Positions 1 through 63,848 of a DNA stretch of 63,848 nucleotides are shown one piece after another; position 1 is the first letter of the stretch; every line of letters begins with the position of its first letter. A program made the position numbers and the translations under genes. Location: positions 1 through 63,848 of the forward strand of contig CALFNN010000041.1 of assembly GCA_937902925.1 (NCBI GenBank), in the 5' to 3' direction. A model generated the notes under the pieces. It was not told the DNA's origin. It searched no databases and saw only the letters and a list, made by a program, of their open reading frames with translations. This DNA comes from an uncultured Opitutaceae bacterium (GTDB lineage Bacteria; Verrucomicrobiota; Verrucomicrobiia; Opitutales; Opitutaceae).

Positions 1-629
1 CGTGGGACATGGTTCGCCACAACTACCCGATCGGCGCCCGCGTCCGCGGCAAGGTCCGCAACATGACCACCTATGGCGCCTTCATCGAACTCGAAGAGGG
101 CATCGACGGCATGGTGCACGTCTCCGACATGTCGTGGACGCGCAAGGTCAATCATCCCTCCGAAGTCCTCAAGAAGGGCGACGAAGTGGACGCGATCGTG
201 CTCGACGTGGACTCGAACCAGCAGCGCATCAGCCTCGGCATGAAGCAGCTCGCGGTCGATCCGTGGTCGGACATCGATTCGTTCTTCAAGATCGGCGACG
301 TCGTGCAGGGCACGGTGACCAAGATCACCTCCTTCGGCGCCTTCGTGGAACTGAAGGACGGCATCGACGGCCTCGTGCACATCTCGCAGATCAGCGAGGA
401 GCGCATCGACAAGATCAAGGACGTGCTCAAGCCCGGCCAGCAGGTCAGCGCGCGCGTCATCAAGATCGACCGCGAAGAGCGCCGCCTCGGTCTCTCGATC
501 AAGGCCGCGAACTACTCGGAGTCGCAGCTCGCGGCCGAGACCACGGCCTACGAGCAGCTGAATCGCAGCGCTGGCAACGACATGATGAACCTCGGCGACA
601 TCCTCGACGAGGCTTCGAAGAAGGAATAA
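1..629 (+). CDS. rpsA: 30S ribosomal protein S1, C-terminal part (5' end outside window)
   Basis: This is the 3' end of the S1 gene; its frame is already open at the left edge and ends with TAA at 627-629. S1 binds mRNA on the 30S subunit and helps load structured messages. About 208 residues are visible. They hold two complete S1/OB-fold RNA-binding repeats with the repeating pattern GxVxxxxxxGAFVEL, DGIDGLVHISQIS and ISLGMKQL, followed by a short acidic tail ending in DEASKKE. The first repeat carries SDMSWTRKVNHP, typical of an internal S1 repeat. The ATG at position 9 is an internal Met, not the start. A strong terminator follows 40 bases downstream. Identity is confident; total length cannot be judged. 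Confidence 0.95.
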   Translation, partial: WDMVRHNYPIGARVRGKVRNMTTYGAFIELEEGIDGMVHVSDMSWTRKVNHPSEVLKKGDEVDAIVLDVDSNQQRISLGMKQLAVDPWSDIDSFFKIGDVVQGTVTKITSFGAFVELKDGIDGLVHISQISEERIDKIKDVLKPGQQVSARVIKIDREERRLGLSIKAANYSESQLAAETTAYEQLNRSAGNDMMNLGDILDEASKKE

Positions 630-669
630 CGAGCCTCATCGCTCGCGATTTCGATTCGCGAAAACTTCC

Positions 670-702
670 AAGCCGCCCGGAGCAATCCGGGCGGCTTTTT
701 CC
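670..702 (+). terminator. Rho-independent terminator after rpsA
   Basis: An 11-base stem (AAGCCGCCCGG with CCGGGCGGCTT) with a six-base loop AGCAAT is followed by a run of five T. It lies 40 bases after the rpsA stop and is the expected end of that transcript. Confidence 0.9.
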
Positions 703-773
703 TGCCAGCACGCTGGTCTGGGCGCGGAAAAGCGGACGGAACCTGACGCTGCGTAGTGACCGAAAGAGGAAAC

Positions 774-802
774 GAAAAGACCGACCTTTCGGCCGGTCTT
801 GA
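774..802 (-). terminator. Rho-independent terminator after the sigma factor gene (leftward)
   Basis: Read leftward, an AAGACCGGCC / GGTCGGTCTT hairpin with a GAAA tetraloop is followed by TTTTC. It sits about 27 bases beyond the sigma-factor stop codon, so it ends the leftward transcript and faces the rpsA terminator across about 70 bases. Confidence 0.75.
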
Positions 803-828
803 GAGTGCAGGGAGGCGAACGCTTGCGG

Positions 829-1914
829 TCAGTTCCGTCCGACTTTCGCGGGCTTCTTCGTCTTGCTCTCGACGAACTCGCGGATGACGGCCATCCGCTG
901 GCGCTGACGCTCCTCCTGCTCGATCTCGTCGGTCGTGCGGACGGCCTCGTGCTTCGACATCGCCTTCCGCATTTTCGACAGCGCGAGATATTCGAGCTGG
1001 CGGATGCGTTCGCGGGTGACGTGGAATTTCTGACCGACCTCCTCGAGGGTCAGCTCGTCGCGGCCATCGAGGCCGAAGCGCAGCTTGATGATCTCCGCCT
1101 CGCGTTTGTCGAGCGAGTCGACCATCGCCCGGAGGTCGCTGTTGAGATTTTTTTCGCGGAGGCCGTCGAACGGGCTGACGGCGTTGTCGTCGCCGACGAT
1201 CTCGCCAAACGTGCCCGAGTCACCGTCCTCGCCGATCGGCGCATCGAGGGACGCCGGACGCACGCTCACGGATTTGAGGTGGGCGACCTTGGCGGTGGGA
1301 ATCTGGAGCTCCGCCGCCAACTCCTCGTCGGTCGGCTCGCGGCCGAGCTGCTCGGTGAGCGCCATTGCGGTGCGGCGCATCTTCGAGATCTTGTCGACGA
1401 GATGGACAGGGAGGCGGATGGTTTTGCTCTGGTTGGCCAGGGCGCGTTTGATGGACTGCTTGATCCACCACGCGGCGTAGGTGGAGAGCTTGCCGCCCTT
1501 GCGCGGATCGAAGCGCTCGACGGCCTTGATCAGGCCGATATTGCCCTCGCTGATGAGGTCGAGCAGCGGCAGGCCGAAATCCTTGTAGTCCATCGCGATT
1601 TTCACGACGAGCCGGAGGTTGGCCGAGATCATGTGGTCGCGGGCGGCCTTGTCGCCGCGGCGAATCCGCTTCGCGAGTTGGATTTCCTCGTCGATCGTCA
1701 GGAGGGCGGTCTTGCCGATCTCCTGAAGATAGAGCTGGAGGTTGCTGCGCTCGCCGTGCGGGATGGGCGCCTCGGCGGTGGCGGGTTCGGGTTTCTCGAG
1801 GAAGGACGGCGGCGCGTCGAGAGGCGCGGCGGTTAAAGTGGCGGTCGGGGCCTCAGTGGCGGCCGGATCGTCAGCTGCGTTCAGTGCGCGGAGCGAATTG
1901 GCTTTGGAGGGCAT
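829..1914 (-). CDS. Sigma-70 family RNA polymerase sigma factor (RpoD/SigA-like, group 1/2)
   Basis: This 361-residue factor directs RNA polymerase to promoters. Region 1.2 is seen as LQLYLQEIGKTALLT (residues about 60-75). Region 2 includes ANLRLVVKIA, GNIGLIKAVERFD and STYAAWWIKQSIKRAL, the core-binding and -10 recognition segment. Region 3 follows, and region 4.2 ends in TLEEVGQKFHVTRERIRQLE, the -35 helix-turn-helix. There is no region 1.1; residues 1-55 are Ala/Pro/Thr-rich, so it could be the housekeeping factor of a short-form lineage or an RpoS/HrdB-like group 2 factor. I chose the ATG at 1914 because GAGG lies 8-11 bases upstream; the frame stays open further but without family homology. 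It lies downstream of trpE on the same strand. Confidence 0.88.
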   Translation of the reverse strand: MPSKANSLRALNAADDPAATEAPTATLTAAPLDAPPSFLEKPEPATAEAPIPHGERSNLQLYLQEIGKTALLTIDEEIQLAKRIRRGDKAARDHMISANLRLVVKIAMDYKDFGLPLLDLISEGNIGLIKAVERFDPRKGGKLSTYAAWWIKQSIKRALANQSKTIRLPVHLVDKISKMRRTAMALTEQLGREPTDEELAAELQIPTAKVAHLKSVSVRPASLDAPIGEDGDSGTFGEIVGDDNAVSPFDGLREKNLNSDLRAMVDSLDKREAEIIKLRFGLDGRDELTLEEVGQKFHVTRERIRQLEYLALSKMRKAMSKHEAVRTTDEIEQEERQRQRMAVIREFVESKTKKPAKVGRN

Positions 1915-2044
1915 GATGGGAACCTCGTTGAGAACTACCAGATAGAGGATTGGGACAGGATATTTGTTCCCGAACTGTAGCTGGTATTGTTCCATTTGAA
2001 TAACGCACAACCCTCGGGTGAGGATGCACTTTATTTCGTCTGTG

Positions 2045-2073
2045 CTTGCGCAAGAATGGCGCAGTTGTGCGCC
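2045..2073. promoter_or_regulatory. Tandem palindromes between trpE and the sigma-factor gene
   Basis: A perfect 10-base palindrome CTTGCGCAAG (2045-2054) is followed four bases later by GGCGCA-GTTG-TGCGCC, a perfect 6-base stem with a tetraloop (2058-2073). They lie about 55 bases after the trpE stop and 130 bases before the sigma-factor start. They could serve as a weak trpE terminator hairpin or as an operator for the sigma gene; the sequence does not decide between these. Confidence 0.4.
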
Positions 2074-2126
2074 GTCACGACGCCAAAACGGTAACAATCC
2101 GGTTAGAAAGCGCCGCGAGCGGCCGC

Positions 2127-3611
2127 TTAGAACTGCTCGGCCATCGCCACCGCCTTGAGCAGCGCACTGGCTTTGCTGATGGTCTCCTGATATTCGGAAA
2201 CCGGGACTGAATCGGCGACAATGCCCGCTCCGGCCTGAATATGAATCCGGCCGTCCTTGAGCAGCGCCGTCCGCAGCATGATGCAGGTGTCGCTGTTGCC
2301 GTCATAGCCGAAATAGCCAAGCGCGCCGGCGTAGAATCCGCGCTGTGAGGGTTCGTATTGGGCGATGATCTGCATCGCTCGAATCTTGGGGGCGCCGCTG
2401 ACGGTGCCGGCCGGAAAGGTGGCGCGCATCAAATCGTAGGCGGTCTTGCCGGGCGCGATCCGGCCCTCGACCTGGGAGACGATGTGCATCACGTGCGAAT
2501 AGCGCTCGATGACCATCATCTCGGGCACCTTTACGCTGCCGAATTCGCACACGCGTCCGATATCGTTGCGGGCGAGGTCGACGAGCATCAGGTGCTCGGC
2601 GCGCTCCTTTTCGTCGGCGAGCAGCTCCTTTTCGAGCGCCAGGTCCTCGTCGTGCGTGGCGCCGCGCCGGCGTGTGCCGGCGATCGGGCGGATTTCGACG
2701 AGGCCGTCGGTCAACCGGACGTGGACTTCCGGCGAGGCGCCGACGATGGAAAAATCGCCGGCCTCGAGGATGAACATGTAGGGCGACGGATTGACCGTCC
2801 GCAGCGCCCGATAGAGGTCGAGCGGCGACTTCGTAAACTCCCGCGTGAAGCGTTGCGACGGCACGAACTGGATGATGTCGCCAGCGCGGATGAACTCCTT
2901 GCCGTCCTCGACGACTTTCTCAAACGCGGCCTTCGCGAAGTTGCCCGGCGGCACGGTGATTTTGGGTGCGTCGACGAGCGGAGCGGGGGACAGCTCGCGC
3001 GGCTGGCGGAGGATGGCGTAGAGTTCGCGCAACTCCGCGACGGCGGCGTCGTAGGCGGCGGCCACGTTGCCGCCGCGGACGTGGGCGTTGACACACAGCC
3101 GGAGCGTCTGCTTCGCCCGGTCGAAGATCAGCAGCGAATCCGACAGCATGAAATACAGCAGCGGCGTTCCGAGTTCGTCGTTCGGCACCGCCGGGACGGT
3201 CGGCTCGATGCGCGTGACGTATTCGTAACCGACGAAACCCACGGCCCCGCCGGTGAAGCGCGGCAGCCCGGGCAGCGTGACCGGCCGGTAACCGCTCATT
3301 TCCTTTTCGATGAGTGCGAGCGGATCGCATGGCGTCGGGAACTTCTGCGTTTCCTGACCGGGGATGCGGATTTCCGTCGTCTCCGCGCCGCAGACAAATA
3401 TCTTTCGCGGACGGCAGCCGATGAAGCTATAGCGCGAGAGATTCTCCCCGCCCTCGACTGACTCGAGCAGGTAGGAGGGCCCCGCATCCTTGAGTTTGGC
3501 GTAGGCGGAGACCGGCGTCTCGAAGTCGGCCATCAAGTCCGCGTAAACCGGGATGACGTTGCCCTGCGCGGCGAGGCCTATGAATTCGTCTTTGCCCGGG
3601 TGAATGTTCAT
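2127..3611 (-). CDS. trpE: Anthranilate synthase component I
   Basis: TrpE converts chorismate, with ammonia from the TrpG subunit, to anthranilate, the first committed step of tryptophan synthesis in the cytoplasm. The 494-residue product has the N-terminal feedback-inhibition element LLES (in SYLLESVEGGENLSRYSF) and the chorismate-binding core: PIAGTRRRG, LVDLARNDIGRVC, FPAGTVSGAPKIRAMQII and GFYAGALGYFGYDG. Start ATG 3611 begins MNIHPGKDEF; an upstream in-frame ATG at 3707 would add 32 residues with no family similarity. No trpG or other trp gene is adjacent, so this is a stand-alone trpE. Its 5' leader contains an inverted repeat but no run of Trp codons. Confidence 0.95.
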   Translation of the reverse strand: MNIHPGKDEFIGLAAQGNVIPVYADLMADFETPVSAYAKLKDAGPSYLLESVEGGENLSRYSFIGCRPRKIFVCGAETTEIRIPGQETQKFPTPCDPLALIEKEMSGYRPVTLPGLPRFTGGAVGFVGYEYVTRIEPTVPAVPNDELGTPLLYFMLSDSLLIFDRAKQTLRLCVNAHVRGGNVAAAYDAAVAELRELYAILRQPRELSPAPLVDAPKITVPPGNFAKAAFEKVVEDGKEFIRAGDIIQFVPSQRFTREFTKSPLDLYRALRTVNPSPYMFILEAGDFSIVGASPEVHVRLTDGLVEIRPIAGTRRRGATHDEDLALEKELLADEKERAEHLMLVDLARNDIGRVCEFGSVKVPEMMVIERYSHVMHIVSQVEGRIAPGKTAYDLMRATFPAGTVSGAPKIRAMQIIAQYEPSQRGFYAGALGYFGYDGNSDTCIMLRTALLKDGRIHIQAGAGIVADSVPVSEYQETISKASALLKAVAMAEQF

Positions 3612-3631
3612 CGTCGAAGGGTTGGGCTTAT

Positions 3632-3676
3632 GCACTGCCCGCCCGCCGTGCGGCAAGGCGAATGACGGGGCAGTGC
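3632..3676. promoter_or_regulatory. Inverted repeat in the trpE / sugar-transporter divergent region
   Basis: GCACTGCCC (3632-3640) and GGGCAGTGC (3668-3676) are perfect 9-base inverted copies separated by 27 GC-rich bases. The repeat lies 20-65 bases upstream of trpE and about 100 bases upstream of the sugar-binding-protein gene read in the other direction. It could be an operator or a leader hairpin for either gene. Confidence 0.4.
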
Positions 3677-3779
3677 GCGTGTCGGGTTGCGGGCACAGTT
3701 GGCGCATTTACGGTCAGGCAACATCACGATTGCAGCGGACCATCGAGGCCGCTTTCGTTGTCACGTCTTTATCCTAAAA

Positions 3780-4742
3780 ATGCACTCCATTCCCCGTCGC
3801 CTCCTTTCCCTCGTTACCAGTGCGCTTGCCCTCGCTGCGACCTCAGCGCTGTTCGCCCAGACACCGAAGAAACTCGTCGTGGGCTTCTCCCAAATTGGCG
3901 CCGAGAGCGGCTGGCGCACCGCCAACACCGATTCGATCAAGGCCGAGGCGGCCAAGCGCGGCATCGACCTGAAGTTCGCCGACGCCCAGCAGAAGCAGGA
4001 AAACCAGATCAAGGCGCTGCGCTCGTTCATCGCGCAGGGCGTCGATGTCATCGCCTTCTCGCCCGTCGTGGAGACCGGCTGGGAGCCCGTGCTCCGGGAA
4101 ATCAAGGCGGCGGGCATCCCTGTCGTCCTTTCCGACCGCGCCGTGAAGGTTTCCGATCCGAGCCTGTTCGTCACGATCATCGGCTCGGATTTCGTCGAGG
4201 AAGGTCGGCGGGCGGGTGAGTGGCTCGCCCGGAAGACCGGGGGCAAGGCGGTCATCGCTGAACTCGTCGGCACGCCCGGCTCCGCCCCGGCGATCGACCG
4301 CAAGAAGGGATTTGAGGAGGCCCTCGCGAAAAATCCGGGGATGAAGATCGTGAAATCCCAAAGTGGCAATTTCACCCGCGCCGAGGGCAAGCAGGTCATG
4401 GAGGCGTTCCTGAAGGCGCCCGATGCGAAGGACATTACCGCGCTCTTCGCGCACAACGACGACATGGCGCTCGGCGCAATCCAGGCCATCGAGGAGGCCG
4501 GCCTCAAGCCGGGCAAGGACATCGTCATCGTTTCGATCGATGGCGTGAAGGGAGCGTTCGAGGCGATGGTCGCGGGCAAACTCAACTGCACCGTCGAATG
4601 CAATCCGCAGATCGGGCCGCAGCTTTTCGATCTCATCGAGAAAGTCGCCGCCGGCCAGAAAGTCCCCGCACGCGTCGCCGTGAAGGAAGGCGTGTTCGAC
4701 GAAACCCAGGCGGCGGCCGAGCTGCCGCATCGCACCTACTGA
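3780..4742 (+). CDS. ytfQ: Sugar ABC transporter periplasmic binding protein (YtfQ-like)
   Basis: This 320-residue periplasmic protein captures a furanose sugar and delivers it to the permeases encoded downstream. A signal peptide (RRLLSLVTSALALAATSALFAQ) spans residues 5-26. The mature protein closely follows E. coli YtfQ: VVGFSQIGAESGWR, QQKQENQIKALRSFIAQGVD, GWEPVLREIK, AIDRKKGFEEALAK, SQSGNFTRAEGKQVMEAF and AHNDDMALGAIQAI. E. coli YtfQ binds galactofuranose, while related systems elsewhere are assigned to arabinose, so the exact sugar is inference. I chose ATG 3780 because the signal peptide begins there. It is the first gene of a four-gene transporter operon; the ATPase gene starts 62 bases later. 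Confidence 0.9.
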   Translation: MHSIPRRLLSLVTSALALAATSALFAQTPKKLVVGFSQIGAESGWRTANTDSIKAEAAKRGIDLKFADAQQKQENQIKALRSFIAQGVDVIAFSPVVETGWEPVLREIKAAGIPVVLSDRAVKVSDPSLFVTIIGSDFVEEGRRAGEWLARKTGGKAVIAELVGTPGSAPAIDRKKGFEEALAKNPGMKIVKSQSGNFTRAEGKQVMEAFLKAPDAKDITALFAHNDDMALGAIQAIEEAGLKPGKDIVIVSIDGVKGAFEAMVAGKLNCTVECNPQIGPQLFDLIEKVAAGQKVPARVAVKEGVFDETQAAAELPHRTY

Positions 4743-4804
4743 GCGCGGCCCCGCTTTACGCAGGCCGGGTGAGGGCACCCGGCCTCCTGTCCCTCCCTGA
4801 CGCG

Positions 4805-6340
4805 ATGTCCGAACCCCTCCTGGAAGCCCGCGGACTGACCAAGCGCTTTCCGGGAGTCGTTGCGCTCAACGCGGTGAACTTCGCCGCCCGCGCCGGCGAG
4901 GTGCATGCGTTGATGGGCGAGAACGGCGCCGGCAAGAGCACGCTGATCAAGTGCCTCACCGGCGTCTACCCGCGCGACGAGGGCGAGGTCACGCTCGGCT
5001 CCCGCGTCATTCATCCGCGTTCCCCGCGCGAGGCCGAGGCCGCCGGTATCAGCACCGTCTATCAGGAGGTCAATCTCATCCCCGACCTTTCGGTCGCGGA
5101 GAACATCTGCCTCGGCCGCCAGTCGACAACGTTCGGCCTGCTGCGCTGGGGTGCCATGCGGACGCGGGCCCGCGCCGCGCTTGCCCGGCTCGGGCTCACG
5201 CTGGATGTCTCGCTGCCGCTCACGAGCTACTCCATCGCGATTCAACAGCTGGTCGCGCTCGCCCGGGCGATCGATGTGGCGGCGAAGGTGCTCATTCTCG
5301 ACGAGCCCACATCGTCCCTCGACGAGCGGGAAGTGGCCGAACTTTTCGCCATTGTCCGCCGGTTGCGCGACGAAGGGATGGCCGTCATCTTCGTCACTCA
5401 TTTCCTCGACCAGGTTTACGAGATCGCCGACCGGATCACGGTCCTGCGCAACGGCCAGCTCATCGGCGAATTTCCCGTCGCCGCGCTGCCCCGCCTTCAG
5501 TTGGTCGCCCGCATGATGGGCCGCGACGTGAAGGAAATCGAGGCAATGGACCACCGGCCGGCGGCTGCTCCCCGGTCGGGCGAGGCGCCGCCGGTGCTGG
5601 CCGTGCGCGGATTCGGCCGGCGGGCGAGCGTGAAACCGGTCGAACTCGCGGTCCACGCGGGCGAGGTGCTGGGCTTCGCCGGGTTGCTCGGCTCCGGCCG
5701 CACGGAGCTGGCGCGGCTGCTTTTCGGCATCGATCAGGCCGATTGCGGCACGTTGGAGATCGATGGGCGGCCCGCGACGGTGCGCTCGCCGCAGGCGGCG
5801 CTGGCGCGCCGGTTTGGCTTTACACCCGAGGACCGGAAGACCGCCGGAATTCTCCCGAATCTCACCGTGCGCGAGAATCTCATCGTCGCGCTGCAGGTTC
5901 GCCGCGGGCTCTGGAAGCGCATCCCGCGCGTCGAGCAGGATGCGCTCGTCGCGAAGTTCGTCGCCGCGCTTGGCATCAAGACCAGCGGCCCCGAGCAGCT
6001 CATCAAGAACCTCTCGGGCGGCAATCAGCAGAAGGTCATCCTCTCGCGATGGCTCGCGACCGAACCGCGGCTCCTCATTCTCGACGAACCGACCCGCGGG
6101 ATCGACGTCGGCGCGCAGGCGGACATCGAGCGGCTCATTGCGAAATTTCGCGACGAGGGCCTCGCGGTCATTTTCATCTGCTCGGAGACTGCCGAGCTGG
6201 CGCGCAACAGCCAGCGCATCCTCGTGCTGCGCGACCGCGCGAAGGTCGCCGAGTTGTCGGGTGCGGCCGTCTGCGAGGAATCCATCATCCACGCGATTGC
6301 GGGTGGCGCCTCGCCGCCGGCGGGACCGGCCGGGCCATGA
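4805..6340 (+). CDS. ytfR: Sugar ABC transporter ATP-binding protein (YtfR-like, two ATPase domains)
   Basis: This 511-residue cytoplasmic ATPase powers the sugar importer. Like other CUT2 ATPases it has two fused domains. The first has Walker A GENGAGKST (near residues 38-46), Walker B VLILDEPTSSLD and a weak signature region. The second has the degenerate P-loop LLGSGRTELARLLFG, the signature LSGGNQQK and Walker B LLILDEPTRGIDVG. Start ATG 4805 gives MSEPLLEARGLTKRFPGV, the expected family N-terminus. Its stop TGA overlaps the ATG of the first permease (ATGA), so translation is probably coupled. Confidence 0.93.
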   Translation: MSEPLLEARGLTKRFPGVVALNAVNFAARAGEVHALMGENGAGKSTLIKCLTGVYPRDEGEVTLGSRVIHPRSPREAEAAGISTVYQEVNLIPDLSVAENICLGRQSTTFGLLRWGAMRTRARAALARLGLTLDVSLPLTSYSIAIQQLVALARAIDVAAKVLILDEPTSSLDEREVAELFAIVRRLRDEGMAVIFVTHFLDQVYEIADRITVLRNGQLIGEFPVAALPRLQLVARMMGRDVKEIEAMDHRPAAAPRSGEAPPVLAVRGFGRRASVKPVELAVHAGEVLGFAGLLGSGRTELARLLFGIDQADCGTLEIDGRPATVRSPQAALARRFGFTPEDRKTAGILPNLTVRENLIVALQVRRGLWKRIPRVEQDALVAKFVAALGIKTSGPEQLIKNLSGGNQQKVILSRWLATEPRLLILDEPTRGIDVGAQADIERLIAKFRDEGLAVIFICSETAELARNSQRILVLRDRAKVAELSGAAVCEESIIHAIAGGASPPAGPAGP

Positions 6341-7389
6341 GCGTTGTCCTTCCTCTCGTCCTGTGGATCGCACTGGCGGCCGGACTGTGCTTCAGCCGGA
6401 GGAGCGTCGTGTTCTGGCCGCTGCTCGCGCTCGCGCTGCTGCTGCTCTTCAATCAGCTTTTCACCCCCGGGTTCTTTCACGTCGAGATCCGCGGCGGCCA
6501 CCTCTACGGCACGCTCATCGACATTCTCAACCAGGGTGCGAAGGTCATGCTGCTCGCACTCGGAATGACACTGGTTATCGCGACCGGCGGCGTTGACCTT
6601 TCGGTTGGCGCGATCATGGCGATTGCCGGCGCGGTGCTCGCGCAACGCTTCGTCGGCGCCGGTTGGTCGCCGGGCCTTGCGATCGTCGCGGCGCTCGCGT
6701 TGTCGGTCGTGGCCGGGGCGTGGAATGGCCTGCTCGTCGCCGTCCTCCGGATCCAGCCGATCGTCGCCACGCTGATCCTCATGGTCGCCGGCCGCGGCAT
6801 CGCCCAGCTCATCACCGACGGGCAGATCATCACGTTTGAAAACCCGACGCTGGTTTACCTCGGCAACGGCTTCCTGCTGGGTCTGCCGTTCACGCTGACG
6901 CTCGTGCTCGTGATGCTCGCGCTCACGGCGGTGCTGACACGGCGAACTGCGCTGGGTCTTTTCGTCGAGGCCGTGGGCGACAACGAGACCGCCAGCCACT
7001 TCACGGGTTTGCCGGCGCGCCAGGTCAAGTTCCTCGCCTACGTTTTTGCGGGATTCTGCGCGGGACTCGCCGGCTTGGTCGCGGCATCGAACATCAAGTG
7101 CGCCGACTCCAACCACGCCGGCCTCTACCTCGAGCTCGATGCGATCCTCGCCGTCGTCATCGGCGGCACGGCGCTCACGGGCGGGCGGTTCTATCTCGCC
7201 GGCTCGATGATCGGTGCACTGCTGATCCAGACGCTCACGCAGACGCTCTACATGCGCAACGTCAGCGCCGACATCGCGCCTGTCCCGAAGGCGATCGTCA
7301 TCCTCGCCGTCTGCCTGCTGCAGTCGCCGAAACTCCGCGAACGTCTGGCGCGATTGGGCGGCGGCAGAAAACGGAGGGCTGGCGCGTGA
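6337..7389 (+). CDS. ytfT: Sugar ABC transporter permease (YtfT-like)
   Basis: One of two inner-membrane permeases of the importer, 350 residues with about 8-10 hydrophobic segments. It carries the CUT2 (RbsC-type) hallmark GMTLVIATGGVDLSVGAIMAIAG, then QPIVATLILMVAGRGIAQL and, near the C-terminus, LELDAILAVVIGGTALTGGRF. The start ATG 6337 overlaps the preceding stop by four bases (ATGA), and its own stop overlaps the next gene's GTG start (GTGA). This coupling suggests the two permeases are made in fixed ratio with the ATPase. Confidence 0.92.
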   Translation: MSVVLPLVLWIALAAGLCFSRRSVVFWPLLALALLLLFNQLFTPGFFHVEIRGGHLYGTLIDILNQGAKVMLLALGMTLVIATGGVDLSVGAIMAIAGAVLAQRFVGAGWSPGLAIVAALALSVVAGAWNGLLVAVLRIQPIVATLILMVAGRGIAQLITDGQIITFENPTLVYLGNGFLLGLPFTLTLVLVMLALTAVLTRRTALGLFVEAVGDNETASHFTGLPARQVKFLAYVFAGFCAGLAGLVAASNIKCADSNHAGLYLELDAILAVVIGGTALTGGRFYLAGSMIGALLIQTLTQTLYMRNVSADIAPVPKAIVILAVCLLQSPKLRERLARLGGGRKRRAGA

Positions 7390-8378
7390 AATTCCGGGTT
7401 CCCGCCCAACTTATCCCGCTCGCCGCTTCCGCCGCGGTGCTGGTGCTGCTCTACGCCGGCGGCTGTCTCGCGTTCGACGGCTTCACGTCGCCGCGCGTGG
7501 TCATCAATCTTTTTGGCGACAATGCCTTCGTCGGTGTGGCGGCGGTCGGCGCCACCTTCGTCATTCTGTCGGGGGGCATCGATCTTTCGGTCGGTGCCGT
7601 CGTGGCGCTCACGACGATCTCGGTTGCCGCGCTGCTCGGCCACGGTGTGCCGCCGCTCGCCGCGGTTTTGCTCGTCCTCGCCGGCGGGGCGGCGTTTGGC
7701 GCGTTCCTCGGTTTTATCATCCATTGGTTCGAGCTGCCGCCGTTCTTGATCACGCTCGGCGGGATGTTCCTTGCGCGCGGGCTCGGATTCATGGTGCACC
7801 CGGAGTCGCTCGGGATCACGCATCCGTTCTATGGCGAAACCGTCGGCGGCCTCGCGATTCCCGTGGCCCACGTGACGACGGCCAGCGGGCGGGTCCAGAC
7901 ACTCACGCTGCCGTTCACGGCGCAATGCTTCCTCGCGGTGGTGCTGGTCGCCTCGGTCGCGGCAAAATGGACGCGCTTCGGTCGCAACGTCTACGCGATC
8001 GGTTCGAGCGAAAGTTCCGCCCGCCTGATGGGCGTGCCCGTCGGAAAAACGAAGATTTTGGTTTATACGCTCGCCGGGTTCCTTTCGGCGCTCGGTGGCG
8101 TCGTGGCGACGTTCTACATGCAGTCGGGCAATCCGGCGTCGTTCGTCGGCCTCGAACTCGACGCGATCGCGGCGGTGGTCATCGGGGGGACGCTGTTGCG
8201 CGGCGGAGTCGGCTTCATCTCCGGCACGCTGGTCGGCGTGCTGATTCTTGGAATCATCCAGACACTGATCAACTTCAAGGGCGACCTGAACACGTGGTGG
8301 ACGAAGATCGCCATCGGCGGCCTGCTGCTCGTGTTCATCATGCTGCAACAGGCCCTCTCCCGCAGGCGGCGGGAGTGA
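7386..8378 (+). CDS. yjfF: Sugar ABC transporter permease (YjfF-like)
   Basis: Second inner-membrane permease of the importer, 330 residues, nearly the same length as E. coli YjfF. The signature segment FVILSGGIDLSVGAVVALT and the C-terminal LELDAIAAVVIGGTLLRGGVG match the CUT2 permease family. The start is GTG at 7386 (GTGAAATTC), inside the stop of the previous gene; the frame is open upstream but antisense-like and without homology. No clear terminator follows. No sugar kinase or isomerase gene is attached, so catabolic genes must lie elsewhere. Confidence 0.9.
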   Translation: MKFRVPAQLIPLAASAAVLVLLYAGGCLAFDGFTSPRVVINLFGDNAFVGVAAVGATFVILSGGIDLSVGAVVALTTISVAALLGHGVPPLAAVLLVLAGGAAFGAFLGFIIHWFELPPFLITLGGMFLARGLGFMVHPESLGITHPFYGETVGGLAIPVAHVTTASGRVQTLTLPFTAQCFLAVVLVASVAAKWTRFGRNVYAIGSSESSARLMGVPVGKTKILVYTLAGFLSALGGVVATFYMQSGNPASFVGLELDAIAAVVIGGTLLRGGVGFISGTLVGVLILGIIQTLINFKGDLNTWWTKIAIGGLLLVFIMLQQALSRRRRE

Positions 8379-8442
8379 CTCTGGCGGAAAGCTGCGGCGG
8401 ATGCCCGCCCGGAATGAGGCGAAACGGGAGGGCGCGCCCGCC

Positions 8443-8760
8443 TCAGGGAATAGATGTCGGACTGCAGCGGGACGGCTCGCCGGCCATGTGACCGATTTCC
8501 TCGTCGATCTCGGCGGCTTCGGATGCCGCCGGGTCGGCCGGGTCGATCGGCTCGGTTGCGAACCGTCGCGCGTCGTCGTGCAGACCTTTGCCGTGCCGGA
8601 TCTGGCGCTCGGCTTCAAGCCAGTGATCAAGCTCGCGGTCTTTCGGCCGACCCTCTTTCAACCAGATCTCATAGGCGCGATCGGCGATCTGGGAGTGACT
8701 GAACATCGGTTCCGGCAGCGGAGCCAGTGTGGACATGACGGAGTTTTTTTTCGTTTTCAT
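8443..8760 (-). CDS. DUF2934 domain protein
   Basis: A small 105-residue protein of unknown function. Its central part, HSQIADRAYEIWLKEGRP followed by HWLEAERQI, is the compact helical DUF2934 motif, often found in short stand-alone proteins of soil bacteria. The C-terminus is acidic and Ala/Pro-rich. The start is either ATG 8760 (MKTKKNSVM) or ATG 8736 (MSTLAPL); neither has a convincing ribosome-binding site. It is convergent with the sugar-transporter operon and sits alone, so context gives no clue to its role. Confidence 0.65.
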   Translation of the reverse strand: MKTKKNSVMSTLAPLPEPMFSHSQIADRAYEIWLKEGRPKDRELDHWLEAERQIRHGKGLHDDARRFATEPIDPADPAASEAAEIDEEIGHMAGEPSRCSPTSIP

Positions 8761-8894
8761 CGTTAATGTTCGACCCCCGCGGCGCCGAGGCGAGGCGCAC
8801 GCGGCCGGGCGACGCTCGGAATAGTCACGTCCCTCGCGGGCAGGTTCCACGGGCTTCGCGGGAGCTTCCGGCGGTCGCTACGGGCGCAGAAACG

Positions 8895-10301
8895 TCAGCC
8901 GTTCTGCTTCGCGTGGCCTTGTCTTGGGTCCGCGGCAGCGATGGGCAGCGGAGTTGCGTCCGCGTTCGGCGAGAAACCGGCGAGCTGCATGCCGCGCCGC
9001 ACCTCGGATGCCTGCATGAACGCCGTCCAGACGAGGCCGGAGCGGAAATTTTCCGCCATGACCAGCGTGATGCCCTGATCGATGCCGATGACATCTCGAT
9101 CCACCCAGCCGGTCTCGGGATTGAAGGCGTCGGCAAACCCGTAGCGTCCCCACACCCCGACACGTCCGGTGGCACGCATCTGGCGCAGGGCGGAAAGGCA
9201 TTCGCGCGGCGCGAATGGCAGCGATCCCGCCGGAGCGCAGGGGACAAGTGTCCCGTCGCTCTGGTCCCGGGCGGGCCCCGGAGTGCCCCACGCCATGTAA
9301 CCATGCGGGCCGTCCGATGCGGTCAACCCCCACATCTTGTCCGACCAATGGGGAAAGCGGTTGTGCTGCGCGGCGGACCACGAAACCTGGGCGAGCGTCG
9401 CGTCGGTCGAGTTTTGCCAGTAGTCCGCGAACGCATCGTGCCGACCGCGGAAGTCGAACCATGCCTGCGCATATTGGTGAGTGAACAGGGGACCGCATTG
9501 GATGAAACTCCGGCCCGCGAATTCCACACGCGGCTCGCGCCGCCACGCGTTCCACGATGCGGCGGGCAGCGCCCGTTGCGGCGCGCCGATGCCGAGGAGA
9601 TACATGCCCATCAGCTCCGAATAACGGTCCCAGCGATAGCGAATGAAGCCCGATTCGGGCCGCCAGCCGTGGGTCAACGTGCGACCGCCGTTCAGCGCCC
9701 ATTGCCAGTCGATGCGGGCATAGATGCGGTCGACAAGCGCCGTGACGGACGGGTCACGCAGATATTCGCGCGCGAAGAGCGCGCCTTGCAGGAACAAGGC
9801 CGTATCGATGGTCGAGACCTCGCTCGTGCCGCAACGCCGGCCGGTCTTTGGATCGACGAAATGATAGAACCAGCCGTGCTCCTGCGGCAGCCGGCCGACC
9901 GCAAATTCCAGCGTCTGCTTCACGCGCCGGAGGGCTGCGCCGGCCGGCAGCCAGTCGTGACTGTCCGCGATGCACCACGCGGAGAGTCCGAAGCCGGTGG
10001 CCGCGATGCTGGCCGGTGCGTGGCCGGCCGAGCCGTCGTTTGGCGCGCGATCTTCCGTCAAGCCGGTCCGCGGATCGGAGTGCTCGAAAAAAAACTGCGC
10101 GGACCGCTGCTCGATTTCGTTCAGCAACCGGGCATCCGGGGTCGAAAGGTCATATTCAGGCCCCGGCGCGCCATTAGCGAGGAGCGGGCGCGCACCGAGG
10201 AGGATGAGCGCCACGCAGACCCGTGACCGGACAGAACGGAGCAAACTGCGAATACGGGCACGCGAATCGAGATTTACGATCGGGACGACTGGTCTCTGCA
10301 T
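8895..10301 (-). CDS. Secreted glycoamylase-like family enzyme (PF10091 type)
   Basis: A predicted secreted (alpha/alpha)6-barrel carbohydrate-active enzyme of about 468 residues. A signal peptide with hydrophobic core VCVALILLGARPLLANG precedes the mature protein. Family landmarks are AQFFFEHSDPRTGLTEDR, SIAATGFGLSAWCIA, GWFYHFVDPKTG, STIDTALFLQGALFA, GFIRYRWDRYSELMGMYLLGIG, WGLTASDGPHGY, RYGFADAFNPETGW and GIDQGITLVMAENFRSG. Characterised relatives in this fold (GH144) cleave beta-1,2-glucan, but PF10091 is broad and the substrate here is unknown. The start is taken at ATG 10301; a start further inside is possible. Confidence 0.82.
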   Translation of the reverse strand: MQRPVVPIVNLDSRARIRSLLRSVRSRVCVALILLGARPLLANGAPGPEYDLSTPDARLLNEIEQRSAQFFFEHSDPRTGLTEDRAPNDGSAGHAPASIAATGFGLSAWCIADSHDWLPAGAALRRVKQTLEFAVGRLPQEHGWFYHFVDPKTGRRCGTSEVSTIDTALFLQGALFAREYLRDPSVTALVDRIYARIDWQWALNGGRTLTHGWRPESGFIRYRWDRYSELMGMYLLGIGAPQRALPAASWNAWRREPRVEFAGRSFIQCGPLFTHQYAQAWFDFRGRHDAFADYWQNSTDATLAQVSWSAAQHNRFPHWSDKMWGLTASDGPHGYMAWGTPGPARDQSDGTLVPCAPAGSLPFAPRECLSALRQMRATGRVGVWGRYGFADAFNPETGWVDRDVIGIDQGITLVMAENFRSGLVWTAFMQASEVRRGMQLAGFSPNADATPLPIAAADPRQGHAKQNG

Positions 10302-10528
10302 GGCCCGATTGTGCCGTGGCCGCATGGTCCATGTCTGTCGGTCCCAGGTGGATTTCGGTGTCGGCGTCCGGCCTACACACGGTCGAAAGCTCGGCGCGAT
10401 CGGGCAAACTTGCATGACAGAGCCACGTCCGGCGCCTCGGTCCCCGGGTGCTCGACCTGGCGGATGGGAGGGCGAGCCGGCGTGGCGTTTAGCGTTGCCG
10501 CGATGCGCGCGCGCGCGGAGAGTCGAGA

Positions 10529-12541
10529 ATGCGAACGTGGCACAGGGTGGTGTCGCTGGTGGCCGCGCTGCTCGTCTTGGAGCTTCGCGCCGAGGTTGAC
10601 CTGCAGAGTCTCGATCGCTCGGTCCGCCCGCAGGACGACTTCTACCGGTTTGCGAATGGCGGGTGGTTGAAGAGCCATCCGGTTCCGGAGGACCAAGCCG
10701 CGTGGGGGCCGGACGCGATCCTGAAGCAGGGGATTCAAGAGCGGATGCGGGCGATTCTCGAACGTGCGGCCGCCAGGCGAAACCCGGGTCCGGTCGAACG
10801 GCTCGTTGGCGACTTCTACGCCAGCGGGATGGACGAGGCGGCGATCAACGCTGCCGGGGTGGAGCCGCTCCGCGACGATCTTGATCGCATCGCGGCGATC
10901 GCGAACACGGCGGACGTCGCAGCGGTGCTGGCGCGACTCCATCGCTGGGGAATCCCGGCGGGTTTTGTGGCCGGGGTTGAACCCGAGCCGAGGAGCAGCC
11001 GGACCTACGTCGGCTACCTGGCGCAGGGCGGCGTCGGCGTGCCGAGTCGCGATTTTTACCTGAGCGACGCGGCGATTTCGCAGTCGCTGCGGAAGTTGTA
11101 TGAAGCGCATGTCGCGAAGATTCTCGAACTCGCCGGCGATTCGTCCGAAGGGGCGCAGCAGAGTGCGGTCGCGGTGTTGCGGTTGGAGAAAGCGCTGGCG
11201 CAGGGGTTTCGCGCGCCGGCGGAGATGATGGATCCCACCGCCAACACGCACTTGCTGACCCTGGCCGACCTGCAGGAACTCACGCCGCTTTTCAAGTGGA
11301 GCGTTTTTTTCCAGCAGATCGGCGTGGCGGCCCCCGGAACGATTGATGTGGGCCAGCCGGAATATTTGAAGACGTTTGCCTCCGTGCTGGTGGTCGCCCC
11401 ACTCGGCGACTGGAAGGCCTATCTGCGCTGGCAAGTTTTGCACGCTGCCGCGCCTTCGCTCAGCGACGCGTTCGTGCGGGAGGATTTCAAGTTTTATCAT
11501 CAGACGCTTCTGGGGACGCCGCAACTGGCCGACCGCTGGCGTCGGGTCGTCGTCGCGCTCGAGGTGATCGGGCAGGCTCTTGGCCAGGTTTATGTGGCCG
11601 ATGCGTTCACGCCGGGCGCAAAGACGCGGGCGACCGCACTCGTGCGGGAGGTGCGGGCGGCGTTCCGCGCGCGGGTGGCACGCCTCGACTGGATGGACAA
11701 CACCACCCGGGCGGAAGCGCTGCGGAAGATCGATGCGCTGGTCATCAAGGTCGGCTATCCCGACAAATGGCCCGAATACGAGGGGCTATCGATCAATCGC
11801 GGTCCGTTCGCCGGCAACATCCGGCGCGCAATCGAGTTCAACGTGGCGCGCGAGCTTGCCAAGATCGGCCGGCCGGTCGATCGCGCCGAGTGGACGATGA
11901 CGCCGCAAACGGTGGACGCGAACTACAACGCACCGCTGAATGCGATCACGATCGCCGCCGGCTACCTGCAGCCGCCGTATTTCGACGCGCGGCCCGAGGC
12001 GGAGCCGCTTGGCAACTACGCGGGCATCGGGGCGACCGTCGGACACGAGATCACGCACGGATTCGACACACAGGGCTGCCAGTTCGACGCGACAGGGGCG
12101 TTGCACAACTGGTGGCAGGCGGGGAGTGGTGGCCGGTTCGCCGAACGCGCGGCGGAGATCGTGCGGCAGTTCGACGGCTACGTCGTGCTCGACGGCCTTC
12201 ATGTCAGCGGCCAGCTGACGGAGGCGGAGGACATCGCCGACCTCGGCGGGGTGCTCGCCGCCTATGATGCGTATCGCGCCGCGAGCGTCCGGCAGCCCCC
12301 AGTCGCATCCATCGGCGGGTTCACACCCGACCAACGATTCTTCCTGGCCTACGCGACGGCCTGGCGGCAGAACACCCGGCCGGAATATTTACGGGCGATC
12401 GTGACCACCGACGCCCACGCGCCAAATCCGTTTCGTGTCAACGGCCCTCTGTCCAATATGCCGGCATTTGCGCGGGCATTCGATGTGCCGGAGGGCGCGC
12501 CGATGCGGCGCCCCGTGGCGAAACGCGTGGCGATCTGGTAA
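10529..12541 (+). CDS. M13 family zinc metallopeptidase (neprilysin/PepO-like)
   Basis: A 670-residue zinc endopeptidase that cleaves short peptides, probably in the periplasm or outside the cell. Residues 1-20 form a signal peptide (VVSLVAALLVLELRAE). The N-terminal domain has the family pattern DDFYRFANGGWL. The catalytic domain carries GHEITHGFD, whose His506 and His510 bind zinc and whose Glu507 is the catalytic base, and EDIADLGG, whose Glu567 is the third zinc ligand. The C-terminal FRVNGPLSNMPAFARAF and RPVAKRVAIW match the family end. The start ATG 10529 leads straight into the signal peptide. It is divergent from the glycoamylase-like gene, with 227 bases between that hold no clear promoter. 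Confidence 0.92.
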   Translation: MRTWHRVVSLVAALLVLELRAEVDLQSLDRSVRPQDDFYRFANGGWLKSHPVPEDQAAWGPDAILKQGIQERMRAILERAAARRNPGPVERLVGDFYASGMDEAAINAAGVEPLRDDLDRIAAIANTADVAAVLARLHRWGIPAGFVAGVEPEPRSSRTYVGYLAQGGVGVPSRDFYLSDAAISQSLRKLYEAHVAKILELAGDSSEGAQQSAVAVLRLEKALAQGFRAPAEMMDPTANTHLLTLADLQELTPLFKWSVFFQQIGVAAPGTIDVGQPEYLKTFASVLVVAPLGDWKAYLRWQVLHAAAPSLSDAFVREDFKFYHQTLLGTPQLADRWRRVVVALEVIGQALGQVYVADAFTPGAKTRATALVREVRAAFRARVARLDWMDNTTRAEALRKIDALVIKVGYPDKWPEYEGLSINRGPFAGNIRRAIEFNVARELAKIGRPVDRAEWTMTPQTVDANYNAPLNAITIAAGYLQPPYFDARPEAEPLGNYAGIGATVGHEITHGFDTQGCQFDATGALHNWWQAGSGGRFAERAAEIVRQFDGYVVLDGLHVSGQLTEAEDIADLGGVLAAYDAYRAASVRQPPVASIGGFTPDQRFFLAYATAWRQNTRPEYLRAIVTTDAHAPNPFRVNGPLSNMPAFARAFDVPEGAPMRRPVAKRVAIW

Positions 12542-12617
12542 GCGCAAACGTTTGCGACGGACCGCTAAGTCCAGCCACTGCGCCTTTGCGCGAGACGGCT
12601 TTCGTTTGCCACTCCGT

Positions 12618-14267
12618 CTAGGCGGTCGCCAACTGCACCGCAGTGTAGGAGCGCGCCGGGAGCCGGAAGGTCATTCGCGAGCCGGGCGATGGCGGCGGGA
12701 GCGGGCGCGGGGCGACGACGGTGGGTTGGGCGAAGGTGTTGAACGCCTTCAGGTCGGGTCCGGTGATGGTCTCGCAGAATAAGACCCGGGTGGGCGTGGG
12801 GCCGCGCCATTCGAGGACCAATTCGCGCTCGGCCTCGAGATCGCGATTCAGGATCAACACGGCGACCTGGCCGTTCGCCGGGTCGAGCGTGGCGGCGACG
12901 TCGAGGAACGGGATCTGGTCGTTGCGCGCGAAGTCGGCGCGAAGGCCGTCGGCGGCGATCGGGTAGGTTTCCGACTCGACGAGGAGATCGAGAACCCGTC
13001 CGCGGGCGAAGCGGAGCGCCCAGGAAAACGGGTGATAGATGCTCTGGCGCAGGAGCGAGGTCTCGTTGGTGACGAGCGGCGCGATCACATTGACGATTTG
13101 GGCGAGGCAGCCGACGCGCACGCGATCGGATTGGCGCAGGAGCGAATTTATGAAGCCGCCGACGAGAAGCGCGTCCTCGAGGTTGTAGACTTCCTCAAGG
13201 AGATGCGGCGCGAAGGTGCGCTTGCCGTCGCGGAATTCGGCGCTGCGAGCGCGATACCAGACGTTCCACTCGTCGAACGAAAGCCAGAGTCGTTTCGGCG
13301 ACTTCAGCACGCCCTGCACGTAATCGCAGACGGCGCCGATCTCGTGGATCTGCCGCTCCATGTCCAGGTTCATGGCGAGAAAGCGCGCGGAGCTGTTGGC
13401 GGTGAGCTCGGGGGTGTTGCCGTAGTAGTTGTGCAGCGAGATGCCGTCGACCTGGTCATAGCACTCCTCGAGGACCTGGCGGTCCCACGTGAGGTAGGTC
13501 GGGAGAATCGTGTTGCTCGAGCCGCACGCGATGAGCTTGAGGCCGGCATCGATGACGCGGATCTGCCGGGCGGCGTCGCGCGCCTTGCGGCCGTATTCGG
13601 GCGCGGTCATGTGGCCCATCTGCCATGGCCCGTCCATTTCGTTGCCCATGCACCAATAGCGGACGTTGTGCGGTTGTTCGCAGCCGTGGGCGCGGCGGAG
13701 GTCGCTCCACTTCGTGCCGCGATCGACATTGCAGTATTCGACGTAGGCCACGGCCATCTCGGCCGTGCCGGTGCCGAGGTTGAAGCCGAGCAGCGGCTCG
13801 GTCCCGACGAGGCGGCACCACGCGATGAATTCGTTCGTCCCGAATTGATTCGGTTCGATCGAATTCCAGGCGCGCTCCAGCACGGTCGGCCGTTGGTTTT
13901 TCGGGCCGACGCCGTCGAGCCAGTTGTAGCCGGAGACGAAATTACCGCCGGGATAGCGCATGATCGGCACGCCGAGTTCGCGCACCGCGGCGATCACGTC
14001 CGTGCGAAATCCATCCTGATCGGCGAGCTTCGAGCCCGGCTCGTAGACGCCCGTGTAAACCGCGCGGCCCAGGTGCTCGAGGAAGGAACCGAACAACCGG
14101 CGGTCGAGGTCGGACCGAATGCGAGCGGCATTGATAACCGCGCGCGCCGGCCCCTTCGTGGTAGCGGCATAGCCGAGCTGGCTCAGCCACGAGGTGGCCG
14201 TCAACGCGACACCGTAGCGGCCGAGGTCGGCGAGAAATTTACGGCGATTCAAGGGCGGGGCGGACAT
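12618..14267 (-). CDS. Alpha-L-arabinofuranosidase, GH51, with twin-arginine signal
   Basis: This 549-residue enzyme removes terminal alpha-L-arabinofuranose from arabinan, arabino-oligosaccharides or arabinoxylan. The N-terminus NRRKFLADLG followed by a hydrophobic stretch suggests Tat export, which is uncommon because many GH51 enzymes are cytoplasmic. GH51 features are RRLFGSFLEHLGRAVYTGVYEPGS, MRYPGGNFVSGYNWLDG, YWCMGNEMDGPWQ with Glu210 as the likely acid/base, and LSFDEWNVWY with Glu333 as the likely nucleophile. It is the distal gene of a leftward run behind GH43, a kinase and an ECF sigma gene, with a 33-base gap to GH43. Confidence 0.93.
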   Translation of the reverse strand: MSAPPLNRRKFLADLGRYGVALTATSWLSQLGYAATTKGPARAVINAARIRSDLDRRLFGSFLEHLGRAVYTGVYEPGSKLADQDGFRTDVIAAVRELGVPIMRYPGGNFVSGYNWLDGVGPKNQRPTVLERAWNSIEPNQFGTNEFIAWCRLVGTEPLLGFNLGTGTAEMAVAYVEYCNVDRGTKWSDLRRAHGCEQPHNVRYWCMGNEMDGPWQMGHMTAPEYGRKARDAARQIRVIDAGLKLIACGSSNTILPTYLTWDRQVLEECYDQVDGISLHNYYGNTPELTANSSARFLAMNLDMERQIHEIGAVCDYVQGVLKSPKRLWLSFDEWNVWYRARSAEFRDGKRTFAPHLLEEVYNLEDALLVGGFINSLLRQSDRVRVGCLAQIVNVIAPLVTNETSLLRQSIYHPFSWALRFARGRVLDLLVESETYPIAADGLRADFARNDQIPFLDVAATLDPANGQVAVLILNRDLEAERELVLEWRGPTPTRVLFCETITGPDLKAFNTFAQPTVVAPRPLPPPSPGSRMTFRLPARSYTAVQLATA

Positions 14268-14300
14268 GGGTCGAAAGGAACCGCAGAGCGCTCGTTGTGC

Positions 14301-15320
14301 CTAGGGCTGCCTGGGCGCGACGCTCGGCCACCCGGCGTCGTTCCAGACAAGCTTTTCGATGCGCAAGGTGGGGCGCGCCTGCGGGGTGGAGGCGTCGTAA
14401 CCGTGAAACACGAGATAGTCGGTGCCGTCGAAGTTGGCGACGGCACAGTGCCCGACGCCATACCAGTGCGCGTCGCCTGCCAGCAAGATGGTCCCGCCGC
14501 CGCGGGCGAGCGCGACGCCCTTCTCGTCCTCATACGGCCCGGCGACCGATTTGCCGCGGCCGACGATCATCTTGTAGTCACTCTTGGCGCCGCGGCAGCA
14601 GTAGTCGATCGATGCGAAGAGGAAATAGTAGCCGCCATGCTTGAAGATGAATGGCGCCTCGATCGCGTTGCCACCGGCGTCGACGGGATTGCCGGGCGGC
14701 GCGGGTGGATTCGGCGCCGAGGGATCCGACATGCGGCTGGCGATCGTCGGGAGATGGTTGGTGTCCTCGGCGGGACTCATGCGGTCGGCGGAGAGGCGCA
14801 CGATCTTCAGGCCGGCCCAGAACGAACCGAACGCGAGATAGGGCGTGCCGTCGTCGGCAGTGACGAGGTTCGGGTCGATCGCATTCCAGTTGGTGACGCC
14901 GGGGATGGACTCGATGATCTTGCCGTGATCGACCCACTTGAAGTCCGGCGAATGGGGATCGAGCGTCACGTTGGTGGCGAGCCCGATGCACGAGGTGTTT
15001 TTGCCGAACGCCGATACGGCGTAGTAGAGGTAGTATTTGCCTGCGTAAAAACTGATGTCGGGGGCCCAGATGTGACCCTTGAACGTCGGGACCGCAGCCA
15101 CCGCCCACGCCGGCGGCGCGTCGAACACGGGCTTTTCCCGCGTCCAGTTGACCATGTCGTGCGACGACCAGACGAGAATCCCCTGGCCCGTGGCAAAGAT
15201 ATAGTAGGTGCCGTCCTGTCGGATGATCACCGGATCGTGCACGGAGATGACAGGGGAGGCGGGCTGGGCAGACAGCGATGCACACCAGCAGAGCGCGAGG
15301 AGGCGAAGGAGGGATTTCAT
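14301..15320 (-). CDS. Secreted arabinan-degrading GH43 enzyme (arabinanase-like)
   Basis: A 339-residue five-bladed propeller enzyme, most likely an endo-1,5-alpha-L-arabinanase. The signal peptide is SLLRLLALCWCASLSAQ. The three GH43 catalytic acids are visible: Asp29 in SVHDPVI (base), Asp149 in NWNAIDPNL (pKa modulator) and Glu221 in NAIEAPFIF (acid). ASIDYCCRGAKSDYKMIVGRS-like text (SIDYCCRGAKSDYKM) is shared with arabinanases of the Bacillus AbnA type and with the second GH43 here. It lies directly upstream of the GH51 gene and 30 bases downstream of the kinase gene, so co-transcription is likely. Confidence 0.9.
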   Translation of the reverse strand: MKSLLRLLALCWCASLSAQPASPVISVHDPVIIRQDGTYYIFATGQGILVWSSHDMVNWTREKPVFDAPPAWAVAAVPTFKGHIWAPDISFYAGKYYLYYAVSAFGKNTSCIGLATNVTLDPHSPDFKWVDHGKIIESIPGVTNWNAIDPNLVTADDGTPYLAFGSFWAGLKIVRLSADRMSPAEDTNHLPTIASRMSDPSAPNPPAPPGNPVDAGGNAIEAPFIFKHGGYYFLFASIDYCCRGAKSDYKMIVGRGKSVAGPYEDEKGVALARGGGTILLAGDAHWYGVGHCAVANFDGTDYLVFHGYDASTPQARPTLRIEKLVWNDAGWPSVAPRQP

Positions 15321-15350
15321 GGCAAGGTTGGCGGTGAAGCGGGCGGCCGA

Positions 15351-17570
15351 TCAGTCGAGATGGTTGGGCGGATCCACGAGCGCCGCGCTCTCGCGAAAGA
15401 GAATGCGGGCAAAATCCCAGTCGAACCAGAAGCCCTGCACGGGTGAACCGCGATCCATGTGGCTGCGGTATTTGCTTTCGACGATTTCCCGGCCGGCGGC
15501 GAACGCCGCGCGGGCCTCGTCGACGCGACTGAGTTGCTGGCAGGCCATGGCGAGGACGAGTTGGGCCGTGGCGCTGCGGGGCGGATTGTTCTCGGGGCAG
15601 GCGAGGCACCGCTCGCACCACTCGATCGCCTTCGCGTAGTTGCCGGTGCGATAATCCCACAGCGCGAGGGCGACGGCGTGCCACGCGGCGCGAAAGGCGT
15701 CGTTCTCGGCCTCGGCGGCCGTGATGGACTTCGTCGTGGCCTCGGCGAATTTGGCCAGGGTATCGAGGCTCGCCGCGGGTGGCGGCACCAGCAGGCAGAT
15801 CTTGAGAATGCGATCCGCGTAGGGACACGTCGCCGCCGGATAGAGGGCGAGTGTCTCCTGACGGAAACGTTCGTAGCGACCGATGTCGCGCAGTTCGATC
15901 AACGCGGGGCCGAGGCGAAGCGAATCCAGCGTGGCGACGTCCATTCCGTCGAACGAGTCCACTTTCGAGAGCAGCGTAAACCGGTCCGCCGCCTGCAGCC
16001 ACCGCTCGGCCATGGCGTGCCATTCGCCAACGGAGCGAAGGACGGCGGCGCCCTCGACGGTCGGCTGCGTGAGGGAGATTTCACCGAGGATCTTGTCGGC
16101 TTCGTTGACGTGATCCTGGCTGACCAACAGCGCGGCCTGGGTGATCCGCTGGCGGACCTCGGCCTCCCGCCGCAGGCGGGCCTGTTGCTGCTCGGCGGCG
16201 ACGGCCCGGCTGCGCGCCTCGCGTTCCTTGAGATACAGCCAGGTGGACGTGCCGAGGCCGGCCACCAACGCGGCGAGGACCGCCGCGCCCGCGGCAAACA
16301 CCACCCGGTTGCGCCGGGCAAGTTTTTGAAAGCGATAGAGCCGGCTGGGCGGACGGGCCAGGACGGGTTCGTGGTTGAGATGGCGCTGCACGTCGCTGGC
16401 GAGCCCGTTGGCCGTTTCGTAACGACGGGTCCGGTCTTTCTCGAGCGCCTTCATCGCGATCCAGTCGAGATCGCCGCGCAGCAGCGACGTGAGTTGCGAC
16501 GGATCGGTCTGCCGCACGGCGGCGATGCTGCCGGCTTCGGCCGCCGGCAGGCCTTGCAACCGGCGCGACGGGCGCGGCGGCTCCGTTTCCCGCAAAATCC
16601 GGCGTAGTTCGTCGAGCCCGACGTCGAGCAGCGCCTTGGCGTCGAATGGCGTCCGGCCGGTCACCAGTTCGTAGAACAAGACACCGAGGCTGTAGATGTC
16701 GCTGCGCGTATCGATGTCGACCCGGCCCAACTCGGCTTGCTCGGGGCTCATGTAGGCCGGCGTGCCGATCAACTGGGCGTTGGCGGTGAGCAGCGCCTGA
16801 TCGGTCAACTGGGTCTGGGTGGCCTTCGCGATGCCGAAATCGATGACCTTGGGCACCGGGGTGCCGTCCTGGAGCGTCACGATGATGTTCGAGGGTTTGA
16901 TGTCCCGGTGGATGACGCCCTTCTGGTGGGCGTGCTGGATCGCGTGACAGATCTGGATGAAAAGATGGAGGCGCCGGAGCACATCGAGGCCGTTCTGGTC
17001 GCAGTAGTCGGTGATCTTCACGCCACTGACCAGTTCCATCACAAAGTAGGGCGAGCCGCGCTCGGTGGCGCCCGCGTCGAACACGCGGGCGATGTTCGGG
17101 TGATCCATCATGGCGAGCGCCTGGCGTTCCGCCTCGAATCGGGAGATGACGCTCTTGGTCTCCATCCCCAGCTTGATGATCTTGAGCGCGACGCGGCGGC
17201 GCACGGGTTCCTGCTGCTCCGCCATGTAGACTACGCCGCAGCCGCCCTCGCCGATTTTTTTCAGCAGCTTGTAACGGCCGATGAGAGTGCCGATTTGTTC
17301 CTCCCCGGGCAACGACGTGGAGGCGATGTTGCCATTGCCGTGCGTGCCCCGCGTGGAGTGGAGGGGAGCGCCGCCCACGGACAGGGCCGTTCCGCCTTCG
17401 GCAAAAAAACGATCCGCCTCGGGCGCCACCGCAAGCAACCGGTCGAGTCGCGTGCGCAGCGTGGCGTTGCCGGCGCAAGCCTGGCGGAGAAACGCGTCGC
17501 GTGCGGCGGGATCGGCCATCCGGCGGGCCGCGTCAAAAATCTCTTCCTCGTGCTGCGTGGTCACGTTCAT
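15351..17570 (-). CDS. Membrane Ser/Thr protein kinase with C-terminal TPR-like region
   Basis: A 739-residue Hanks-type kinase. Residues 1-95 are an N-terminal segment typical of verrucomicrobial and planctomycete kinases. The kinase domain (about 100-385) shows GEGGCGVVY (P-loop, 107-115), VALKII (Lys130), VIHRDIKPSNIIV, VIDFGIAKAT and GTPAYMSPEQAE, so all catalytic residues are intact. A single transmembrane segment (VVFAAGAAVLAALVAGLGTSTW) near residues 460-480 is followed by an extracytoplasmic region with helical TPR-like repeats. It starts at ATG 17570, 67 bases after the ECF sigma gene. The pairing suggests the kinase controls that sigma factor. Its position between arabinan genes suggests a role in their regulation, which is inference. 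Confidence 0.92.
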   Translation of the reverse strand: MNVTTQHEEEIFDAARRMADPAARDAFLRQACAGNATLRTRLDRLLAVAPEADRFFAEGGTALSVGGAPLHSTRGTHGNGNIASTSLPGEEQIGTLIGRYKLLKKIGEGGCGVVYMAEQQEPVRRRVALKIIKLGMETKSVISRFEAERQALAMMDHPNIARVFDAGATERGSPYFVMELVSGVKITDYCDQNGLDVLRRLHLFIQICHAIQHAHQKGVIHRDIKPSNIIVTLQDGTPVPKVIDFGIAKATQTQLTDQALLTANAQLIGTPAYMSPEQAELGRVDIDTRSDIYSLGVLFYELVTGRTPFDAKALLDVGLDELRRILRETEPPRPSRRLQGLPAAEAGSIAAVRQTDPSQLTSLLRGDLDWIAMKALEKDRTRRYETANGLASDVQRHLNHEPVLARPPSRLYRFQKLARRNRVVFAAGAAVLAALVAGLGTSTWLYLKEREARSRAVAAEQQQARLRREAEVRQRITQAALLVSQDHVNEADKILGEISLTQPTVEGAAVLRSVGEWHAMAERWLQAADRFTLLSKVDSFDGMDVATLDSLRLGPALIELRDIGRYERFRQETLALYPAATCPYADRILKICLLVPPPAASLDTLAKFAEATTKSITAAEAENDAFRAAWHAVALALWDYRTGNYAKAIEWCERCLACPENNPPRSATAQLVLAMACQQLSRVDEARAAFAAGREIVESKYRSHMDRGSPVQGFWFDWDFARILFRESAALVDPPNHLD

Positions 17571-17637
17571 CGCTCGGCGTCTGTTGCTATCATGCGCGCT
17601 TCGCAGGCCAAACCCGACACGGCAATCGTCCGCGGGG

Positions 17638-18195
17638 CTACGTTTCGGACTGGATATGCTGGAACAGCCAGGCCTTGGCATAGGCCCAGTGCCGCTCCAC
17701 GGTGCGCTCGGTCACGCCCATGTTCTCCGCGACCTCCTGGTTGGTCAGCCCGACGAAGAATTTCAGCACGACCACCCGGGCCTTCTCGGCGTCCTCGCGT
17801 TCGAGGCGTTCCAGCGCATCGTCGATCAGGAGGACCTTTTCATCCGGGGTGGCGGCGGCGAGCTCGATCTGGTCGAGATCGACCCGCAGGGGATTGCCGC
17901 CGCGTTTCAAGCGGGCCTTCCGCCGCGCGTTCTCGATCAGGATGCGTCGCATCGCCTCGACGGCCGCACCGAAAAAATGCGCGCGGTTCTGCCAGCGGCT
18001 GTCGCCGTTCCCGATCAAGCGCAGCCAAGCCTCGTGCACCAGTGCGGTCGGCTGCATGGTTTGCCCGACGGCCTCGCGGGCCATTCGTCCGGCAGCGTGG
18101 CGTCGCAGTTCATGATAGACGAGCGGCAGGAGATCGCCCGACGCGCTCGCGTCGCCACGCTCGACCGCCTGCAGCATCAGCGTGACCTCGCTCAT
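17638..18195 (-). CDS. ECF-type RNA polymerase sigma factor (Sigma70_ECF family)
   Basis: A 185-residue alternative sigma factor. Region 2 is seen in LLPLVYHELRRHAAGRMA, TALVHEAWLRLIG and NRAHFFGAAVEAMRRILIENARRK; region 4 in VVVLKFFVGLTNQEVAENMGVTERTVERHWAYAKAWL with its helix-turn-helix. This pattern is the PF07638 ECF group, which in planctomycetes and relatives is often encoded beside a Ser/Thr kinase rather than an anti-sigma factor. I chose ATG 18195 (MSEVTLML); the frame is open to 18336 but without homology. It is the first gene of the leftward arabinan-side cluster, 250 bases from the divergent TonB receptor. No anti-sigma gene is visible. Confidence 0.9.
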   Translation of the reverse strand: MSEVTLMLQAVERGDASASGDLLPLVYHELRRHAAGRMAREAVGQTMQPTALVHEAWLRLIGNGDSRWQNRAHFFGAAVEAMRRILIENARRKARLKRGGNPLRVDLDQIELAAATPDEKVLLIDDALERLEREDAEKARVVVLKFFVGLTNQEVAENMGVTERTVERHWAYAKAWLFQHIQSET

Positions 18196-18281
18196 GGTTG
18201 GATAAAGTGCCGGAGACGCCGCGCATCGCCCGAGAGCGAAACGAGACGGGCGTTGACGGTAGCGGGGTTGGGCATTCGCGC

Positions 18282-18309
18282 CACCTGCGGCGGAGAGGGG
18301 TGGCAGGTG
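18282..18309. promoter_or_regulatory. Inverted repeat in the ECF sigma / TonB receptor divergent region
   Basis: CACCTGC (18282-18288) and GCAGGTG (18303-18309) form a perfect 7-base inverted repeat with a 14-base spacer. It lies near the middle of the 250-base region between the ECF sigma gene and the TonB receptor gene. It is a candidate operator for either or both divergent transcripts; seven-base repeats occur by chance at this GC content, so support is weak. Confidence 0.3.
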
Positions 18310-18445
18310 TTGGGCGGAAACGTTGGGAGCGGCCATCGCTGAGTCAAGCGGGCCGCGCGGCGACGCGCCCTAGGGTCAATCCCCGTGGATGAAATCCCTG
18401 TCGGGTTCGCGAGGCGGACGGCGCATGTAAGGATGAACAACCCCT

Positions 18446-21199
18446 ATGACTACCCTACTCAGCATTCTCGCCCGGAGTTCCCGGACGCCGTTTCCTTCCC
18501 CGCGTGGACGTGTCGCAGCGCTCCCCACGACGGCCGCGCTGGCCTTGGTCCTTGGAATCAGCCTGGCTCGGGCCGAGGACAAGCCCGCCGCCGCAAAGCC
18601 GGCAACGACCGAGCCAGCGGTGGTCATGGAAGGCGTGACGGTGACCGGGGTGCGCGCCAGCTTGATCACGGCGCAGGAACTGAAACTCAACGCTCCGGAG
18701 TTCGTCGACTCCATCGTCGCCCAGGATATCGGCAAGTTCCCCGACAACACCGTGGCGGAGGCGCTCCAGCGCGTCCCGGGCATCCAGGTGTCCCACACCG
18801 CGGGCGAAGCGAGCGGCGTGGTGATCCGCGGCCTGCCGAACATCGAGACCACCTTGAACGGTTACGAGGTTTTCACGGGAACCGGCCGTGGCGTGGCGCT
18901 CCAGGACATTCCCGCGGAAATGCTCGCCGGCGTTGATGCCTACAAGTCGGTCGGCCCCGACAAGATCGAGGGCGGGGTGGCGGGATTGATCGACGTCCGG
19001 CTTCGCCGGCCCTTCGATTTTTCGGGGCTCGCCTTCGCCGTCAACGCCCGGGGCTTCCGCAGCAACCAAGCGAAAAAGGACAGCTACAACCTGAGTTTCC
19101 TCGCCAGCAACCGATGGAAAACGTCCGACGGCGAATTCGGCGCGCTGCTCGATGTCTCCAATGCGCGGCAGCAATACGAGGACCAGATCTCCGACAACTA
19201 CGTCCACTTCGGAGCCAACGGCGAGACGTTCGATCTCGCGACCGATCCGTCGGGCGTGCGCGGCTACTACGCGGACAACTACGGCCTGCAGCTCATCCCG
19301 GGAAAACGCACGCGGCCGGCGGCTTCGCTCATGCTGCAATGGCGGACCAACAGCGGCATCGAGCTCTACTGGGACAATCTCTTCACGGGCTACCGCAACG
19401 ACCACACCGTCGATTTCTTCATCCCGATTCCGAGCTTTGGAGGGTTTCGCGATACAGTCGTCCTCTTTCCCGCCGGCTACCAGGGTTACAACGTCCCCGA
19501 AAAATATGACGCCGCGGGCACGCCGGCGCGATTCGTCCAGAGTCTGGTGGCGCACAATACCAACACCATCGCGAGCAAGCAGTCGTTCTCCGACAAGACC
19601 GACACCTACCAGGGTGCGTTCGGCGGCAAGTGGGATAACGGCCGCGTGAAGCTGACGGCCGACATGAGCTATAATTTTTCCACCGTCCACACGCGGGGCG
19701 TGATTCTCGACACCATCATCGTGTCGCCGACGCTGGCGGTCACCTACAACGACGGGGCCCCGTCGACGATCAATCTTTCCGGCATCAGCTACACCGATCC
19801 GGCGAACTACCACATGAGTCAGTATTTCGACCAGTGGGGCCGCGACCACACCGCCGCCTATGCGATCAAGAGCGATGCGCTCATCCGGCTGGACAATGCC
19901 TTCGTGAAATCGGTGCAGTTTGGCGTGCGTTACTCGGACCGGGACGTGAATTCGCACTCCGCCAATCCCGGCAGCTATGGACTGCCGTTTGCCACGCTGG
20001 AGTCGAGCATTCCCGGCCTCGCGACCCTGTCCTCCTCCACGCCCTTTGTCTCGGCGAGCGCCCTCAATGTGCGCCAGTGGGTTTCGCCCAACGAGAATTT
20101 CCTGCTCACGAACACCGACACGATCCGCGCGCTCGGCGGCCGCCCGCTCGGTTTGCCCCCGGCCGATCAGTCCCGGGTCTTTCTCGACACCGAGAAGACG
20201 TTCGCGAGCTACGCCATGGCCGACTACAAAGCCGATCTCGGCGGACTGCCGCTCGACGGCGCGTTCGGCGTCCGCTTCACCGACAATCACGATTCATTGG
20301 GCGGCTACCAGCGGCAGACCGTCAACGGTTCCACCACCGGACCATTCGTGCTGACCACCGTCGATAGCGCCCGCTGGGACGTGTTGCCCACATTTAACGG
20401 CCGCCTGAAACTGCAGGATAATCTGCTGCTCCGGGCCTCGGTGACGAAGACCATGACGCGGCCGGGCTACGCGAGCCTGAATCCGGCAGTTTCTGTCACC
20501 TCGCCGGGACCGACAATCCAAGGCTCGGGCTCCGGCGGCAATCCGGGCCTGAGTCCGATTCGGTCGACGAACTACGATCTGGGACTGGAATACTACATGT
20601 CGAAGTCGAGCCAGATGACGGTCGCGGCATTCTACCGCAACATCGACGGCTACATTCAGAATTACGCCGGCCAGGAGATCATCGGAGGAAATTCCTACAG
20701 CATCACGCGTCCGCGCAGCACGCACAACGGATACCTGCAGGGCCTCGAAACCGGCTACCAGCAGTTCATGGATTTCCTGCCCGATGCCTTCAAGGGCCTG
20801 GGTGTGCAGGTCAACTACACCTATATCAAGGGCGAGACCGAGGATCCCATCACGCACCTGAAAGTTCCGTTGGCGCAGGTGTCGAAATCCAGCTACAATG
20901 CCGTCTTGATTTACGAGGCGGGCCCGTTCTCCAGCCGGCTCGCTTACAACTGGCGCGGTCGGTTCATTGACAGCTACAATCAGCCCGGCATCCAGCCGTC
21001 GACAGTCTGGGTGCAATCGAACGATCGGCTCGATTTTTCCGCAAGCTACGACCTGGCCAAGAACCTGACGATCACGCTCGATGCGACCAATCTGCTGGGG
21101 CACAAATATCACGACAACTTCGGCAATCTCACCATGTTTTCCCGTGACATCCGAAACTACGACAAGACGTATGGCATGGGCGTGAGATATAAGTATTGA
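18446..21199 (+). CDS. TonB-dependent outer-membrane receptor (Xanthomonas/Caulobacter type)
   Basis: A 917-residue outer-membrane beta-barrel that imports ligands using TonB energy. The signal peptide centre is TAALALVLGISLARAE (residues 29-44). A TonB-box-like MEGVTVTGVRASL is followed by the plug domain (DIGKFPDNTVAEALQRVPGIQV, VVIRGLPNIETTLNG) and a long barrel ending in GMGVRYKY with a C-terminal aromatic. The VTGxRASLxxAxxxK start and plug pattern belong to the receptor class linked to complex carbohydrates in Caulobacter-type bacteria. It is followed on the same strand by GH51 and GH43 genes, so arabino-oligosaccharides are the likely ligand. There is no SusD-like lipoprotein gene beside it. 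Confidence 0.93.
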   Translation: MTTLLSILARSSRTPFPSPRGRVAALPTTAALALVLGISLARAEDKPAAAKPATTEPAVVMEGVTVTGVRASLITAQELKLNAPEFVDSIVAQDIGKFPDNTVAEALQRVPGIQVSHTAGEASGVVIRGLPNIETTLNGYEVFTGTGRGVALQDIPAEMLAGVDAYKSVGPDKIEGGVAGLIDVRLRRPFDFSGLAFAVNARGFRSNQAKKDSYNLSFLASNRWKTSDGEFGALLDVSNARQQYEDQISDNYVHFGANGETFDLATDPSGVRGYYADNYGLQLIPGKRTRPAASLMLQWRTNSGIELYWDNLFTGYRNDHTVDFFIPIPSFGGFRDTVVLFPAGYQGYNVPEKYDAAGTPARFVQSLVAHNTNTIASKQSFSDKTDTYQGAFGGKWDNGRVKLTADMSYNFSTVHTRGVILDTIIVSPTLAVTYNDGAPSTINLSGISYTDPANYHMSQYFDQWGRDHTAAYAIKSDALIRLDNAFVKSVQFGVRYSDRDVNSHSANPGSYGLPFATLESSIPGLATLSSSTPFVSASALNVRQWVSPNENFLLTNTDTIRALGGRPLGLPPADQSRVFLDTEKTFASYAMADYKADLGGLPLDGAFGVRFTDNHDSLGGYQRQTVNGSTTGPFVLTTVDSARWDVLPTFNGRLKLQDNLLLRASVTKTMTRPGYASLNPAVSVTSPGPTIQGSGSGGNPGLSPIRSTNYDLGLEYYMSKSSQMTVAAFYRNIDGYIQNYAGQEIIGGNSYSITRPRSTHNGYLQGLETGYQQFMDFLPDAFKGLGVQVNYTYIKGETEDPITHLKVPLAQVSKSSYNAVLIYEAGPFSSRLAYNWRGRFIDSYNQPGIQPSTVWVQSNDRLDFSASYDLAKNLTITLDATNLLGHKYHDNFGNLTMFSRDIRNYDKTYGMGVRYKY

Positions 21200-21347
21200 A
21201 CCGCGGTGGCGCCGGAGGCCGGATGGGGGCGAAGGTGCCGCTTCGTTGTCGCCCGCGGACAACGACCGGGCGAGCCTTCCCCCGTTCCCGCAACCGCCGT
21301 CGATCGGATCGCCCGGCGACTGGCGTTCCGGGCGATCTCCAATCATC

Positions 21348-23315
21348 ATGACAAGTAAACCGACAGTTCTACTTCTGTTATCCCTTGCGGCGATGCTGGC
21401 GATGCCCGGACGCGCGGCGACGATCACGGTGAAAGCGGATCAACCCGGCGCGGCGATCAATCCGGCGATGTGGGGCGCGTTTTTCGAGGACATCAACTTC
21501 GGGGCCGATGGCGGACTCTACGCTGAATTGGTGAAGAACCGCGGATTCGAGTTCCCGGAGCCTCTGATGGGCTGGACGAAACTCAGCCCGTCGCTGGCGA
21601 AGGGAGAACTCGCGGTGCGCGATGACGCTCCGTTCAACCCGAACAACCCGCACTACCTGCGCCTGAAGTCGGAAGGCACGGCGCCATTTGGAGTCTCGAA
21701 CGAAGGTTTTCGCGGCATCGGCGTGCGAAAGGGCGAAGCCTACGATTTTTCCGTGCGGCTTCGCGCGATCGCGGGGGCATCGGATCTGAAGGTGCAGCTC
21801 TACGGCGGCGATGGTGCGGTGCTGGACACGGTCGACCTGAAGGATTTCTCCGGAGCGTGGAAGAAATACACCGCCACGCTGCACCCGAATGACACGGATG
21901 CACACGCCCGGCTCGCGGTGACGCTGTCGGGCAAAGGCACGCTCGACGTGGACTTCGTCTCGTTGTTTCCAGAGCACACTTGGAAAAACCGGCCCAAGGG
22001 CCTGCGGGCCGACATGGTGCAGGCACTGGCGGATTTACATCCGGGGTTCCTGCGTTTTCCCGGCGGCTGCATCGTCGAAGGCAGCGTCCTTGACCGGCGC
22101 TACCAGTGGAAAAAGACGATCGGCCCGATCGAGGACCGCCCCTTGCTCGTCAATCGTTGGAATTATGAATTCCTGCACCGCCCGACACCGGATTACTACC
22201 AGTCGTTTGGTCTCGGGTTTTTCGAATACTTCCAACTATGCGAGGACATCGACGCCCAACCGCTGCCAATCCTGAATTGCGGGATGGCGTGCCAGTTCAA
22301 CTCCGGCGAACTCTGTCCGCTCGACGAACTCGGCTCCTATATCCAGGACGCCCTCGATTTGATCGAGTTCGCCAACGGTTCCATCGACACCGCCTGGGGT
22401 GCGAAGCGGGCCGCCCTTGGGCACCCTGCGCCGTTTGGGATGAAGCTGCTCGGCGTCGGTAACGAACAATGGGGTCAGCAATACATCGACCGCTACGAGA
22501 AATTCGCGCAGGCGATCAAGAGCCGTCACCCCGAGATCCAGCTGATCTCGGCGGCAGGCCCGGACCCGGCCGATGCGCGGTTTCATTTTGCGTGGGACAA
22601 GTTGCGCGCACTGCACGCCGATATCATCGACGAGCACTGCTACGCGCTCCCGGATTGGTTCTTTTCCAACACGCACCGCTACGACGGCTACGACCGCAAC
22701 GGGCCCAAAGTCTTCATGGGCGAATATGCGGCCCAGAGCGTCGGCGTGGTCAGCGTCAAGAATCGCAACGACCTCGAGTGCGCGCTGGCCGAGGCCGCCT
22801 ACATGACCGGCCTCGAGCGCAACGCGGATGTCGTCCGCATGGCCTCCTATGCGCCGCTGTTTGCCAACACCGACGCCTGGCAGTGGACGCCCGATCTCAT
22901 CTGGACCGACAGCCTGCGCACGGTGCGGACTCCCAGTTATCATGTGCAGCGGCTCTTTGCCCAAAATCACGGCGATCGGGTATTGCCGACGACGATGAGC
23001 CGGCTGCCGACTGGGGAAGCGGTGCGCCGGTATGCCTCGGGGGTGCTTGATGCGACGTCAGGCGAAGTTATTCTCAAACTCGTAAACGGAACGGCGAGTG
23101 CCGCCACCGACACGGTGGAACTGACTGGCATTCGTCAGATCAAAGGAGGCACGATGACAGTGCTTCACGCGGATAGTCCGAGTGCGGTCAACACACTCGA
23201 TCGCCCTGAGGAAGTGGAACCCGGGACGACGGCCTTCTCGCCCGCGGGTCCGAAGTTTGAAGTCACACTCCCGGCGAACTCATTTACGGTGATTCGTCTG
23301 GGCGCCGCCCAGTGA
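21348..23315 (+). CDS. Secreted alpha-L-arabinofuranosidase, GH51, with N-terminal CBM-like region
   Basis: A 655-residue exported enzyme that releases L-arabinose from arabinan side chains or oligosaccharides. The signal peptide is TVLLLLSLAAMLAMPGRAA. The GH51 start MWGAFFEDINFGADGGLYAELVKNRGFEFP is followed at residues about 75-207 by a beta-rich carbohydrate-binding-like insertion, then the barrel with Glu373 in GVGNEQWGQQ (acid/base) and Glu459 in VFMGEYAAQS (nucleophile). This long architecture differs from the shorter GH51 at 12618-14267, so the two are not recent duplicates. I chose ATG 21348 for the signal peptide. The GH43 gene follows on the same strand. Confidence 0.92.
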   Translation: MTSKPTVLLLLSLAAMLAMPGRAATITVKADQPGAAINPAMWGAFFEDINFGADGGLYAELVKNRGFEFPEPLMGWTKLSPSLAKGELAVRDDAPFNPNNPHYLRLKSEGTAPFGVSNEGFRGIGVRKGEAYDFSVRLRAIAGASDLKVQLYGGDGAVLDTVDLKDFSGAWKKYTATLHPNDTDAHARLAVTLSGKGTLDVDFVSLFPEHTWKNRPKGLRADMVQALADLHPGFLRFPGGCIVEGSVLDRRYQWKKTIGPIEDRPLLVNRWNYEFLHRPTPDYYQSFGLGFFEYFQLCEDIDAQPLPILNCGMACQFNSGELCPLDELGSYIQDALDLIEFANGSIDTAWGAKRAALGHPAPFGMKLLGVGNEQWGQQYIDRYEKFAQAIKSRHPEIQLISAAGPDPADARFHFAWDKLRALHADIIDEHCYALPDWFFSNTHRYDGYDRNGPKVFMGEYAAQSVGVVSVKNRNDLECALAEAAYMTGLERNADVVRMASYAPLFANTDAWQWTPDLIWTDSLRTVRTPSYHVQRLFAQNHGDRVLPTTMSRLPTGEAVRRYASGVLDATSGEVILKLVNGTASAATDTVELTGIRQIKGGTMTVLHADSPSAVNTLDRPEEVEPGTTAFSPAGPKFEVTLPANSFTVIRLGAAQ

Positions 23316-23365
23316 TCGACGTGGCCCGAGGCGGCCGAGACGAAATCCGAGGGCTCTGTCCACCG

Positions 23366-25354
23366 ATGCGCTCGATCGTCACCTTGGTCCTGGCGCTGGC
23401 GGGCCTTGCGAATCCGCTCGCGGCGGGTAGTTGGGCGTTGAGCGGATCGCTGGGTGCCCACGATCCGAGCATCATCAAGGAGGGTGACACATGGTGGTGT
23501 TTCGCCACCGGGTTTGGCGTGCCGATCAAAAGTTCGCCGGACGGTTTGCGCTGGAGCCAGAAAGGGCGGCTCTTCGATGCGGAGCTGCCGTGGTGGCGGA
23601 CCTACGCACCGACGATGGGCAACGTCGATGTCTGGGCGCCCGACCTGCACCGGTTCGGCGACCGCACCTGGTGCTTTTATTCCGTGTCGGAGTTTGGCCG
23701 CAACAACTCGGCCATTGGACTCAAGTCCTGCACCAGCATCGCAGTCGGCGACTGGCGCGACGACGGCCTGGTGATCAGTTCCAGTAGCGGCAGCCAGAAC
23801 TACAACGCCATCGATCCCAACCTGGCGGTCGACGCCGCGGGCAACCCCTGGCTCGCGTTTGGCTCGTGGTTCGACGGCATCCACGTTGTCCAGCTCGACG
23901 CCGAAACCATGAAGCCGACGGGGCCGATCTCCGCCATCGCCCGGCGGTCGAACGGAATCGAGGGCTCGAACATCGTCTATGCGAACGGATACTACTACCT
24001 GTTCGTGTCGATCGACACGTGCTGTCAGGGCGTCAATAGCACCTATAAAATCGCGGTTGGAAGATCGCGGGATATCACGGGGCCCTACCTCGACAAGAGC
24101 GGCGCAGCCATGATGGCCGGCGCGAGCACGCTGCTCGAAGTGGGTGGCGATCGCTGGAAAGGGCCGGGCGGGCAGAGCGTTGATCAAAACGGCAGCGCCT
24201 GGATCATCGCGCGCCACGCCTACGACGCGTTCGCAAACGGGACGCCCACGCTTCTGATCAACGACCTCTATTGGGACGCGGGCAGCTGGCCGAGTTACAC
24301 GGGCTCCGGCCTGCCGCAGGTCGTTTCGGATTCGGTCAACCCAGCCATCGCCGCCGGCACTGGCGTCACGCTTAGTGTCGGCGGCACGGAAGCTCCGCCG
24401 TTGACTTACCAGTGGATGAAAAGCGGCCTTGCGATTGCCGGGGGAACCGGTGCCACGCTCGGGATCGGAAGCTTCCAGCCGGGTGACGCCGGCGTCTATT
24501 CGGCCCTGGTCACCGGGACGGCGGCGAGCTTGAGCGACCCGGGGGTTCTCGGCATCGCGACCACCGGCAAGACACTCGGCTCGGCGGAGGAAGTGGGGCC
24601 GAACATCCCGCACCCCAACGGGAACATCTACGATCAAGTGCTACTCGATGGGACGGCGGCGACCATCACCGCCGATCCAGGGCAGGTCACGCGCATATCC
24701 TATATCGACCGCAACGACGACATCGTGCAGGTCGAATTCAGCGGTGCTGGAACGCTGACGATTTCACTCGACGACGCGTCCGGTCCGGCGCCGCCGGTGA
24801 ACTACAATCAGGCGGCCGTCTCCTACATGCGGGGCGCCGCGCGGATCGTGATAGCAGGCGCCGACGACACGACCAACGTTTCCGTTTTCAGCGTCGGTCG
24901 CATGACGGCGGTCAATCCGGCGTTGTTCCGGAGCGACGTCACCTACGATGGCTGGGCGGACATCGCGGCAATCTCGATCCTCAGTGCCAACGGCCGGTTT
25001 GGCGGCATCCGCACGGCCAACGCCCGCTATTCGGCAGCGCGAGGGATGACGGGGATCTACGCGCCACGGGTGGAATTCGATGGACCGGTTTACGTCGGCG
25101 GCATCACGGCGACGGATCCGTCGGCGAACCCCGTGCTGGTTCTCGGCGCCGCGCTCGGCGACACCGCAGTGACCGGCGGGGACCTGTTCCAGCCCAATGG
25201 CCAGCCCGTCGCAGTGAGCGGGCTCGCCCAGCTGAGGTTTTCGGCCGGCACGGATTCCCACGGCAATTTTTTCGCCGCCCAAGCGAACCGGGCGCGGTTG
25301 CACCAAGAGGGCGTCGACGTGACCGACCAGATCGTCGTCAATCCCGCGCCCTGA
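23366..25354 (+). CDS. Secreted GH43 arabinanase with Ig-like domain and novel C-terminal region
   Basis: A 662-residue secreted enzyme. Residues 1-20 are a signal peptide (SIVTLVLALAGLANPLAAG). The GH43 propeller (about 25-315) carries Asp33 in GAHDPSI, Asp150 in NYNAIDPNL and Glu199 in NGIEGSN, plus VSIDTCCQGVNSTYKIAVG, matching arabinan endo-1,5-alpha-L-arabinanases. Residues about 320-397 are an immunoglobulin-like domain (LTYQWMKSGLAIAGGTGATL, GDAGVYSALV). Residues about 400-662 form a beta-rich region that I do not recognise. An alternative GTG start at 23312 would overlap the GH51 stop but adds no signal-like sequence. It ends the rightward arabinan gene set, convergent with glmS 21 bases away. 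Confidence 0.9.
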   Translation: MRSIVTLVLALAGLANPLAAGSWALSGSLGAHDPSIIKEGDTWWCFATGFGVPIKSSPDGLRWSQKGRLFDAELPWWRTYAPTMGNVDVWAPDLHRFGDRTWCFYSVSEFGRNNSAIGLKSCTSIAVGDWRDDGLVISSSSGSQNYNAIDPNLAVDAAGNPWLAFGSWFDGIHVVQLDAETMKPTGPISAIARRSNGIEGSNIVYANGYYYLFVSIDTCCQGVNSTYKIAVGRSRDITGPYLDKSGAAMMAGASTLLEVGGDRWKGPGGQSVDQNGSAWIIARHAYDAFANGTPTLLINDLYWDAGSWPSYTGSGLPQVVSDSVNPAIAAGTGVTLSVGGTEAPPLTYQWMKSGLAIAGGTGATLGIGSFQPGDAGVYSALVTGTAASLSDPGVLGIATTGKTLGSAEEVGPNIPHPNGNIYDQVLLDGTAATITADPGQVTRISYIDRNDDIVQVEFSGAGTLTISLDDASGPAPPVNYNQAAVSYMRGAARIVIAGADDTTNVSVFSVGRMTAVNPALFRSDVTYDGWADIAAISILSANGRFGGIRTANARYSAARGMTGIYAPRVEFDGPVYVGGITATDPSANPVLVLGAALGDTAVTGGDLFQPNGQPVAVSGLAQLRFSAGTDSHGNFFAAQANRARLHQEGVDVTDQIVVNPAP

Positions 25355-25375
25355 TCCACCGGTCCGGCCGTGGAT

Positions 25376-27229
25376 TTATTCCACCGTGACCGATTTCGCG
25401 AGGTTACGCGGCTTGTCGACATCGCAGCCCCGCTCGACGGCAATGTAGTAACTGAGGAGCTGCACCGGGATCGCCGCCACGATCGGCAGCACCGCCTCGT
25501 GGCATTCGGGAATCGTGATGACCTCGTCGGCGAGACCGGGCGGGAGGTCGGCACCTTCGGTGATGATCGCAATGATCGGGCCCTTGCGCGCCCTGATCTC
25601 CTGCATCGACGAGATGATCTTCGGAAAAATTTCGCCGGCGGGCGCGAAGAAGACACTCGGGCATTTCTCGCTGATGAGAGCGATGGGGCCATGTTTCATT
25701 TCCGCGGCGGGGTAGCCCTCGGCGTGGATGTAGGAGATCTCCTTCAGCTTGAGCGCGCCCTCGAGCGCGAGTGGGAAAAGCGACAGCCGCCCGAGGAACA
25801 GCATGTCGTCGTATTTCGCGAAACGTTTCGCGACCGCCTTGATGTGCGGCGCCTGTTCCAGCGCCTTGCGGACCAGATCGGGCGCGCCCTTCAGGGCCTT
25901 CACGTATTGCACCCCATCGCTGAAACTCATGTCGCGCAGCCGGGCGACATAGAGTGCGATCATCGCCGAAACCAGGAGTTGCGAGGTGAAGGCCTTCGTC
26001 GAGGCGACGCCGATCTCGGGGCCGACGTGCTGGTAAATGCCGCCATCCGCCTCGCGGGCGAGAGTGGAACCGACGACATTGTTGATCGCGAGGGCCTTGT
26101 AGCCCTTGCGCTTGGCCTCCCGCAAGGCGGCGAGCGTGTCGATGGTCTCGCCCGACTGGCTGATCACAAAGAAGAGCGTGTTGCTGTGCAGCGGCGTATT
26201 GCGGTAGCGGAACTCCGACGCGTAGTCCACCTCGACCGGCAGCCGGGCGAACCGCTCGATCAGATGTTCGGCCACCAGGCAGGCGTGCCACGCGGTGCCG
26301 CAGGCGACAAAGAGAAACCGGTCGATCTGCCGGAGTTCGGCGGCGGTGAGGTTGAGGCCGCCGAAATTCGCGGTGCTGCCGTCCTCGGAGAAACGGCCGC
26401 GCATGGAATTTTCGAGCGCAAGCGGCTGCTCGAAGATTTCCTTTTCCATGAAGTGCGCATAGGCGCCCTGCTCGGCGTCCTTGACCGACCAGGTGATCTT
26501 GTCGACGACGGGCGAGACGTCGGCCTGGTCGAGCGTGGTGATGGTGAAGCCCGCCGGCGTGAGGTGCACAACTTCGCCGTCCTTGATGTAGACGACGTTC
26601 TGCGTGCGACTGATGAGGGCCGAGGCGTCGGAGGCGAGGATGTATTCGTGTTCGCCGACGCCCAGAATGAGCGGGGACGCCTTGCGCGCAGCGACGATTT
26701 CGCCAGGAAAGTTGACGCAGAGCGTGGCGATGCCATAGGTGCCCTCGACGTGCTGCAGGGTTTTCCGCACGCTCTCGGCGAACCGGCTCGTGCCGTTCTG
26801 GCCGGCGGGTTCCTTCGCGTAGTGGTAGGCAATGAGGTTGCAGAGCACCTCGGTGTCGGTCTCGGACTGGAAGGTGTAGCCCTTCCCCGCGAGAAACGTT
26901 TTCATCTGGGCGTAATTCTCGATCACGCCATTGTGGATGAGGGCGAACTTCCCGTCGCTGCTGACATGGGGATGGGCGTTGGCGTCGGTCACGCCGCCAT
27001 GCGTTGCCCAGCGGGTGTGACCGATGCCGGTGGTGCCGTTGAAGTGATGCCGGGCGCACTCCTTGACGAGCACCTCGACGCGCCCCGCTTTTTTCGCCAC
27101 GTCGACCCGCCCGCCCTGCAGCACGCAGACGCCCGCGGAGTCGTATCCGCGATACTCAAGCCGCTTGAGGCCCTCGAGCAGGATGGAGACTGCCTTCTGT
27201 TTCCCGACGTAGCCGACGATGCCGCACAT
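25376..27229 (-). CDS. glmS: Glutamine-fructose-6-phosphate aminotransferase (isomerizing)
   Basis: GlmS makes glucosamine 6-phosphate from fructose 6-phosphate and glutamine, the entry step to cell-wall and lipopolysaccharide amino sugars. The 617-residue protein begins MCGIVGYVG; Cys2 is the glutaminase nucleophile exposed after Met removal. The glutaminase domain shows RLEYRGYDSAG and TGIGHTRWATHG. Two SIS isomerase domains follow, with VACGTAWHA, SQSGETIDTLAALR and, near the end, ERGCDVDKPRNLAKSVTVE. Full length, no oddities. It is divergent from glgC across 93 bases. No glmS ribozyme is evident upstream, only an A-rich stretch directly before the ATG. Confidence 0.97.
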   Translation of the reverse strand: MCGIVGYVGKQKAVSILLEGLKRLEYRGYDSAGVCVLQGGRVDVAKKAGRVEVLVKECARHHFNGTTGIGHTRWATHGGVTDANAHPHVSSDGKFALIHNGVIENYAQMKTFLAGKGYTFQSETDTEVLCNLIAYHYAKEPAGQNGTSRFAESVRKTLQHVEGTYGIATLCVNFPGEIVAARKASPLILGVGEHEYILASDASALISRTQNVVYIKDGEVVHLTPAGFTITTLDQADVSPVVDKITWSVKDAEQGAYAHFMEKEIFEQPLALENSMRGRFSEDGSTANFGGLNLTAAELRQIDRFLFVACGTAWHACLVAEHLIERFARLPVEVDYASEFRYRNTPLHSNTLFFVISQSGETIDTLAALREAKRKGYKALAINNVVGSTLAREADGGIYQHVGPEIGVASTKAFTSQLLVSAMIALYVARLRDMSFSDGVQYVKALKGAPDLVRKALEQAPHIKAVAKRFAKYDDMLFLGRLSLFPLALEGALKLKEISYIHAEGYPAAEMKHGPIALISEKCPSVFFAPAGEIFPKIISSMQEIRARKGPIIAIITEGADLPPGLADEVITIPECHEAVLPIVAAIPVQLLSYYIAVERGCDVDKPRNLAKSVTVE

Positions 27230-27322
27230 GTTTTTTTTCGCGTTAGCCTATTTTGTCTGGCGAAATTACCCGCGCAGGCAAAGGTGGGGCAAGGTTTTAG
27301 GACAACCCCGGAGGACTTTCTT

Positions 27323-28612
27323 ATGACGACCCAAAAAAGCGTGTTGGCGGTGATCATGGGCGGAGGACGCGGCACCCGGCTGCATCCGCTCACCCAGGAG
27401 CGCTGCAAACCCGCCGTCCCGCTCGCGGGCAAATACCGTCTCGTCGACATCCCGATCAGCAACTGCCTCAACAGCGACATCAACCGGATGTTCCTGCTCA
27501 CGCAGTTTCAGACGGCCTCGCTGCACCGCCACGTCACGAGCACCTACAATTTCGATCCGTTCGGCGGCGGCTTCGTCGATATCCTCTCGGCGGAGCAGAC
27601 CGAGAAGGGCTCCGACTGGTATCAGGGGACGGCCGATGCGGTGCGGCGGAACCTGATCCATTTTCGCGCCTACCCGCACGAGCTCGTGTTGATTCTTTCG
27701 GGCGACCAGCTCTACCGGATGGATTTCCGGAAGATCATCGAGCAGCACCTCGCGACCAGGGCGGATGTGAGTATCGCGGCGATTCCGTTTCCCGTGTCGA
27801 AGGTCGAGGGCCTCGGGTTGATGCAGGTCCACGATGATCTGACCATCGAGCGGTTTGTGGAAAAACCGAAGGATCCCGCGATCATCGCGGGCCTCACCCT
27901 CAGCCCGGCGCTCGAGGCGAAGCTCCAGTCGCCGTCCAAGGAGAAACACTGCCTCGCGTCGATGGGTATCTATGTGTTCAACCGCGACGTGCTGGCCGAG
28001 GCGCTCGACACCACGGCGACCGACTTCGGCAAGGAGATCATTCCCGGATTGCTCGGGAAGAAAAAACTCTGCGCGCACATCTTCGAGGGCTACTGGGAGG
28101 ATATCGGCACGGTGCGCGCCTTCTTCGATGCCAACCTCGCGCTGGCGCAGCCGCTGCCGCCGTTCAATTTCTTCGAACCCAACGCCCCCATCTACACGCA
28201 GGATCACTACCTGCCGGCCTCGAAGCTCAACAAGTGCGCCATCGACCATGTCGTGATCGGCGACGGCTCGATCCTCACCGACTCGGCGCTCAAGCATTGT
28301 GTGCTCGGGATCCGGTCGTTCATCGGCGAGGGCTGCGTGCTGGAGGACACGGTCGTGATGGGTTCGGATTTCTATGAGGGCGAGACCCAGCTCGCCGCCA
28401 ACACGGCCCGCGGGCAGCCGCACCTCGGGATCGGCAGCCGCTGCCGGATCAAGGGCGCGATCATCGACAAGAACACGCGCATCGGCGACGATTGCGTGTT
28501 GATCGCCGACGGCAAGGCCGACGGCGTTTACGCCAACGGCGGCGTGATCATTCGCGACGGGGTGCTCGTGGTGCCCAAGGGCGCTGTGCTGCCGCCACGC
28601 ACCGTGGTGTGA
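27323..28612 (+). CDS. glgC: Glucose-1-phosphate adenylyltransferase
   Basis: GlgC makes ADP-glucose for glycogen synthesis and is usually the allosterically controlled step. The 429-residue protein has the nucleotidyltransferase start VLAVIMGGGRGTRLHPLT, substrate-site text KPAVPLAGKYRLVDIPISNC, catalytic ILSGDQLYRMD, and FVEKPKD and GIYVFNRDVL. The C-terminal left-handed beta-helix (GDGSILTDSALKHCVLG) is complete. ATG 27323 is supported by a strong GGAGG eight bases upstream (27310-27314). The branching enzyme glgB lies 16 kb away, so glycogen genes are dispersed here. Confidence 0.97.
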   Translation: MTTQKSVLAVIMGGGRGTRLHPLTQERCKPAVPLAGKYRLVDIPISNCLNSDINRMFLLTQFQTASLHRHVTSTYNFDPFGGGFVDILSAEQTEKGSDWYQGTADAVRRNLIHFRAYPHELVLILSGDQLYRMDFRKIIEQHLATRADVSIAAIPFPVSKVEGLGLMQVHDDLTIERFVEKPKDPAIIAGLTLSPALEAKLQSPSKEKHCLASMGIYVFNRDVLAEALDTTATDFGKEIIPGLLGKKKLCAHIFEGYWEDIGTVRAFFDANLALAQPLPPFNFFEPNAPIYTQDHYLPASKLNKCAIDHVVIGDGSILTDSALKHCVLGIRSFIGEGCVLEDTVVMGSDFYEGETQLAANTARGQPHLGIGSRCRIKGAIIDKNTRIGDDCVLIADGKADGVYANGGVIIRDGVLVVPKGAVLPPRTVV

Positions 28613-28645
28613 GGAAAACGGGCCGCACGAACGGGCCCCGGCGGA

Positions 28646-29518
28646 CTAGTTGGACGATCCCGCCCCGGTCGAAGTCGCGGCGGGATTCGCGCGCCGGGCA
28701 GACAGGATGAGCGCCAGGCCGGCGATCACGACGAAGATGGAATAGAATGTTCCGCGGCTGAGGCCGAGAATGAGCGTAACGTCGTCGTCGGGTTCGCGGA
28801 AAACCTCGCCGATCATCCGGAGAATCGCATAGGCGACCAGGAATTCGCCACTCAAGCGCCCCGGCCGCGTGCGCACGATGTCGGTTCGCCAGAAGCGCCA
28901 CTGCATGAGTGCAAAGAGGACCAGGCCTTCGAGTCCGGCTTCATAGAGCTGCGACGGATGCCGGGGCAAAATCAAGTGCACCGGTGTGTCGGGCGGAGCG
29001 CTCTTGGGGAAGATCACGGCCCAGGGCACGCGCGTGGGTTTGCCCCAGAGTTCGCCATTGATGAAGTTGGCGATGCGCACGAAGAACAAACCGGCGGGCG
29101 CCGCGGACGTGATGAGGTCGCCGAGATGCAAAAAGGGAATTTTCTCGGCACGGGAAAACCACCAGAGCGCGAGCGTGACGCCGACAAACCCGCCGTGACT
29201 CGCCATGCCGCCCTCCCAGACGCGAAAGAAACTGAGCGGATCGTGAATGAGTTGCTCCGGGTGATAGAGGACAAACGAGCCGATCCGGCCGCCAAGCATC
29301 ACGCCCGCGACGTTGGCGATGATCAGGTCGGGGACTTTTTCGGCCGGCAGCAGCGAGCGGCCCGCGCGCGCGTAACGCTGGAGCAGCCAGCCCGCGGCGA
29401 GAAACCCGAGCACGTAGGTCAGCCCGTAATAGCGGATGCCGATGTTGCCCCAGTGCGGCCCGAGAAACGGGGAAAGATTGTGGACCCAAAATCCATTGAC
29501 GGAGAGAGCGAGGAACAT
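28646..29518 (-). CDS. lgt: Phosphatidylglycerol-prolipoprotein diacylglyceryl transferase
   Basis: Lgt attaches diacylglycerol to the lipobox cysteine of prolipoproteins in the inner membrane. The 290-residue protein has about seven hydrophobic segments and the family core: IRYYGLTYVLGF, GGRIGSFVLYHPEQL, WEGGMASHGGFVGV, VRIANFINGELWGKPT (the Lgt signature) and HPSQLYEAGLEG. It starts eight bases after the stop of the DUF21/CBS gene on the same strand, so the two are probably co-transcribed. It is convergent with glgC. Confidence 0.96.
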   Translation of the reverse strand: MFLALSVNGFWVHNLSPFLGPHWGNIGIRYYGLTYVLGFLAAGWLLQRYARAGRSLLPAEKVPDLIIANVAGVMLGGRIGSFVLYHPEQLIHDPLSFFRVWEGGMASHGGFVGVTLALWWFSRAEKIPFLHLGDLITSAAPAGLFFVRIANFINGELWGKPTRVPWAVIFPKSAPPDTPVHLILPRHPSQLYEAGLEGLVLFALMQWRFWRTDIVRTRPGRLSGEFLVAYAILRMIGEVFREPDDDVTLILGLSRGTFYSIFVVIAGLALILSARRANPAATSTGAGSSN

Positions 29519-29526
29519 GGCGGGGG

Positions 29527-30606
29527 TCAGTTTTTGGCGGGCGGCGGCATTGGCGCCGTCGAATCGCCCGCCCGCCGCGGGCGGGTGGCTTTTTCCAATT
29601 TCGCGCGGGCGAGTTCGCGCATGTCCACCGCGAGATCGTCCTTCTCGAAGATCTCGCCGCCGATGAGGTGCTCGATGATGTCCTCCATGGTGACGACCCC
29701 GGCGGTGGCGCCGAACTCATCGACCACGACGAGGAGCTGCTGGTGGGATTTGAGACAGACCTGCATGGCGTTTGCGGCCGTCGCGGTATCGGGGATGAAC
29801 TGCGCCTCGCCCATCAGGGTCTCGACGAGCGCAAGATCCTGGTCGTTGCCCTTGGCCTTGAGCAGGTCGCGGCGGCGCACGAGACCGACGATGTCGTCGA
29901 GATTGCGGCCATAGACCGGCATGCGGCCAAAGGGCAGGTTGGGGAACTCGCGGAACACCTCGCCAACCGTCGCCGCCTTGCGCAGCGCCGTGACGACCGT
30001 GCGGGGCGTCATCAATTCGCCGACGCGCACGTTGTCGAGCGACAGGGCGTTGGCGATGATGCTCGATTCGCTCTTGCTCAGCGTGCCCTGGCGGGCGCCG
30101 TGCTCGGCGAGCAGGATGATTTCCTCGTCGGAGCGGTGACCGCGGGACCCTTGCGGCACGACGAGGCGGACGAGCACGCTGCAAAACCATGTCACGGGGG
30201 TCAGGACCTGGCGGAGCCACCAGAGAGGATAGACGACGTGGGGTTGCAGCGCGCGCCGATAGACCACGCCGATGTTCTTGGGCAGCACCTCCGCGCCGAT
30301 CAGGAGCACGGCCCCGAAACCCAGCGTCAGCACGGCGAGGTCGCGGTTGTTGCCCAGCAAATGGGCGCCGAGCGCGCCGATCACGACGGAGCCGACCCCG
30401 TTGGCGATCGTGTTGAGGGTGAGGATCGCGGAGATGGTGGCGTCGAGTTCCAGCTTGATCGTCTCCAGGCGCTGGCCACGCGCGGGGTGGGTTTTCTTCA
30501 ACCCCTCGATTTCCGCCACGGTCGTGCTGAGCACCAGCGCCTCGAACAGGGAGCAGACGAAGGAAATCGCCAGCGTGCCAAAAATGGCCAGGAGGAGCCA
30601 GAGCAT
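29527..30606 (-). CDS. DUF21/CBS-pair membrane protein (CorC/HlyC, CNNM-like)
   Basis: A 359-residue inner-membrane protein related to CNNM/MpfA magnesium or cobalt transport proteins. Residues 1-150 hold the DUF21 region with 3-4 membrane segments (LLLAIFGTLAISFVCSLFEALVLS, VGSVVIGALGAHLLG, LTLGFGAVLLIGAEVLPKNIGV). Residues about 200-315 form a CBS pair beginning MTPRTVVTAL and ending VVVDEFGATAGVVTMEDIIEHLIGGEI. The usual C-terminal transporter-associated domain is missing; the protein ends in a short basic, Pro-rich tail. It is likely the first gene of a pair with lgt. The ion transported cannot be read from the sequence. Confidence 0.88.
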   Translation of the reverse strand: MLWLLLAIFGTLAISFVCSLFEALVLSTTVAEIEGLKKTHPARGQRLETIKLELDATISAILTLNTIANGVGSVVIGALGAHLLGNNRDLAVLTLGFGAVLLIGAEVLPKNIGVVYRRALQPHVVYPLWWLRQVLTPVTWFCSVLVRLVVPQGSRGHRSDEEIILLAEHGARQGTLSKSESSIIANALSLDNVRVGELMTPRTVVTALRKAATVGEVFREFPNLPFGRMPVYGRNLDDIVGLVRRRDLLKAKGNDQDLALVETLMGEAQFIPDTATAANAMQVCLKSHQQLLVVVDEFGATAGVVTMEDIIEHLIGGEIFEKDDLAVDMRELARAKLEKATRPRRAGDSTAPMPPPAKN

Positions 30607-30640
30607 GCGGCCAGTTTATGCAGCGGTGGCGCGTGGCGAA

Positions 30641-30646
30641 TATAAT
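30641..30646 (+). promoter_or_regulatory. Possible -10 element upstream of gcvT
   Basis: A perfect TATAAT lies 68 bases before the gcvT start, in the 107-base region divergent from the CBS-protein gene. No recognisable -35 sequence is found 16-18 bases upstream, so this is tentative. I see no two-aptamer glycine riboswitch structure in this short leader. Confidence 0.35.
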
Positions 30647-30713
30647 CGTCCGCCGGCGTCCGCGGCCAAAAGAGCCTTGCCGCCTCCACCGGCGCTCCGC
30701 GTAGTGTCGGCTG

Positions 30714-31817
30714 ATGAGCGAACTCAGGCGCACACCCCTGCGGGATTTTCACGCCGCCCACGGCGCGCGCCTGGTCGACTTCGCGGGCTGGGAGATGCCG
30801 GTGCAATACCGCAGCATCCTCGAGGAGCACAAGGCCGTGCGTCGTGCCGCGGGCCTCTTCGACGTGAGTCACATGGGCGAGGTCGACGTGCGCGGGCCGG
30901 AGGCGGGCCGGTTCCTGAATTATCTCGTGACGAACGATGTCGCGAAACTGTTTCCCGGCCGCGTGCTTTATTCGCCAATGTGTTACCCGGACGGCGGGGT
31001 GGTGGACGATCTCCTCGTCTACATGCGCGGCGCGGACGACTACTTTCTTTGCATCAACGCGGGCAACATCGACAAGGATCTGGCGTGGATTCGCACGCAG
31101 GCCGCGAAATTCTCCGTCACGATCGACGACCGCTGCGCGGACTACGCGCTGCTCGCCGTGCAGGGTCCGCGGGCGGCCGGGATCGTCCAGTCGCTGACGG
31201 GTGCAAAGCTGGGCGTCGTCAAATACTATCACTTCGTGGAGGGCACGGTGGCCGGGGCGCACTGCCTCATCAGCCGGACCGGTTACACGGGAGAGGATGG
31301 CTTCGAACTCTACGTTGCAGCGGGCGATGTGGTCGCGTTGACCGAGGCGTTGCTGGACGCCGGGGCGTCGCAGGGACTGGAGCTCGTGGGCCTTGGCGCG
31401 CGCGACAGCCTGCGGCTCGAGGCCGGCTACCCGCTCTACGGTCATGAGATCACGCGGGATATTTCACCGCTCACCGCAGGGCTCGGTTGGACCGTCAAGC
31501 TCGGCAAAGGCGCCGATTTTATCGGCCGCGACGCGCTGCTGGCCGAGAAACAGCAGGGCGGGGTGAACGAAGTGGTCTTTTTCAAGACGGGTGACCGGCG
31601 GATCGTTCGCGCGGAGACTCCGGTGTTCGATGCGACGGGCGTGACCGTGGGTCGCGTGCTCTCCGGCACGCTGTCGCCGATCCTCAACGAGGCGATCGGC
31701 TCCGCCCTCGTCGCCCGCGCCGCCGCGACGCAACCGCTGGCGGTCGACATCCGTGGCGCGAAAGTGAATTTGCAACTGGTCAAACCGCCCTTCGTCGAAT
31801 TGAAGAAAGCATCATGA
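30714..31817 (+). CDS. gcvT: Aminomethyltransferase, glycine cleavage T protein
   Basis: GcvT transfers the methylene group from aminomethyl-lipoyl-GcvH to tetrahydrofolate, releasing ammonia. The 367-residue protein shows LVDFAGWEMPVQYRSI, VSHMGEVDVRGP, ISRTGYTGEDGFELYV, LGARDSLRLEAGYPLYGHEI and FIGRDALL, all family landmarks including the folate-binding region. Its stop overlaps the gcvH start in ATGA, so the two are translationally coupled. The decarboxylase gene gcvP, commonly next in such clusters, is absent; the 1.8 kb after gcvH is accessory DNA. Confidence 0.96.
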   Translation: MSELRRTPLRDFHAAHGARLVDFAGWEMPVQYRSILEEHKAVRRAAGLFDVSHMGEVDVRGPEAGRFLNYLVTNDVAKLFPGRVLYSPMCYPDGGVVDDLLVYMRGADDYFLCINAGNIDKDLAWIRTQAAKFSVTIDDRCADYALLAVQGPRAAGIVQSLTGAKLGVVKYYHFVEGTVAGAHCLISRTGYTGEDGFELYVAAGDVVALTEALLDAGASQGLELVGLGARDSLRLEAGYPLYGHEITRDISPLTAGLGWTVKLGKGADFIGRDALLAEKQQGGVNEVVFFKTGDRRIVRAETPVFDATGVTVGRVLSGTLSPILNEAIGSALVARAAATQPLAVDIRGAKVNLQLVKPPFVELKKAS

Positions 31818-32194
31818 GCAACGTCCCCGCCGATCTGCGCTACGCAAAATCCCACGAGTGGCTGAAACAGGAAAGTGACGGCACGGTCACGATCGGCATC
31901 ACCGACTACGCGCAGAATTCGCTTGGCGACATCACCTACGTGCAGGTGCCGAAAGTCGGGACGGCGCTGAAGGCCGGCGAGACATTCGGCGTCGTCGAAT
32001 CGGTGAAGGCCGCGAGCGATCTTTACGCGCCGGTGGCGGGCACGGTCGTCGCGGTCAACCCCGCCCTCGCGGGCGCGCCCGAGACGGTTAACCGCGCGCC
32101 GTTCGGCGACGGCTGGATGATGAAGCTCAAGCCGGCCGACTTGGCCGAGATCGCAGCTCTGCTCGACGCCGGCGCCTACGCGAAGCTGGTCTGA
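31814..32194 (+). CDS. gcvH: Glycine cleavage system H protein
   Basis: GcvH is the small lipoyl carrier that shuttles the aminomethyl group between the P, T and L proteins. The 126-residue protein has KSHEWLK at the N-terminus and the lipoylation site GVVESVKAASDLYAPV, with Lys65 as the modified residue. YAPVAGTVVAVN and the C-terminal GDGWMMKLK are typical. The start ATG 31814 overlaps the gcvT stop. It is intact up to its TGA, so the accessory DNA downstream did not truncate it. Confidence 0.97.
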   Translation: MSNVPADLRYAKSHEWLKQESDGTVTIGITDYAQNSLGDITYVQVPKVGTALKAGETFGVVESVKAASDLYAPVAGTVVAVNPALAGAPETVNRAPFGDGWMMKLKPADLAEIAALLDAGAYAKLV

Positions 32195-32216
32195 CCGTGC
32201 ATGGCGTTGGATGCAG

Positions 32217-32234
32217 CCGCCCGTAAACTGGCGG
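32217..32234 (+). terminator. Possible hairpin end of the gcvTH transcript
   Basis: CCGCC (32217-32221) and GGCGG (32230-32234) form a five-base stem with an eight-base loop 22 bases after the gcvH stop. It is followed by GGGTTACTGG rather than a T run, so intrinsic termination would be weak at best. Confidence 0.3.
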
Positions 32235-32397
32235 GGGTTACTGGACAAAGTTCGAACATTCTTCGCCGAAAATCCAGCCCGTTAGGGCCTCCCCACACCC
32301 CTCCCCGCAGAGGGGATGCCCTCCGAGATCAAATTGGCCCTTTGCAGCAACGTTTTAGATCTCATTTGCCCTGGCTGTGCGACCCTCGACATCGGTC

Positions 32398-32441
32398 GGT
32401 TCTGGATATGCGCAAAGACCGCGGAGCGCATATCCAGAACC
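32398..32441. repeat. 16-base perfect inverted repeat
   Basis: GGTTCTGGATATGCGC at 32398-32413 and its exact reverse complement at 32426-32441 are separated by 12 bases. The arms are the longest perfect inverted repeat I found in the window and would make a very stable stem. It lies in non-coding accessory DNA. No T run follows on either side, so it is not a standard terminator. Confidence 0.85.
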
Positions 32442-32449
32442 TCCCTCTT

Positions 32450-32782
32450 CCGGCGCTATCGCGCCGGTGCCAGAACCCCGCTCGCTTCGCTTTTTGTGGC
32501 TGCGCTCGCGGGGCCATGTCCGCACCGAGGAATGAGCCCGCTGCCCGGTGCTCCGCTTTTTTGGGCTTCGCACCGGGTCGCTCATGCTCACACGATTTTC
32601 ACGGCGGCGCTCACGCGCCGGGGAACGGGTGAGCCCAACGGCTCAAACGGATTTGACCGGTTGCCGCCTCACGGCGACGCGGTCGGGCGTCACCGCCCGA
32701 GCAGGGGGAAGAACACCGCTTTAGTTCACCTGCCGTCCTCTTTCCAGTATACCAGCCGGTCAAGGCGGCTTCGCTCGCCTTG
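32450..32782. repeat. Cluster of short perfect hairpins
   Basis: Visible stems are CCGGCGC/GCGCCGG with loop TATC (32450-32467), CCCGGTGC/GCACCGGG (32544-32577) nested in ATGAGC/GCTCAT (32532-32585), and CGGCGC/GCGCCG with loop TCAC (32605-32620). Further stems are GAGCC/GGCTC with loop CAAC (32631-32644), TCGGGCG/CGCCCGA with loop TCAC (32683-32700), and CAAGGCG/CGCCTTG (32761-32782). TTGACCGG (32653-32660) and CCGGTCAA (32756-32763) could pair over a longer distance. The regular spacing suggests either a folded RNA or a structured DNA site. Confidence 0.7.
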
Positions 32783-32892
32783 ACTGCGGCCGGTGCGTCA
32801 AGAGGGCGGGCGGCTCACTCCGCACGCAGGGTCGATTTTATCAGCTTAACTCTCGGGGCGGTGGGGATGACCCACTTGCCCCTTTCCTCCTT

Positions 32893-33138
32893 ATGGGATC
32901 AAACAAAAAGAGTCCTAATCGAATACGGCACGAGGCCGGTGATGAAGACGCTTGGATTTGCGTCTGCAGAAACACGCCTTGCGGCGGAGGTTTCTACCCG
33001 TGCGACAGCTCGGGGAACGAGATGGAGCCTGTCAAAGGCTGGGATGAACTAAACGTCTGCGCCGAGTGCGGACGGATAATTGACCAGCGCACGCTCGAAA
33101 TCGTCGGTCGAAATCCTGCTCCTAAGTTTCTCGACTAA
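32893..33138 (+). CDS. Small zinc-ribbon-like protein of mobile-element type
   Basis: An 81-residue protein with two cysteine pairs and a further cysteine: WICVCRNTPCGGGFYPCDSSGNE and LNVCAECGRIIDQ. The layout WxCxCxNTP...GFxPCD...G...VCxxCGRIIDQ resembles small proteins of unknown function found mainly in phages and plasmids; that link is from memory of the pattern. The metal-binding role is inferred from the cysteines. The start ATG 32893 has no clear Shine-Dalgarno sequence. Lower GC content than its neighbours and its position beside a recombinase remnant support foreign origin. A bidirectional terminator follows 14 bases after its stop. Confidence 0.65.
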   Translation: MGSNKKSPNRIRHEAGDEDAWICVCRNTPCGGGFYPCDSSGNEMEPVKGWDELNVCAECGRIIDQRTLEIVGRNPAPKFLD

Positions 33139-33152
33139 GGACGGGCCCCAGC

Positions 33153-33182
33153 AAAAAGCCCCGCCGAGAGGCGAGGCTTTTT
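33153..33182. terminator. Bidirectional rho-independent terminator
   Basis: AAAAAGCCCCGCC, a GAGA loop and GGCGAGGCTTTTT form a stem with one mismatch, with A and T runs on both sides. It ends the rightward zinc-ribbon gene and the leftward small gene that stops at 33208. Confidence 0.88.
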
Positions 33183-33207
33183 CATGCCTGTGCGGGAACG
33201 AAGGAGA

Positions 33208-33414
33208 CTAGCGATTCTTAGCCGCTCTACGGACGGCTTCCACGCTCGTCTTGCCGGTTGCCGCCCGCATGCCTCCGAGCGTAGCATCGGCCCGAAACTG
33301 CGGAATTGGCGTAGGGAGATTCTTGTTGAGCGTGTCACTACGCTTTTGCTGGATTTCGCCAGCCTTCGGCGAAGCTTTATCACGGTGACGACCATCTAAT
33401 CCGGGTTCTTTCAT
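33208..33414 (-). CDS. Small basic hypothetical protein
   Basis: A 68-residue basic protein that begins MKEPGLDGRHRDK and contains KRSDTLNKNLPTPIPQF, ATLGGMRAATGKTS and ends VRRAAKNR. The pattern 'GxDGRHRDK...GEI..KRxDT...TLG..R..TGKTS...R' recalls short uncharacterised proteins I have seen in bacterial and mobile DNA, but I cannot name a function. The start ATG 33414 is chosen because the recognisable pattern begins there; the frame is open to 33474. It faces the zinc-ribbon gene across a shared terminator and has lower GC than the core genes. Confidence 0.55.
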   Translation of the reverse strand: MKEPGLDGRHRDKASPKAGEIQQKRSDTLNKNLPTPIPQFRADATLGGMRAATGKTSVEAVRRAAKNR

Positions 33415-33544
33415 GGGGTGTGGTGTTAGGGTTACTGTGCTGGTAATTTTATGCCCGCAGATCGAAACCGTCAAATGCGCGCGGCTCAGTTTCTAAAATC
33501 GGCGCTCCGCAGGGCAATTACTGCCTCGTCCATGTGCGACATGA

Positions 33545-34066
<522 letters not shown>

Positions 34067-34136
34067 CTCAGTCAGGCCGGCGAGGCAAAGCCGGTGGCGC
34101 CGCAAGTGCAAGGCGGTTTTTCGCCCGCCGGGCGGA

Positions 34137-34817
34137 TCAGTTTTCCTCGTCCACCGGCCGGTCCAGCTCGTCGCGGCACTCGGCGATGACGCGCAGCCAG
34201 ATTTCCCGCAGATCGAACAGCCGCGGCATGGCCTCCTCGCGCCAAGCCAGCACGGCGCGATGGCGCGCCACGGAATCGGCGGTCAACAGTGCGAGGGACC
34301 CGTTGAGGGCGCTGAGGGCGCGTTTGAAGAGACTCACCGCCATTGCGTAGTCGCCGAAGTCGAGCGCGTGGATCGCCTGTGACGCCTGGTCCTCGGCGGC
34401 GTGCAACGAAACCAGAAAAGCCAGCGCGAGCGGCTGGGGCACCCGGCCGGCGTCGGCCGCAAGCGATTCCCACGACCGTTTCAGGCCGAGGCTGATCGCC
34501 CTGGTCGCGATGAAAATCGGATTCTTGTGCAGCGTGTAAACGTCGTCGTCCGAGGCCGCTGCGTCGGCCGGCGCGGCATCGTCGGCGGGCGGGCCGTCGG
34601 GGTCCCCGTTCCAGTCGTCCTGGCCCCAGCCCATCTTTTCCGCGACCTCGTCGATGCGGTCGGCGTTATGCTGACACGATTCGTAGAAACGCAGGTAACG
34701 ATGGACGGCCTCGTCCTGCTCGCGGAGATAGCGTTCCCAATCGAATTCGTTCCACGCCAGATCACCGCGGTCATCCCACTCGCTCTCGGGGCTCCCGTCA
34801 GAATCAAAGTTGCTCAT
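34137..34817 (-). CDS. Hypothetical acidic protein
   Basis: I do not recognise this 226-residue protein. It is acidic (SNFDSDGSPESEWDDRGDLAW at the start, DELDRPVDEEN at the end), with no signal peptide and no membrane segment. Residues about 20-65 are Trp/Asp/Glu-rich and helical (FDWERYLREQDEAVHRYLRFYESC). A Pro/Ala/Asp linker follows, then an all-helical region (residues about 90-215) with SLHAAEDQASQAIHALDFGDYAMAVSLFKRALSAL, which resembles a TPR-like hairpin. The ATG 34817 is the only good start. It lies 70 bases beyond the tRNA-Ser 5' end and is divergent from the acylphosphatase gene. Confidence 0.7.
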   Translation of the reverse strand: MSNFDSDGSPESEWDDRGDLAWNEFDWERYLREQDEAVHRYLRFYESCQHNADRIDEVAEKMGWGQDDWNGDPDGPPADDAAPADAAASDDDVYTLHKNPIFIATRAISLGLKRSWESLAADAGRVPQPLALAFLVSLHAAEDQASQAIHALDFGDYAMAVSLFKRALSALNGSLALLTADSVARHRAVLAWREEAMPRLFDLREIWLRVIAECRDELDRPVDEEN

Positions 34818-34936
34818 CGCTTGGTCGAAATCCAGCGCGCGCGCGGGGGAAATGCAAATTAAATTCGGACGGTTGCCGTGGCCGATTTTTGCAGGTTGAA
34901 CCGCCGGCTTCCGTTTCGCTAGCTTTCCGCCTCCCC

Positions 34937-35212
34937 ATGGCAGACGTCCACCACGAGACAGCGATATTCAGCGGCCATGTGCAGGGCGTCGGCTTCCGCT
35001 ACACGACGCTGCAGGTCGCCAAGGAGTTCGAGGTGGCGGGCTTCGTCCGGAACCTTGCCGACGGCCGGGTCCGGCTCGAGGTGGAGGGCACGGCGGCCGA
35101 CGTCGCCGCCTTTGTCGCGGCAGTCGAGGAGCGGATGCACGGCTGCATCCGCAAGGCCGAGCGAACGAGCGTCGAGCGGCCGCCCCAATTCCGCGGCTTT
35201 GCCATCAAGTGA
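34937..35212 (+). CDS. acyP: Acylphosphatase
   Basis: A small cytoplasmic enzyme (91 residues, the usual size) that hydrolyses carboxyl-phosphate bonds of acyl phosphates. The active-site loop GHVQGVGFRYTT holds the phosphate-binding Arg, and GFVRNLADGRVRLEVEG contains the catalytic Asn and the second family signature. Start ATG 34937 (MADVHHETAIF) is preferred over an upstream in-frame start at 34889. Its stop is one base from the start of the ABC ATPase gene, so it probably heads that operon. Confidence 0.94.
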   Translation: MADVHHETAIFSGHVQGVGFRYTTLQVAKEFEVAGFVRNLADGRVRLEVEGTAADVAAFVAAVEERMHGCIRKAERTSVERPPQFRGFAIK

Positions 35213-35213
35213 G

Positions 35214-36080
35214 ATGACACCCGCCATCGAACTCCGCGGGGTGCGGAAGGATTTCGCGATCGGGCTGCGCGGGGTGAAATTGCGCGCGGTGGACGATCTC
35301 AGCCTGCGGATCGAGGCCGGTCAGGTCTACGGGCTGCTCGGTCCCAACGGCTCGGGCAAGAGCACGACGATCAAAATCGTGCTTGGCTTGCTCGAACCGA
35401 GTGCGGGAGATTGCACGATCTTCGGCGTGCCCAGCGGACGGGTGGAAGCGCGGGTTGCTGTCGGTTACCTGCCCGAGTCGCCGTATTTCTACCGCCACCT
35501 GACCGGTCGCGAACTCGTGCGTTTTTACGGACGGATCTGCGGCCTGGGCGGGGCGGCGCTGGCCGGCCGCGTAGGGGAGGTGATCGACTGGGTCGGTTTG
35601 ACGCCCGCCGCGGACCGCGGGGTCGGCACATATTCGAAGGGGATGTTGCAACGGATCGGGCTGGCGCAGGCGTTGGTGCACGATCCGCGGCTCGTCATTC
35701 TCGACGAACCGACCGCGGGCGTCGATCCCGTGGGCTCGGCCGCGATCGCGGCGCTGATCCTCAAGCTCAAGGCGCAGGGCAAGACCATCCTGATCACGTC
35801 CCACCTGCTCGCGCAGATGGAAGACATCTGCGACCGCGTCGCCATCCTCGACCGCGGACGGCTGATGCTCGAGGGCGCGGTGGCGGAGTTGGTCGGGCGG
35901 AGCGACCGGCCGGCGTTGCTCGTGGAAAATCTCACGGCGGCCGACGCGGGGGAGCTGCGCGTGTGGCTGGCCGCCCGGGGCGGCGCGGCCACGATGACGG
36001 CGCGGCCGCGGGATCGGCTGGACCGGATCTTCCTGGAAAAAGTCGGCCGCAACGATCCGGCGGGGGAGAGCCGGCGATGA
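35214..36080 (+). CDS. ABC transporter ATP-binding protein (ABC-2 type)
   Basis: A 288-residue ATPase that would drive the membrane protein encoded next. It has Walker A GPNGSGKSTT, a Q-loop region (VGYLPESPYFYRHLTGRE), signature YSKGMLQRIGLAQAL, Walker B LVILDEPTAGVDPVG and H-loop LITSHLLAQME. The C-terminal about 60 residues form a small regulatory domain. Sequence is closest to ABC-2/NatA-type ATPases used for drug, antibiotic or polysaccharide export and for gliding-type systems; substrate unknown. The stop overlaps the next start (ATGA). Confidence 0.9.
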   Translation: MTPAIELRGVRKDFAIGLRGVKLRAVDDLSLRIEAGQVYGLLGPNGSGKSTTIKIVLGLLEPSAGDCTIFGVPSGRVEARVAVGYLPESPYFYRHLTGRELVRFYGRICGLGGAALAGRVGEVIDWVGLTPAADRGVGTYSKGMLQRIGLAQALVHDPRLVILDEPTAGVDPVGSAAIAALILKLKAQGKTILITSHLLAQMEDICDRVAILDRGRLMLEGAVAELVGRSDRPALLVENLTAADAGELRVWLAARGGAATMTARPRDRLDRIFLEKVGRNDPAGESRR

Positions 36081-36913
36081 AACGCGTGCCGTTTTCAGTC
36101 TCCCGCGTGGGGCTGATCGCGCAAAATTCCCTGCGCGAGGCGGCGCGCCAAAGACTGTCCGGGTTGCTGCTGGTGCTGGCGCTCGGGCTCGTGGCCGGCG
36201 CCGGCTGGTTTCGCGATTTCAATTTTGGCGCGCCGGAGCTGCGTTTCATTTCCGACTTCGGGTTCGGCGCGATGGCGTTTTTCGGGGCGGTGCTGGCGAT
36301 CGCCGCCACGGCCCAGTTGTTTTTCAGCGAGATCGAAAACCGGACGGCGCTCACCCTCCTGGCGAAGCCGGTGTGGCGGGCGGAATTCATTTTCGGAAAA
36401 TTTATCGCCGTCGTCGCCGTCATCGGCGTTTTCTGCGCGCTGCTGACGGTGTTTCTCGCCGTGGTGCTCCGGTGGCGGGAGACGGCGCTCATGGCCGAGT
36501 TTCCCGACGCGTTCCGGAATGGCCGGGTGCTGCACTACGACGGCTTGGCGGTCATGGGATTCCTGCAGGCGCTAAAACTAGGGGTTCTGGTCGCGCTCAC
36601 GCTCCTGGTCGCGTCGTTCGCGCAGACCCAGCTCTACACGGTGATCATGGGGTTTTTCGTGCTCGTGGTATGCCACCTGCAATATATCGCCGAAGAGGCT
36701 TCGGTGCGGTCCGGCTCGAGCGTGGTGCGCGGGCTCAGCGGATTGATGGGGCTGTTGTTTCCGAACTTTCAACTCTTCAGCCTGGGCGATGGACTCGGCG
36801 AGGGCGGGGCGGTGCCGTGGAGCCGGATCGCGCGCGTCACGGTCTACGCGGCCGGCTACATGGTGGCGGCCGGCGTGCTGGCGGTGCTGAGTTTTCGCAA
36901 ACGTGAAATCTAG
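36077..36913 (+). CDS. ABC-2 type transporter permease
   Basis: A 278-residue inner-membrane protein with about six hydrophobic segments, for example LSGLLLVLALGLVAGAGW, AMAFFGAVLAIAATAQLFF, FIAVVAVIGVFCALLTVFLAV and VTVYAAGYMVAAGVLAVLSF. The text SEIENRTALTLLAKPVWRAEFIFGKF is the characteristic cytoplasmic loop of ABC-2 permeases. It starts inside the ATPase stop codon and ends 11 bases inside the following gene, so all three are likely coupled. Confidence 0.85.
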   Translation: MKRVPFSVSRVGLIAQNSLREAARQRLSGLLLVLALGLVAGAGWFRDFNFGAPELRFISDFGFGAMAFFGAVLAIAATAQLFFSEIENRTALTLLAKPVWRAEFIFGKFIAVVAVIGVFCALLTVFLAVVLRWRETALMAEFPDAFRNGRVLHYDGLAVMGFLQALKLGVLVALTLLVASFAQTQLYTVIMGFFVLVVCHLQYIAEEASVRSGSSVVRGLSGLMGLLFPNFQLFSLGDGLGEGGAVPWSRIARVTVYAAGYMVAAGVLAVLSFRKREI

Positions 36914-37682
36914 GCTGCTCGTCCTGTCGCAGGTGCTCGGCGGTCTTGTGCTGACCGGTGCGGTGATGCGGCGCGTCGAGGCGCCGCTGTGGGCCGCGTT
37001 GCAGGCGGAGCGGCCGGCATTGCGGGCGGCGGCGATGGAGGCGGCGGCGGGTCAGGGCATGGCGCTGGGCGTCCTGGGCGGGTTTCGGGCGATCGCCGCG
37101 GACTTCGCGTGGATTCGCGTTTACGTGATCTGGGAAAAACATGACCTGCCGGGAACGGAAACGCTGCTGCGGCTGGTCACGACGCTCGATCCGCGGCCGC
37201 TCTATTTCTGGCTGAACGGGGCGCGGATCATCGCCTACGACATGACGGCCTGGCGGATCGCCGCGGCGGGCGGTTACGACGCGGTGCCCGTGGCCGAACA
37301 GGAGCAGATCGGCGCGCGCCAGGCGCACCTTGCACTCGGCTGGCTCGACGAAGCGATGGTGCAGCACCCGGCGAGCGCGGACCTCTGGATCGATCGCGCC
37401 AACATCGAGCTCAATGGCCGGCACGACGCCGCGGCGGCGGCGGAGAGTTACCGCCACGCTTGGGAGCAGCCGCACGCTCCCTACTACGCGGCGCGGTTGT
37501 ATGGCGAGTTGCTCCGCCGCCTGGGCCGCCGGACGGAGGCGCTGCAGTGGCTGGTGAAACTTTACCCGCAACTGCCGGCAGACGACGACTCCGCGGGAGC
37601 CCCGCTGGTGCTGGCACGGATCCGCGACCTCGAGCGCGAACTGCGCGTGTCGCCGGCCGGGGCCTACCGGCCGGCGCGATGA
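36903..37682 (+). CDS. Membrane-anchored TPR-like hypothetical protein
   Basis: A 259-residue protein starting at GTG 36903, overlapping the permease gene by 11 bases. Residues 1-22 (LLVLSQVLGGLVLTGAVM) look like a signal anchor. Residues about 50-80 contain GGFRAIAADFAWIRVYVIWEKHD, and two TPR-like helical pairs follow (AHLALGWLDEAMVQHPASADLWIDRANIELN and ESYRHAWEQPHAPYYAARLYGELLRRLGRRTEALQWLVKLY). It is probably an accessory subunit of the ABC system, exposed to the periplasm; that is inferred from context only. No function is known to me. Confidence 0.7.
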   Translation: MKSRLLVLSQVLGGLVLTGAVMRRVEAPLWAALQAERPALRAAAMEAAAGQGMALGVLGGFRAIAADFAWIRVYVIWEKHDLPGTETLLRLVTTLDPRPLYFWLNGARIIAYDMTAWRIAAAGGYDAVPVAEQEQIGARQAHLALGWLDEAMVQHPASADLWIDRANIELNGRHDAAAAAESYRHAWEQPHAPYYAARLYGELLRRLGRRTEALQWLVKLYPQLPADDDSAGAPLVLARIRDLERELRVSPAGAYRPAR

Positions 37683-37768
37683 ATTGGAGCCGGGGCCGCG
37701 GGGCGATGATTCCTTTGACTTGTGCAGCGCGTTTGGATTGTTGAGCCCGCCTCCGGTGGCGCCTTCCG

Positions 37769-38458
37769 ATGCACGTTGACGTCAAGTCCCTGTTGTTCGC
37801 CCTGCTGCTGCTGTGGTTTCCCCGGCAGTGGATGCGGCTGGGTTTTTCGGTGCGGACACGGCGGAACAAGCAGGGGACCGCCGGAAGCGGGCGCGGCAAG
37901 GAACCGTGGAAATCCCGCGAACCCGGCGATCCCACGGTCGTGTTCAGCCGGGAATTTCTCAAGATTCGCAACTATGTCGATGTATTGCGCGGTGCGGCCG
38001 GCAGTCTCGCGATCATGGGCGGGCTGGGCATCACGTCGTGTCTGGCGATCTCCGACGGGGCGGGGGCGGTGCTGGCGCGCGAGCTGTTCATGTTGCGGCT
38101 CGGCATCCTGCTGGTCGCGCTCGTGATCCAGATGCTGCGCTTCGAGAAAGGACATTTTATGTTTTTTGCGCCGATCTTTTTCCTCGCCGGCCTCTCGGTG
38201 GGCCTGATGGGCCTGAAGGGCGCGGCGTTCGCGTTCGCGATGGTTTGGGCGGTCAACCCGATGCTGCGCGGGCCGCTGGGCTTTTTGTCGGTCTACGCGC
38301 TGCTCATGCTGGTTTTCGGCCTCTTGTTTCTCGGGACCGGCAACAAGCTGCCGATCGTGGCGCTGCTGTTTTGCTTCCTGCCGGTATTGCTCAGCCTGCT
38401 GGCCCACCGGCCGCTGGTGGTGTTGACCCGCAAGGGAACACGCGCCCACGGCACGTAG
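37769..38458 (+). CDS. Multi-pass membrane protein, unknown function
   Basis: A 229-residue protein with six or more hydrophobic segments: a short one at the N-terminus (SLLFALLLLWF), then LRLGILLVALVIQML, FFAPIFFLAGLSVGLMGL, AFAFAMVWAVNPMLRG and FLSVYALLMLVFGLLFLG, and IVALLFCFLPVLLSLLA. Residues 28-65 are a basic hydrophilic loop (RTRRNKQGTAGSGRGKEPWKSRE). I recognise no family. It ends two bases before the menA start and may be co-transcribed with it. The start ATG 37769 is the first in the frame. Confidence 0.65.
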   Translation: MHVDVKSLLFALLLLWFPRQWMRLGFSVRTRRNKQGTAGSGRGKEPWKSREPGDPTVVFSREFLKIRNYVDVLRGAAGSLAIMGGLGITSCLAISDGAGAVLARELFMLRLGILLVALVIQMLRFEKGHFMFFAPIFFLAGLSVGLMGLKGAAFAFAMVWAVNPMLRGPLGFLSVYALLMLVFGLLFLGTGNKLPIVALLFCFLPVLLSLLAHRPLVVLTRKGTRAHGT

Positions 38459-38460
38459 TC

Positions 38461-39351
38461 GTGACTGCCGCCCATCCGTCAGTCTGGTTCGCTGCGGCGC
38501 GGCCGCGCACGCTGCCCGCCGCCGTGGCACCCGTGCTCGCCGGTTCGGCGCTGGCGTGGCGTGACGGCTGCTTTGACGTGATGGCGGCGGGACTCTGTCT
38601 CGGATTTGCGCTGCTCGTGCAGATTGGAACCAACTTCGCCAACGACTACTACGATTTCGTCAAGGGGGCCGACACTGTGGCGCGGGTCGGGCCGCGCCGC
38701 GCCGTGGCGGCGGGGCTGGTGGCACCGGGAGCGATGCGGTTGGCGATGTGGGCGGTGTTTGCCACGGCTTTTTGCTGCGGGCTTTTGCTGATCCGCTGGG
38801 GCGGCCCGTGGCTGTTGGCCGTGGGCGTCGCGAGCATCCTGTGCGGACTGGCTTATACGGGGGGGCCCTGGCCGCTGGGGTATCACGGGCTGGGCGACGT
38901 GTTCGTCTTCGTGTTTTTCGGCGTGGTGGCGGTGGCGTCGACCTACTTCGTGCAGGCGGGGCGGATCGGGCTGGATGCCGTGCTGACCGCCGTGCCCATC
39001 GGGTTGCTGGCCACCAATATTCTGCTCGTGAACAACTATCGCGATGCGGACACCGACGCCGTCGCGGGCAAGCGCACGCTCGTCGTGCGCCTCGGGCGCG
39101 GGTTCGCGCGCGGCCAATTCACCGTGTCGCTCGCGGTCGCGCTCGCGATGCCGCTCGTGTTCCTGGCGCGCGGCCAACGCGCCTGGTGCCTGTTGCCGCT
39201 GGCCCTCGTGCCGGTCGCGGGTTCGCACACGCGCCGGCTGCGGGACGGTCGGACGCCGGCCGAACTGATCGCGCTGCTGGGCGACACCGGAAAACTGCTC
39301 GCGCTCTACGCGCTCCTGTTCGCGGCGGGCGAAGTGCTGCAGCGCGCGTGA
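38461..39351 (+). CDS. menA: 1,4-dihydroxy-2-naphthoate polyprenyltransferase (UbiA family)
   Basis: A 296-residue integral membrane prenyltransferase that joins a polyprenyl chain to dihydroxynaphthoate in menaquinone synthesis. It has two Asp-rich prenyl-diphosphate sites: NFANDYYDFVKGAD near residues 57-70 and NNYRDADTDAVAGKRTL near 183-199. About eight membrane segments alternate between them. The start is GTG 38461 (VTAAHPSVWFAAARPRTLP), two bases after the previous stop; RPRTLPAAVAPVLAGSALA is the standard MenA N-terminus. It implies menaquinone-based respiration. Confidence 0.92.
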   Translation: MTAAHPSVWFAAARPRTLPAAVAPVLAGSALAWRDGCFDVMAAGLCLGFALLVQIGTNFANDYYDFVKGADTVARVGPRRAVAAGLVAPGAMRLAMWAVFATAFCCGLLLIRWGGPWLLAVGVASILCGLAYTGGPWPLGYHGLGDVFVFVFFGVVAVASTYFVQAGRIGLDAVLTAVPIGLLATNILLVNNYRDADTDAVAGKRTLVVRLGRGFARGQFTVSLAVALAMPLVFLARGQRAWCLLPLALVPVAGSHTRRLRDGRTPAELIALLGDTGKLLALYALLFAAGEVLQRA

Positions 39352-39376
39352 CGGCCCGGCGCGTCCGGCAACCAGT

Positions 39377-39706
39377 TCAGGCGACGTGCGCGGCGACCTT
39401 GGCCTTCAGCGCCGCCTTCGGCATCATGCCGACGAGCGTGTCGGCGACCTGGCCGCCCTTGAAGAGGATCATCGTCGGGATGGCGCGCACGCCATACTCG
39501 GCGGCGACGGCGTCGTTTTCGTCGATGTTGACCTTGGCGATCTTCAGCTTGCCGTCCAACTCGGTGGCGAGCTCCTCGAGGATCGGGGCGATCGCCTTGC
39601 ACGGCCCGCACCACGGCGCCCAGAAGTCGACGAGAACGGGCGTGGCCGAGGAGGCGACGGCGGCTTTAAAGGTATCGGTGGTCAGGTTGGTTATTTTTTC
39701 GGACAT
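39377..39706 (-). CDS. trxA: Thioredoxin
   Basis: A 109-residue cytoplasmic disulfide reductase of classical size. The active site is FWAPWCGPCKAIAPIL, and the cis-proline loop is VRAIPTMILFKGG. KVNIDEND and the C-terminal helix are normal. Start ATG 39706 (MSEKITNLT) is preferred over an in-frame ATG at 39739. It is the last gene of the leftward lptD to trxA run and is convergent with menA 25 bases away. Confidence 0.97.
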   Translation of the reverse strand: MSEKITNLTTDTFKAAVASSATPVLVDFWAPWCGPCKAIAPILEELATELDGKLKIAKVNIDENDAVAAEYGVRAIPTMILFKGGQVADTLVGMMPKAALKAKVAAHVA

Positions 39707-39772
39707 GTTGAATGGCGATGAAAACACAGGAGAGCACAAATCCGCGAAGACGCAACTGAGCCCGCGCTCGGT

Positions 39773-40024
39773 TCACGGCGGGGTCGACTTCTGCAGAATC
39801 TCCGCGAGCTCGGCGGGCTCCACCTGATGCAGCTGTTTCCGGCGGTGTTTCAGTTCCTCGAAGGTCTTCACCACCGTCTCGGTCATGCGGCCGTGCGTCT
39901 CCTCGGAGCCGCCCACGATGGCGAAATGCTCGCCGGTCGTGAGGCGCTTATGGCCATCGTGGTTGTCGAAACCGAGTCCGAGCAGGGCGGCTTGTTTCGC
40001 GGGCTTTTTCTTCTTCTTGCTCAC
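39773..40024 (-). CDS. Small hypothetical protein coupled to scpA
   Basis: An 83-residue basic protein that starts MSKKKKKPAKQ and continues LLGLGFDNHDGHKRLTTGEHFAIVGGSEETHGRMTETVVKTFEELKHRRKQL. It has no signal or membrane segment and ends with a helical, mildly acidic tail. I do not know a function. Its ATG overlaps the scpA stop by four bases, so translation is coupled to scpA. This is the position where scpB often lies in other bacteria, but the protein is too small and unlike ScpB. Confidence 0.75.
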   Translation of the reverse strand: MSKKKKKPAKQAALLGLGFDNHDGHKRLTTGEHFAIVGGSEETHGRMTETVVKTFEELKHRRKQLHQVEPAELAEILQKSTPP

Positions 40025-40800
40025 GCGGGCACGGTGCTGGCATTGGCGGCGGACTCAAGCGGGTTTTCCGCGGTCGCTTCGCAGACGATGTCGGCAAAGG
40101 CCTCGTCCTGCCGCAAGCGGAGCCGGCGGAGCCGGGTGAGCTCGAGCACGGCGAGAAACGTGGCGACGAGCCGGCGGAGCGTCACGCCCTCGGGGAACAG
40201 ATGGGAGAAGACAAACGACTTCTCGGTCTGCAGGCGACCGAGCAGCCATTCCATCTGGTCGGCGACGGTGACGACTTCGTCGTGGATCTCGCCAACCACG
40301 AGTTTTTCGGCGAGGCGGCGAAGGACGATGTTGAACGCATTCCACAGCTCGATCCGGTCCACGTGGCGGAGTGGCCGGTCGAGCGCGTCGCCCGCCAGCG
40401 CGGAAACGTAGCGTGCCATCAGGTTCTGGCGGGTCTCGGCGAGTTCGCCAAGTTTCGCGGCGGCCTCCTTGAATTTCTTGTATTGGAGAAGCTGGTGGAT
40501 GAGCTCCCAGCGCGGATCCATCTCGTCCTCCGTCGCGTTGGGATCGACGGCGGCGAGGCCGCGCGGGAGGAGCATCCGGCTCTTGATTTCCATCAGTGTC
40601 GCCGCCATCACGAAAAACTCGCCGGCGAGATCGAGGTCGAGTTGCTGCATGGCGTGCAGCGCCTCGATATATTGCCGGGTCACCGACTCGATCGGGATGT
40701 CGTAGATGTCGAGTTCGCTCTTGCGGATGAGGAAGAGCAGGAGGTCGAGCGGGCCTTCAAAGACCTGGAGCTTGATGCGATAGTCGGAATCGGGAACCAC
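40021..40800 (-). CDS. scpA: Segregation and condensation protein A
   Basis: ScpA is the kleisin that bridges the SMC heads and works with ScpB in chromosome segregation. The 259-residue protein has the N-terminal kleisin motif YRIKLQVFEGPLDLLLFLIRKSELDIYDIPI, then ATLMEIKSRMLLPR, and a C-terminal winged-helix part (VVATFLAVLELTRLRRLRLRQDEAFADI). It lies 45 bases after the RNA methyltransferase gene and overlaps the next small gene (ATGA). smc and scpB are not in the window. Confidence 0.95.
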   Translation of the reverse strand: MVPDSDYRIKLQVFEGPLDLLLFLIRKSELDIYDIPIESVTRQYIEALHAMQQLDLDLAGEFFVMAATLMEIKSRMLLPRGLAAVDPNATEDEMDPRWELIHQLLQYKKFKEAAAKLGELAETRQNLMARYVSALAGDALDRPLRHVDRIELWNAFNIVLRRLAEKLVVGEIHDEVVTVADQMEWLLGRLQTEKSFVFSHLFPEGVTLRRLVATFLAVLELTRLRRLRLRQDEAFADIVCEATAENPLESAANASTVPA

Positions 40801-40845
40801 GATGGCGCGATGGTTGGCGCCGTGTTGGGCGCGGCAACGGAAAAA

Positions 40846-42048
40846 TCACCGCCGCCGGAGCGAGGCAACGAAGAAGCCGTCGGTGTTGTGTGGCGCCGGG
40901 AGGATCGCCAGCCCGGCGCTGCGGCGGATGGCGCCGAAATCGCGGGCGGGAGCCTCCAGGTCGAAGTCGGGGTGGGCGGCGAGAAAGGCGGTGACGGCTT
41001 CCTCGTTTTCGAACCGACTCAGCGAGCACGTGGCGTAGACGAGTTGCCCGCCCGGGCGGACGCGCGCGGCAAATTGCGCGAGGAGTGCGAGCTGCTTTTC
41101 GGCGGCCTGGGTGACCTGGCCGGCGCTCGTCGTCCACTTGAGGTGCGGGGCGCGGCGCCAGGTGCCGGAACCGCTGCAAGGAGCGTCGACCAGCACACCG
41201 TCGTAAACGCCGGTCGCCGGGGCGGCGAGAATGGCGATGTTGCCGAGGCCCGCCCGACGGGCCCGGGCTTCAAGTTCACGCAGCGCCGTCGGCCGAATGT
41301 CGTGAGCGTCGACGTGACCCGAGGGGCCGAGCAGGGCGGCGAGCTGCAATGTCTTGCCCCCGGCACCGGCGCAGGCGTCGAGCCAGCGGCCTCTGCTGGC
41401 GACCCCAGCCGATTCGAGGATGAGCTGCGAGCCGAGGTCCTGCACCTCGAGGAGTCCGTCAGCCCAGGCTTTTGTCTTCGTCACGTCGGCCTCGGCCAGA
41501 AGTTCGAGCGCGGACGGGAGTATTTCCGCGCATCGCGAGGTCCAGCCGTTCGCGGTGAATTCATCGAGCACGCGCGCGGTATCGGGAGTCTGCAGGCGCA
41601 ACCAGAGGGAGGCGCGAGTGTGCAGCGCATCGAGATTCGGCGCGACCGCCGCCTCGGCGCAATGGCGGCCGATCCACGCGGGCAGGAGCGCCGCGGCGTC
41701 AGCGCCGAGCTGCGCGGCCTTGGCGGCGACGGCTGGCGGGCACGCCGGCCAGTCGCCGCAGGTCGCCGCGCGATAGGCCCGGGTCGCCGGCAGGTCGGCG
41801 GCGAGCCAGGCGGTGACCTGCGCGGCGCGCGCCGGATCGGTGTCGAGCAGCGGCTCGATCCACGGCAGAAACCGCAGGGTCGTGTAGATCAGTTCACGGT
41901 GAAGCCTCCGGTCGCGGGAGCCGATGGCGCGGCTGGCGGCGAAGAGCGACTGGATGCGCGCGGGGAGATTCGCGTCGCGCTGCCAGTGCGGCCGCAGCGC
42001 GGAAAGGAGGCGGAGGAAAACCTTCTGCTGGCTGCCGGCGAGACTCAT
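40846..42048 (-). CDS. RsmB/NOP2/Sun-type RNA cytosine-C5 methyltransferase
   Basis: A 400-residue S-adenosylmethionine-dependent enzyme that probably methylates cytosine C5 in rRNA. The N-terminal helical part resembles NusB/RsmB. The methyltransferase domain starts at VQDLGSQLI and LDACAGAGGKTLQLAALLG (SAM loop), followed by DAHDIRPTAL, VDAPCSGSGTWRRAP and LVYATCSLSRFENEE. The two cysteines in DAPCSGSG and ATCSL are the release and catalytic residues of the RsmB group. The start ATG 42048 is preferred; the frame is open to 42147 but overlaps lptD. It follows lptD after five bases. Confidence 0.92.
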   Translation of the reverse strand: MSLAGSQQKVFLRLLSALRPHWQRDANLPARIQSLFAASRAIGSRDRRLHRELIYTTLRFLPWIEPLLDTDPARAAQVTAWLAADLPATRAYRAATCGDWPACPPAVAAKAAQLGADAAALLPAWIGRHCAEAAVAPNLDALHTRASLWLRLQTPDTARVLDEFTANGWTSRCAEILPSALELLAEADVTKTKAWADGLLEVQDLGSQLILESAGVASRGRWLDACAGAGGKTLQLAALLGPSGHVDAHDIRPTALRELEARARRAGLGNIAILAAPATGVYDGVLVDAPCSGSGTWRRAPHLKWTTSAGQVTQAAEKQLALLAQFAARVRPGGQLVYATCSLSRFENEEAVTAFLAAHPDFDLEAPARDFGAIRRSAGLAILPAPHNTDGFFVASLRRR

Positions 42049-42053
42049 GCCGG

Positions 42054-44270
42054 TCAGAAACCCGTGGCCTCGATCTGAACGTTCAAGCCGAAGTGGCTCT
42101 CGCGGCGTGGACCGGAGTAGAGACTGACGACGTAGGAAATCCGCCACGTGTTGTCCAGGTTCTGCACGAGGCCGTATGCCTGCTCGTTGAAGCGACTCGT
42201 GCGGGCGTCGTAGTGGAGGCGGGTGAGGACGTCGTAGACCTCATTCAGCCGGGCCCGGCCGTCGACGACATAGTCCTCGATTTGGTCGCGCAGGAAGTTG
42301 TTCGACACGCGGACGGACCACGCGTCGCCATCGTGGAGCGTGAGGCCGGTGTCGAACTCCTGCGGCGTGAAACGGCGCGGAGCGTAGCGCTGATAGGTGT
42401 CGAACTGCAGCCAGCTCGCCGGCATCAGGGCGCCGACGACCTGAATGCCGGAGAGATCGCGGCTGCCGGGGCTGAAGCCGAAATCGTTTGCGACGGTCAG
42501 CGAAGCGAGGTCGCGCGTGCCGGTCACGGAATCGCGGGTCTGGAGGACGTTGTCGAAGGCGAGCCGGAGAATGTTCGAGCTTTCCAGGGTGTCGGCGCTG
42601 CGCGTGTCGCCGAGGCCGAGCGGCTGGAGATAAGTCGAGAAGACCGGGCGGTCGATCGCGGGCATGCGGTTGGATTCGTCCGCTTTCACGTAACGGTAGG
42701 AAATCCGCGGGGTGAAGAGGTGGCGCAGGCCGTCGATTTTCCACGTTTCGTTTTTGTAATCGAACGTGCCGCTGGTGCGCAGCACGGCGTCGAAACCAAT
42801 CTCGCCGAGGGTGCGGGTTTGCCGGGTGGGCGGGGACGACGCGGACAGGATGGAAGCGACGATGTCCGGATCGGAATACGCGTTGGCCGAATGCGTGAAC
42901 CGTCCGCCGACGACTGGCGTGACGGCAAACCAGGCGGTCGGTGCGATCGGCCGGCTCAAGGCATAGTAGGCGTCGAAGCGGTCGGCTTGCAGCAGTGTGA
43001 CATTGGGCCCGTAAGTGACGCTGGTCGCTGGCATCGGCAGCCCGGGCACGATCACGAACGTAGACATGGCCAGTTGCGGCTCCGGCCCGCGCTCCCGGAG
43101 CCGAGCGTAGCTCGCGGTGAATTGCTCGTCGACGCCGCCGCCGATGGCGGTCGGCAAAAGGTCGAACTGGATTTCGGGCAGGCGCTCCTGCACCCGTTGG
43201 AATGAGTTCGGCTGGAAGCGGGCGAATGCGGAGACGAGGTCGTTGTCGCCGGTGTAGACGGACTCGAGAAAAGTGTCCGGTTCCTGCACCGGGAAAAACT
43301 CCCGCGGGCGGAAATCGCGGAGCACCTCGGAGTCCTTCCACCAGTTGAGTTGCCCGGCGAGCGTGAGATTGTCCGTGATATTTTGCTCGTGCTGCCATTC
43401 GACGAAGCCGCGCTCCTCGGGGACGGGTTGTCCCAGGATGTCGGTTTTCTTGTCACCGTGGTCGTTGATGTAGCCGGTGCGGAACATGCCGTGCAGATCC
43501 GCGCCGCCGTCCGGCCCAAAGTAGCTGCCCGACGGCCCGGCCAGCACGCCGCGGGCGGAGTAGACCCCGAGGTCGCCGCCAAGCAGCAGTCCGGGTGCGA
43601 CCGGCAGATGCAGGCCGGCATCGACGAAGGCTCCGAGCGAGGAGCGGTAGCCGCCGGTGAGGGAGACGTGCGAGAGAAGCGGTTCCGTGAGGTCTTGTTG
43701 AAAGCGAGGGAAGGGCAGCGGCTGCGCGTGGCCGATGCCGGCTTGGGAGTTCTCGGCGCGCAAGCGCTGGCCGGGCGTGTAGATGACCTTGTCGGCGGTG
43801 AAAGTCGGCTGCCAGGGTCCGGGTTCGCCGTAGGCGACCCGGGCGCGGATGAGAACGATCTCGGTCCGTGAGCCGCTGGCGGATTCGCACTCGGCAAAAT
43901 AAGGGTAGGCGCCGAGGCGCACGCTTTCGGCGGAGAAGGAACTGTCGGCCTCGTGGTAAACAAGCGTGTCGGCGAGGATCCGGATCGCCGGGTTGGCGGG
44001 CTGGAGGGTGGCGCGACGGGTCAAGACCACGTGGCCGAACGCGGCGACAGTGTGATCGACGTGGTTGCGGCGGAGGGTGTCGGCCGTCAGCACGACGTCG
44101 GGATCGGCGAACCGGGCGTGGCCACGTGCGATGGATTCACGGGTGCCGAACTCGACCCGGTCGGCATCGAATTGCGCGCGATCCTCCCCGCGGGAGGACA
44201 GGGTGGCGAACAAGGCGAGCAGCAGGGCGAGTCGACGGAGCACGCGCGGAGCAAAGGCAGCGCGCGACAC
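42054..44270 (-). CDS. lptD: LptD-like LPS-assembly outer-membrane protein
   Basis: A large outer-membrane barrel protein (about 738 residues) that inserts lipopolysaccharide into the outer leaflet. After a signal peptide (LRRLALLLALFATLSSRGED), residues about 30-150 form an OstA-like periplasmic jelly-roll (FDADRVEFG, GHARFADPDVVLTADTLRRN, ILADTLVYHEADSSF). The barrel follows, with GGYRSSLGAFVDAGLHLPVAPGLLLGGDLGVYS and VEWQHEQNITDNLTLAGQLN, and ends NVQIEATGF with a terminal Phe. No ATG occurs at a sensible place; I take GTG 44270, with GTG 44243 as an alternative. The open frame continues upstream only as antisense of glgB. Confidence 0.85.
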   Translation of the reverse strand: MSRAAFAPRVLRRLALLLALFATLSSRGEDRAQFDADRVEFGTRESIARGHARFADPDVVLTADTLRRNHVDHTVAAFGHVVLTRRATLQPANPAIRILADTLVYHEADSSFSAESVRLGAYPYFAECESASGSRTEIVLIRARVAYGEPGPWQPTFTADKVIYTPGQRLRAENSQAGIGHAQPLPFPRFQQDLTEPLLSHVSLTGGYRSSLGAFVDAGLHLPVAPGLLLGGDLGVYSARGVLAGPSGSYFGPDGGADLHGMFRTGYINDHGDKKTDILGQPVPEERGFVEWQHEQNITDNLTLAGQLNWWKDSEVLRDFRPREFFPVQEPDTFLESVYTGDNDLVSAFARFQPNSFQRVQERLPEIQFDLLPTAIGGGVDEQFTASYARLRERGPEPQLAMSTFVIVPGLPMPATSVTYGPNVTLLQADRFDAYYALSRPIAPTAWFAVTPVVGGRFTHSANAYSDPDIVASILSASSPPTRQTRTLGEIGFDAVLRTSGTFDYKNETWKIDGLRHLFTPRISYRYVKADESNRMPAIDRPVFSTYLQPLGLGDTRSADTLESSNILRLAFDNVLQTRDSVTGTRDLASLTVANDFGFSPGSRDLSGIQVVGALMPASWLQFDTYQRYAPRRFTPQEFDTGLTLHDGDAWSVRVSNNFLRDQIEDYVVDGRARLNEVYDVLTRLHYDARTSRFNEQAYGLVQNLDNTWRISYVVSLYSGPRRESHFGLNVQIEATGF

Positions 44271-44360
44271 GCAAGCAAGCTTCCGCGGGATGACGCGCCG
44301 CGCCGGGAAGTTTGGCCACCGGGAATTACGGGCTAGACCGCGGCGACGGGCTGCGGCACG

Positions 44361-46655
44361 TTGGAGACCAACCCCGCGGACAATTTGATCATCTCCAAGA
44401 CCGACCTCGCCGCCCTGCTCAACGCCAAGCACGCCACGCCGCACTCGGTGCTCGGCATGCACCCGCACAAGCGGGGTCGCAGTCCCGGCGTCGTGGCGCG
44501 GGCGTTCGTGAGCGGCGCGGTGGCCTGCGACGTGGTCGAGCTCGACGTCCAGCCGAATCCCGGTTTCGCGATGACGCGCCTCGCGCCGGAGGGACTGTTC
44601 GAGGTGCTTATTCCGCAGCACGCGTCCGTCTTTCGCTACCAACTCCGGGCGACGTATGCGAGCGGCGAGATCCGGCAGTTCTTCGACCCGTATTGCTTCC
44701 TGCCGACGCTGGGCGACCAGGAACTTTATCTTTTCAGCGAGGGCAACGAGCATCGGATTTACGAGAAGCTCGGTTCGCACGTGCGGAACCTCGGTGGCGT
44801 GCCGGGCGTGTCGTTCGCGGTCTGGGCGCCGTCCGCGGCGCGCGTCTCGGTCGTCGGCAACTTCAACCACTGGGATGGGCGCTATCATCCGATGCGCTCG
44901 CTCGGCGCCTCCGGCGTTTGGGAATTGTTCGTGCCGGGACTCGGGGAGGGCGAGCTCTACAAGTTCGAGATCCGCGACCAGCACGGGCATGTCCGGCTGA
45001 AGACCGATCCCTACGGCACGTATTTCGAGCCGCCGCCGAACAACGCGGCCATCGTCTTCGACACGGGCAAGTTCAAGTGGACGGACGGCCCGTGGCTTGC
45101 CGGCCGTCGCGCCAACGCCGGCCAGCTCGACCGGCCGATGTCGATTTACGAGGTGCACTTCGGTTCGTGGCGGCGCAAGCCCGAGGACGCCGACCGGCCG
45201 CTGAGTTACCGCGAGGCGGCGCCGCTGCTCGCGGACTACGCGGTCGAGATGGGGTTCACGCACATCGAGGTGCTGCCGCTGGCGGAGTTTCCCTTCGACG
45301 GTTCGTGGGGCTACCAGGTCACCGGGTTCTACGCCCCGACCCACCGCTATGGGACGCCGGAGGATTTCGCGTGGTTCGTCGACTACCTGCACGGGCGCGG
45401 CCTCGGGGTGATTTTGGATTGGGTGCCGGCGCACTTCCCCCGAGACAGCTTCGCGCTCGCGGAGTTCGACGGGACGCACCTCTACGAGCATGCGGATCCG
45501 CGGCAGGGTGCCCACATGGATTGGGGCACGCTGATCTTCAACTACGGCCGCAACGAGGTCCGCTGTTTCCTCACCGCCAACGCGCTCGCGTGGTGCGACC
45601 GCTATCACCTCGACGGCTTGCGCGTCGACGCGGTCGCGTCGATGCTTTATCTCGATTACTCGCGCAAGGAGGGCCAGTGGGTCCCGAACAAGTTCGGCGG
45701 CCGGGAAAATCTCGAGGCCATCGACTTTATCCGGCGGGTGAACGACCTCGTGCACCAGTATCATCCGGGCGTGGTCATGATCGCCGAGGAGAGCACGTCG
45801 TTTGCCGGCGTGAGCAAGCCGACGAAGGACGGCGGGCTCGGGTTCGACTACAAGTGGAACATGGGCTGGATGAACGACACGCTGCGCTACTTCACGAAGG
45901 AGCCCATCGTCCGCCGCTATCACCACAGTGACCTCACGTTCGGCATGCTCTACCAGTATGCGGAGAAATTCATCACCGTCTTCTCGCACGACGAAGTGGT
46001 GCACGGGAAGGCGTCGATGCTGTTCAAGATGGGGGCGTGGCACATCGCGGAGAAGGCGGCGCACCTCCGGTCGCTTTATGCGCACACCTGGGGCTGGCCG
46101 GGCAAGAAGCTGCTCTTCATGGGGAGCGAGTTCGCGCAGTCGCGCGAGTGGGCGCACGACACGAGCCTCGACTGGCACCTCTGCCAGTATCCCGACCACG
46201 AGGGCGTGCGGTTGCTGGTGCGCGACCTGAACAAGCTCTACCGCAGCGAGCCGGTGCTGGGTGAAAACGATTTCAACTCGCAGGGCTTCCGCTGGATCAC
46301 CTGCCACGATGCCGACGCCAATCTCATCGCCTACCTGCGCAACGACGCGGCGGAGCAAACGCTGTTCGCCATCGTCGGTCACTTCGGCGGCGCGCAGCGG
46401 GACTACCGGATCGGGGTGCCGCGCCAGGGTTTCTGGCGCGAGGTCATCAACACCAACAGCGAATTCTACGGTGGCAGCGGACTCGGCAACGACGGCGGTC
46501 GCACCGCCGAGGAACAACCGCGCGACGGTTTTGCGCAGTCGATCAATGTGACGCTGCCGCCGCACACGACCGTGATCTTCAAGTGGACGGCGCCGGTGGA
46601 GTTGCCGGCGAAACCGGTGGAGGCGTCATTGCCGGCCGGCCCGGACGTAGTCTGA
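44361..46655 (+). CDS. glgB: 1,4-alpha-glucan branching enzyme (GH13)
   Basis: GlgB introduces alpha-1,6 branches into glycogen. The 764-residue protein has the two N-terminal CBM48-type domains (HSVLGMHP; VSFAVWAPSAARVSVVGNFNHWDGR), the GH13 barrel and a C-terminal beta domain. Conserved regions are visible: YEVHFGSWRR, YQVTGFYAPTHRYG, DWVPAHFP, DGLRVDAVASMLYLDY with nucleophile Asp423, MIAEESTSF with acid/base Glu476, and FSHDEVVHGK. Start ATG 44361 gives a full-length protein. It is divergent from lptD across 90 bases, and its last 30 bases overlap the convergent gene at 46626. Confidence 0.96.
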   Translation: METNPADNLIISKTDLAALLNAKHATPHSVLGMHPHKRGRSPGVVARAFVSGAVACDVVELDVQPNPGFAMTRLAPEGLFEVLIPQHASVFRYQLRATYASGEIRQFFDPYCFLPTLGDQELYLFSEGNEHRIYEKLGSHVRNLGGVPGVSFAVWAPSAARVSVVGNFNHWDGRYHPMRSLGASGVWELFVPGLGEGELYKFEIRDQHGHVRLKTDPYGTYFEPPPNNAAIVFDTGKFKWTDGPWLAGRRANAGQLDRPMSIYEVHFGSWRRKPEDADRPLSYREAAPLLADYAVEMGFTHIEVLPLAEFPFDGSWGYQVTGFYAPTHRYGTPEDFAWFVDYLHGRGLGVILDWVPAHFPRDSFALAEFDGTHLYEHADPRQGAHMDWGTLIFNYGRNEVRCFLTANALAWCDRYHLDGLRVDAVASMLYLDYSRKEGQWVPNKFGGRENLEAIDFIRRVNDLVHQYHPGVVMIAEESTSFAGVSKPTKDGGLGFDYKWNMGWMNDTLRYFTKEPIVRRYHHSDLTFGMLYQYAEKFITVFSHDEVVHGKASMLFKMGAWHIAEKAAHLRSLYAHTWGWPGKKLLFMGSEFAQSREWAHDTSLDWHLCQYPDHEGVRLLVRDLNKLYRSEPVLGENDFNSQGFRWITCHDADANLIAYLRNDAAEQTLFAIVGHFGGAQRDYRIGVPRQGFWREVINTNSEFYGGSGLGNDGGRTAEEQPRDGFAQSINVTLPPHTTVIFKWTAPVELPAKPVEASLPAGPDVV

Positions 46656-47294
46656 GAACGTCACCGTCATGTCCGCGTCGAGCGACTTCACCCAGAAGGC
46701 CCGGCCACGGAGACGCGTGGTGACCTTTTGCGGCAAACTCGGGCGGTCGCCGGCGGGCAGACTGTAGGTCATGAGGGTTTTCATCTCGGTGATGTTCACT
46801 CCGAAGGTGGGCGAGAACGGGGCGGCGCTGGCCACCTCGAGGGTTTCGATCGTGTGGCTGGGCTTGTGGAGCACGAGCGTGATGCGCAGATACGCCGCGG
46901 TCTTGTCGCCGGCTTCGCCGGGCTTCAAACGCAGCCGGTAGGTGGCGCGCTCCGGGTTGTCGGACACCGTCTCCAGCGTGCCGAGGTCGAATTGCTCGGT
47001 GAGCTTCGGCGCGGTTTCGCCCTGGGCGCGGTGCTTGAGATCGGCGAGGTAGTCGCGGCGCTCGTCGGCGGTCGGGGCGCGGCCGTTTTGCTGCACGAGT
47101 TCCCAGCGGGCGATATCTCGCTTCATCGGATCGAATCGCTCGGCAAGGCTCTTGCCCTCGGCTGCGGTGGTCTGGGTGAACGCCCAGCCGCGCGGCCCGT
47201 CCGTGCGGAACGTTTTCAAGGCCTCCGCCAGCCCCGGTGGCACGGCGCCGAAGGTCGCGGAGGCAAGCGCGCAGAACAAAACGACAAAACGCAT
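46626..47294 (-). CDS. Hypothetical exported protein
   Basis: A 222-residue protein with a clear signal peptide (MRFVVLFCALASATFGA). The mature part contains LKTFRTDGPRGWAFTQTTAAEGKSLAERFDPMKRD, ATYRLRLKPGEAGDKTAAYLRITLVLHK and ends LRGRAFWVKSLDADMTVTFSDYVRAG. The alternation of beta strands suggests a periplasmic beta protein, perhaps of the LolA-like lipoprotein-carrier shape, but I see no diagnostic motif. It overlaps the 3' end of glgB by 30 bases in convergent orientation. Start ATG 47294 is chosen over 47324 because the signal peptide begins there. Confidence 0.7.
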   Translation of the reverse strand: MRFVVLFCALASATFGAVPPGLAEALKTFRTDGPRGWAFTQTTAAEGKSLAERFDPMKRDIARWELVQQNGRAPTADERRDYLADLKHRAQGETAPKLTEQFDLGTLETVSDNPERATYRLRLKPGEAGDKTAAYLRITLVLHKPSHTIETLEVASAAPFSPTFGVNITEMKTLMTYSLPAGDRPSLPQKVTTRLRGRAFWVKSLDADMTVTFSDYVRAGRQ

Positions 47295-47461
47295 CGGGCC
47301 GACAAACGCCAAGGCGCGCGACAAATCAATCCGGATCGCAAACTCCAGACGGGGGTCGCGCGTGAGGGCACGCCGGAGCGGACGAAGAGGTCAGGGAAGG
47401 CCTCTAAGAAAAGAGGACTTCGGCCGTGGTCTTGGTGAACACTCAACGTGGAGGATACCCC

Positions 47462-48133
47462 ATGGAACGCCAGTTCACCCTGCCCATCGCGATCGCGGCG
47501 GCGATTCACGCCGGCCTGCTGTTTGGCTATCGCCCATCGTCGGTTGCCTCGCACGTCGATGCCCTGCGGAAATCGGTCACGAAGCATTTCGAGCCGCCAC
47601 CGGTAGTTCAGCTCGAGACCAGAGACGACCCGGCGACGACGGACTCGACGCCCGCGAAAAGCTCGTCGGAAGTCGAGCGGCCTTCTCTCCCGGAGTTGCC
47701 GCCCCCGGAGAATCCGTCCGGGCCGGTGATGGAAATGCCGCGGAGCAACCCGACCAACGCGCTGTCGCCGGCAAAATTCGACCTGCGCCCGCCCGGCCTG
47801 CTGAACGGCTCGAAATTGGGGGCGGGGATCGGGGCGGGACTCGCCGGCGTCCGCGACCTCGACAATCCGCCACGGGCCCGGTTGCAAACTGCGCCACAGT
47901 ATCCGTTCGAGGCGAGGAACTCGGGTCGGGAGGGCACCGTGACAGTGGAGTTCACCGTCGACGAAAACGGCCTCGTGACCGACCCGCATGTCGTGAGTTC
48001 GTCCGACCGCGTATTCGAAGAGCCGACGTTACGGGCCGTTTCGAAGTGGCGGTTCGAGCCGGGCCGGCGCGGCGGGCGGGTCGTCCGCTTTCGGATGGCG
48101 CTTCCCGTGGTGTTCAATCTGAACCAGGACTGA
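47462..48133 (+). CDS. TonB-like energy-transducing protein
   Basis: A 223-residue protein with an N-terminal membrane anchor (FTLPIAIAAAIHAGLLFGY), a long Pro-rich periplasmic region (FEPPPVVQ, LPELPPPENPSGP) and a C-terminal TonB domain (PQYPFEARNSGREGTVTVEFTVDENGLVTDPHVV, LRAVSKWRFEPGRRGG). It would couple the proton-motive force to outer-membrane receptors such as the one at 18446. No exbB or exbD is adjacent, so it must borrow these from elsewhere. ATG 47462 has GGAGG at 47450-47454, which settles the start. Confidence 0.88.
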   Translation: MERQFTLPIAIAAAIHAGLLFGYRPSSVASHVDALRKSVTKHFEPPPVVQLETRDDPATTDSTPAKSSSEVERPSLPELPPPENPSGPVMEMPRSNPTNALSPAKFDLRPPGLLNGSKLGAGIGAGLAGVRDLDNPPRARLQTAPQYPFEARNSGREGTVTVEFTVDENGLVTDPHVVSSSDRVFEEPTLRAVSKWRFEPGRRGGRVVRFRMALPVVFNLNQD

Positions 48134-48162
48134 GCGCCGCCCGCCCGCCGGCCCCGCGGTCG

Positions 48163-48642
48163 TCAGGTGACCGACCGGATGCGATGTTCGACCGCGCTGG
48201 CGCGTCCGGGCACGCGCACGCTTTCGCCCGCCCGCCGGCCGAGGAGCTGGCGACCGAGCGGCGATTGCGGGGTGAGGAGGAGGACCGGGTGGCGCGCGAC
48301 GTCAAGTTCGAGCCCACCGGCCCGTGGGCCGAGGAAATACCACGCGCCGCCGCCACGGGTCTCGAGCTCGACCAGTGCGCCAAGTGCGACGACATCACCC
48401 GGTGCGAAATCCGGCAACGGCATCGCGGTGTAATGGGCGATGCTCGCCTCGATCTCGCCCGCGAGCCGCGCCTGTCCCTCGGCCAGATAAGCGGCTTCCT
48501 GGCTGTGCGTGTCGTATTTGTTCTCCGCCCGGCTTTCCTCGCTGATGGCCTCGTCGCGGGCCAGGTGGGCGGCGGTGGTCTGCCGCGCAAGTTCGGCGCG
48601 AAGCTGGGCGATGATGGCATCGCGGATCAGGGACTTTTTCAC
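48163..48642 (-). CDS. GreA/GreB-family transcription factor
   Basis: A 159-residue member of the GreA/GreB family, which binds in the RNA polymerase secondary channel and rescues or modulates stalled complexes. The N-terminal coiled coil (AHLARDEAISEESRAENKYDTHSQEAAYLAEGQ) keeps the ExxxEN pattern but carries extra acidic residues. The C-terminal FKBP-like domain has FAPGDVVALGALVEL, VLLLTPQSPLGRQLLGRRAGESV. It is shorter and more divergent than true GreA, so it may act as a paralogue (GreA/GreB-like or anti-cleavage type). It is convergent with the TonB-like gene and divergent from parA. Confidence 0.8.
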   Translation of the reverse strand: MKKSLIRDAIIAQLRAELARQTTAAHLARDEAISEESRAENKYDTHSQEAAYLAEGQARLAGEIEASIAHYTAMPLPDFAPGDVVALGALVELETRGGGAWYFLGPRAGGLELDVARHPVLLLTPQSPLGRQLLGRRAGESVRVPGRASAVEHRIRSVT

Positions 48643-48711
48643 GCGTTGAAAATTAAGGTAAAAAGCGGCCGACCCGTTTTAGACTGGCGGAGGCCACTGG
48701 CGTCACGCATC

Positions 48712-48740
48712 TTGACCAACGTCGAATCTGGCCTGTCAAT
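48712..48740 (+). promoter_or_regulatory. Possible promoter of the ParA cluster
   Basis: TTGACC (48712-48717) is followed after 17 bases by GTCAAT (48735-48740), ending 11 bases before the parA start. The -35 box is good and the -10 box poor. The 109-base region divergent from the Gre-like gene holds no other candidate I could support. Confidence 0.3.
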
Positions 48741-48751
48741 GGGCTTCCTGC

Positions 48752-49651
48752 ATGGCGCGAAAAATCTGTTTCATCAACTACAAGGGCGGTGTCGGCAAGA
48801 CGTCGCTCATCGTCAATACCGCGGCGGCGCTGGCCAAGCTGGGCAAGCGGGTGTTGCTGTTCGACTTCGACACGCAGTCCAACGCGAGCATCTGGCTGCT
48901 CCGGCTCGATCGGTGGAACAAGATCAACGCCAACGGTGACGGGGCCATTTATTCGATCTTCGAGCCCGGGCGCGCGAAGGTGAAGGAGCTGGTGATCAAG
49001 GATGTCGTCGAGGGCAAGGCGGGCGAAAAACTACTCCCCGGCCTCGACCTCGTGCCGACGACCTTCAACCTCGTCGACCTCGAGAACGAATACAACGGCG
49101 ACCCCAAGCGCCCGCATTATCTCGTGTTCTACGAACAGCTCGCCGCGATCGAGGCAAACTACGACTTCATCCTCTTCGACTGCCCGCCGAACATCCTGCG
49201 CGCCTCGCAGTGCGGCGTGTTCGCCTCGAACGAAATGTATGTGCCGGTGAATCCCGACGCGCTCAGCCTCATCGGCTTCACCCTGCTGGTCGAAAAACTC
49301 TTCAAGTTCCACCAGCTCTCCGCGAGTTTCCGCACCGCCGCGATGGGCGCGCCCGCCCAGGTGCAGGGCCTGATCTTCAATTCGATCAAGGCCGGCGTCG
49401 ACATCGAGGTGCCGAAGATGCGTCTGCAGCTCCGCCTGAACCAGTTTCGCACGGCGAAACGCGCCGCGCCGACGGCCAAGATTTTCGACACGCAAATCCG
49501 CGACGCGATGGTCGTCCGTCGCGCCGTCGCGCTGGGGCTGCCCGTCGCGCTCGTGGGCTCGGAGGCCGCGGAAGCCGGCCCGGGCGGCGACAATGTGATC
49601 AACGACTATCGCAAACTCGCCGGAGAAATCATCCAGCACGGCGGGAATTGA
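48752..49651 (+). CDS. ParA/MinD-type ATPase
   Basis: A 299-residue partition-type ATPase that would dimerise with ATP and bind DNA or a membrane to position cargo. The deviant Walker A is YKGGVGKTSL at the N-terminus, with the ParA-specific second Lys. Switch I follows (FDFDTQSNASIWLL), and the Walker B region is YDFILFDCPPNI. Residues about 110-130 (LENEYNGDPKRPHYLVFYEQLAAIE) and the C-terminal third are longer than in minimal ParA. No parB gene or parS-like repeat follows, so it is more likely an orphan ParA for protein or organelle positioning than the chromosomal ParA. It is the first gene of three rightward genes. Confidence 0.9.
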   Translation: MARKICFINYKGGVGKTSLIVNTAAALAKLGKRVLLFDFDTQSNASIWLLRLDRWNKINANGDGAIYSIFEPGRAKVKELVIKDVVEGKAGEKLLPGLDLVPTTFNLVDLENEYNGDPKRPHYLVFYEQLAAIEANYDFILFDCPPNILRASQCGVFASNEMYVPVNPDALSLIGFTLLVEKLFKFHQLSASFRTAAMGAPAQVQGLIFNSIKAGVDIEVPKMRLQLRLNQFRTAKRAAPTAKIFDTQIRDAMVVRRAVALGLPVALVGSEAAEAGPGGDNVINDYRKLAGEIIQHGGN

Positions 49652-49667
49652 GCCGCCTTTTCGCCGC

Positions 49668-50510
49668 ATGAAATCCACCGCCAAAGACTGGGACGAAACC
49701 CGCACTGCGTTCGCCACCTCGATCATGGTGGACACGACGCTGAGCAGCCTGGCGCAAAACCTCGACGCGCCCGACTGGCCGGTCAAGGGCAAGGAGGAGA
49801 CGCCCGCGAAATACATCGACCTGAGTTTCGAGGAAGTCACGGAGCTGCTGCAGCTCAAGGGCCAGAAGCCCGACCGCATCGACCAGTTGATCTCGATCTT
49901 GAAGGAGACCCTCGCGTTCGACAGCCCGTTCGGCGAGATGGTCGCGCAGGCGGAGGCGGCTTCCGAGCGCGACAACCCGCTGCTCAAGAACCTGGCGAAG
50001 CTCGGCATTCCGGAAAATTTCCCCATCGCGCTGACCGGGCTCGGCGCCGACACGGTCGAGTTCTGCAAGTTGGAAAAACTTGCCACGCTCGGCGAGTTTG
50101 CGGTCTTCGCGCAGGGGATGTCGCAAAACGTGATCGTCGGGGGCGATTTCAAGAAACTGCTGAATGCACTGTCGCATGTCGACGAGGGCGCGCTGGCCGA
50201 AGTGCTCCCGTTCCGCCGCGGGGCGAAGGGCCTGCACCTGGCCGAGGCGGTGGCGCAGGCGGCGCGGGCGAAGGACCCGGTCGCGCACACCGAACTCGCG
50301 ACAACATGGTTCAAGGACGATCTCGCCGCGCTCGAGCGGGACATCGCCGCGGGCGGCTCGCTGTCGCGGTATTTTGTCCAGCTCGGCGATGCGGCGGTCG
50401 AGGCGCGGGCGGCGGAATTGCTGCGTCCGCACCTGCGGCTTCCGGCCGGTGTCTCGGGGTCCGGGGAGAAGAAAAAGGGCGGCCTGTTTTCACGGCTGTT
50501 CAAGAGGTAG
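49668..50510 (+). CDS. Unrecognised ParA-associated protein
   Basis: I do not recognise this 280-residue protein. It starts 16 bases after parA and is surely in the same operon. It is mainly helical, with no signal and no membrane segment: SFEEVTELLQLKGQKPDRIDQLISILKETLAF, ERDNPLLKNLAKLGIPENFPIALTG, KLEKLATLGEFAVFAQGM, HLAEAVAQAARAKDPVAHTELATTWFKDDLAALERDI. The extreme C-terminus (GEKKKGGLFSRLFKR) is basic and amphipathic, a pattern that could contact membrane or nucleic acid. A role as ParA partner or cargo adaptor is inference from position. Confidence 0.8.
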   Translation: MKSTAKDWDETRTAFATSIMVDTTLSSLAQNLDAPDWPVKGKEETPAKYIDLSFEEVTELLQLKGQKPDRIDQLISILKETLAFDSPFGEMVAQAEAASERDNPLLKNLAKLGIPENFPIALTGLGADTVEFCKLEKLATLGEFAVFAQGMSQNVIVGGDFKKLLNALSHVDEGALAEVLPFRRGAKGLHLAEAVAQAARAKDPVAHTELATTWFKDDLAALERDIAAGGSLSRYFVQLGDAAVEARAAELLRPHLRLPAGVSGSGEKKKGGLFSRLFKR

Positions 50511-50543
50511 CCCGGGTGACCGTCGCTGCACCCGCGCCTCCGC

Positions 50544-51248
50544 ATGGCTGAGCCTCCTTCCCAGATCCGGTTTCCCGGCGCCCGCGGTCCCGGGGGCGGG
50601 GGAGCCAGCCTGTCGCTGCCGCGCCGGCGGACAGCCACGCGATCGCCGTTCGAAGTCTCGGAGGTTTCCGCGGCCGCGCGCGAGTCGATCAAGGCCATCG
50701 TGTCCGCCACCCGCGCCCCGTTTGCCGGCCCCGGGACAGGGGGAACGTCGCCGCAGGTCGAGCTCGAGCGATCGCTGCGCCAGCTCGAGCTCACCCTGGC
50801 CGAGCGCGAACGGGCGATCGCCGACATGGAAGCGAGACTGGCCGATCGCGAGCGGGATCTGGCGGAGATGGAGGCGCTGTTGCTTGCCCGCGAGAAACTG
50901 ATCGCGGCGTCCCGCCGGCCGGCGCCGCCGCAGGCGGCCATTTCTCCGGAGGAAAAGGCCGCGTTGGAACAATTGCGCGCAGAACTCGAGCGGCAGGAGG
51001 CCAGCGTGAAGGAAGCCAAGCAGGCCCTGCGCGACCGGGAGCAATTCCTCGACGACAGTGAAACCAAGTTGTTCGAAAAGGTGCAGGCCCAGCAGGAGAA
51101 GGAGATCGAGCTGGAGCAAAAGGACGAGGATCTCCGGGCGCGGGAGCGCCGGCTGCGCGAGCGGGAGGCGGCCGGCGACCCGGCCGCCGCGGCGGTGCTG
51201 AAGTCCGAGGACGCCGCGGCCAGGAAGAATGCCGAGCTCAACGAGTAG
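50544..51248 (+). CDS. Coiled-coil protein of the ParA cluster
   Basis: A 234-residue protein without a recognised family. Residues 1-75 are Pro/Gly/Ser/Arg-rich and likely disordered (IRFPGARGPGGGGASLSLPRRR). Residues about 75-215 form a nearly continuous, highly charged coiled coil (LERSLRQLELTLAERERAIADMEARLADRERDLAEMEALL, then LEQLRAELERQEASVKEAKQALRDREQFL and KEIELEQKDEDLRARERRLRERE). The tail is Ala/Glu/Lys-rich. It starts 33 bases after the preceding gene, which makes it a probable third member of the operon. A basic disordered head plus coiled coil is the design of several ParA partners, such as McdB-type proteins, but no homology is claimed. Confidence 0.75.
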   Translation: MAEPPSQIRFPGARGPGGGGASLSLPRRRTATRSPFEVSEVSAAARESIKAIVSATRAPFAGPGTGGTSPQVELERSLRQLELTLAERERAIADMEARLADRERDLAEMEALLLAREKLIAASRRPAPPQAAISPEEKAALEQLRAELERQEASVKEAKQALRDREQFLDDSETKLFEKVQAQQEKEIELEQKDEDLRARERRLREREAAGDPAAAAVLKSEDAAARKNAELNE

Positions 51249-51397
51249 CGGCGGCCGGGCCGCGATGGGTCGGGCCGCCCGGCAATGATTTCGCTGCCGG
51301 CCACTCTCGCGTTGACGCCGGCCATCGGCGCCTCGAATCTTTTTGGCACATTTTCCCGGGCCCGCCGTCCAAGGCGTCGCCCCCTTCCGACCCGCTA

Positions 51398-52690
51398 ATG
51401 AAACACCTCCGCCTCGCCCTCGTGGCCTACGTCTCCGTCCTCGGTTTTGCACGCGCCCAGGACGACCAGAACCGGGCGCCCCCGACGGATATTCCCGACT
51501 TCAGCAACCTGGACGAATATGTCTACGAGCCGAAGAGCATTCTCTCGATCAGCATGCGGCAGTTGAGCGGGGCGAAGACGACCTTCTCGGGCACGGGTTC
51601 ACTGCCGTCGCCCGACACCCCGGGACCGGCGACGGGCGCCAACCTTTTCCGGGTTTACCACGACGGTTCCGTCAGCGCCGATTCCCGTCTCGCCGGCCGC
51701 ACGGACAGCGGCGGCAATCCGATCATCGACCCGCTCACGGGCGGTCAGGCCTTCGATCCGATCGCGCCCGACGGACACACCAACACGTGGAGCTATGCCG
51801 ACCCCAGCCAGGTGCGCCCCGACGGCTTCATCGAATTTCACAGTTATTCGGCCGAGGTCACGGACCCGACGGTCCGTCACAAGGACGCCAATTCCTCGTA
51901 TGGCGTCGAGGTCGCGGTTTCCCGCGACATGGGCAGCCTGTTTCACACCAAGGCGACCTGGAGCCTGTTGGCCGGCGTGAGCATGAACGACATTTCGGCC
52001 AAGATGAGCGACCACGTGCAGGCGGCGATCACCACGATCACGGACGTTTATTCGCTCGACGGCCAGACGGTTCCGGCCGCGCCTTACACTTCGCCCAGTT
52101 CGACGTCCATCACGGTGGTCGACAGCTCGGGCAACCCGGTGCTCAACGACGACGGCTCCACGCAGACGGTCACGAATGACACCAGCGTGCTGCTCGGCAA
52201 CCAACCGGTCAACCGCACGACCAACACGGTGACCGATTCGATGACCGTGACGGATCGCTGGAAACTCAAGGGCGCTTACTACACCTTTCGGGTCGGCCCG
52301 ACGGTGTGGCTGCCGATCTCCAAGCGGATCAAGCTGAGCCTCAGCGCCGGTGCCGTGATGGTGGTGGCTGGCACCTACTACTCGGTGACACAGACCTTCG
52401 AGCCGCCGCTTGGGGCCGAGATCACGGACGCGCCGGTCGTGGTGTCTGGCACCGATTACACCTCCAACGATTCCAACAGCAGTTCGGTCTACAAGTTCAT
52501 GCCCGGATATTTCGCGGATGCGTCGGTGCAGTTCGACCTCACCGACCATGCGGGATTTTATGCGGGCGCGGTGTTCCAGTCGGCCGGCAGTTACACCCAG
52601 CAACTGGAGACCGATACGCTGCACTATCTGACCAAGGTGGACCTGACGCGGCAGCAAGGCCTCCGGGCCGGCATGACCATCCGCTTCTGA
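51398..52690 (+). CDS. Predicted outer-membrane beta-barrel protein
   Basis: A 430-residue exported protein with signal peptide LRLALVAYVSVLGFARAQ. Long alternating hydrophobic/polar stretches resemble beta strands (SYGVEVAVSRDMGSLFHTKATWSLLAGV, YYTFRVGPTVWLPISKRIKLSLSAGAVMVVAGTYYSV), and the protein ends GLRAGMTIRF with a C-terminal Phe, typical of barrel insertion. Residues about 200-290 are Ser/Thr/Asn-rich and may be an exposed loop. The family is unknown to me. It follows the ParA cluster by 149 bases and has its own terminator, so it may be a separate transcript. Confidence 0.75.
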   Translation: MKHLRLALVAYVSVLGFARAQDDQNRAPPTDIPDFSNLDEYVYEPKSILSISMRQLSGAKTTFSGTGSLPSPDTPGPATGANLFRVYHDGSVSADSRLAGRTDSGGNPIIDPLTGGQAFDPIAPDGHTNTWSYADPSQVRPDGFIEFHSYSAEVTDPTVRHKDANSSYGVEVAVSRDMGSLFHTKATWSLLAGVSMNDISAKMSDHVQAAITTITDVYSLDGQTVPAAPYTSPSSTSITVVDSSGNPVLNDDGSTQTVTNDTSVLLGNQPVNRTTNTVTDSMTVTDRWKLKGAYYTFRVGPTVWLPISKRIKLSLSAGAVMVVAGTYYSVTQTFEPPLGAEITDAPVVVSGTDYTSNDSNSSSVYKFMPGYFADASVQFDLTDHAGFYAGAVFQSAGSYTQQLETDTLHYLTKVDLTRQQGLRAGMTIRF

Positions 52691-52716
52691 GGCGGAAGGC
52701 AGGACGCAGTTCCGGC

Positions 52717-52742
52717 AAGCCGGGCCCGGTGCCCGGCTTTTT
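52717..52742 (+). terminator. Rho-independent terminator after the barrel-protein gene
   Basis: AAGCCGGGC and GCCCGGCTT form a nine-base stem around CCGGT, followed by a run of T. It lies 27 bases after the stop at 52690. Confidence 0.88.
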
Positions 52743-52788
52743 GCTTTAACCTTTTCAAGCGGGCGCGCGGCGGCTTTGCTCGCCGCGC

Positions 52789-54039
52789 GTGAACGAGAAG
52801 AAACCGCTCTGGCCCGTCGCGTCGCTGCTGGTCCTCACGGGGTTCAACTTGTTCGATTACCTCGACCGGACGATCCTTGCCTCGGTGCTGCCAAGGGTCC
52901 GGGAGGACCTCGGCCTCACTTATCAGCAGGGTGGCAGCCTGACGACGGCGTTCATGCTCGGCTATTTTTTAACGTCGCCGATCTTCGGCTATCTGGGCGA
53001 CCGGGTGCCGCGACGCTGGCTGATCACGGCTGGCGTGGCGGTCTGGAGTCTTGGGACGCTCCTGTCGGGCAAGGCGCCCGGTTTCGGCACGCTCCTGGCT
53101 TTTCGCGCGCTCGTGGGCTTTGGCGAGGCGAGTTTCGGCACCATCAGCCCGAGCTGGATCGCCGACCTGTTTCCGACCGCGCGGCGCAACAACGCGATCA
53201 CGATCTTTTATTTTGCGATCCCGGTCGGTTCGGCGATCGGCTACGTGCTCGGTGGATGGATCGCGGTGCATTATGGCTGGCGCGCGGCGTTCGGGTTTGC
53301 GGGATTTGCGGGACTGGCGCTCGCCGGCGCGCTGCTGCTCCTGCGGGAGCCACCGCGGGGCGCGAGTGACCGCGTGGCCGTCGCCGCGCATGGCACCGTG
53401 GTCGGCTGGAGCGTCTATCGCGAGCTGGCGCGCTTTCCGCGCTACGTGCTCGTGGTCCTCGGCTACACGGCCCAGACGTTCGCGATGGGTGGATTTCAAA
53501 ACTGGGCGCCGACGTTCCTCTGCGAAGTCCACGGGATGAAGCTCGACGCCGCCGATCTATTTTTCGGCGGCTCGCTGGCGGCGACGGGCCTCGTCGCGAC
53601 GCTGGCGGGCGGATTCACGGCGACGTGGTGGCAGCGCCGGACGGGGATGGGCTATGCGTGGGTGCTCGCGCTGAGCGCCGCCGCCGCGGCGCCCGTGGCC
53701 TTTGCGGCGTTTTCCGTGACGGACCTGAATTTCGCGCGGACGCTGCTCGTGCTGGCGATGTTCCTGCTCTTTCTTTCCACCGGGCCGGTGAACACCCTCA
53801 TCCTTGAAACGGTGCCGATCCACATGCGGGCCAGCTCGATGGCGGCGTCGATTTTCGTCATCCACTTGTTTGGCGACCTGTGGTCGCCGCAGTTCGTCGG
53901 CTATCTCTCCGATCGTTGGGGCGGCCTGCAGCGTGCGGTGCTATGGGTGCTCCCCATCGCCCTGGTCGTGAGCGCGTTTTTTTGGTCGTGGCTCGTCTGG
54001 TGGACCAAACGGGAGAAGGCGGCGGCCGCCTCAGCCTGA
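52789..54039 (+). CDS. Major facilitator superfamily transporter (spinster-like)
   Basis: A 416-residue inner-membrane transporter with 12 predicted hydrophobic segments. The start region FNLFDYLDRTILASVLPRVREDLGLTYQQGG, the MFS loop motif GYLGDRVPRRWLI and RALVGFGEASFGTISPSWIADLFP are typical of the spinster/Spns branch, whose members carry lipids or organic acids. The substrate cannot be read from sequence. The start is GTG 52789 (GTGAACGAG); there is no ATG nearby. Its last nine bases overlap the convergent ispH gene. Confidence 0.88.
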   Translation: MNEKKPLWPVASLLVLTGFNLFDYLDRTILASVLPRVREDLGLTYQQGGSLTTAFMLGYFLTSPIFGYLGDRVPRRWLITAGVAVWSLGTLLSGKAPGFGTLLAFRALVGFGEASFGTISPSWIADLFPTARRNNAITIFYFAIPVGSAIGYVLGGWIAVHYGWRAAFGFAGFAGLALAGALLLLREPPRGASDRVAVAAHGTVVGWSVYRELARFPRYVLVVLGYTAQTFAMGGFQNWAPTFLCEVHGMKLDAADLFFGGSLAATGLVATLAGGFTATWWQRRTGMGYAWVLALSAAAAAPVAFAAFSVTDLNFARTLLVLAMFLLFLSTGPVNTLILETVPIHMRASSMAASIFVIHLFGDLWSPQFVGYLSDRWGGLQRAVLWVLPIALVVSAFFWSWLVWWTKREKAAAASA

Positions 54040-55767
54040 CTGCCCGAGGTCCCGCAGGACTTCGTCCACGCTGCGCAGGGCGGCGCCGGGGAAGAATGAA
54101 TTTATCCGCGTGATCGCCTGCTGGATGATCCCATCCGGACACGACGCGCCACCGGTGATGAGCACGCGTTTCGGCGGCCCGTCGGGGACCTGCCGACCGG
54201 GCCAGAGCGCCCGCAACTCCGTGCGCCCCGCGCCGGCGCCGACGTAGAGATAATGCTCGACCGCCTCGTGCGACCGAATGCTGCGCTCGGACTGGATGAA
54301 GTAGGCGCGGGCGCCGAGCGTCTGCTCGCACAGCCGGAAGAGCTGGTAGGTGTTGGAGGAATTTTTCCCCCCGATCACGAATGCCGCGTCGAGCGGTTCC
54401 GTCAGGGCGCGGCTCAGCGCGTCCTGGTTGACCTGGGTGGCATAGCAGAGCGTGTCGCGCCGGGCGCTGCCGCCCACGCGGCCGTCGTCGCCGAATTTCG
54501 CCCGGTAGACCTCGCGGAGGTGCTCGATGATGGCGACGGTCTCGTTCATCAGCAGCGTCGTCTGGTTGACAACCGCCACGCGGTCGAGATGGCGGGTGGC
54601 GTCGAAACCCGGCGTGTGACGGCCGCCGAAGAGGTCGTGGAACCGGGCATCGCGCCCGGCATCGGTGCTCGCGACGATCTCGCCGAGCTGGTGGGCCTCG
54701 TCGAGGTTGCGGACGATCACGGCGTGCGCGTGCCGCCGGGTGTTGGAAAACGTCGCCTTCGTCTCCTCATGCTCGCGCTTGCCGTGGATGATGACGGTGT
54801 AGCCCTCGCGACCGTAGGCGCGGGCGGCCTTCCAGACCTTCTCGACGAGCATGCACGTGGCGTCGTATTGGCAGACGGCGATGCCCTTGCGGACGAGACG
54901 GCGCTTGTCCTCGTCGGTGGCGCCGAACGCCGGGATGATCACGATGTCGTCGGGCGTGAGCGTGTCCCACAGGAGCGGCGCCCCGGGCGCATCGGTCGCC
55001 GGCCGGCCATCCGTCGTGTAGGCGACGCTCTTGTCGGTCTGCAGGTAACGCAGGCCGCGGCGCAGGAGATCCTCGTTGACGAATGGATTGTGGATCAGCT
55101 CGGAGAGCATGAACACCCGGCGGCCGGGGTTCTCCGCGAGGGTTTCATAGGCGCGCTCGATGGCGTTTTTCACCCCGAGGCAGAAACCGAAATGACTCGG
55201 GATGACGTAGCGCACCGCCCCGAAATCGAGCGTGATCGGCGCCGCGGCGGAACGCTCGTGCTGGCGGGCAAGCGCCTTGATCGCGGTGCACAGCCGGGAC
55301 TGGTAAAGCGCGCCGGCGGCCGCGTCCTGGGCGTAGATCGCCGCATTCCGTTCCAGCGCGGGGCGAAACTTGTAGATGAAATCGCTCTCGCCGAGATGCA
55401 GGTAGGGAATCTCGACGAGGTGCGGCTCGAGCCCAACAAGCAGCGCGGCGAGCGAGGGCGCGAGCCCGGCGGGATTGGCCGCGAGCTCGTCGATGGATTG
55501 GAAGCCGATCTCGGAATCCGCCGGCGTTCCGGCGACCTGCGCGAGACAGACCCGGTAGCTCCGCCCGCCCGCCGTGGTGGAAAACTGCTCGGCGGGCGGC
55601 GTGTGCTGGGCAAATGCCGACTCGAGCCGCGCGGTGGCCATCGCGAGATCGCTGCCCGTGAAGGCCAGCCCGGCCTTGGATCCGAGGCGCCGCACGGCGA
55701 GCTGGTTGCTCGCGTTGAACGCGAGGACGGCGAAAAGCTCCGCGGAAGTGGCTGGCGGCACGGACAT
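54031..55767 (-). CDS. ispH: 4-hydroxy-3-methylbut-2-enyl diphosphate reductase with long N-terminal extension
   Basis: IspH carries out the last step of the MEP isoprenoid pathway, reducing HMBPP to IPP and DMAPP with an iron-sulfur cluster. The 578-residue protein has a complete IspH core from about residue 190: GFCLGV (Cys196), SELIHNPFV, PAFGATDED, YDATCMLVEKVW (Cys305), IIHGKREHEETKAT, NQTTLLMNET, DTLCYATQ (Cys441), IGGKNSSNTYQL and ITGGASCPD. PAFGA and HGKxxHEET are features of the plant/cyanobacterial IspH type rather than the E. coli type. Residues 1-185 are an extension with no motif I know. HK and a small gene lie upstream on the same strand, 57 bases away. Confidence 0.93.
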   Translation of the reverse strand: MSVPPATSAELFAVLAFNASNQLAVRRLGSKAGLAFTGSDLAMATARLESAFAQHTPPAEQFSTTAGGRSYRVCLAQVAGTPADSEIGFQSIDELAANPAGLAPSLAALLVGLEPHLVEIPYLHLGESDFIYKFRPALERNAAIYAQDAAAGALYQSRLCTAIKALARQHERSAAAPITLDFGAVRYVIPSHFGFCLGVKNAIERAYETLAENPGRRVFMLSELIHNPFVNEDLLRRGLRYLQTDKSVAYTTDGRPATDAPGAPLLWDTLTPDDIVIIPAFGATDEDKRRLVRKGIAVCQYDATCMLVEKVWKAARAYGREGYTVIIHGKREHEETKATFSNTRRHAHAVIVRNLDEAHQLGEIVASTDAGRDARFHDLFGGRHTPGFDATRHLDRVAVVNQTTLLMNETVAIIEHLREVYRAKFGDDGRVGGSARRDTLCYATQVNQDALSRALTEPLDAAFVIGGKNSSNTYQLFRLCEQTLGARAYFIQSERSIRSHEAVEHYLYVGAGAGRTELRALWPGRQVPDGPPKRVLITGGASCPDGIIQQAITRINSFFPGAALRSVDEVLRDLGQSG

Positions 55768-55824
55768 GCGCGCCCAACGTGGCTGCGGAAGGCGCGGACG
55801 GCAAGGGCAAGGCGCCGCCGCCGA

Positions 55825-57711
55825 TCAAGCCGCCGGCAGCCGCACGCGAAAGGTGGCGCCCCGGCCCGGTTCGCTGTCCGCGGTGATCGTGCCCTGCATC
55901 GACTCCACGAGCCGCCGGGCGATGAACAAGCCGAGGCCCGTGGAATGCTCCCCCGCCGTCGGCTTGGCCGACAGCCGGGAAAAACGTTGAAAAAGCCTGA
56001 CGTGGTCCGCGGCCGTCAGGCCGGGGCCGCCGTCGGTCACGGCCAGCTCCACCGTGTCGCCGACGCGCGAGCCGCCGACGGAGATGGCGCTCCCGCGGAA
56101 GGAATATTTGACGGCGTTCGACACGAGATTGTCCAGGATCCGCCGGGCCGCGAGCGGGTCGGCCAGCGCGACGAGCGCGGTGGTGCCCGGCGTGACGGCG
56201 AGGGTGATTTCCTTGGCCGCGGCCGCCGGCGCATAGTCGCTGACAACCGCGGCGAGCAACGGCGCCAGATCGAGCGGGCAGGGCGCGAGTTCGGCCGGAC
56301 CGCTGTCGAGCTTGTTCATCTCGAGCAGGTGCCGGACCATCGCCAGCATGCCCTCGGCGGTCGTGTGAATCTGGCGGACGTCGTCCGCCGAGCCCGCGTT
56401 CATCAACCAGAGGTCGGCGAGGCCGATGATGCTGGCGAGGGGATTTTTCAGGTCGTGCGCGGCGATGCCGAGGAGGTCGTTCTTTTCCTGGTCCGCGCGC
56501 AGCAGGTCGCGGACGGCGCGGTCGAGTTGCTCGCGTTGCGCCGCCAGCTCCCGGTTGAGCCGGGTGAGCTCGGTGGATTTCTGGCGTTCGAGCTCCGCCT
56601 CGCGCCGGGTGCGATCGAGTTCGTAGGAAATCTGGAGGTGGCGGAGGCGGCGGGAGGATTCCTCGTTGAAGACGGCGGACTGGATTTCCGCGAACTTCCG
56701 GTGATGCCGCAGGGCCGAGGCGGGGTCGCCGAGCAGTTCGTGGGCGCGCGCCAGTTCGCGATGGATGGCGAACTCGACGGCCCGGACGCCGAGCGGTTGG
56801 GCCTGCGCGAGCGCGGCCTCGAGCAATTTGCGCGCGGCCGGCGGGGAAAAGAACGGCGCCGCCTCCTCGGTGTGCAATGCACCCAGAAACATCCGGGCCT
56901 CGGCCTGGGCGCGCTGGTCGCCGGTGCGCTGGGCCGTGGCGAGTGCCGACTCAAAATGCCGGGCGGAACCGGCAAAGTCGCCATGAGCCCGGCAGATCTT
57001 GCCCAGATTGGAGAGCACGTTGGCCTCCTCGGCGTGGTCCGCGAGTTCGTGGAAGAGCTCCAGCGCCCGGAGGCAGTGCGCGCGCGCCGGGACGGGCTCG
57101 CCGAGATTGAGGCAGGTTTCGCCCAGGTTGTTGAGAGTGCGGGCGGCGAACGCGGTGTCGGCGAGGGTCTCGCTGATCGCGAGGCTTTCCTCGAAGCAGC
57201 GCCGGGCCTCGGCATAGCGACCGAGTTCGTCGAGCACGACCCCGATGCTGCCCAGGGCGCCGGCCTCGCCGCGCCGGTCGCCGAGCTCACGGCGGATCGA
57301 GAGTGCGCGTTCGTAGAGCGCGAGCGCCTTCTCGAAGGCACCGAGGCACCAATGGACGTTGCCCGCGAGCACGCCCGCCTTCGCCACCCCCAGCCGGTCG
57401 CCAAGCGCCTCGTAGAGCGACTGCGACTCCGTGTTCTGGACGAGGGCGAGTTCGTAGTTGCCGAGGATGCGGTTGCCGATGGAGAGCAACTCGAGCGCCC
57501 GGGCGAGATGGCTCCGGGCGCCCGGCGTGGCCGCGCGGTCGGCCGCCTCGCGCAGCACCGGAAGCCGGGCGTCGATCTCCGCAATCACGGCGGTGGTCTC
57601 GCCGTAAAGACGGCCGTGCGCGGACTGAAGGTCGCTGGCGATGTTGGAATCCGTGGCGGCCGCCGGTGTGGTCACAGGCCGGAATGCTGCAAGCCGGCGT
57701 TCCGAGTTCAA
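55825..57711 (-). CDS. Soluble histidine kinase with N-terminal TPR domain
   Basis: A 628-residue sensor kinase with no membrane segment or signal peptide, so it senses a cytoplasmic cue. Residues about 65-345 hold six or more tetratricopeptide repeats (ALALYERALSIRRELGDRRGEAGALGSIGVVLDELGRYAEARRCFEESL and similar). A coiled coil (345-410) leads to the H-box AAHDLKNPLAS with His419. The ATPase domain has the N-box NLVSNAVKYS, DGGPGL, and GLGLFIARRLVE. No receiver domain or response-regulator gene is adjacent, so its partner is unknown. Expression with ispH is likely because the two lie 57 bases apart. Confidence 0.9.
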   Translation of the reverse strand: MNSERRLAAFRPVTTPAAATDSNIASDLQSAHGRLYGETTAVIAEIDARLPVLREAADRAATPGARSHLARALELLSIGNRILGNYELALVQNTESQSLYEALGDRLGVAKAGVLAGNVHWCLGAFEKALALYERALSIRRELGDRRGEAGALGSIGVVLDELGRYAEARRCFEESLAISETLADTAFAARTLNNLGETCLNLGEPVPARAHCLRALELFHELADHAEEANVLSNLGKICRAHGDFAGSARHFESALATAQRTGDQRAQAEARMFLGALHTEEAAPFFSPPAARKLLEAALAQAQPLGVRAVEFAIHRELARAHELLGDPASALRHHRKFAEIQSAVFNEESSRRLRHLQISYELDRTRREAELERQKSTELTRLNRELAAQREQLDRAVRDLLRADQEKNDLLGIAAHDLKNPLASIIGLADLWLMNAGSADDVRQIHTTAEGMLAMVRHLLEMNKLDSGPAELAPCPLDLAPLLAAVVSDYAPAAAAKEITLAVTPGTTALVALADPLAARRILDNLVSNAVKYSFRGSAISVGGSRVGDTVELAVTDGGPGLTAADHVRLFQRFSRLSAKPTAGEHSTGLGLFIARRLVESMQGTITADSEPGRGATFRVRLPAA

Positions 57712-57770
57712 TCCCCGTGCGGTAGGGTGTTCAGCCCTGACGCCAATATCTGGCGCAACTCGCCGGCGCT

Positions 57771-58022
57771 TTACTCCGCCTCCGCCTCGTCGTCGTCGAA
57801 CGGATTGCCGACGAATTCCGTTCCGAAGAAATCCTCGGCCTCGAGCACCGCCATCACGCCGGCGGTCACATGGCCGCGGTCGGCGGCATCGAGCTGCGGG
57901 TAGTCCATGTTGACCAGCTCGGCGATGCCGGCGCGGGCGTGCGCGCGATCAGTCCCGCCGGCGAGAAAGTCGTCGGCCCGGCTGGCGATTTCGTCGATGA
58001 TCGGACGCAGATCGAGCGGCAT
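57771..58022 (-). CDS. Small acidic hypothetical protein
   Basis: An 83-residue acidic protein starting MPLDLRPIIDEIASRADDFLAGGTDRAHARAG and ending FFGTEFVGNPFDDDEAEAE. It is helical with no signal peptide. I recognise no family. The ATG at 58022 is chosen because the upstream frame (to 58133) contains an unlikely hydrophobic start that would overlap pcm. It lies upstream of the histidine kinase on the same strand (59 bases) and is divergent from pcm, sharing the region that holds the pcm promoter. Confidence 0.65.
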   Translation of the reverse strand: MPLDLRPIIDEIASRADDFLAGGTDRAHARAGIAELVNMDYPQLDAADRGHVTAGVMAVLEAEDFFGTEFVGNPFDDDEAEAE

Positions 58023-58075
58023 GACCGTGGGAAAATAGGGCGGAGCCCGCCGGGATGGCAACTCGCGGAGGCATC

Positions 58076-58104
58076 TTGCCAATGGGAAAAATCCGGCCGA
58101 TAAT
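58076..58104 (+). promoter_or_regulatory. Sigma-70-type promoter of pcm
   Basis: TTGCCA (58076-58081), a 17-base spacer and GATAAT (58099-58104) form a good consensus promoter. A strong ribosome-binding site AAGGAGGAGG (58111-58120) follows, and the start codon lies at 58126, so the leader would be very short. Confidence 0.65.
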
Positions 58105-58125
58105 ACGCCAAAGGAGGAGGCCGTC

Positions 58126-58719
58126 ATGTCCACTTCGATGTTGCACCCGCCGGTCGAGCGCGCGCTGCGCGCCGTTTCCCGAGGTTATTTTTTGCCGCCT
58201 GCCTGGCGGTCATGCGCCGCGGCGGACGAGCCGCTGCCGATCGGTTTTGGCCAGACCACCTCGCAGCCGTCGTTGGTGGCGCGGATCCTCGATGAGCTCG
58301 CACTCACGGGCGAGAGCCGTGTGCTCGAGGTCGGCACGGGTTCGGGTTACCAAACCGCGCTGCTCGCGGAACTCGCGGGCGAGGTCTTCACCGTCGAGCG
58401 CCTCTCCGTGCTGGCGGTGGCGGCGCGGGAGCGGCTTGGCGCCCGCGGCTATCGCAATATCCGTTACTGGACTGGCGATGGCTCGGCCGGCTGGCCGAAT
58501 GCGGCGCCGTTCGACGCGATCGTCGTTTCCGCCGCCGCCGAGACGGTGCCGCCCGCGCTGCTCGAGCAACTCGGGCCGGGCGGCCGGATGATCGTGCCGC
58601 TCGGTCCACCGCAGGGCGAACAGGTGCTGGTGCGATTCGACAAGGATGACGATGGCCGGGTGAGCGAGCACGAATTGGGCGGGGTGCGGTTTGTGCCGCT
58701 GGTGGTCGACGCGCTGTAG
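58126..58719 (+). CDS. pcm: Protein-L-isoaspartate O-methyltransferase family protein
   Basis: A 197-residue S-adenosylmethionine-dependent methyltransferase that repairs isoaspartyl residues in damaged proteins. Family text includes FGQTTSQPSLVARIL, VLEVGTGSGYQTALLAELAGEVFTVERL (SAM-binding motif I), NIRYWTGDGSAGWP and FDAIVVSAAAETVP, and PLGPPQGEQVLVRF. The expected substrate-loop TISQP appears as TTSQP. It is slightly shorter at the N-terminus than E. coli Pcm (208 residues). The start is fixed by the ribosome-binding site AAGGAGGAGG and the promoter just upstream. Confidence 0.9.
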   Translation: MSTSMLHPPVERALRAVSRGYFLPPAWRSCAAADEPLPIGFGQTTSQPSLVARILDELALTGESRVLEVGTGSGYQTALLAELAGEVFTVERLSVLAVAARERLGARGYRNIRYWTGDGSAGWPNAAPFDAIVVSAAAETVPPALLEQLGPGGRMIVPLGPPQGEQVLVRFDKDDDGRVSEHELGGVRFVPLVVDAL

Positions 58720-58877
58720 GGCGGGCGGATGGGGGGCCGGTTGCCACGATCGCAACTTTGCCGGACCGAATGACGGCCGCGAAGTCGAGGCGCGGCCGGC
58801 GGAAGAATTACTTTGTAACGGAAGGTGTTTTTCCGGGTTAATCGAGATGCGTCGCCGGTCCCTCAAAATTTCGCCCC

Positions 58878-61415
58878 ATGAATCCAGACGCTTCCCCGCG
58901 CCCCGCATCCTCTCCGCCCGCCTCGCATGGGTTCGACGGCCAGGCCTCGTGGTTGAGCCGGATCGGTGGCGGCGTGCTTTCCGATGGCCGGCAGGCGCTG
59001 CGCCAGCTGCGGAAAAACAAGAGCCTCGCGGCGGTGACCCTGGCGACGCTCGCGCTGTGCATCGGCGCCACGACAGCGATTTTTTCCACCGTCTATTCGC
59101 TGTTGCTGAAGCCGCTGCCGTTCCATGAACCGGAGCGGATCGTGGAGCTCTACACCTCGGCGCAGAAGGCCGGGTTGAACCACATGCCGGCGAACGTCCC
59201 GTTCTACCTCGATTACTCGAAGAACGCGACGTCGTATGACGGCGTCGGGCTGTGGACGTTTTTCTACGCGATGATGGGCAAGGACGATGCGACCGTGCGC
59301 GTGCCGGGCGCGCGGATGACGGCCGAGTTGTTCGACATCCTGCGGGTCCAGCCCGTCCTCGGGAGTTTTTTCACCAAGGAGCAGGATCGGCCGGGCGCGG
59401 ACAAGGTGATCGTGCTGACGCAGTCCTACTGGCAGACGGAGTTCGCCGAGAGCCCGGAAGTGCTGGGACGGGAAATCTGGATCGACAGCGAGGCCTACAA
59501 GGTGATCGGCGTGGCGCCGCGGATCTTCGAGGCGTTCGATGCGCGGGTAAAATTTGTCACGCCGCTCTCGTGGGACCCACGGCAGGAGAATCCCCAGGGG
59601 CGCTATGGGGTCGGCATCCAGTTGTTCGGGCGGCTGAAGCCCGGTGCGTCGATCGGCCAGGCGGATGCCGAAGCGAAGACTCTCGAGAAACGTTACGTCG
59701 ACGCCTCGCCGCCGCCGGTGAAGGAGTTCGTCGATCGCTCCGGCATGACGATGAATGTCGGCGGCGTGCAGGAGCAGCGGGTGCAGCCCGTGCGGCCGAC
59801 CTTGTTCATGCTGCAAGGCGGCGTCGCGTTTGTGCTGCTCATCGGCTGCGTGAATGTCGCGAACCTGCTGCTGGTCCGCTCCAACGCCCGCCAGTCCGAG
59901 CTCGCGATCCGCTCGGCGCTCGGCGCGGGCCGCGTCACGATCGCGCGCCAGCTCATCCTGGAAAGCCTGCTGCTCACTTCGCTCGGTGCGGCGCTCGGCC
60001 TCGGGCTGGCGTGGGGCGAGTTGCGCGTGACCAACTACTATCTCGCGAAGATGCTGCCGCAATCGCTTCCGGCCGCCCTTGACTGGCGGGTGCTGGGCTT
60101 CGCGGTCCTGCTGTCGCTGGTGGTCGGGGTGCTGATCGGGTTGATTCCGGTCGTGCATATTCTGCGGACGAACCTGGCCGAGGTGATCCAGCGCAGTTCG
60201 CGCAGCGCGTCGTCGGGCCGGGGCGTGCGGGCGCTGAGCAGCGTGCTCGTCGTCGCGCAGGTGGCCGTGGCGCTCATGCTGCTCACCGGGGCGGGCCTGC
60301 TGGTGCACAGCTTTGCCCGCGCGTTGGAGATCGATCCCGGGTTCAACCCGCGCGGTGTGGTGACGGCGCGGATCGCGCTGCCGCGGGCGCACCGGGCGAG
60401 CGACGATGCGGCCAACAAGATTCGCGAGCGGCTGCTGCAGGCGATGCGGGAGATTCCCGGCGTCACGTCCGAGGCGCTCGCTTTCGCCACGCCCTTTCAA
60501 GGCGGGCTGCCGATCAACGCGTTCACGCTGGAACAGGACACGCTGCCACCGGGTTCGCCGCAGCCGGGGGCGTTTCGCGTGGTTGTCACGCCGGGCTATC
60601 TCGAGACGCTCGGGCTGAAACTGCTGGAAGGCCGGTTCCTCGAGGAGGCGGACATGGCGCCCGACCGGCACGTGTATGTCGTGGACGAAAGTTTTGCGCG
60701 GAAATTTTTTCCCGGCCGGCCGGCGCTGGGCGGTCGGTTCACGTTTGGCAACCGGCCAGCCAAGGATTCCGACTGGCCGGCAATCGTCGGCGTCGTGAAG
60801 GATGTGCCGCACAACGGCGTGGAGGAAAAGAGCGGGAATCCCTTCATTTATCAGGTCATGCAGGGCGGCCGGCCGGGCGGCCTGACGCTGTTCATGCGCA
60901 CGGAGCGACCGGCGGGCGACGTGGTCGCGGTGCTGCGCGAGAAACTCCATGCCATCGATCCGGCCATCCCGTTGTTTGACGCCGGACCGATGACCGTGGC
61001 GGTCGACACTTCCTTTGACAACCGTCGCGCCGTGATGCTGCTGCTCGCCGCATTCGCCGGGCTCGCCTTGTTCTTGTCCGCGCTCGGCATCTACGGCGTG
61101 CTCGCCTACGACGTCTCGCAACGCACGCGCGAGATCGGCGTGCGCGGCGCGATCGGCGCCTCGCAGGGGCAAATCGTCGGCTTGATCCTGCGGCAAGGGC
61201 TGTGGAAAGCCGGCATCGGCGTCGCGCTGGGGCTGATCGGCGCGGCGTTCGTGAGTCACTCGATGACCAGCCTGCTGTTCGGCGTGAAGCCGACGGATCC
61301 GATTGTTTACGGCGCCGTTTCCGCAGTCCTGATCGCCGTGGCGCTGCTCGCGAGCTACCTGCCGGCGCGGCGCGCAGCGAAAATCGACCCCATCGTGGCG
61401 CTGCGGGACGAGTAA
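58878..61415 (+). CDS. ADOP/MacB-type ABC transporter permease
   Basis: An 845-residue inner-membrane protein with two FtsX-like halves. Each half has a first membrane helix (SLAAVTLATLALCIGATTAIFSTVYSLLL; ALSSVLVVAQVAVALMLLTGAGLLVHSF), a large periplasmic MacB-PCD-like region and three further helices. The start LRQLRKNKSLAAVTLATLALCIGATTA and end ARRAAKIDPIVALRDE are the hallmark of the ADOP family common in Acidobacteria and Verrucomicrobiota. No ATPase gene is adjacent, which is normal for this family. The substrate is unknown. ATG 58878 is the first start of the frame; 158 bases upstream hold no certain promoter, only the small palindrome TTACTTTGTAA at 58808-58818. Confidence 0.9.
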   Translation: MNPDASPRPASSPPASHGFDGQASWLSRIGGGVLSDGRQALRQLRKNKSLAAVTLATLALCIGATTAIFSTVYSLLLKPLPFHEPERIVELYTSAQKAGLNHMPANVPFYLDYSKNATSYDGVGLWTFFYAMMGKDDATVRVPGARMTAELFDILRVQPVLGSFFTKEQDRPGADKVIVLTQSYWQTEFAESPEVLGREIWIDSEAYKVIGVAPRIFEAFDARVKFVTPLSWDPRQENPQGRYGVGIQLFGRLKPGASIGQADAEAKTLEKRYVDASPPPVKEFVDRSGMTMNVGGVQEQRVQPVRPTLFMLQGGVAFVLLIGCVNVANLLLVRSNARQSELAIRSALGAGRVTIARQLILESLLLTSLGAALGLGLAWGELRVTNYYLAKMLPQSLPAALDWRVLGFAVLLSLVVGVLIGLIPVVHILRTNLAEVIQRSSRSASSGRGVRALSSVLVVAQVAVALMLLTGAGLLVHSFARALEIDPGFNPRGVVTARIALPRAHRASDDAANKIRERLLQAMREIPGVTSEALAFATPFQGGLPINAFTLEQDTLPPGSPQPGAFRVVVTPGYLETLGLKLLEGRFLEEADMAPDRHVYVVDESFARKFFPGRPALGGRFTFGNRPAKDSDWPAIVGVVKDVPHNGVEEKSGNPFIYQVMQGGRPGGLTLFMRTERPAGDVVAVLREKLHAIDPAIPLFDAGPMTVAVDTSFDNRRAVMLLLAAFAGLALFLSALGIYGVLAYDVSQRTREIGVRGAIGASQGQIVGLILRQGLWKAGIGVALGLIGAAFVSHSMTSLLFGVKPTDPIVYGAVSAVLIAVALLASYLPARRAAKIDPIVALRDE

Positions 61416-61547
61416 AAGCTCCAAATCTCAAGCTCCAACATCCGATGAAACACCCAGCTTCAAGCGCCGATCAGCGGTGCCTGATTTCGGTCTGGCAATC
61501 GGGTGATTGAAGTTTCTCCGGAGCTTGGAGGTTGGTGCTTTGAGCTT
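61416..61547. repeat. Imperfect long palindrome between convergent gene ends (REP-like)
   Basis: The space between the ADOP permease stop and the alaS stop is almost one large imperfect palindrome. AAGCTCC...AAGCTCCAAC on the left (61416-61439) faces GGAGCTTGGAGGTTGG...GAGCTT on the right (61520-61547). The centre (61467-61490) is CCGATCAG, a six-base loop and CTGATTTCGG. Position between convergent genes and repeated AGCTCCAA units are typical of REP/REPIN-like elements. Only one copy is visible here, so repeat status genome-wide is inference. Confidence 0.5.
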
Positions 61548-61554
61548 CGGCCCG

Positions 61555-63848
61555 TCACGCGCGCAGCACTTCGGCGAGTTTCGAAACATCCTTGCCGCCG
61601 CCCATCGCGAAGTCGGGCTTGCCGCCACCCTTGCCACCGAGTTTCAAGCAGAGTTCCTGCACGATCTTGCCGGCCGCGTGGCCGGCCTTGATCGCAGCGG
61701 GAGAACTGAACGCGACCACGGTGGCCTTGTCGCCGAACGAGGCGCCGAGCGTGACCACACCTTCGCCGAGTTTCGCGAGAACCTGCGAACCGAGCGAGCG
61801 GAGCGCGTCGGGCGAATCGGCCGTGACGACGGTGGAGACGAATTTCAGGCCGTCGCGGGTCATGGCTTTCGCGACGAGGTCGTCGGCGAGGCCGGCGGCG
61901 GCTTTCTGCTCGAACGCCTTGAGCTTCTTCTCGAGCTCCTTCGCGTGGGCGAGGACGGTGTCGAGCTTTTGCGCGACGTCGGCCGGGCCGGCGTTGAGCT
62001 TCGCGTTGACGGCGTGGAGCGCGTCCTCCTCCTCGCGCACGAAATCGTAGGCGGGCTGGCCGGCGACGGCCTCGAGGCGGCGGGTGCCGGCGGCGATGGC
62101 CATCTCGGCGACGACCTTGATGAGGCCGATCTCGCCGGTGCTCGTCACGTGCGTGCCGCCGCAGAGCTCCATCGAGTAGCCGGTGAGCTTCGCCGGCTCG
62201 CCGCCGATCTGGACGACGCGGACGCGGTCGCCGTATTTGTCGCCGAAGAACTGGAGGATGTCGGGCCGCCCCTTGACCTCGGAGTAGGGCACCTCGGAGT
62301 AGGAGACGGGCGCGTTGTCCAGAACCTTGTCGTTGACGAGGTGCTCGATCTCGCGGAGTTGCTCGGGCTTCACCTGCTCGAAATGGAGGAAGTCGAAGCG
62401 GAGCCGCTCCTTGGTCTTCGACGTGCCGGCCTGGCGGACGTGATTGCCGAGAACTTTTCGCAGCGCCCAATGCACGAGATGCGCGGCGGTGTGGTGACGC
62501 GAAATCGCGCGACGGGTCAGCGGGGAAACGCCGAGCTTCGCAGAATGGCCAATGAGATCGAGGCCGCCGCGGAAAAACTTTGAAAGGTCGAGCGCACAGG
62601 CGGGCGCAAGTTTGTGGAGATGGCGGCCGGCCTTGTCCTTCACGACATCGAGGATCGCGAGATTCTGTCCGCCGATTTCCGCGGCACCGTGGTCGCCGGC
62701 CTGCCCGCCCATCTCGGCGTAGAACGGAGTCTGGTCGAAGACGAGGAAGGTGGCCTTGTCGGTCTTGACGACGTCGATGAGTTTGGCGTCGGCGGTCAGC
62801 CGGTCGTAGCCGACGAACTTCGTCGGCTGCTGGTCGCTAGTCGCATCGCCTTCGGTTGCGGCGATGACGATCTCCTTTTTGTGCGACGCGCGCCCGCGCT
62901 CGCGCTGCTTTTTCATCTCAGCCTCGAAGCCAGCGGTATCGACTGTGAGTCCGCGCTCCGTGGCGAGCAGCTGAGTCATGTCGAGTGGGAAGCCATAGGT
63001 GTCGTAAAGTTCAAATGCGGTCGCGCCTGAAATGCCCTTCTTATCTACGATCATTCGGCGGCCCGTCGTAAGTTCGTTCGGTGGAATTGTGACTGTCGCC
63101 ACGAATTCTGCGTCGAGACCTTTCTCGAAGACCACTAATCCTCGTTCGAGTGTGCGCCCAAAACTTTCCTCCTCAGCCCGAATGACGCGCTCGATAATTC
63201 CTTGTTGTTGTTTTAGCTCAGGAAAGACGATTCCGAGCGAGTCGACCACTGGGGTCACAAGCTGCTCGAAAAAGCCGGTAGTGAGGCCGAGTTTCTTGCC
63301 GTAGAGGATTCCTCGACGTAGAATACGGCGAATGACGTAATTGCGGCCTTCATTTCCGGGAAGAATGCCGTCTGCAATAGCACACGATACGCAACGGGAA
63401 TGGTCGGCTAGGACTCTGAAAGCCACATCGGTTCGTTCTTGTTCGGTCAGATTCTCTCTTTTGGTTGGGACAGTGCCCCGATACTCTTTCTCTGAGAGTT
63501 CGGCCACTTTCTTGAATATTGGCGCAAAAACATCCGCTGCGTAGTTCGATGGCTCAGCGAAGAAATGTTTGAAGCCGCCGGTCGTCGCGTAGATTCCCGC
63601 GACGCGTTCGAAGCCCATGCCGGTGTCGACGTGCTTCGCGGCGAGCGGGGAGAAGGTGCCGTCGGCGTTCGCGTTGAATTGGATGAAGACGTGGTTCCAG
63701 ATCTCGATGCAGCGCGGCGAACCGGCGTTCACAAGCTTGCGGCCGGCCGTTTCGTCGTCGGACGGGAGCAGGTTGAAATGGATTTCGGAGCACGGGCCGC
63801 AGGGGCCGGTGTCGCCCATCATCCAGAAATTATCCTTCTTGTTGCCGT
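61555..63848 (-). CDS. alaS: Alanyl-tRNA synthetase, 3' part (5' end outside window)
   Basis: AlaS charges tRNA-Ala and edits mischarged Ser and Gly. About 764 residues are visible; the frame is open at the right edge. It begins in the class II core with KKDNFWMMGDTGPCGPCSEIH and continues VFIQFNANADG, HVDTGMGFERV and IADGILPGNEGRNYVIRRILRR. The editing domain has HTAAHLVHWALRKVLG (HxxxH zinc site) and MELCGGTHVTSTGEIGL. The C-terminal C-Ala domain ends GGGKPDFAMGGGKDVSKLAEVLRA. A segment of about 570 bases (62990-63560) is much lower in GC than the rest, although the frame is intact. The convergent neighbour is the ADOP permease. Confidence 0.97.
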   Translation of the reverse strand, partial: GNKKDNFWMMGDTGPCGPCSEIHFNLLPSDDETAGRKLVNAGSPRCIEIWNHVFIQFNANADGTFSPLAAKHVDTGMGFERVAGIYATTGGFKHFFAEPSNYAADVFAPIFKKVAELSEKEYRGTVPTKRENLTEQERTDVAFRVLADHSRCVSCAIADGILPGNEGRNYVIRRILRRGILYGKKLGLTTGFFEQLVTPVVDSLGIVFPELKQQQGIIERVIRAEEESFGRTLERGLVVFEKGLDAEFVATVTIPPNELTTGRRMIVDKKGISGATAFELYDTYGFPLDMTQLLATERGLTVDTAGFEAEMKKQRERGRASHKKEIVIAATEGDATSDQQPTKFVGYDRLTADAKLIDVVKTDKATFLVFDQTPFYAEMGGQAGDHGAAEIGGQNLAILDVVKDKAGRHLHKLAPACALDLSKFFRGGLDLIGHSAKLGVSPLTRRAISRHHTAAHLVHWALRKVLGNHVRQAGTSKTKERLRFDFLHFEQVKPEQLREIEHLVNDKVLDNAPVSYSEVPYSEVKGRPDILQFFGDKYGDRVRVVQIGGEPAKLTGYSMELCGGTHVTSTGEIGLIKVVAEMAIAAGTRRLEAVAGQPAYDFVREEEDALHAVNAKLNAGPADVAQKLDTVLAHAKELEKKLKAFEQKAAAGLADDLVAKAMTRDGLKFVSTVVTADSPDALRSLGSQVLAKLGEGVVTLGASFGDKATVVAFSSPAAIKAGHAAGKIVQELCLKLGGKGGGKPDFAMGGGKDVSKLAEVLRA

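Follow-up and report, generated by a model that had tools for sequence, protein, structure and literature searches.

Many ATPases of the ParA/MinD family have no known partner and are for that reason termed orphans (PMC10241942, in excerpt), and the partner proteins of this family characteristically work through a positively charged N-terminus (excerpts of PMC10241942, PMC12204374 and PMC13170346). In Myxococcus xanthus the PomX/PomY/PomZ system positions the division site by means of a ParA-type ATPase and two partners, one of which has a short, positively charged N-terminal peptide (PMC13170346, in excerpt). MinD carries a C-terminal amphipathic membrane helix (PMC8155659, in excerpt).

Here we analyze a trio of genes (ParA, P2 and P3) from a 63,848-nucleotide stretch of DNA of an uncultured Opitutaceae bacterium (hereafter the window): a ParA of the orphan kind whose candidate partners are strongly conserved and lie outside known families. 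The best reading is a lineage-specific ParA system with new partners. We infer a positioning role, and give a probability of roughly 0.5 to the locus being an ATP-driven, ParA-type intracellular positioning (or assembly) system. Among the titles and abstract starts of the open-licence PMC literature we found none that deals with this group of ParA proteins, which is not proof that none is in print. The parts of the locus are as follows.

48752..49651, forward strand: ParA-type ATPase gene (299 aa; motifs NYKGGVGKTS, DFDTQSN and ILFDCPP; matches to AAA_31 and PHROG 164)
49668..50510, forward strand: gene for P2, the constant partner, all-helical, 280 aa, directly 3′ of ParA
49971..50453, forward strand: C-terminal helical domain of P2, residues 102-262, as predicted by AlphaFold2
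50454..50507, forward strand: P2 linker of low confidence (pLDDT) and conserved aromatic/basic C-terminal tail, KKKGGLFSRLFKR, a possible membrane anchor whose pattern recurs in relatives
50544..51248, forward strand: gene for P3, a likely coiled-coil protein of 234 aa, found in 76 of 80 named loci
50544..50648, forward strand: basic Pro/Gly/Arg-rich head of P3 (LSLPRRR), by its sequence a candidate ATPase-activating peptide
50757..51167, forward strand: charged helical stretch of P3, residues 72-208, with invariant residues and weak SMC similarity; likely coiled coil
51231..51248, forward strand: C-terminal tag of P3 including the stop codon, ELNE in the window and DEFxE-like in relatives

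The three genes are co-directional and separated by gaps of 16 bp and 33 bp, exactly as the first-pass annotation had it. They are real and under purifying selection: a codon-usage gene caller prefers the same three ORFs over antisense ORFs, and dN/dS against four relatives is 0.08-0.18 for ParA, 0.13-0.21 for P2 and 0.15-0.18 for P3.

Among described systems the layout of the trio appears most like that of PomXYZ. Judged from the genes, two partner genes lie beside one ParA-type ATPase gene, and P3, with its basic N-terminus and likely coiled coil, may be comparable to the Pom partner (a strict head motif occurs in 53 of 76 P3 sequences, and the median net charge of the first 45 residues is +3). 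PomY possesses HEAT repeats and a C-terminal winged-helix domain, neither of which was matched in P2; moreover, the tail of P2 resembles a membrane anchor, and the phylum is a different one. McdA/McdB also pairs a ParA-family ATPase with an adjacently encoded partner that has a basic N-terminus, but here there are two partners rather than one, and no match to PF00936 was found in 13 of the 34 genomes carrying ParA and P2 that were profiled for cargo (see below). The same 34 set the trio apart from flagellar positioning by FlhG (no FliF match in 16) and from array positioning by ParC/ParP (no CheW match in 12), whereas all nine genomes of a sister ParA clade are positive for both. With MinCDE the trio shares the ATPase superfamily; however, it is the partner P2 and not the ATPase that bears the tail-like sequence, and no match to MinC was obtained in any of the 61 family genomes searched.

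By its sequence, ParA is a member of the ParA branch of the ParA/MinD ATPases with its motifs intact: it has a ParA domain and a deviant Walker A motif, NYKGGVGKTS, with the signature lysine. It matches AAA_31 in Pfam (5.5e-34), Soj structures (2e-15) and, closest among the profiles of the scanned libraries, PHROG 164, a ParA-like partition protein (1.8e-39, residues 1-295). Mean column identity in the alignment is 80% (18 rows, including one with a frame shift at its N-terminus) and basic residues are conserved. An evident amphipathic C-terminal tail was not found on ParA, which ends in GEIIQHGGN. In an unrooted tree 44 rows of this ParA group split from four other ParA-like proteins with branch support of 90/80, just under the tool's star; these four include the Soj-like ParA of the window's own genome, which is encoded, as is a lone ParB, away from the trio.

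ParABS systems have an ATPase of the same family, and the nearest profile, PHROG 164, is one of phage and plasmid ParAs; the trio locus differs in having neither a ParB homologue nor a parS-like site, and no ParB model is matched by either partner. Both absences had been claimed earlier and were borne out: the single TIGR00180 match in the genome is on another contig, and the window contains no 16-mer within three mismatches of what we take to be the parS motif.

On sequence grounds, P2 is a partner of a new family. It falls outside the families of Pfam, NCBIfam and PHROG, and both P2 and P3 of the window fall below every Pfam and NCBIfam cut-off, with weak, scattered matches for relatives or in other libraries; the description of the partners as uncharacterised thus agrees with what was found. 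AlphaFold2 models the full-length P2 monomer with a pLDDT of 86 and a pTM of 0.59, and its C-terminal domain (24 sequences) with values of 94 and 0.87; pLDDT drops below 50 at residues 263-275 and 278-280. Against solved structures the C-terminal domain gave no Foldseek match at E<=0.001, and the best VIA match, to CarH (Z 3.5, 62 residues, 3.5 A), is not solid; both look-ups are weak and no proof of a new fold.

Several relationships of P2 were considered and set aside. An armadillo/HEAT fold was suggested by a match to designed armadillo repeats (E 0.01) with the first profile, but the match disappeared once 24 aligned rows of the C-terminal domain were used instead; Pfam scans of 19 and of 24 P2 rows list no HEAT family. 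Similarity to T2SSF (PF00482) reaches E<=0.1 in 7 of the 19 and 4 of the 24 rows (best 4e-4), but the window's protein, at 11.8 bits over ∼50 residues (13.8 bits for its domain), stays far below the cut-off of 25.2, and we consider the match, like that of one row to baeRF_family10 (4e-4), to be due to chance.

Two segments of P2 are of particular interest. Near the N-terminus R12 is nearly invariant. At the C-terminus a GxFxRLFGR-like pattern is present in 75 of 79 relatives, and it was seen in most rows of family f1, in f4 and f5, and in the f2a copy; this tail is possibly membrane-binding. An amphipathic moment as a general property of the tail was discarded: it is clearly above shuffles in few rows and not in most.

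P3 is likely to form a coiled coil, as suggested by its charged, repetitive sequence and weak matches to SMC proteins (residues 73-209). Its invariant residues include R88, E89, R165, E166, F168, Q183 and Q184, and a DEFxE-like ending is found in 61 of 76 relatives. Because a basic N-terminus is typical of ParA activators, the head of P3 is a candidate activator of the ATPase. The strict motif is missing in 23 of the 76 sequences; among ten of these rows the basic run is kept in nine and absent in one (L156), and the minimum net charge of the first 45 residues among the 76 rows is -3.

Adjacency was counted in 80 named loci from GTDB that had been retrieved by means of P2. The end of ParA lies <=80 bp from P2 in all 77 loci that have both, and where P3 is present its gap to P2 is <=150 bp in 75 of 76 cases. 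In a further count ParA, P2 and P3 were contiguous in 20/20 loci (chosen for P2). Flanking genes vary, by eye, among families f1, f2, f4, f5 and f6 while the linkage stays. The claim that the trio is conserved therefore holds for the unit as found in relatives; the constant core, however, is ParA plus P2 alone, since P3 was seen in three of the five families and was not found beside the pair in f2 and f6. A match to a known family and a lack of conservation had been set in advance as grounds for refutation, and the trio withstood both.

Inheritance of ParA and P2 is limited to one order in the samples searched: among 337 genomes sampled across the phylum ParA occurs in 35 and P2 in 33, all within the window's order. 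P2 is present in 88 of 150 family genomes (72 of 120 of good quality); given the many family genomes without it, P2 is dispensable. In one genome, G304, a copy of ParA and a copy of P2 are ∼560 kb apart, both retained.

Candidate cargoes were profiled in a panel of 69 genomes: 34 with ParA and P2, 26 with neither ParA clade nor P2 at the thresholds used, and nine with the sister clade. Microcompartment proteins (PF00936, E<=1e-5) were detected in 21, 10 and 7 of these, respectively, FliF in 18, 12 and 9, and CheW in 22, 11 and 9. No single cargo was thereby singled out for ParA+P2, and genome size is a confounder. Four of the 34 (G036, G070, G074 and G268, all 99-100% complete) have no match to any of the three. 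Since ParA and P2 occur even where flagella, CheW and microcompartments all went undetected, several textbook candidates are excluded as a universal cargo: neither a flagellum nor an array built on CheW nor a microcompartment can be what the system carries in every genome that has it. Bacteria of this family divide by FtsZ; none of the 61 family genomes searched gave a match to MinC (PF03775), while the control was positive in 6 of 14.

In the favored positioning system an ATP-bound ParA dimer would bind the nucleoid and be released when the basic head of P3 stimulates ATP hydrolysis; the N-terminal segment of P2, with R12, is possibly a second stimulator of hydrolysis and release. P3 would self-assemble through its coiled coil, and P2, perhaps held at the inner membrane by its C-terminal tail, would tie the assembly to cargo. 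What is positioned may be the site of division or some other structure of the envelope. A fuller version is tentative and, taken whole, doubtful: an undescribed system in which a nucleoid-bound ParA has two activators, P2 is a new membrane-anchored fold and partners are exchanged between lineages. If true, it would be a link between nucleoid and envelope that places the division site or another envelope structure without MinC. The partner sets in that version are P2 with P3; P2 together with a kinase and one more protein; and one disordered protein.

Other explanations deserve consideration. The locus could position the division site as PomXYZ does, with ParA as PomZ, P3 as PomX and P2 as a second activator of the PomY kind that also connects to FtsZ or to the membrane. 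The three-part layout is the same (PMC13170346, in excerpt), family genomes have no detected MinC, and the cargo has to be one shared by cells in which flagella, CheW and microcompartments all went undetected. Yet the 26 panel genomes with neither ParA clade nor P2 must also divide, and none of 36 re-searched negatives has a ParA match above 53 bits; inspection by eye showed no recognisable division gene next to the loci, and weak searches (Pfam rows, Foldseek, VIA) did not connect P2 with HEAT repeats by sequence or by fold. We regard this reading as unlikely. The same low standing is given to an assembly factor, at the membrane or pole, for an envelope machine (secretion, pilus or polysaccharide synthesis), in which P2 would be held to the membrane by its tail while ParA sets where or when assembly occurs. 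BcsQ- and TadZ-like ATPases are models for such control, and the conserved P2 tail, the weak T2SSF matches and the outer-membrane protein gene often found downstream (48/73 loci) are consistent with it; against it, the window's T2SSF match is far under cut-off and without fold support, no secretion or pilus gene was recognised across families (by eye only), and the outer-membrane protein is fast-evolving and missing from many loci.

Less probable still is a partition system of a mobile element, domesticated on the chromosome and still acting on DNA. PHROG 164 spans the full ParA, and plasmid ParAs are about 31% identical over 99% of it; nonetheless, P2 has no plasmid match and belongs to no DNA-binding family, a parS-like repeat is missing from the window, and both inheritance along one order and neighborhoods that look chromosomal (by eye) argue against this reading. 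A regulatory, non-spatial module with ParA as an ATP switch for signalling is likewise very improbable: in four f2/f6 loci the gene row also includes a membrane protein and a gene resembling Ser/Thr kinases (the kinase domain was tested for L141 only), and in 7 of the 20 f1 loci the upstream genes include one that, by eye, resembles a receiver-domain gene, but the association with a kinase is limited to two families, and only some loci have the receiver gene.

The outer-membrane protein encoded downstream (P4), which the first-pass annotation thought possibly involved, is probably not part of the system: of the 73 testable loci only 48 have it close to P2, and its dN/dS of 0.30-0.40 indicates faster evolution than that of the trio. 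A 235-aa RKFKV protein was rejected as a general component and is at most a lineage-specific part; confined to f2, f5 and f6, its gene occurs in 8 of 74 genomes, each time within ∼0.4 kb of ParA. A defence system was also rejected, the PADLOC matches (ParA to PDC-M28B, 2e-7 over ∼40 residues; P3 to LmuB, 0.002) looking like P-loop and coiled-coil background. The sister ParA clade has a different, unrelated neighbor that is disordered and has a basic N-terminus (R17, R18, R20); with FliF and CheW in all nine of its panel genomes, flagella or CheW arrays may be cargoes in that clade.

ORF calling bore out the coordinates and spacings that the first-pass annotation had given for three genes:

48752–51248 region, gene 1: 48752–49651, + strand, ParA, 299 aa
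gene 2: 49668–50510, + strand, P2, 280 aa, helical
gene 3: 50544–51248, + strand, P3, 234 aa, likely coiled coil

A codon-usage gene caller preferred the same three genes to the long ORFs that lie antisense to them in this GC-rich window. Against four relatives, dN/dS was 0.08–0.18 for ParA, 0.13–0.21 for P2 and 0.15–0.18 for P3. The main inference drawn earlier, that of a ParA module with new partner proteins and a putative role in positioning or assembly, is well supported at the gene level: the ParA system is genuine, conserved and specific to the order, and its partners belong to new families. The role suggested for the downstream outer-membrane protein (P4) is unsupported, dN/dS of P4 being 0.30–0.40 (three relatives) as opposed to ≤0.21 for the trio.

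ParA, P2 and P3 were contiguous in 20/20 first neighbourhoods, which were chosen for holding P2 and in a few of which the gene caller split ParA. Among 80 named loci, 77 hold both ParA and P2, always with a gap of ≤80 bp (overlap up to 67), and 76 hold P3, which lies ≤150 bp from P2 in 75; a cruder tally from ORF starts gave 71/74 and 74/77 testable loci. ParA is missing from L194 and L230, where the contig ends at the start of P2; the contig end cuts P2 in L225, and P3 is missing close to a contig end in L178. In L216 and L220 P3 was looked for and not found. In the order's other families ParA adjoins P2 in 13/15 loci, the remaining two (L144, L145) being the ParA and P2 of one genome, ∼560 kb apart; the P3 profile matches seven of the 15, all in f4 and f5. 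Since the flanking genes (by eye) vary between families, the link goes beyond local synteny.

Genome G097 carries two ParA-P2 copies (L070, L071): at one of them P3 is broken up around another gene, and near the other no P3 match was found. A small receiver-domain-like gene (by eye) lies upstream of ParA on the opposite strand in 7/20 family loci (L044, L047, L050, L052, L055, L056, L058) and is absent in the window. In many loci of the family, as in the window (54031–55767, − strand), a long 578-aa protein, presumably IspH-like, is encoded downstream of the module.

Within the family the ParA clade was found in 99/150 genomes (E≤1e-60) and P2 in 88/150 (72/120 of good quality). Of 337 genomes sampled across the phylum, 35 have ParA (E≤1e-50) and 33 have P2 (E≤1e-5), and all of these carriers belong to the window's order: 24 and 22, respectively, to its family, 11 and 11 to other families. 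A GTDB scan gave 155 relatives, of which 80 were kept, with titles reading Opitutaceae, Opitutae, Opitutia, Verrucomicrobia(iia), Verrucomicrobiota, Opitutus, Cephaloticoccus and Ca. Synoicihabitans palmerolidicus. Where both ParA clades are lacking (36 genomes), ParA matches reach 53 bits at best (2/36 pass E≤1e-12); three positives run alongside gave 306 to 598 bits. ParA presence looks all-or-none. In genus g45 the ParA and P2 copies on contig C34 of G098 both contain in-frame stops, and neither gene was found in G044 or G075; barring assembly errors, the pair may be decaying jointly in this genus.

ParA matches Pfam AAA_31 (5.5e-34), and its strongest profile among the libraries scanned is PHROG 164, a phage/plasmid ParA family (1.8e-39, residues 1–295). 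Soj proteins are the best solved relatives (2e-15), identity to plasmid ParAs is ∼31% over 99% of the length, and matches to NCBIfam equivalogs all fell far under cut-off. Inspection of the ParA sequence revealed no evident amphipathic C-terminal tail.

In alignments of 19 and 24 rows P2 has an N-terminal segment with W8 invariant and R12 nearly so; a long helix follows, and then a C-terminal domain. AlphaFold2 gave pLDDT 86 and pTM 0.59 for the whole protein, and 94 and 0.87 for residues 102–262. Foldseek returned nothing for the P2 models at E≤0.001, and the best VIA Z scores, 3.1 and 3.5, have little meaning according to the tool's own notes. P2 ends in a variable linker and an aromatic/basic tail, the pattern of which occurs in 75/79 relatives and to which the C-terminal end of E. 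coli MinD is very similar. MinD binds membranes by means of a C-terminal amphipathic helix, according to PMC8155659. The P2 tail may be a membrane anchor, but its hydrophobic moment, taken over the last nine residues, is in most rows not clearly above shuffles.

P3 opens with a Pro/Gly/Arg-rich head that carries an LxLPRRR-like motif (strict form in 53/76); the helical stretch after it is charged, and the end is DEFxE-like (61/76). The median net charge of its first 45 residues is +3. According to PMC13170346, PMC10241942 and PMC12204374, partners characteristically activate ParA/MinD ATPases through a short peptide of positive charge that lies at the N-terminus or close to it. P3 fits this description and, judged by its sequence, is a candidate activator. 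In layout ParA-P2-P3, known here from its genes, is closest to PomX/Y/Z, the division-site positioning system of Myxococcus xanthus; membership of that group would be putative, since PomY-type features were not found in the P2 searches and any link to FtsZ is hypothetical.

A different neighbour marks a sister ParA clade, to which 13 of the 99 ParA-clade genomes belong. In an unrooted tree its 11 rows have support 100/100, and the branch separating the whole ParA group from four other ParA-like proteins 90/80. No P2 or P3 match was found in the sister-clade neighbourhoods examined (L067 left out). Instead, a divergently transcribed gene adjoins ParA in 11/11 loci (L059–L069), ten recognized by a first pattern and the eleventh, L062, with one residue changed; L255 is another sister-clade locus with a divergently transcribed neighbour. 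The encoded protein is basic and conserved at its N-terminus (R17, R18, R20; ten-row alignment), which is followed by a long acidic middle, probably disordered, and an LLD(S/N)YFK end (LLDSYFKGL-like); three sequences tested matched no Pfam family. In four loci of f2 and f6 (L139, L141, L143, L148; genomes G186, G194, G304, G268), genes for a membrane protein, a Ser/Thr kinase-like protein (Pkinase 3e-31 in L141, the one tested), a 235-aa protein, ParA and a P2 relative stand in a row; the three f2 copies of the P2 relative have no tail. The 235-aa RKFKV protein belongs to no family and occurs in 8/74 genomes, each time ∼0.4 kb or less from ParA. The row is possibly a phospho-regulated version of the ParA system.

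Candidate cargoes were surveyed in 69 genomes, 34 with ParA and P2. Among these 34, matches to BMC shell proteins were absent from 13, to FliF from 16 and to CheW from 12, and four genomes 99–100% complete (G036, G070, G074, G268) lacked all three; BMC, flagellum and CheW are thus not obligate cargoes. In the sister clade they may still be cargoes, since FliF and CheW are each present in 9/9 genomes and BMC in 7/9. Nor is the system a universal replacement for Min, because MinC is absent from carriers and non-carriers alike (0/61 family genomes; a control search matched 6/14).

The window's genome has a separate Soj-like ParA on contig C7 (L237) and a ParB on contig C36. No ParA-type P-loop ORF lies within the 13–18 kb examined around ParB in 15/15 family loci (L236, L239–L252), where ParB is preceded by a LysM-like gene and is often close to fmt- and secG-like genes, all named by eye. 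L238:5989-7253 (G000 contig C37) encodes a second small ParA-like ATPase (194 aa, KGGAGKTT) and, after it, a 224-aa protein whose N-terminus is basic; by eye the surroundings resemble a biosynthetic cluster, with thioesterase- and phosphopantetheinyl-transferase-like genes.
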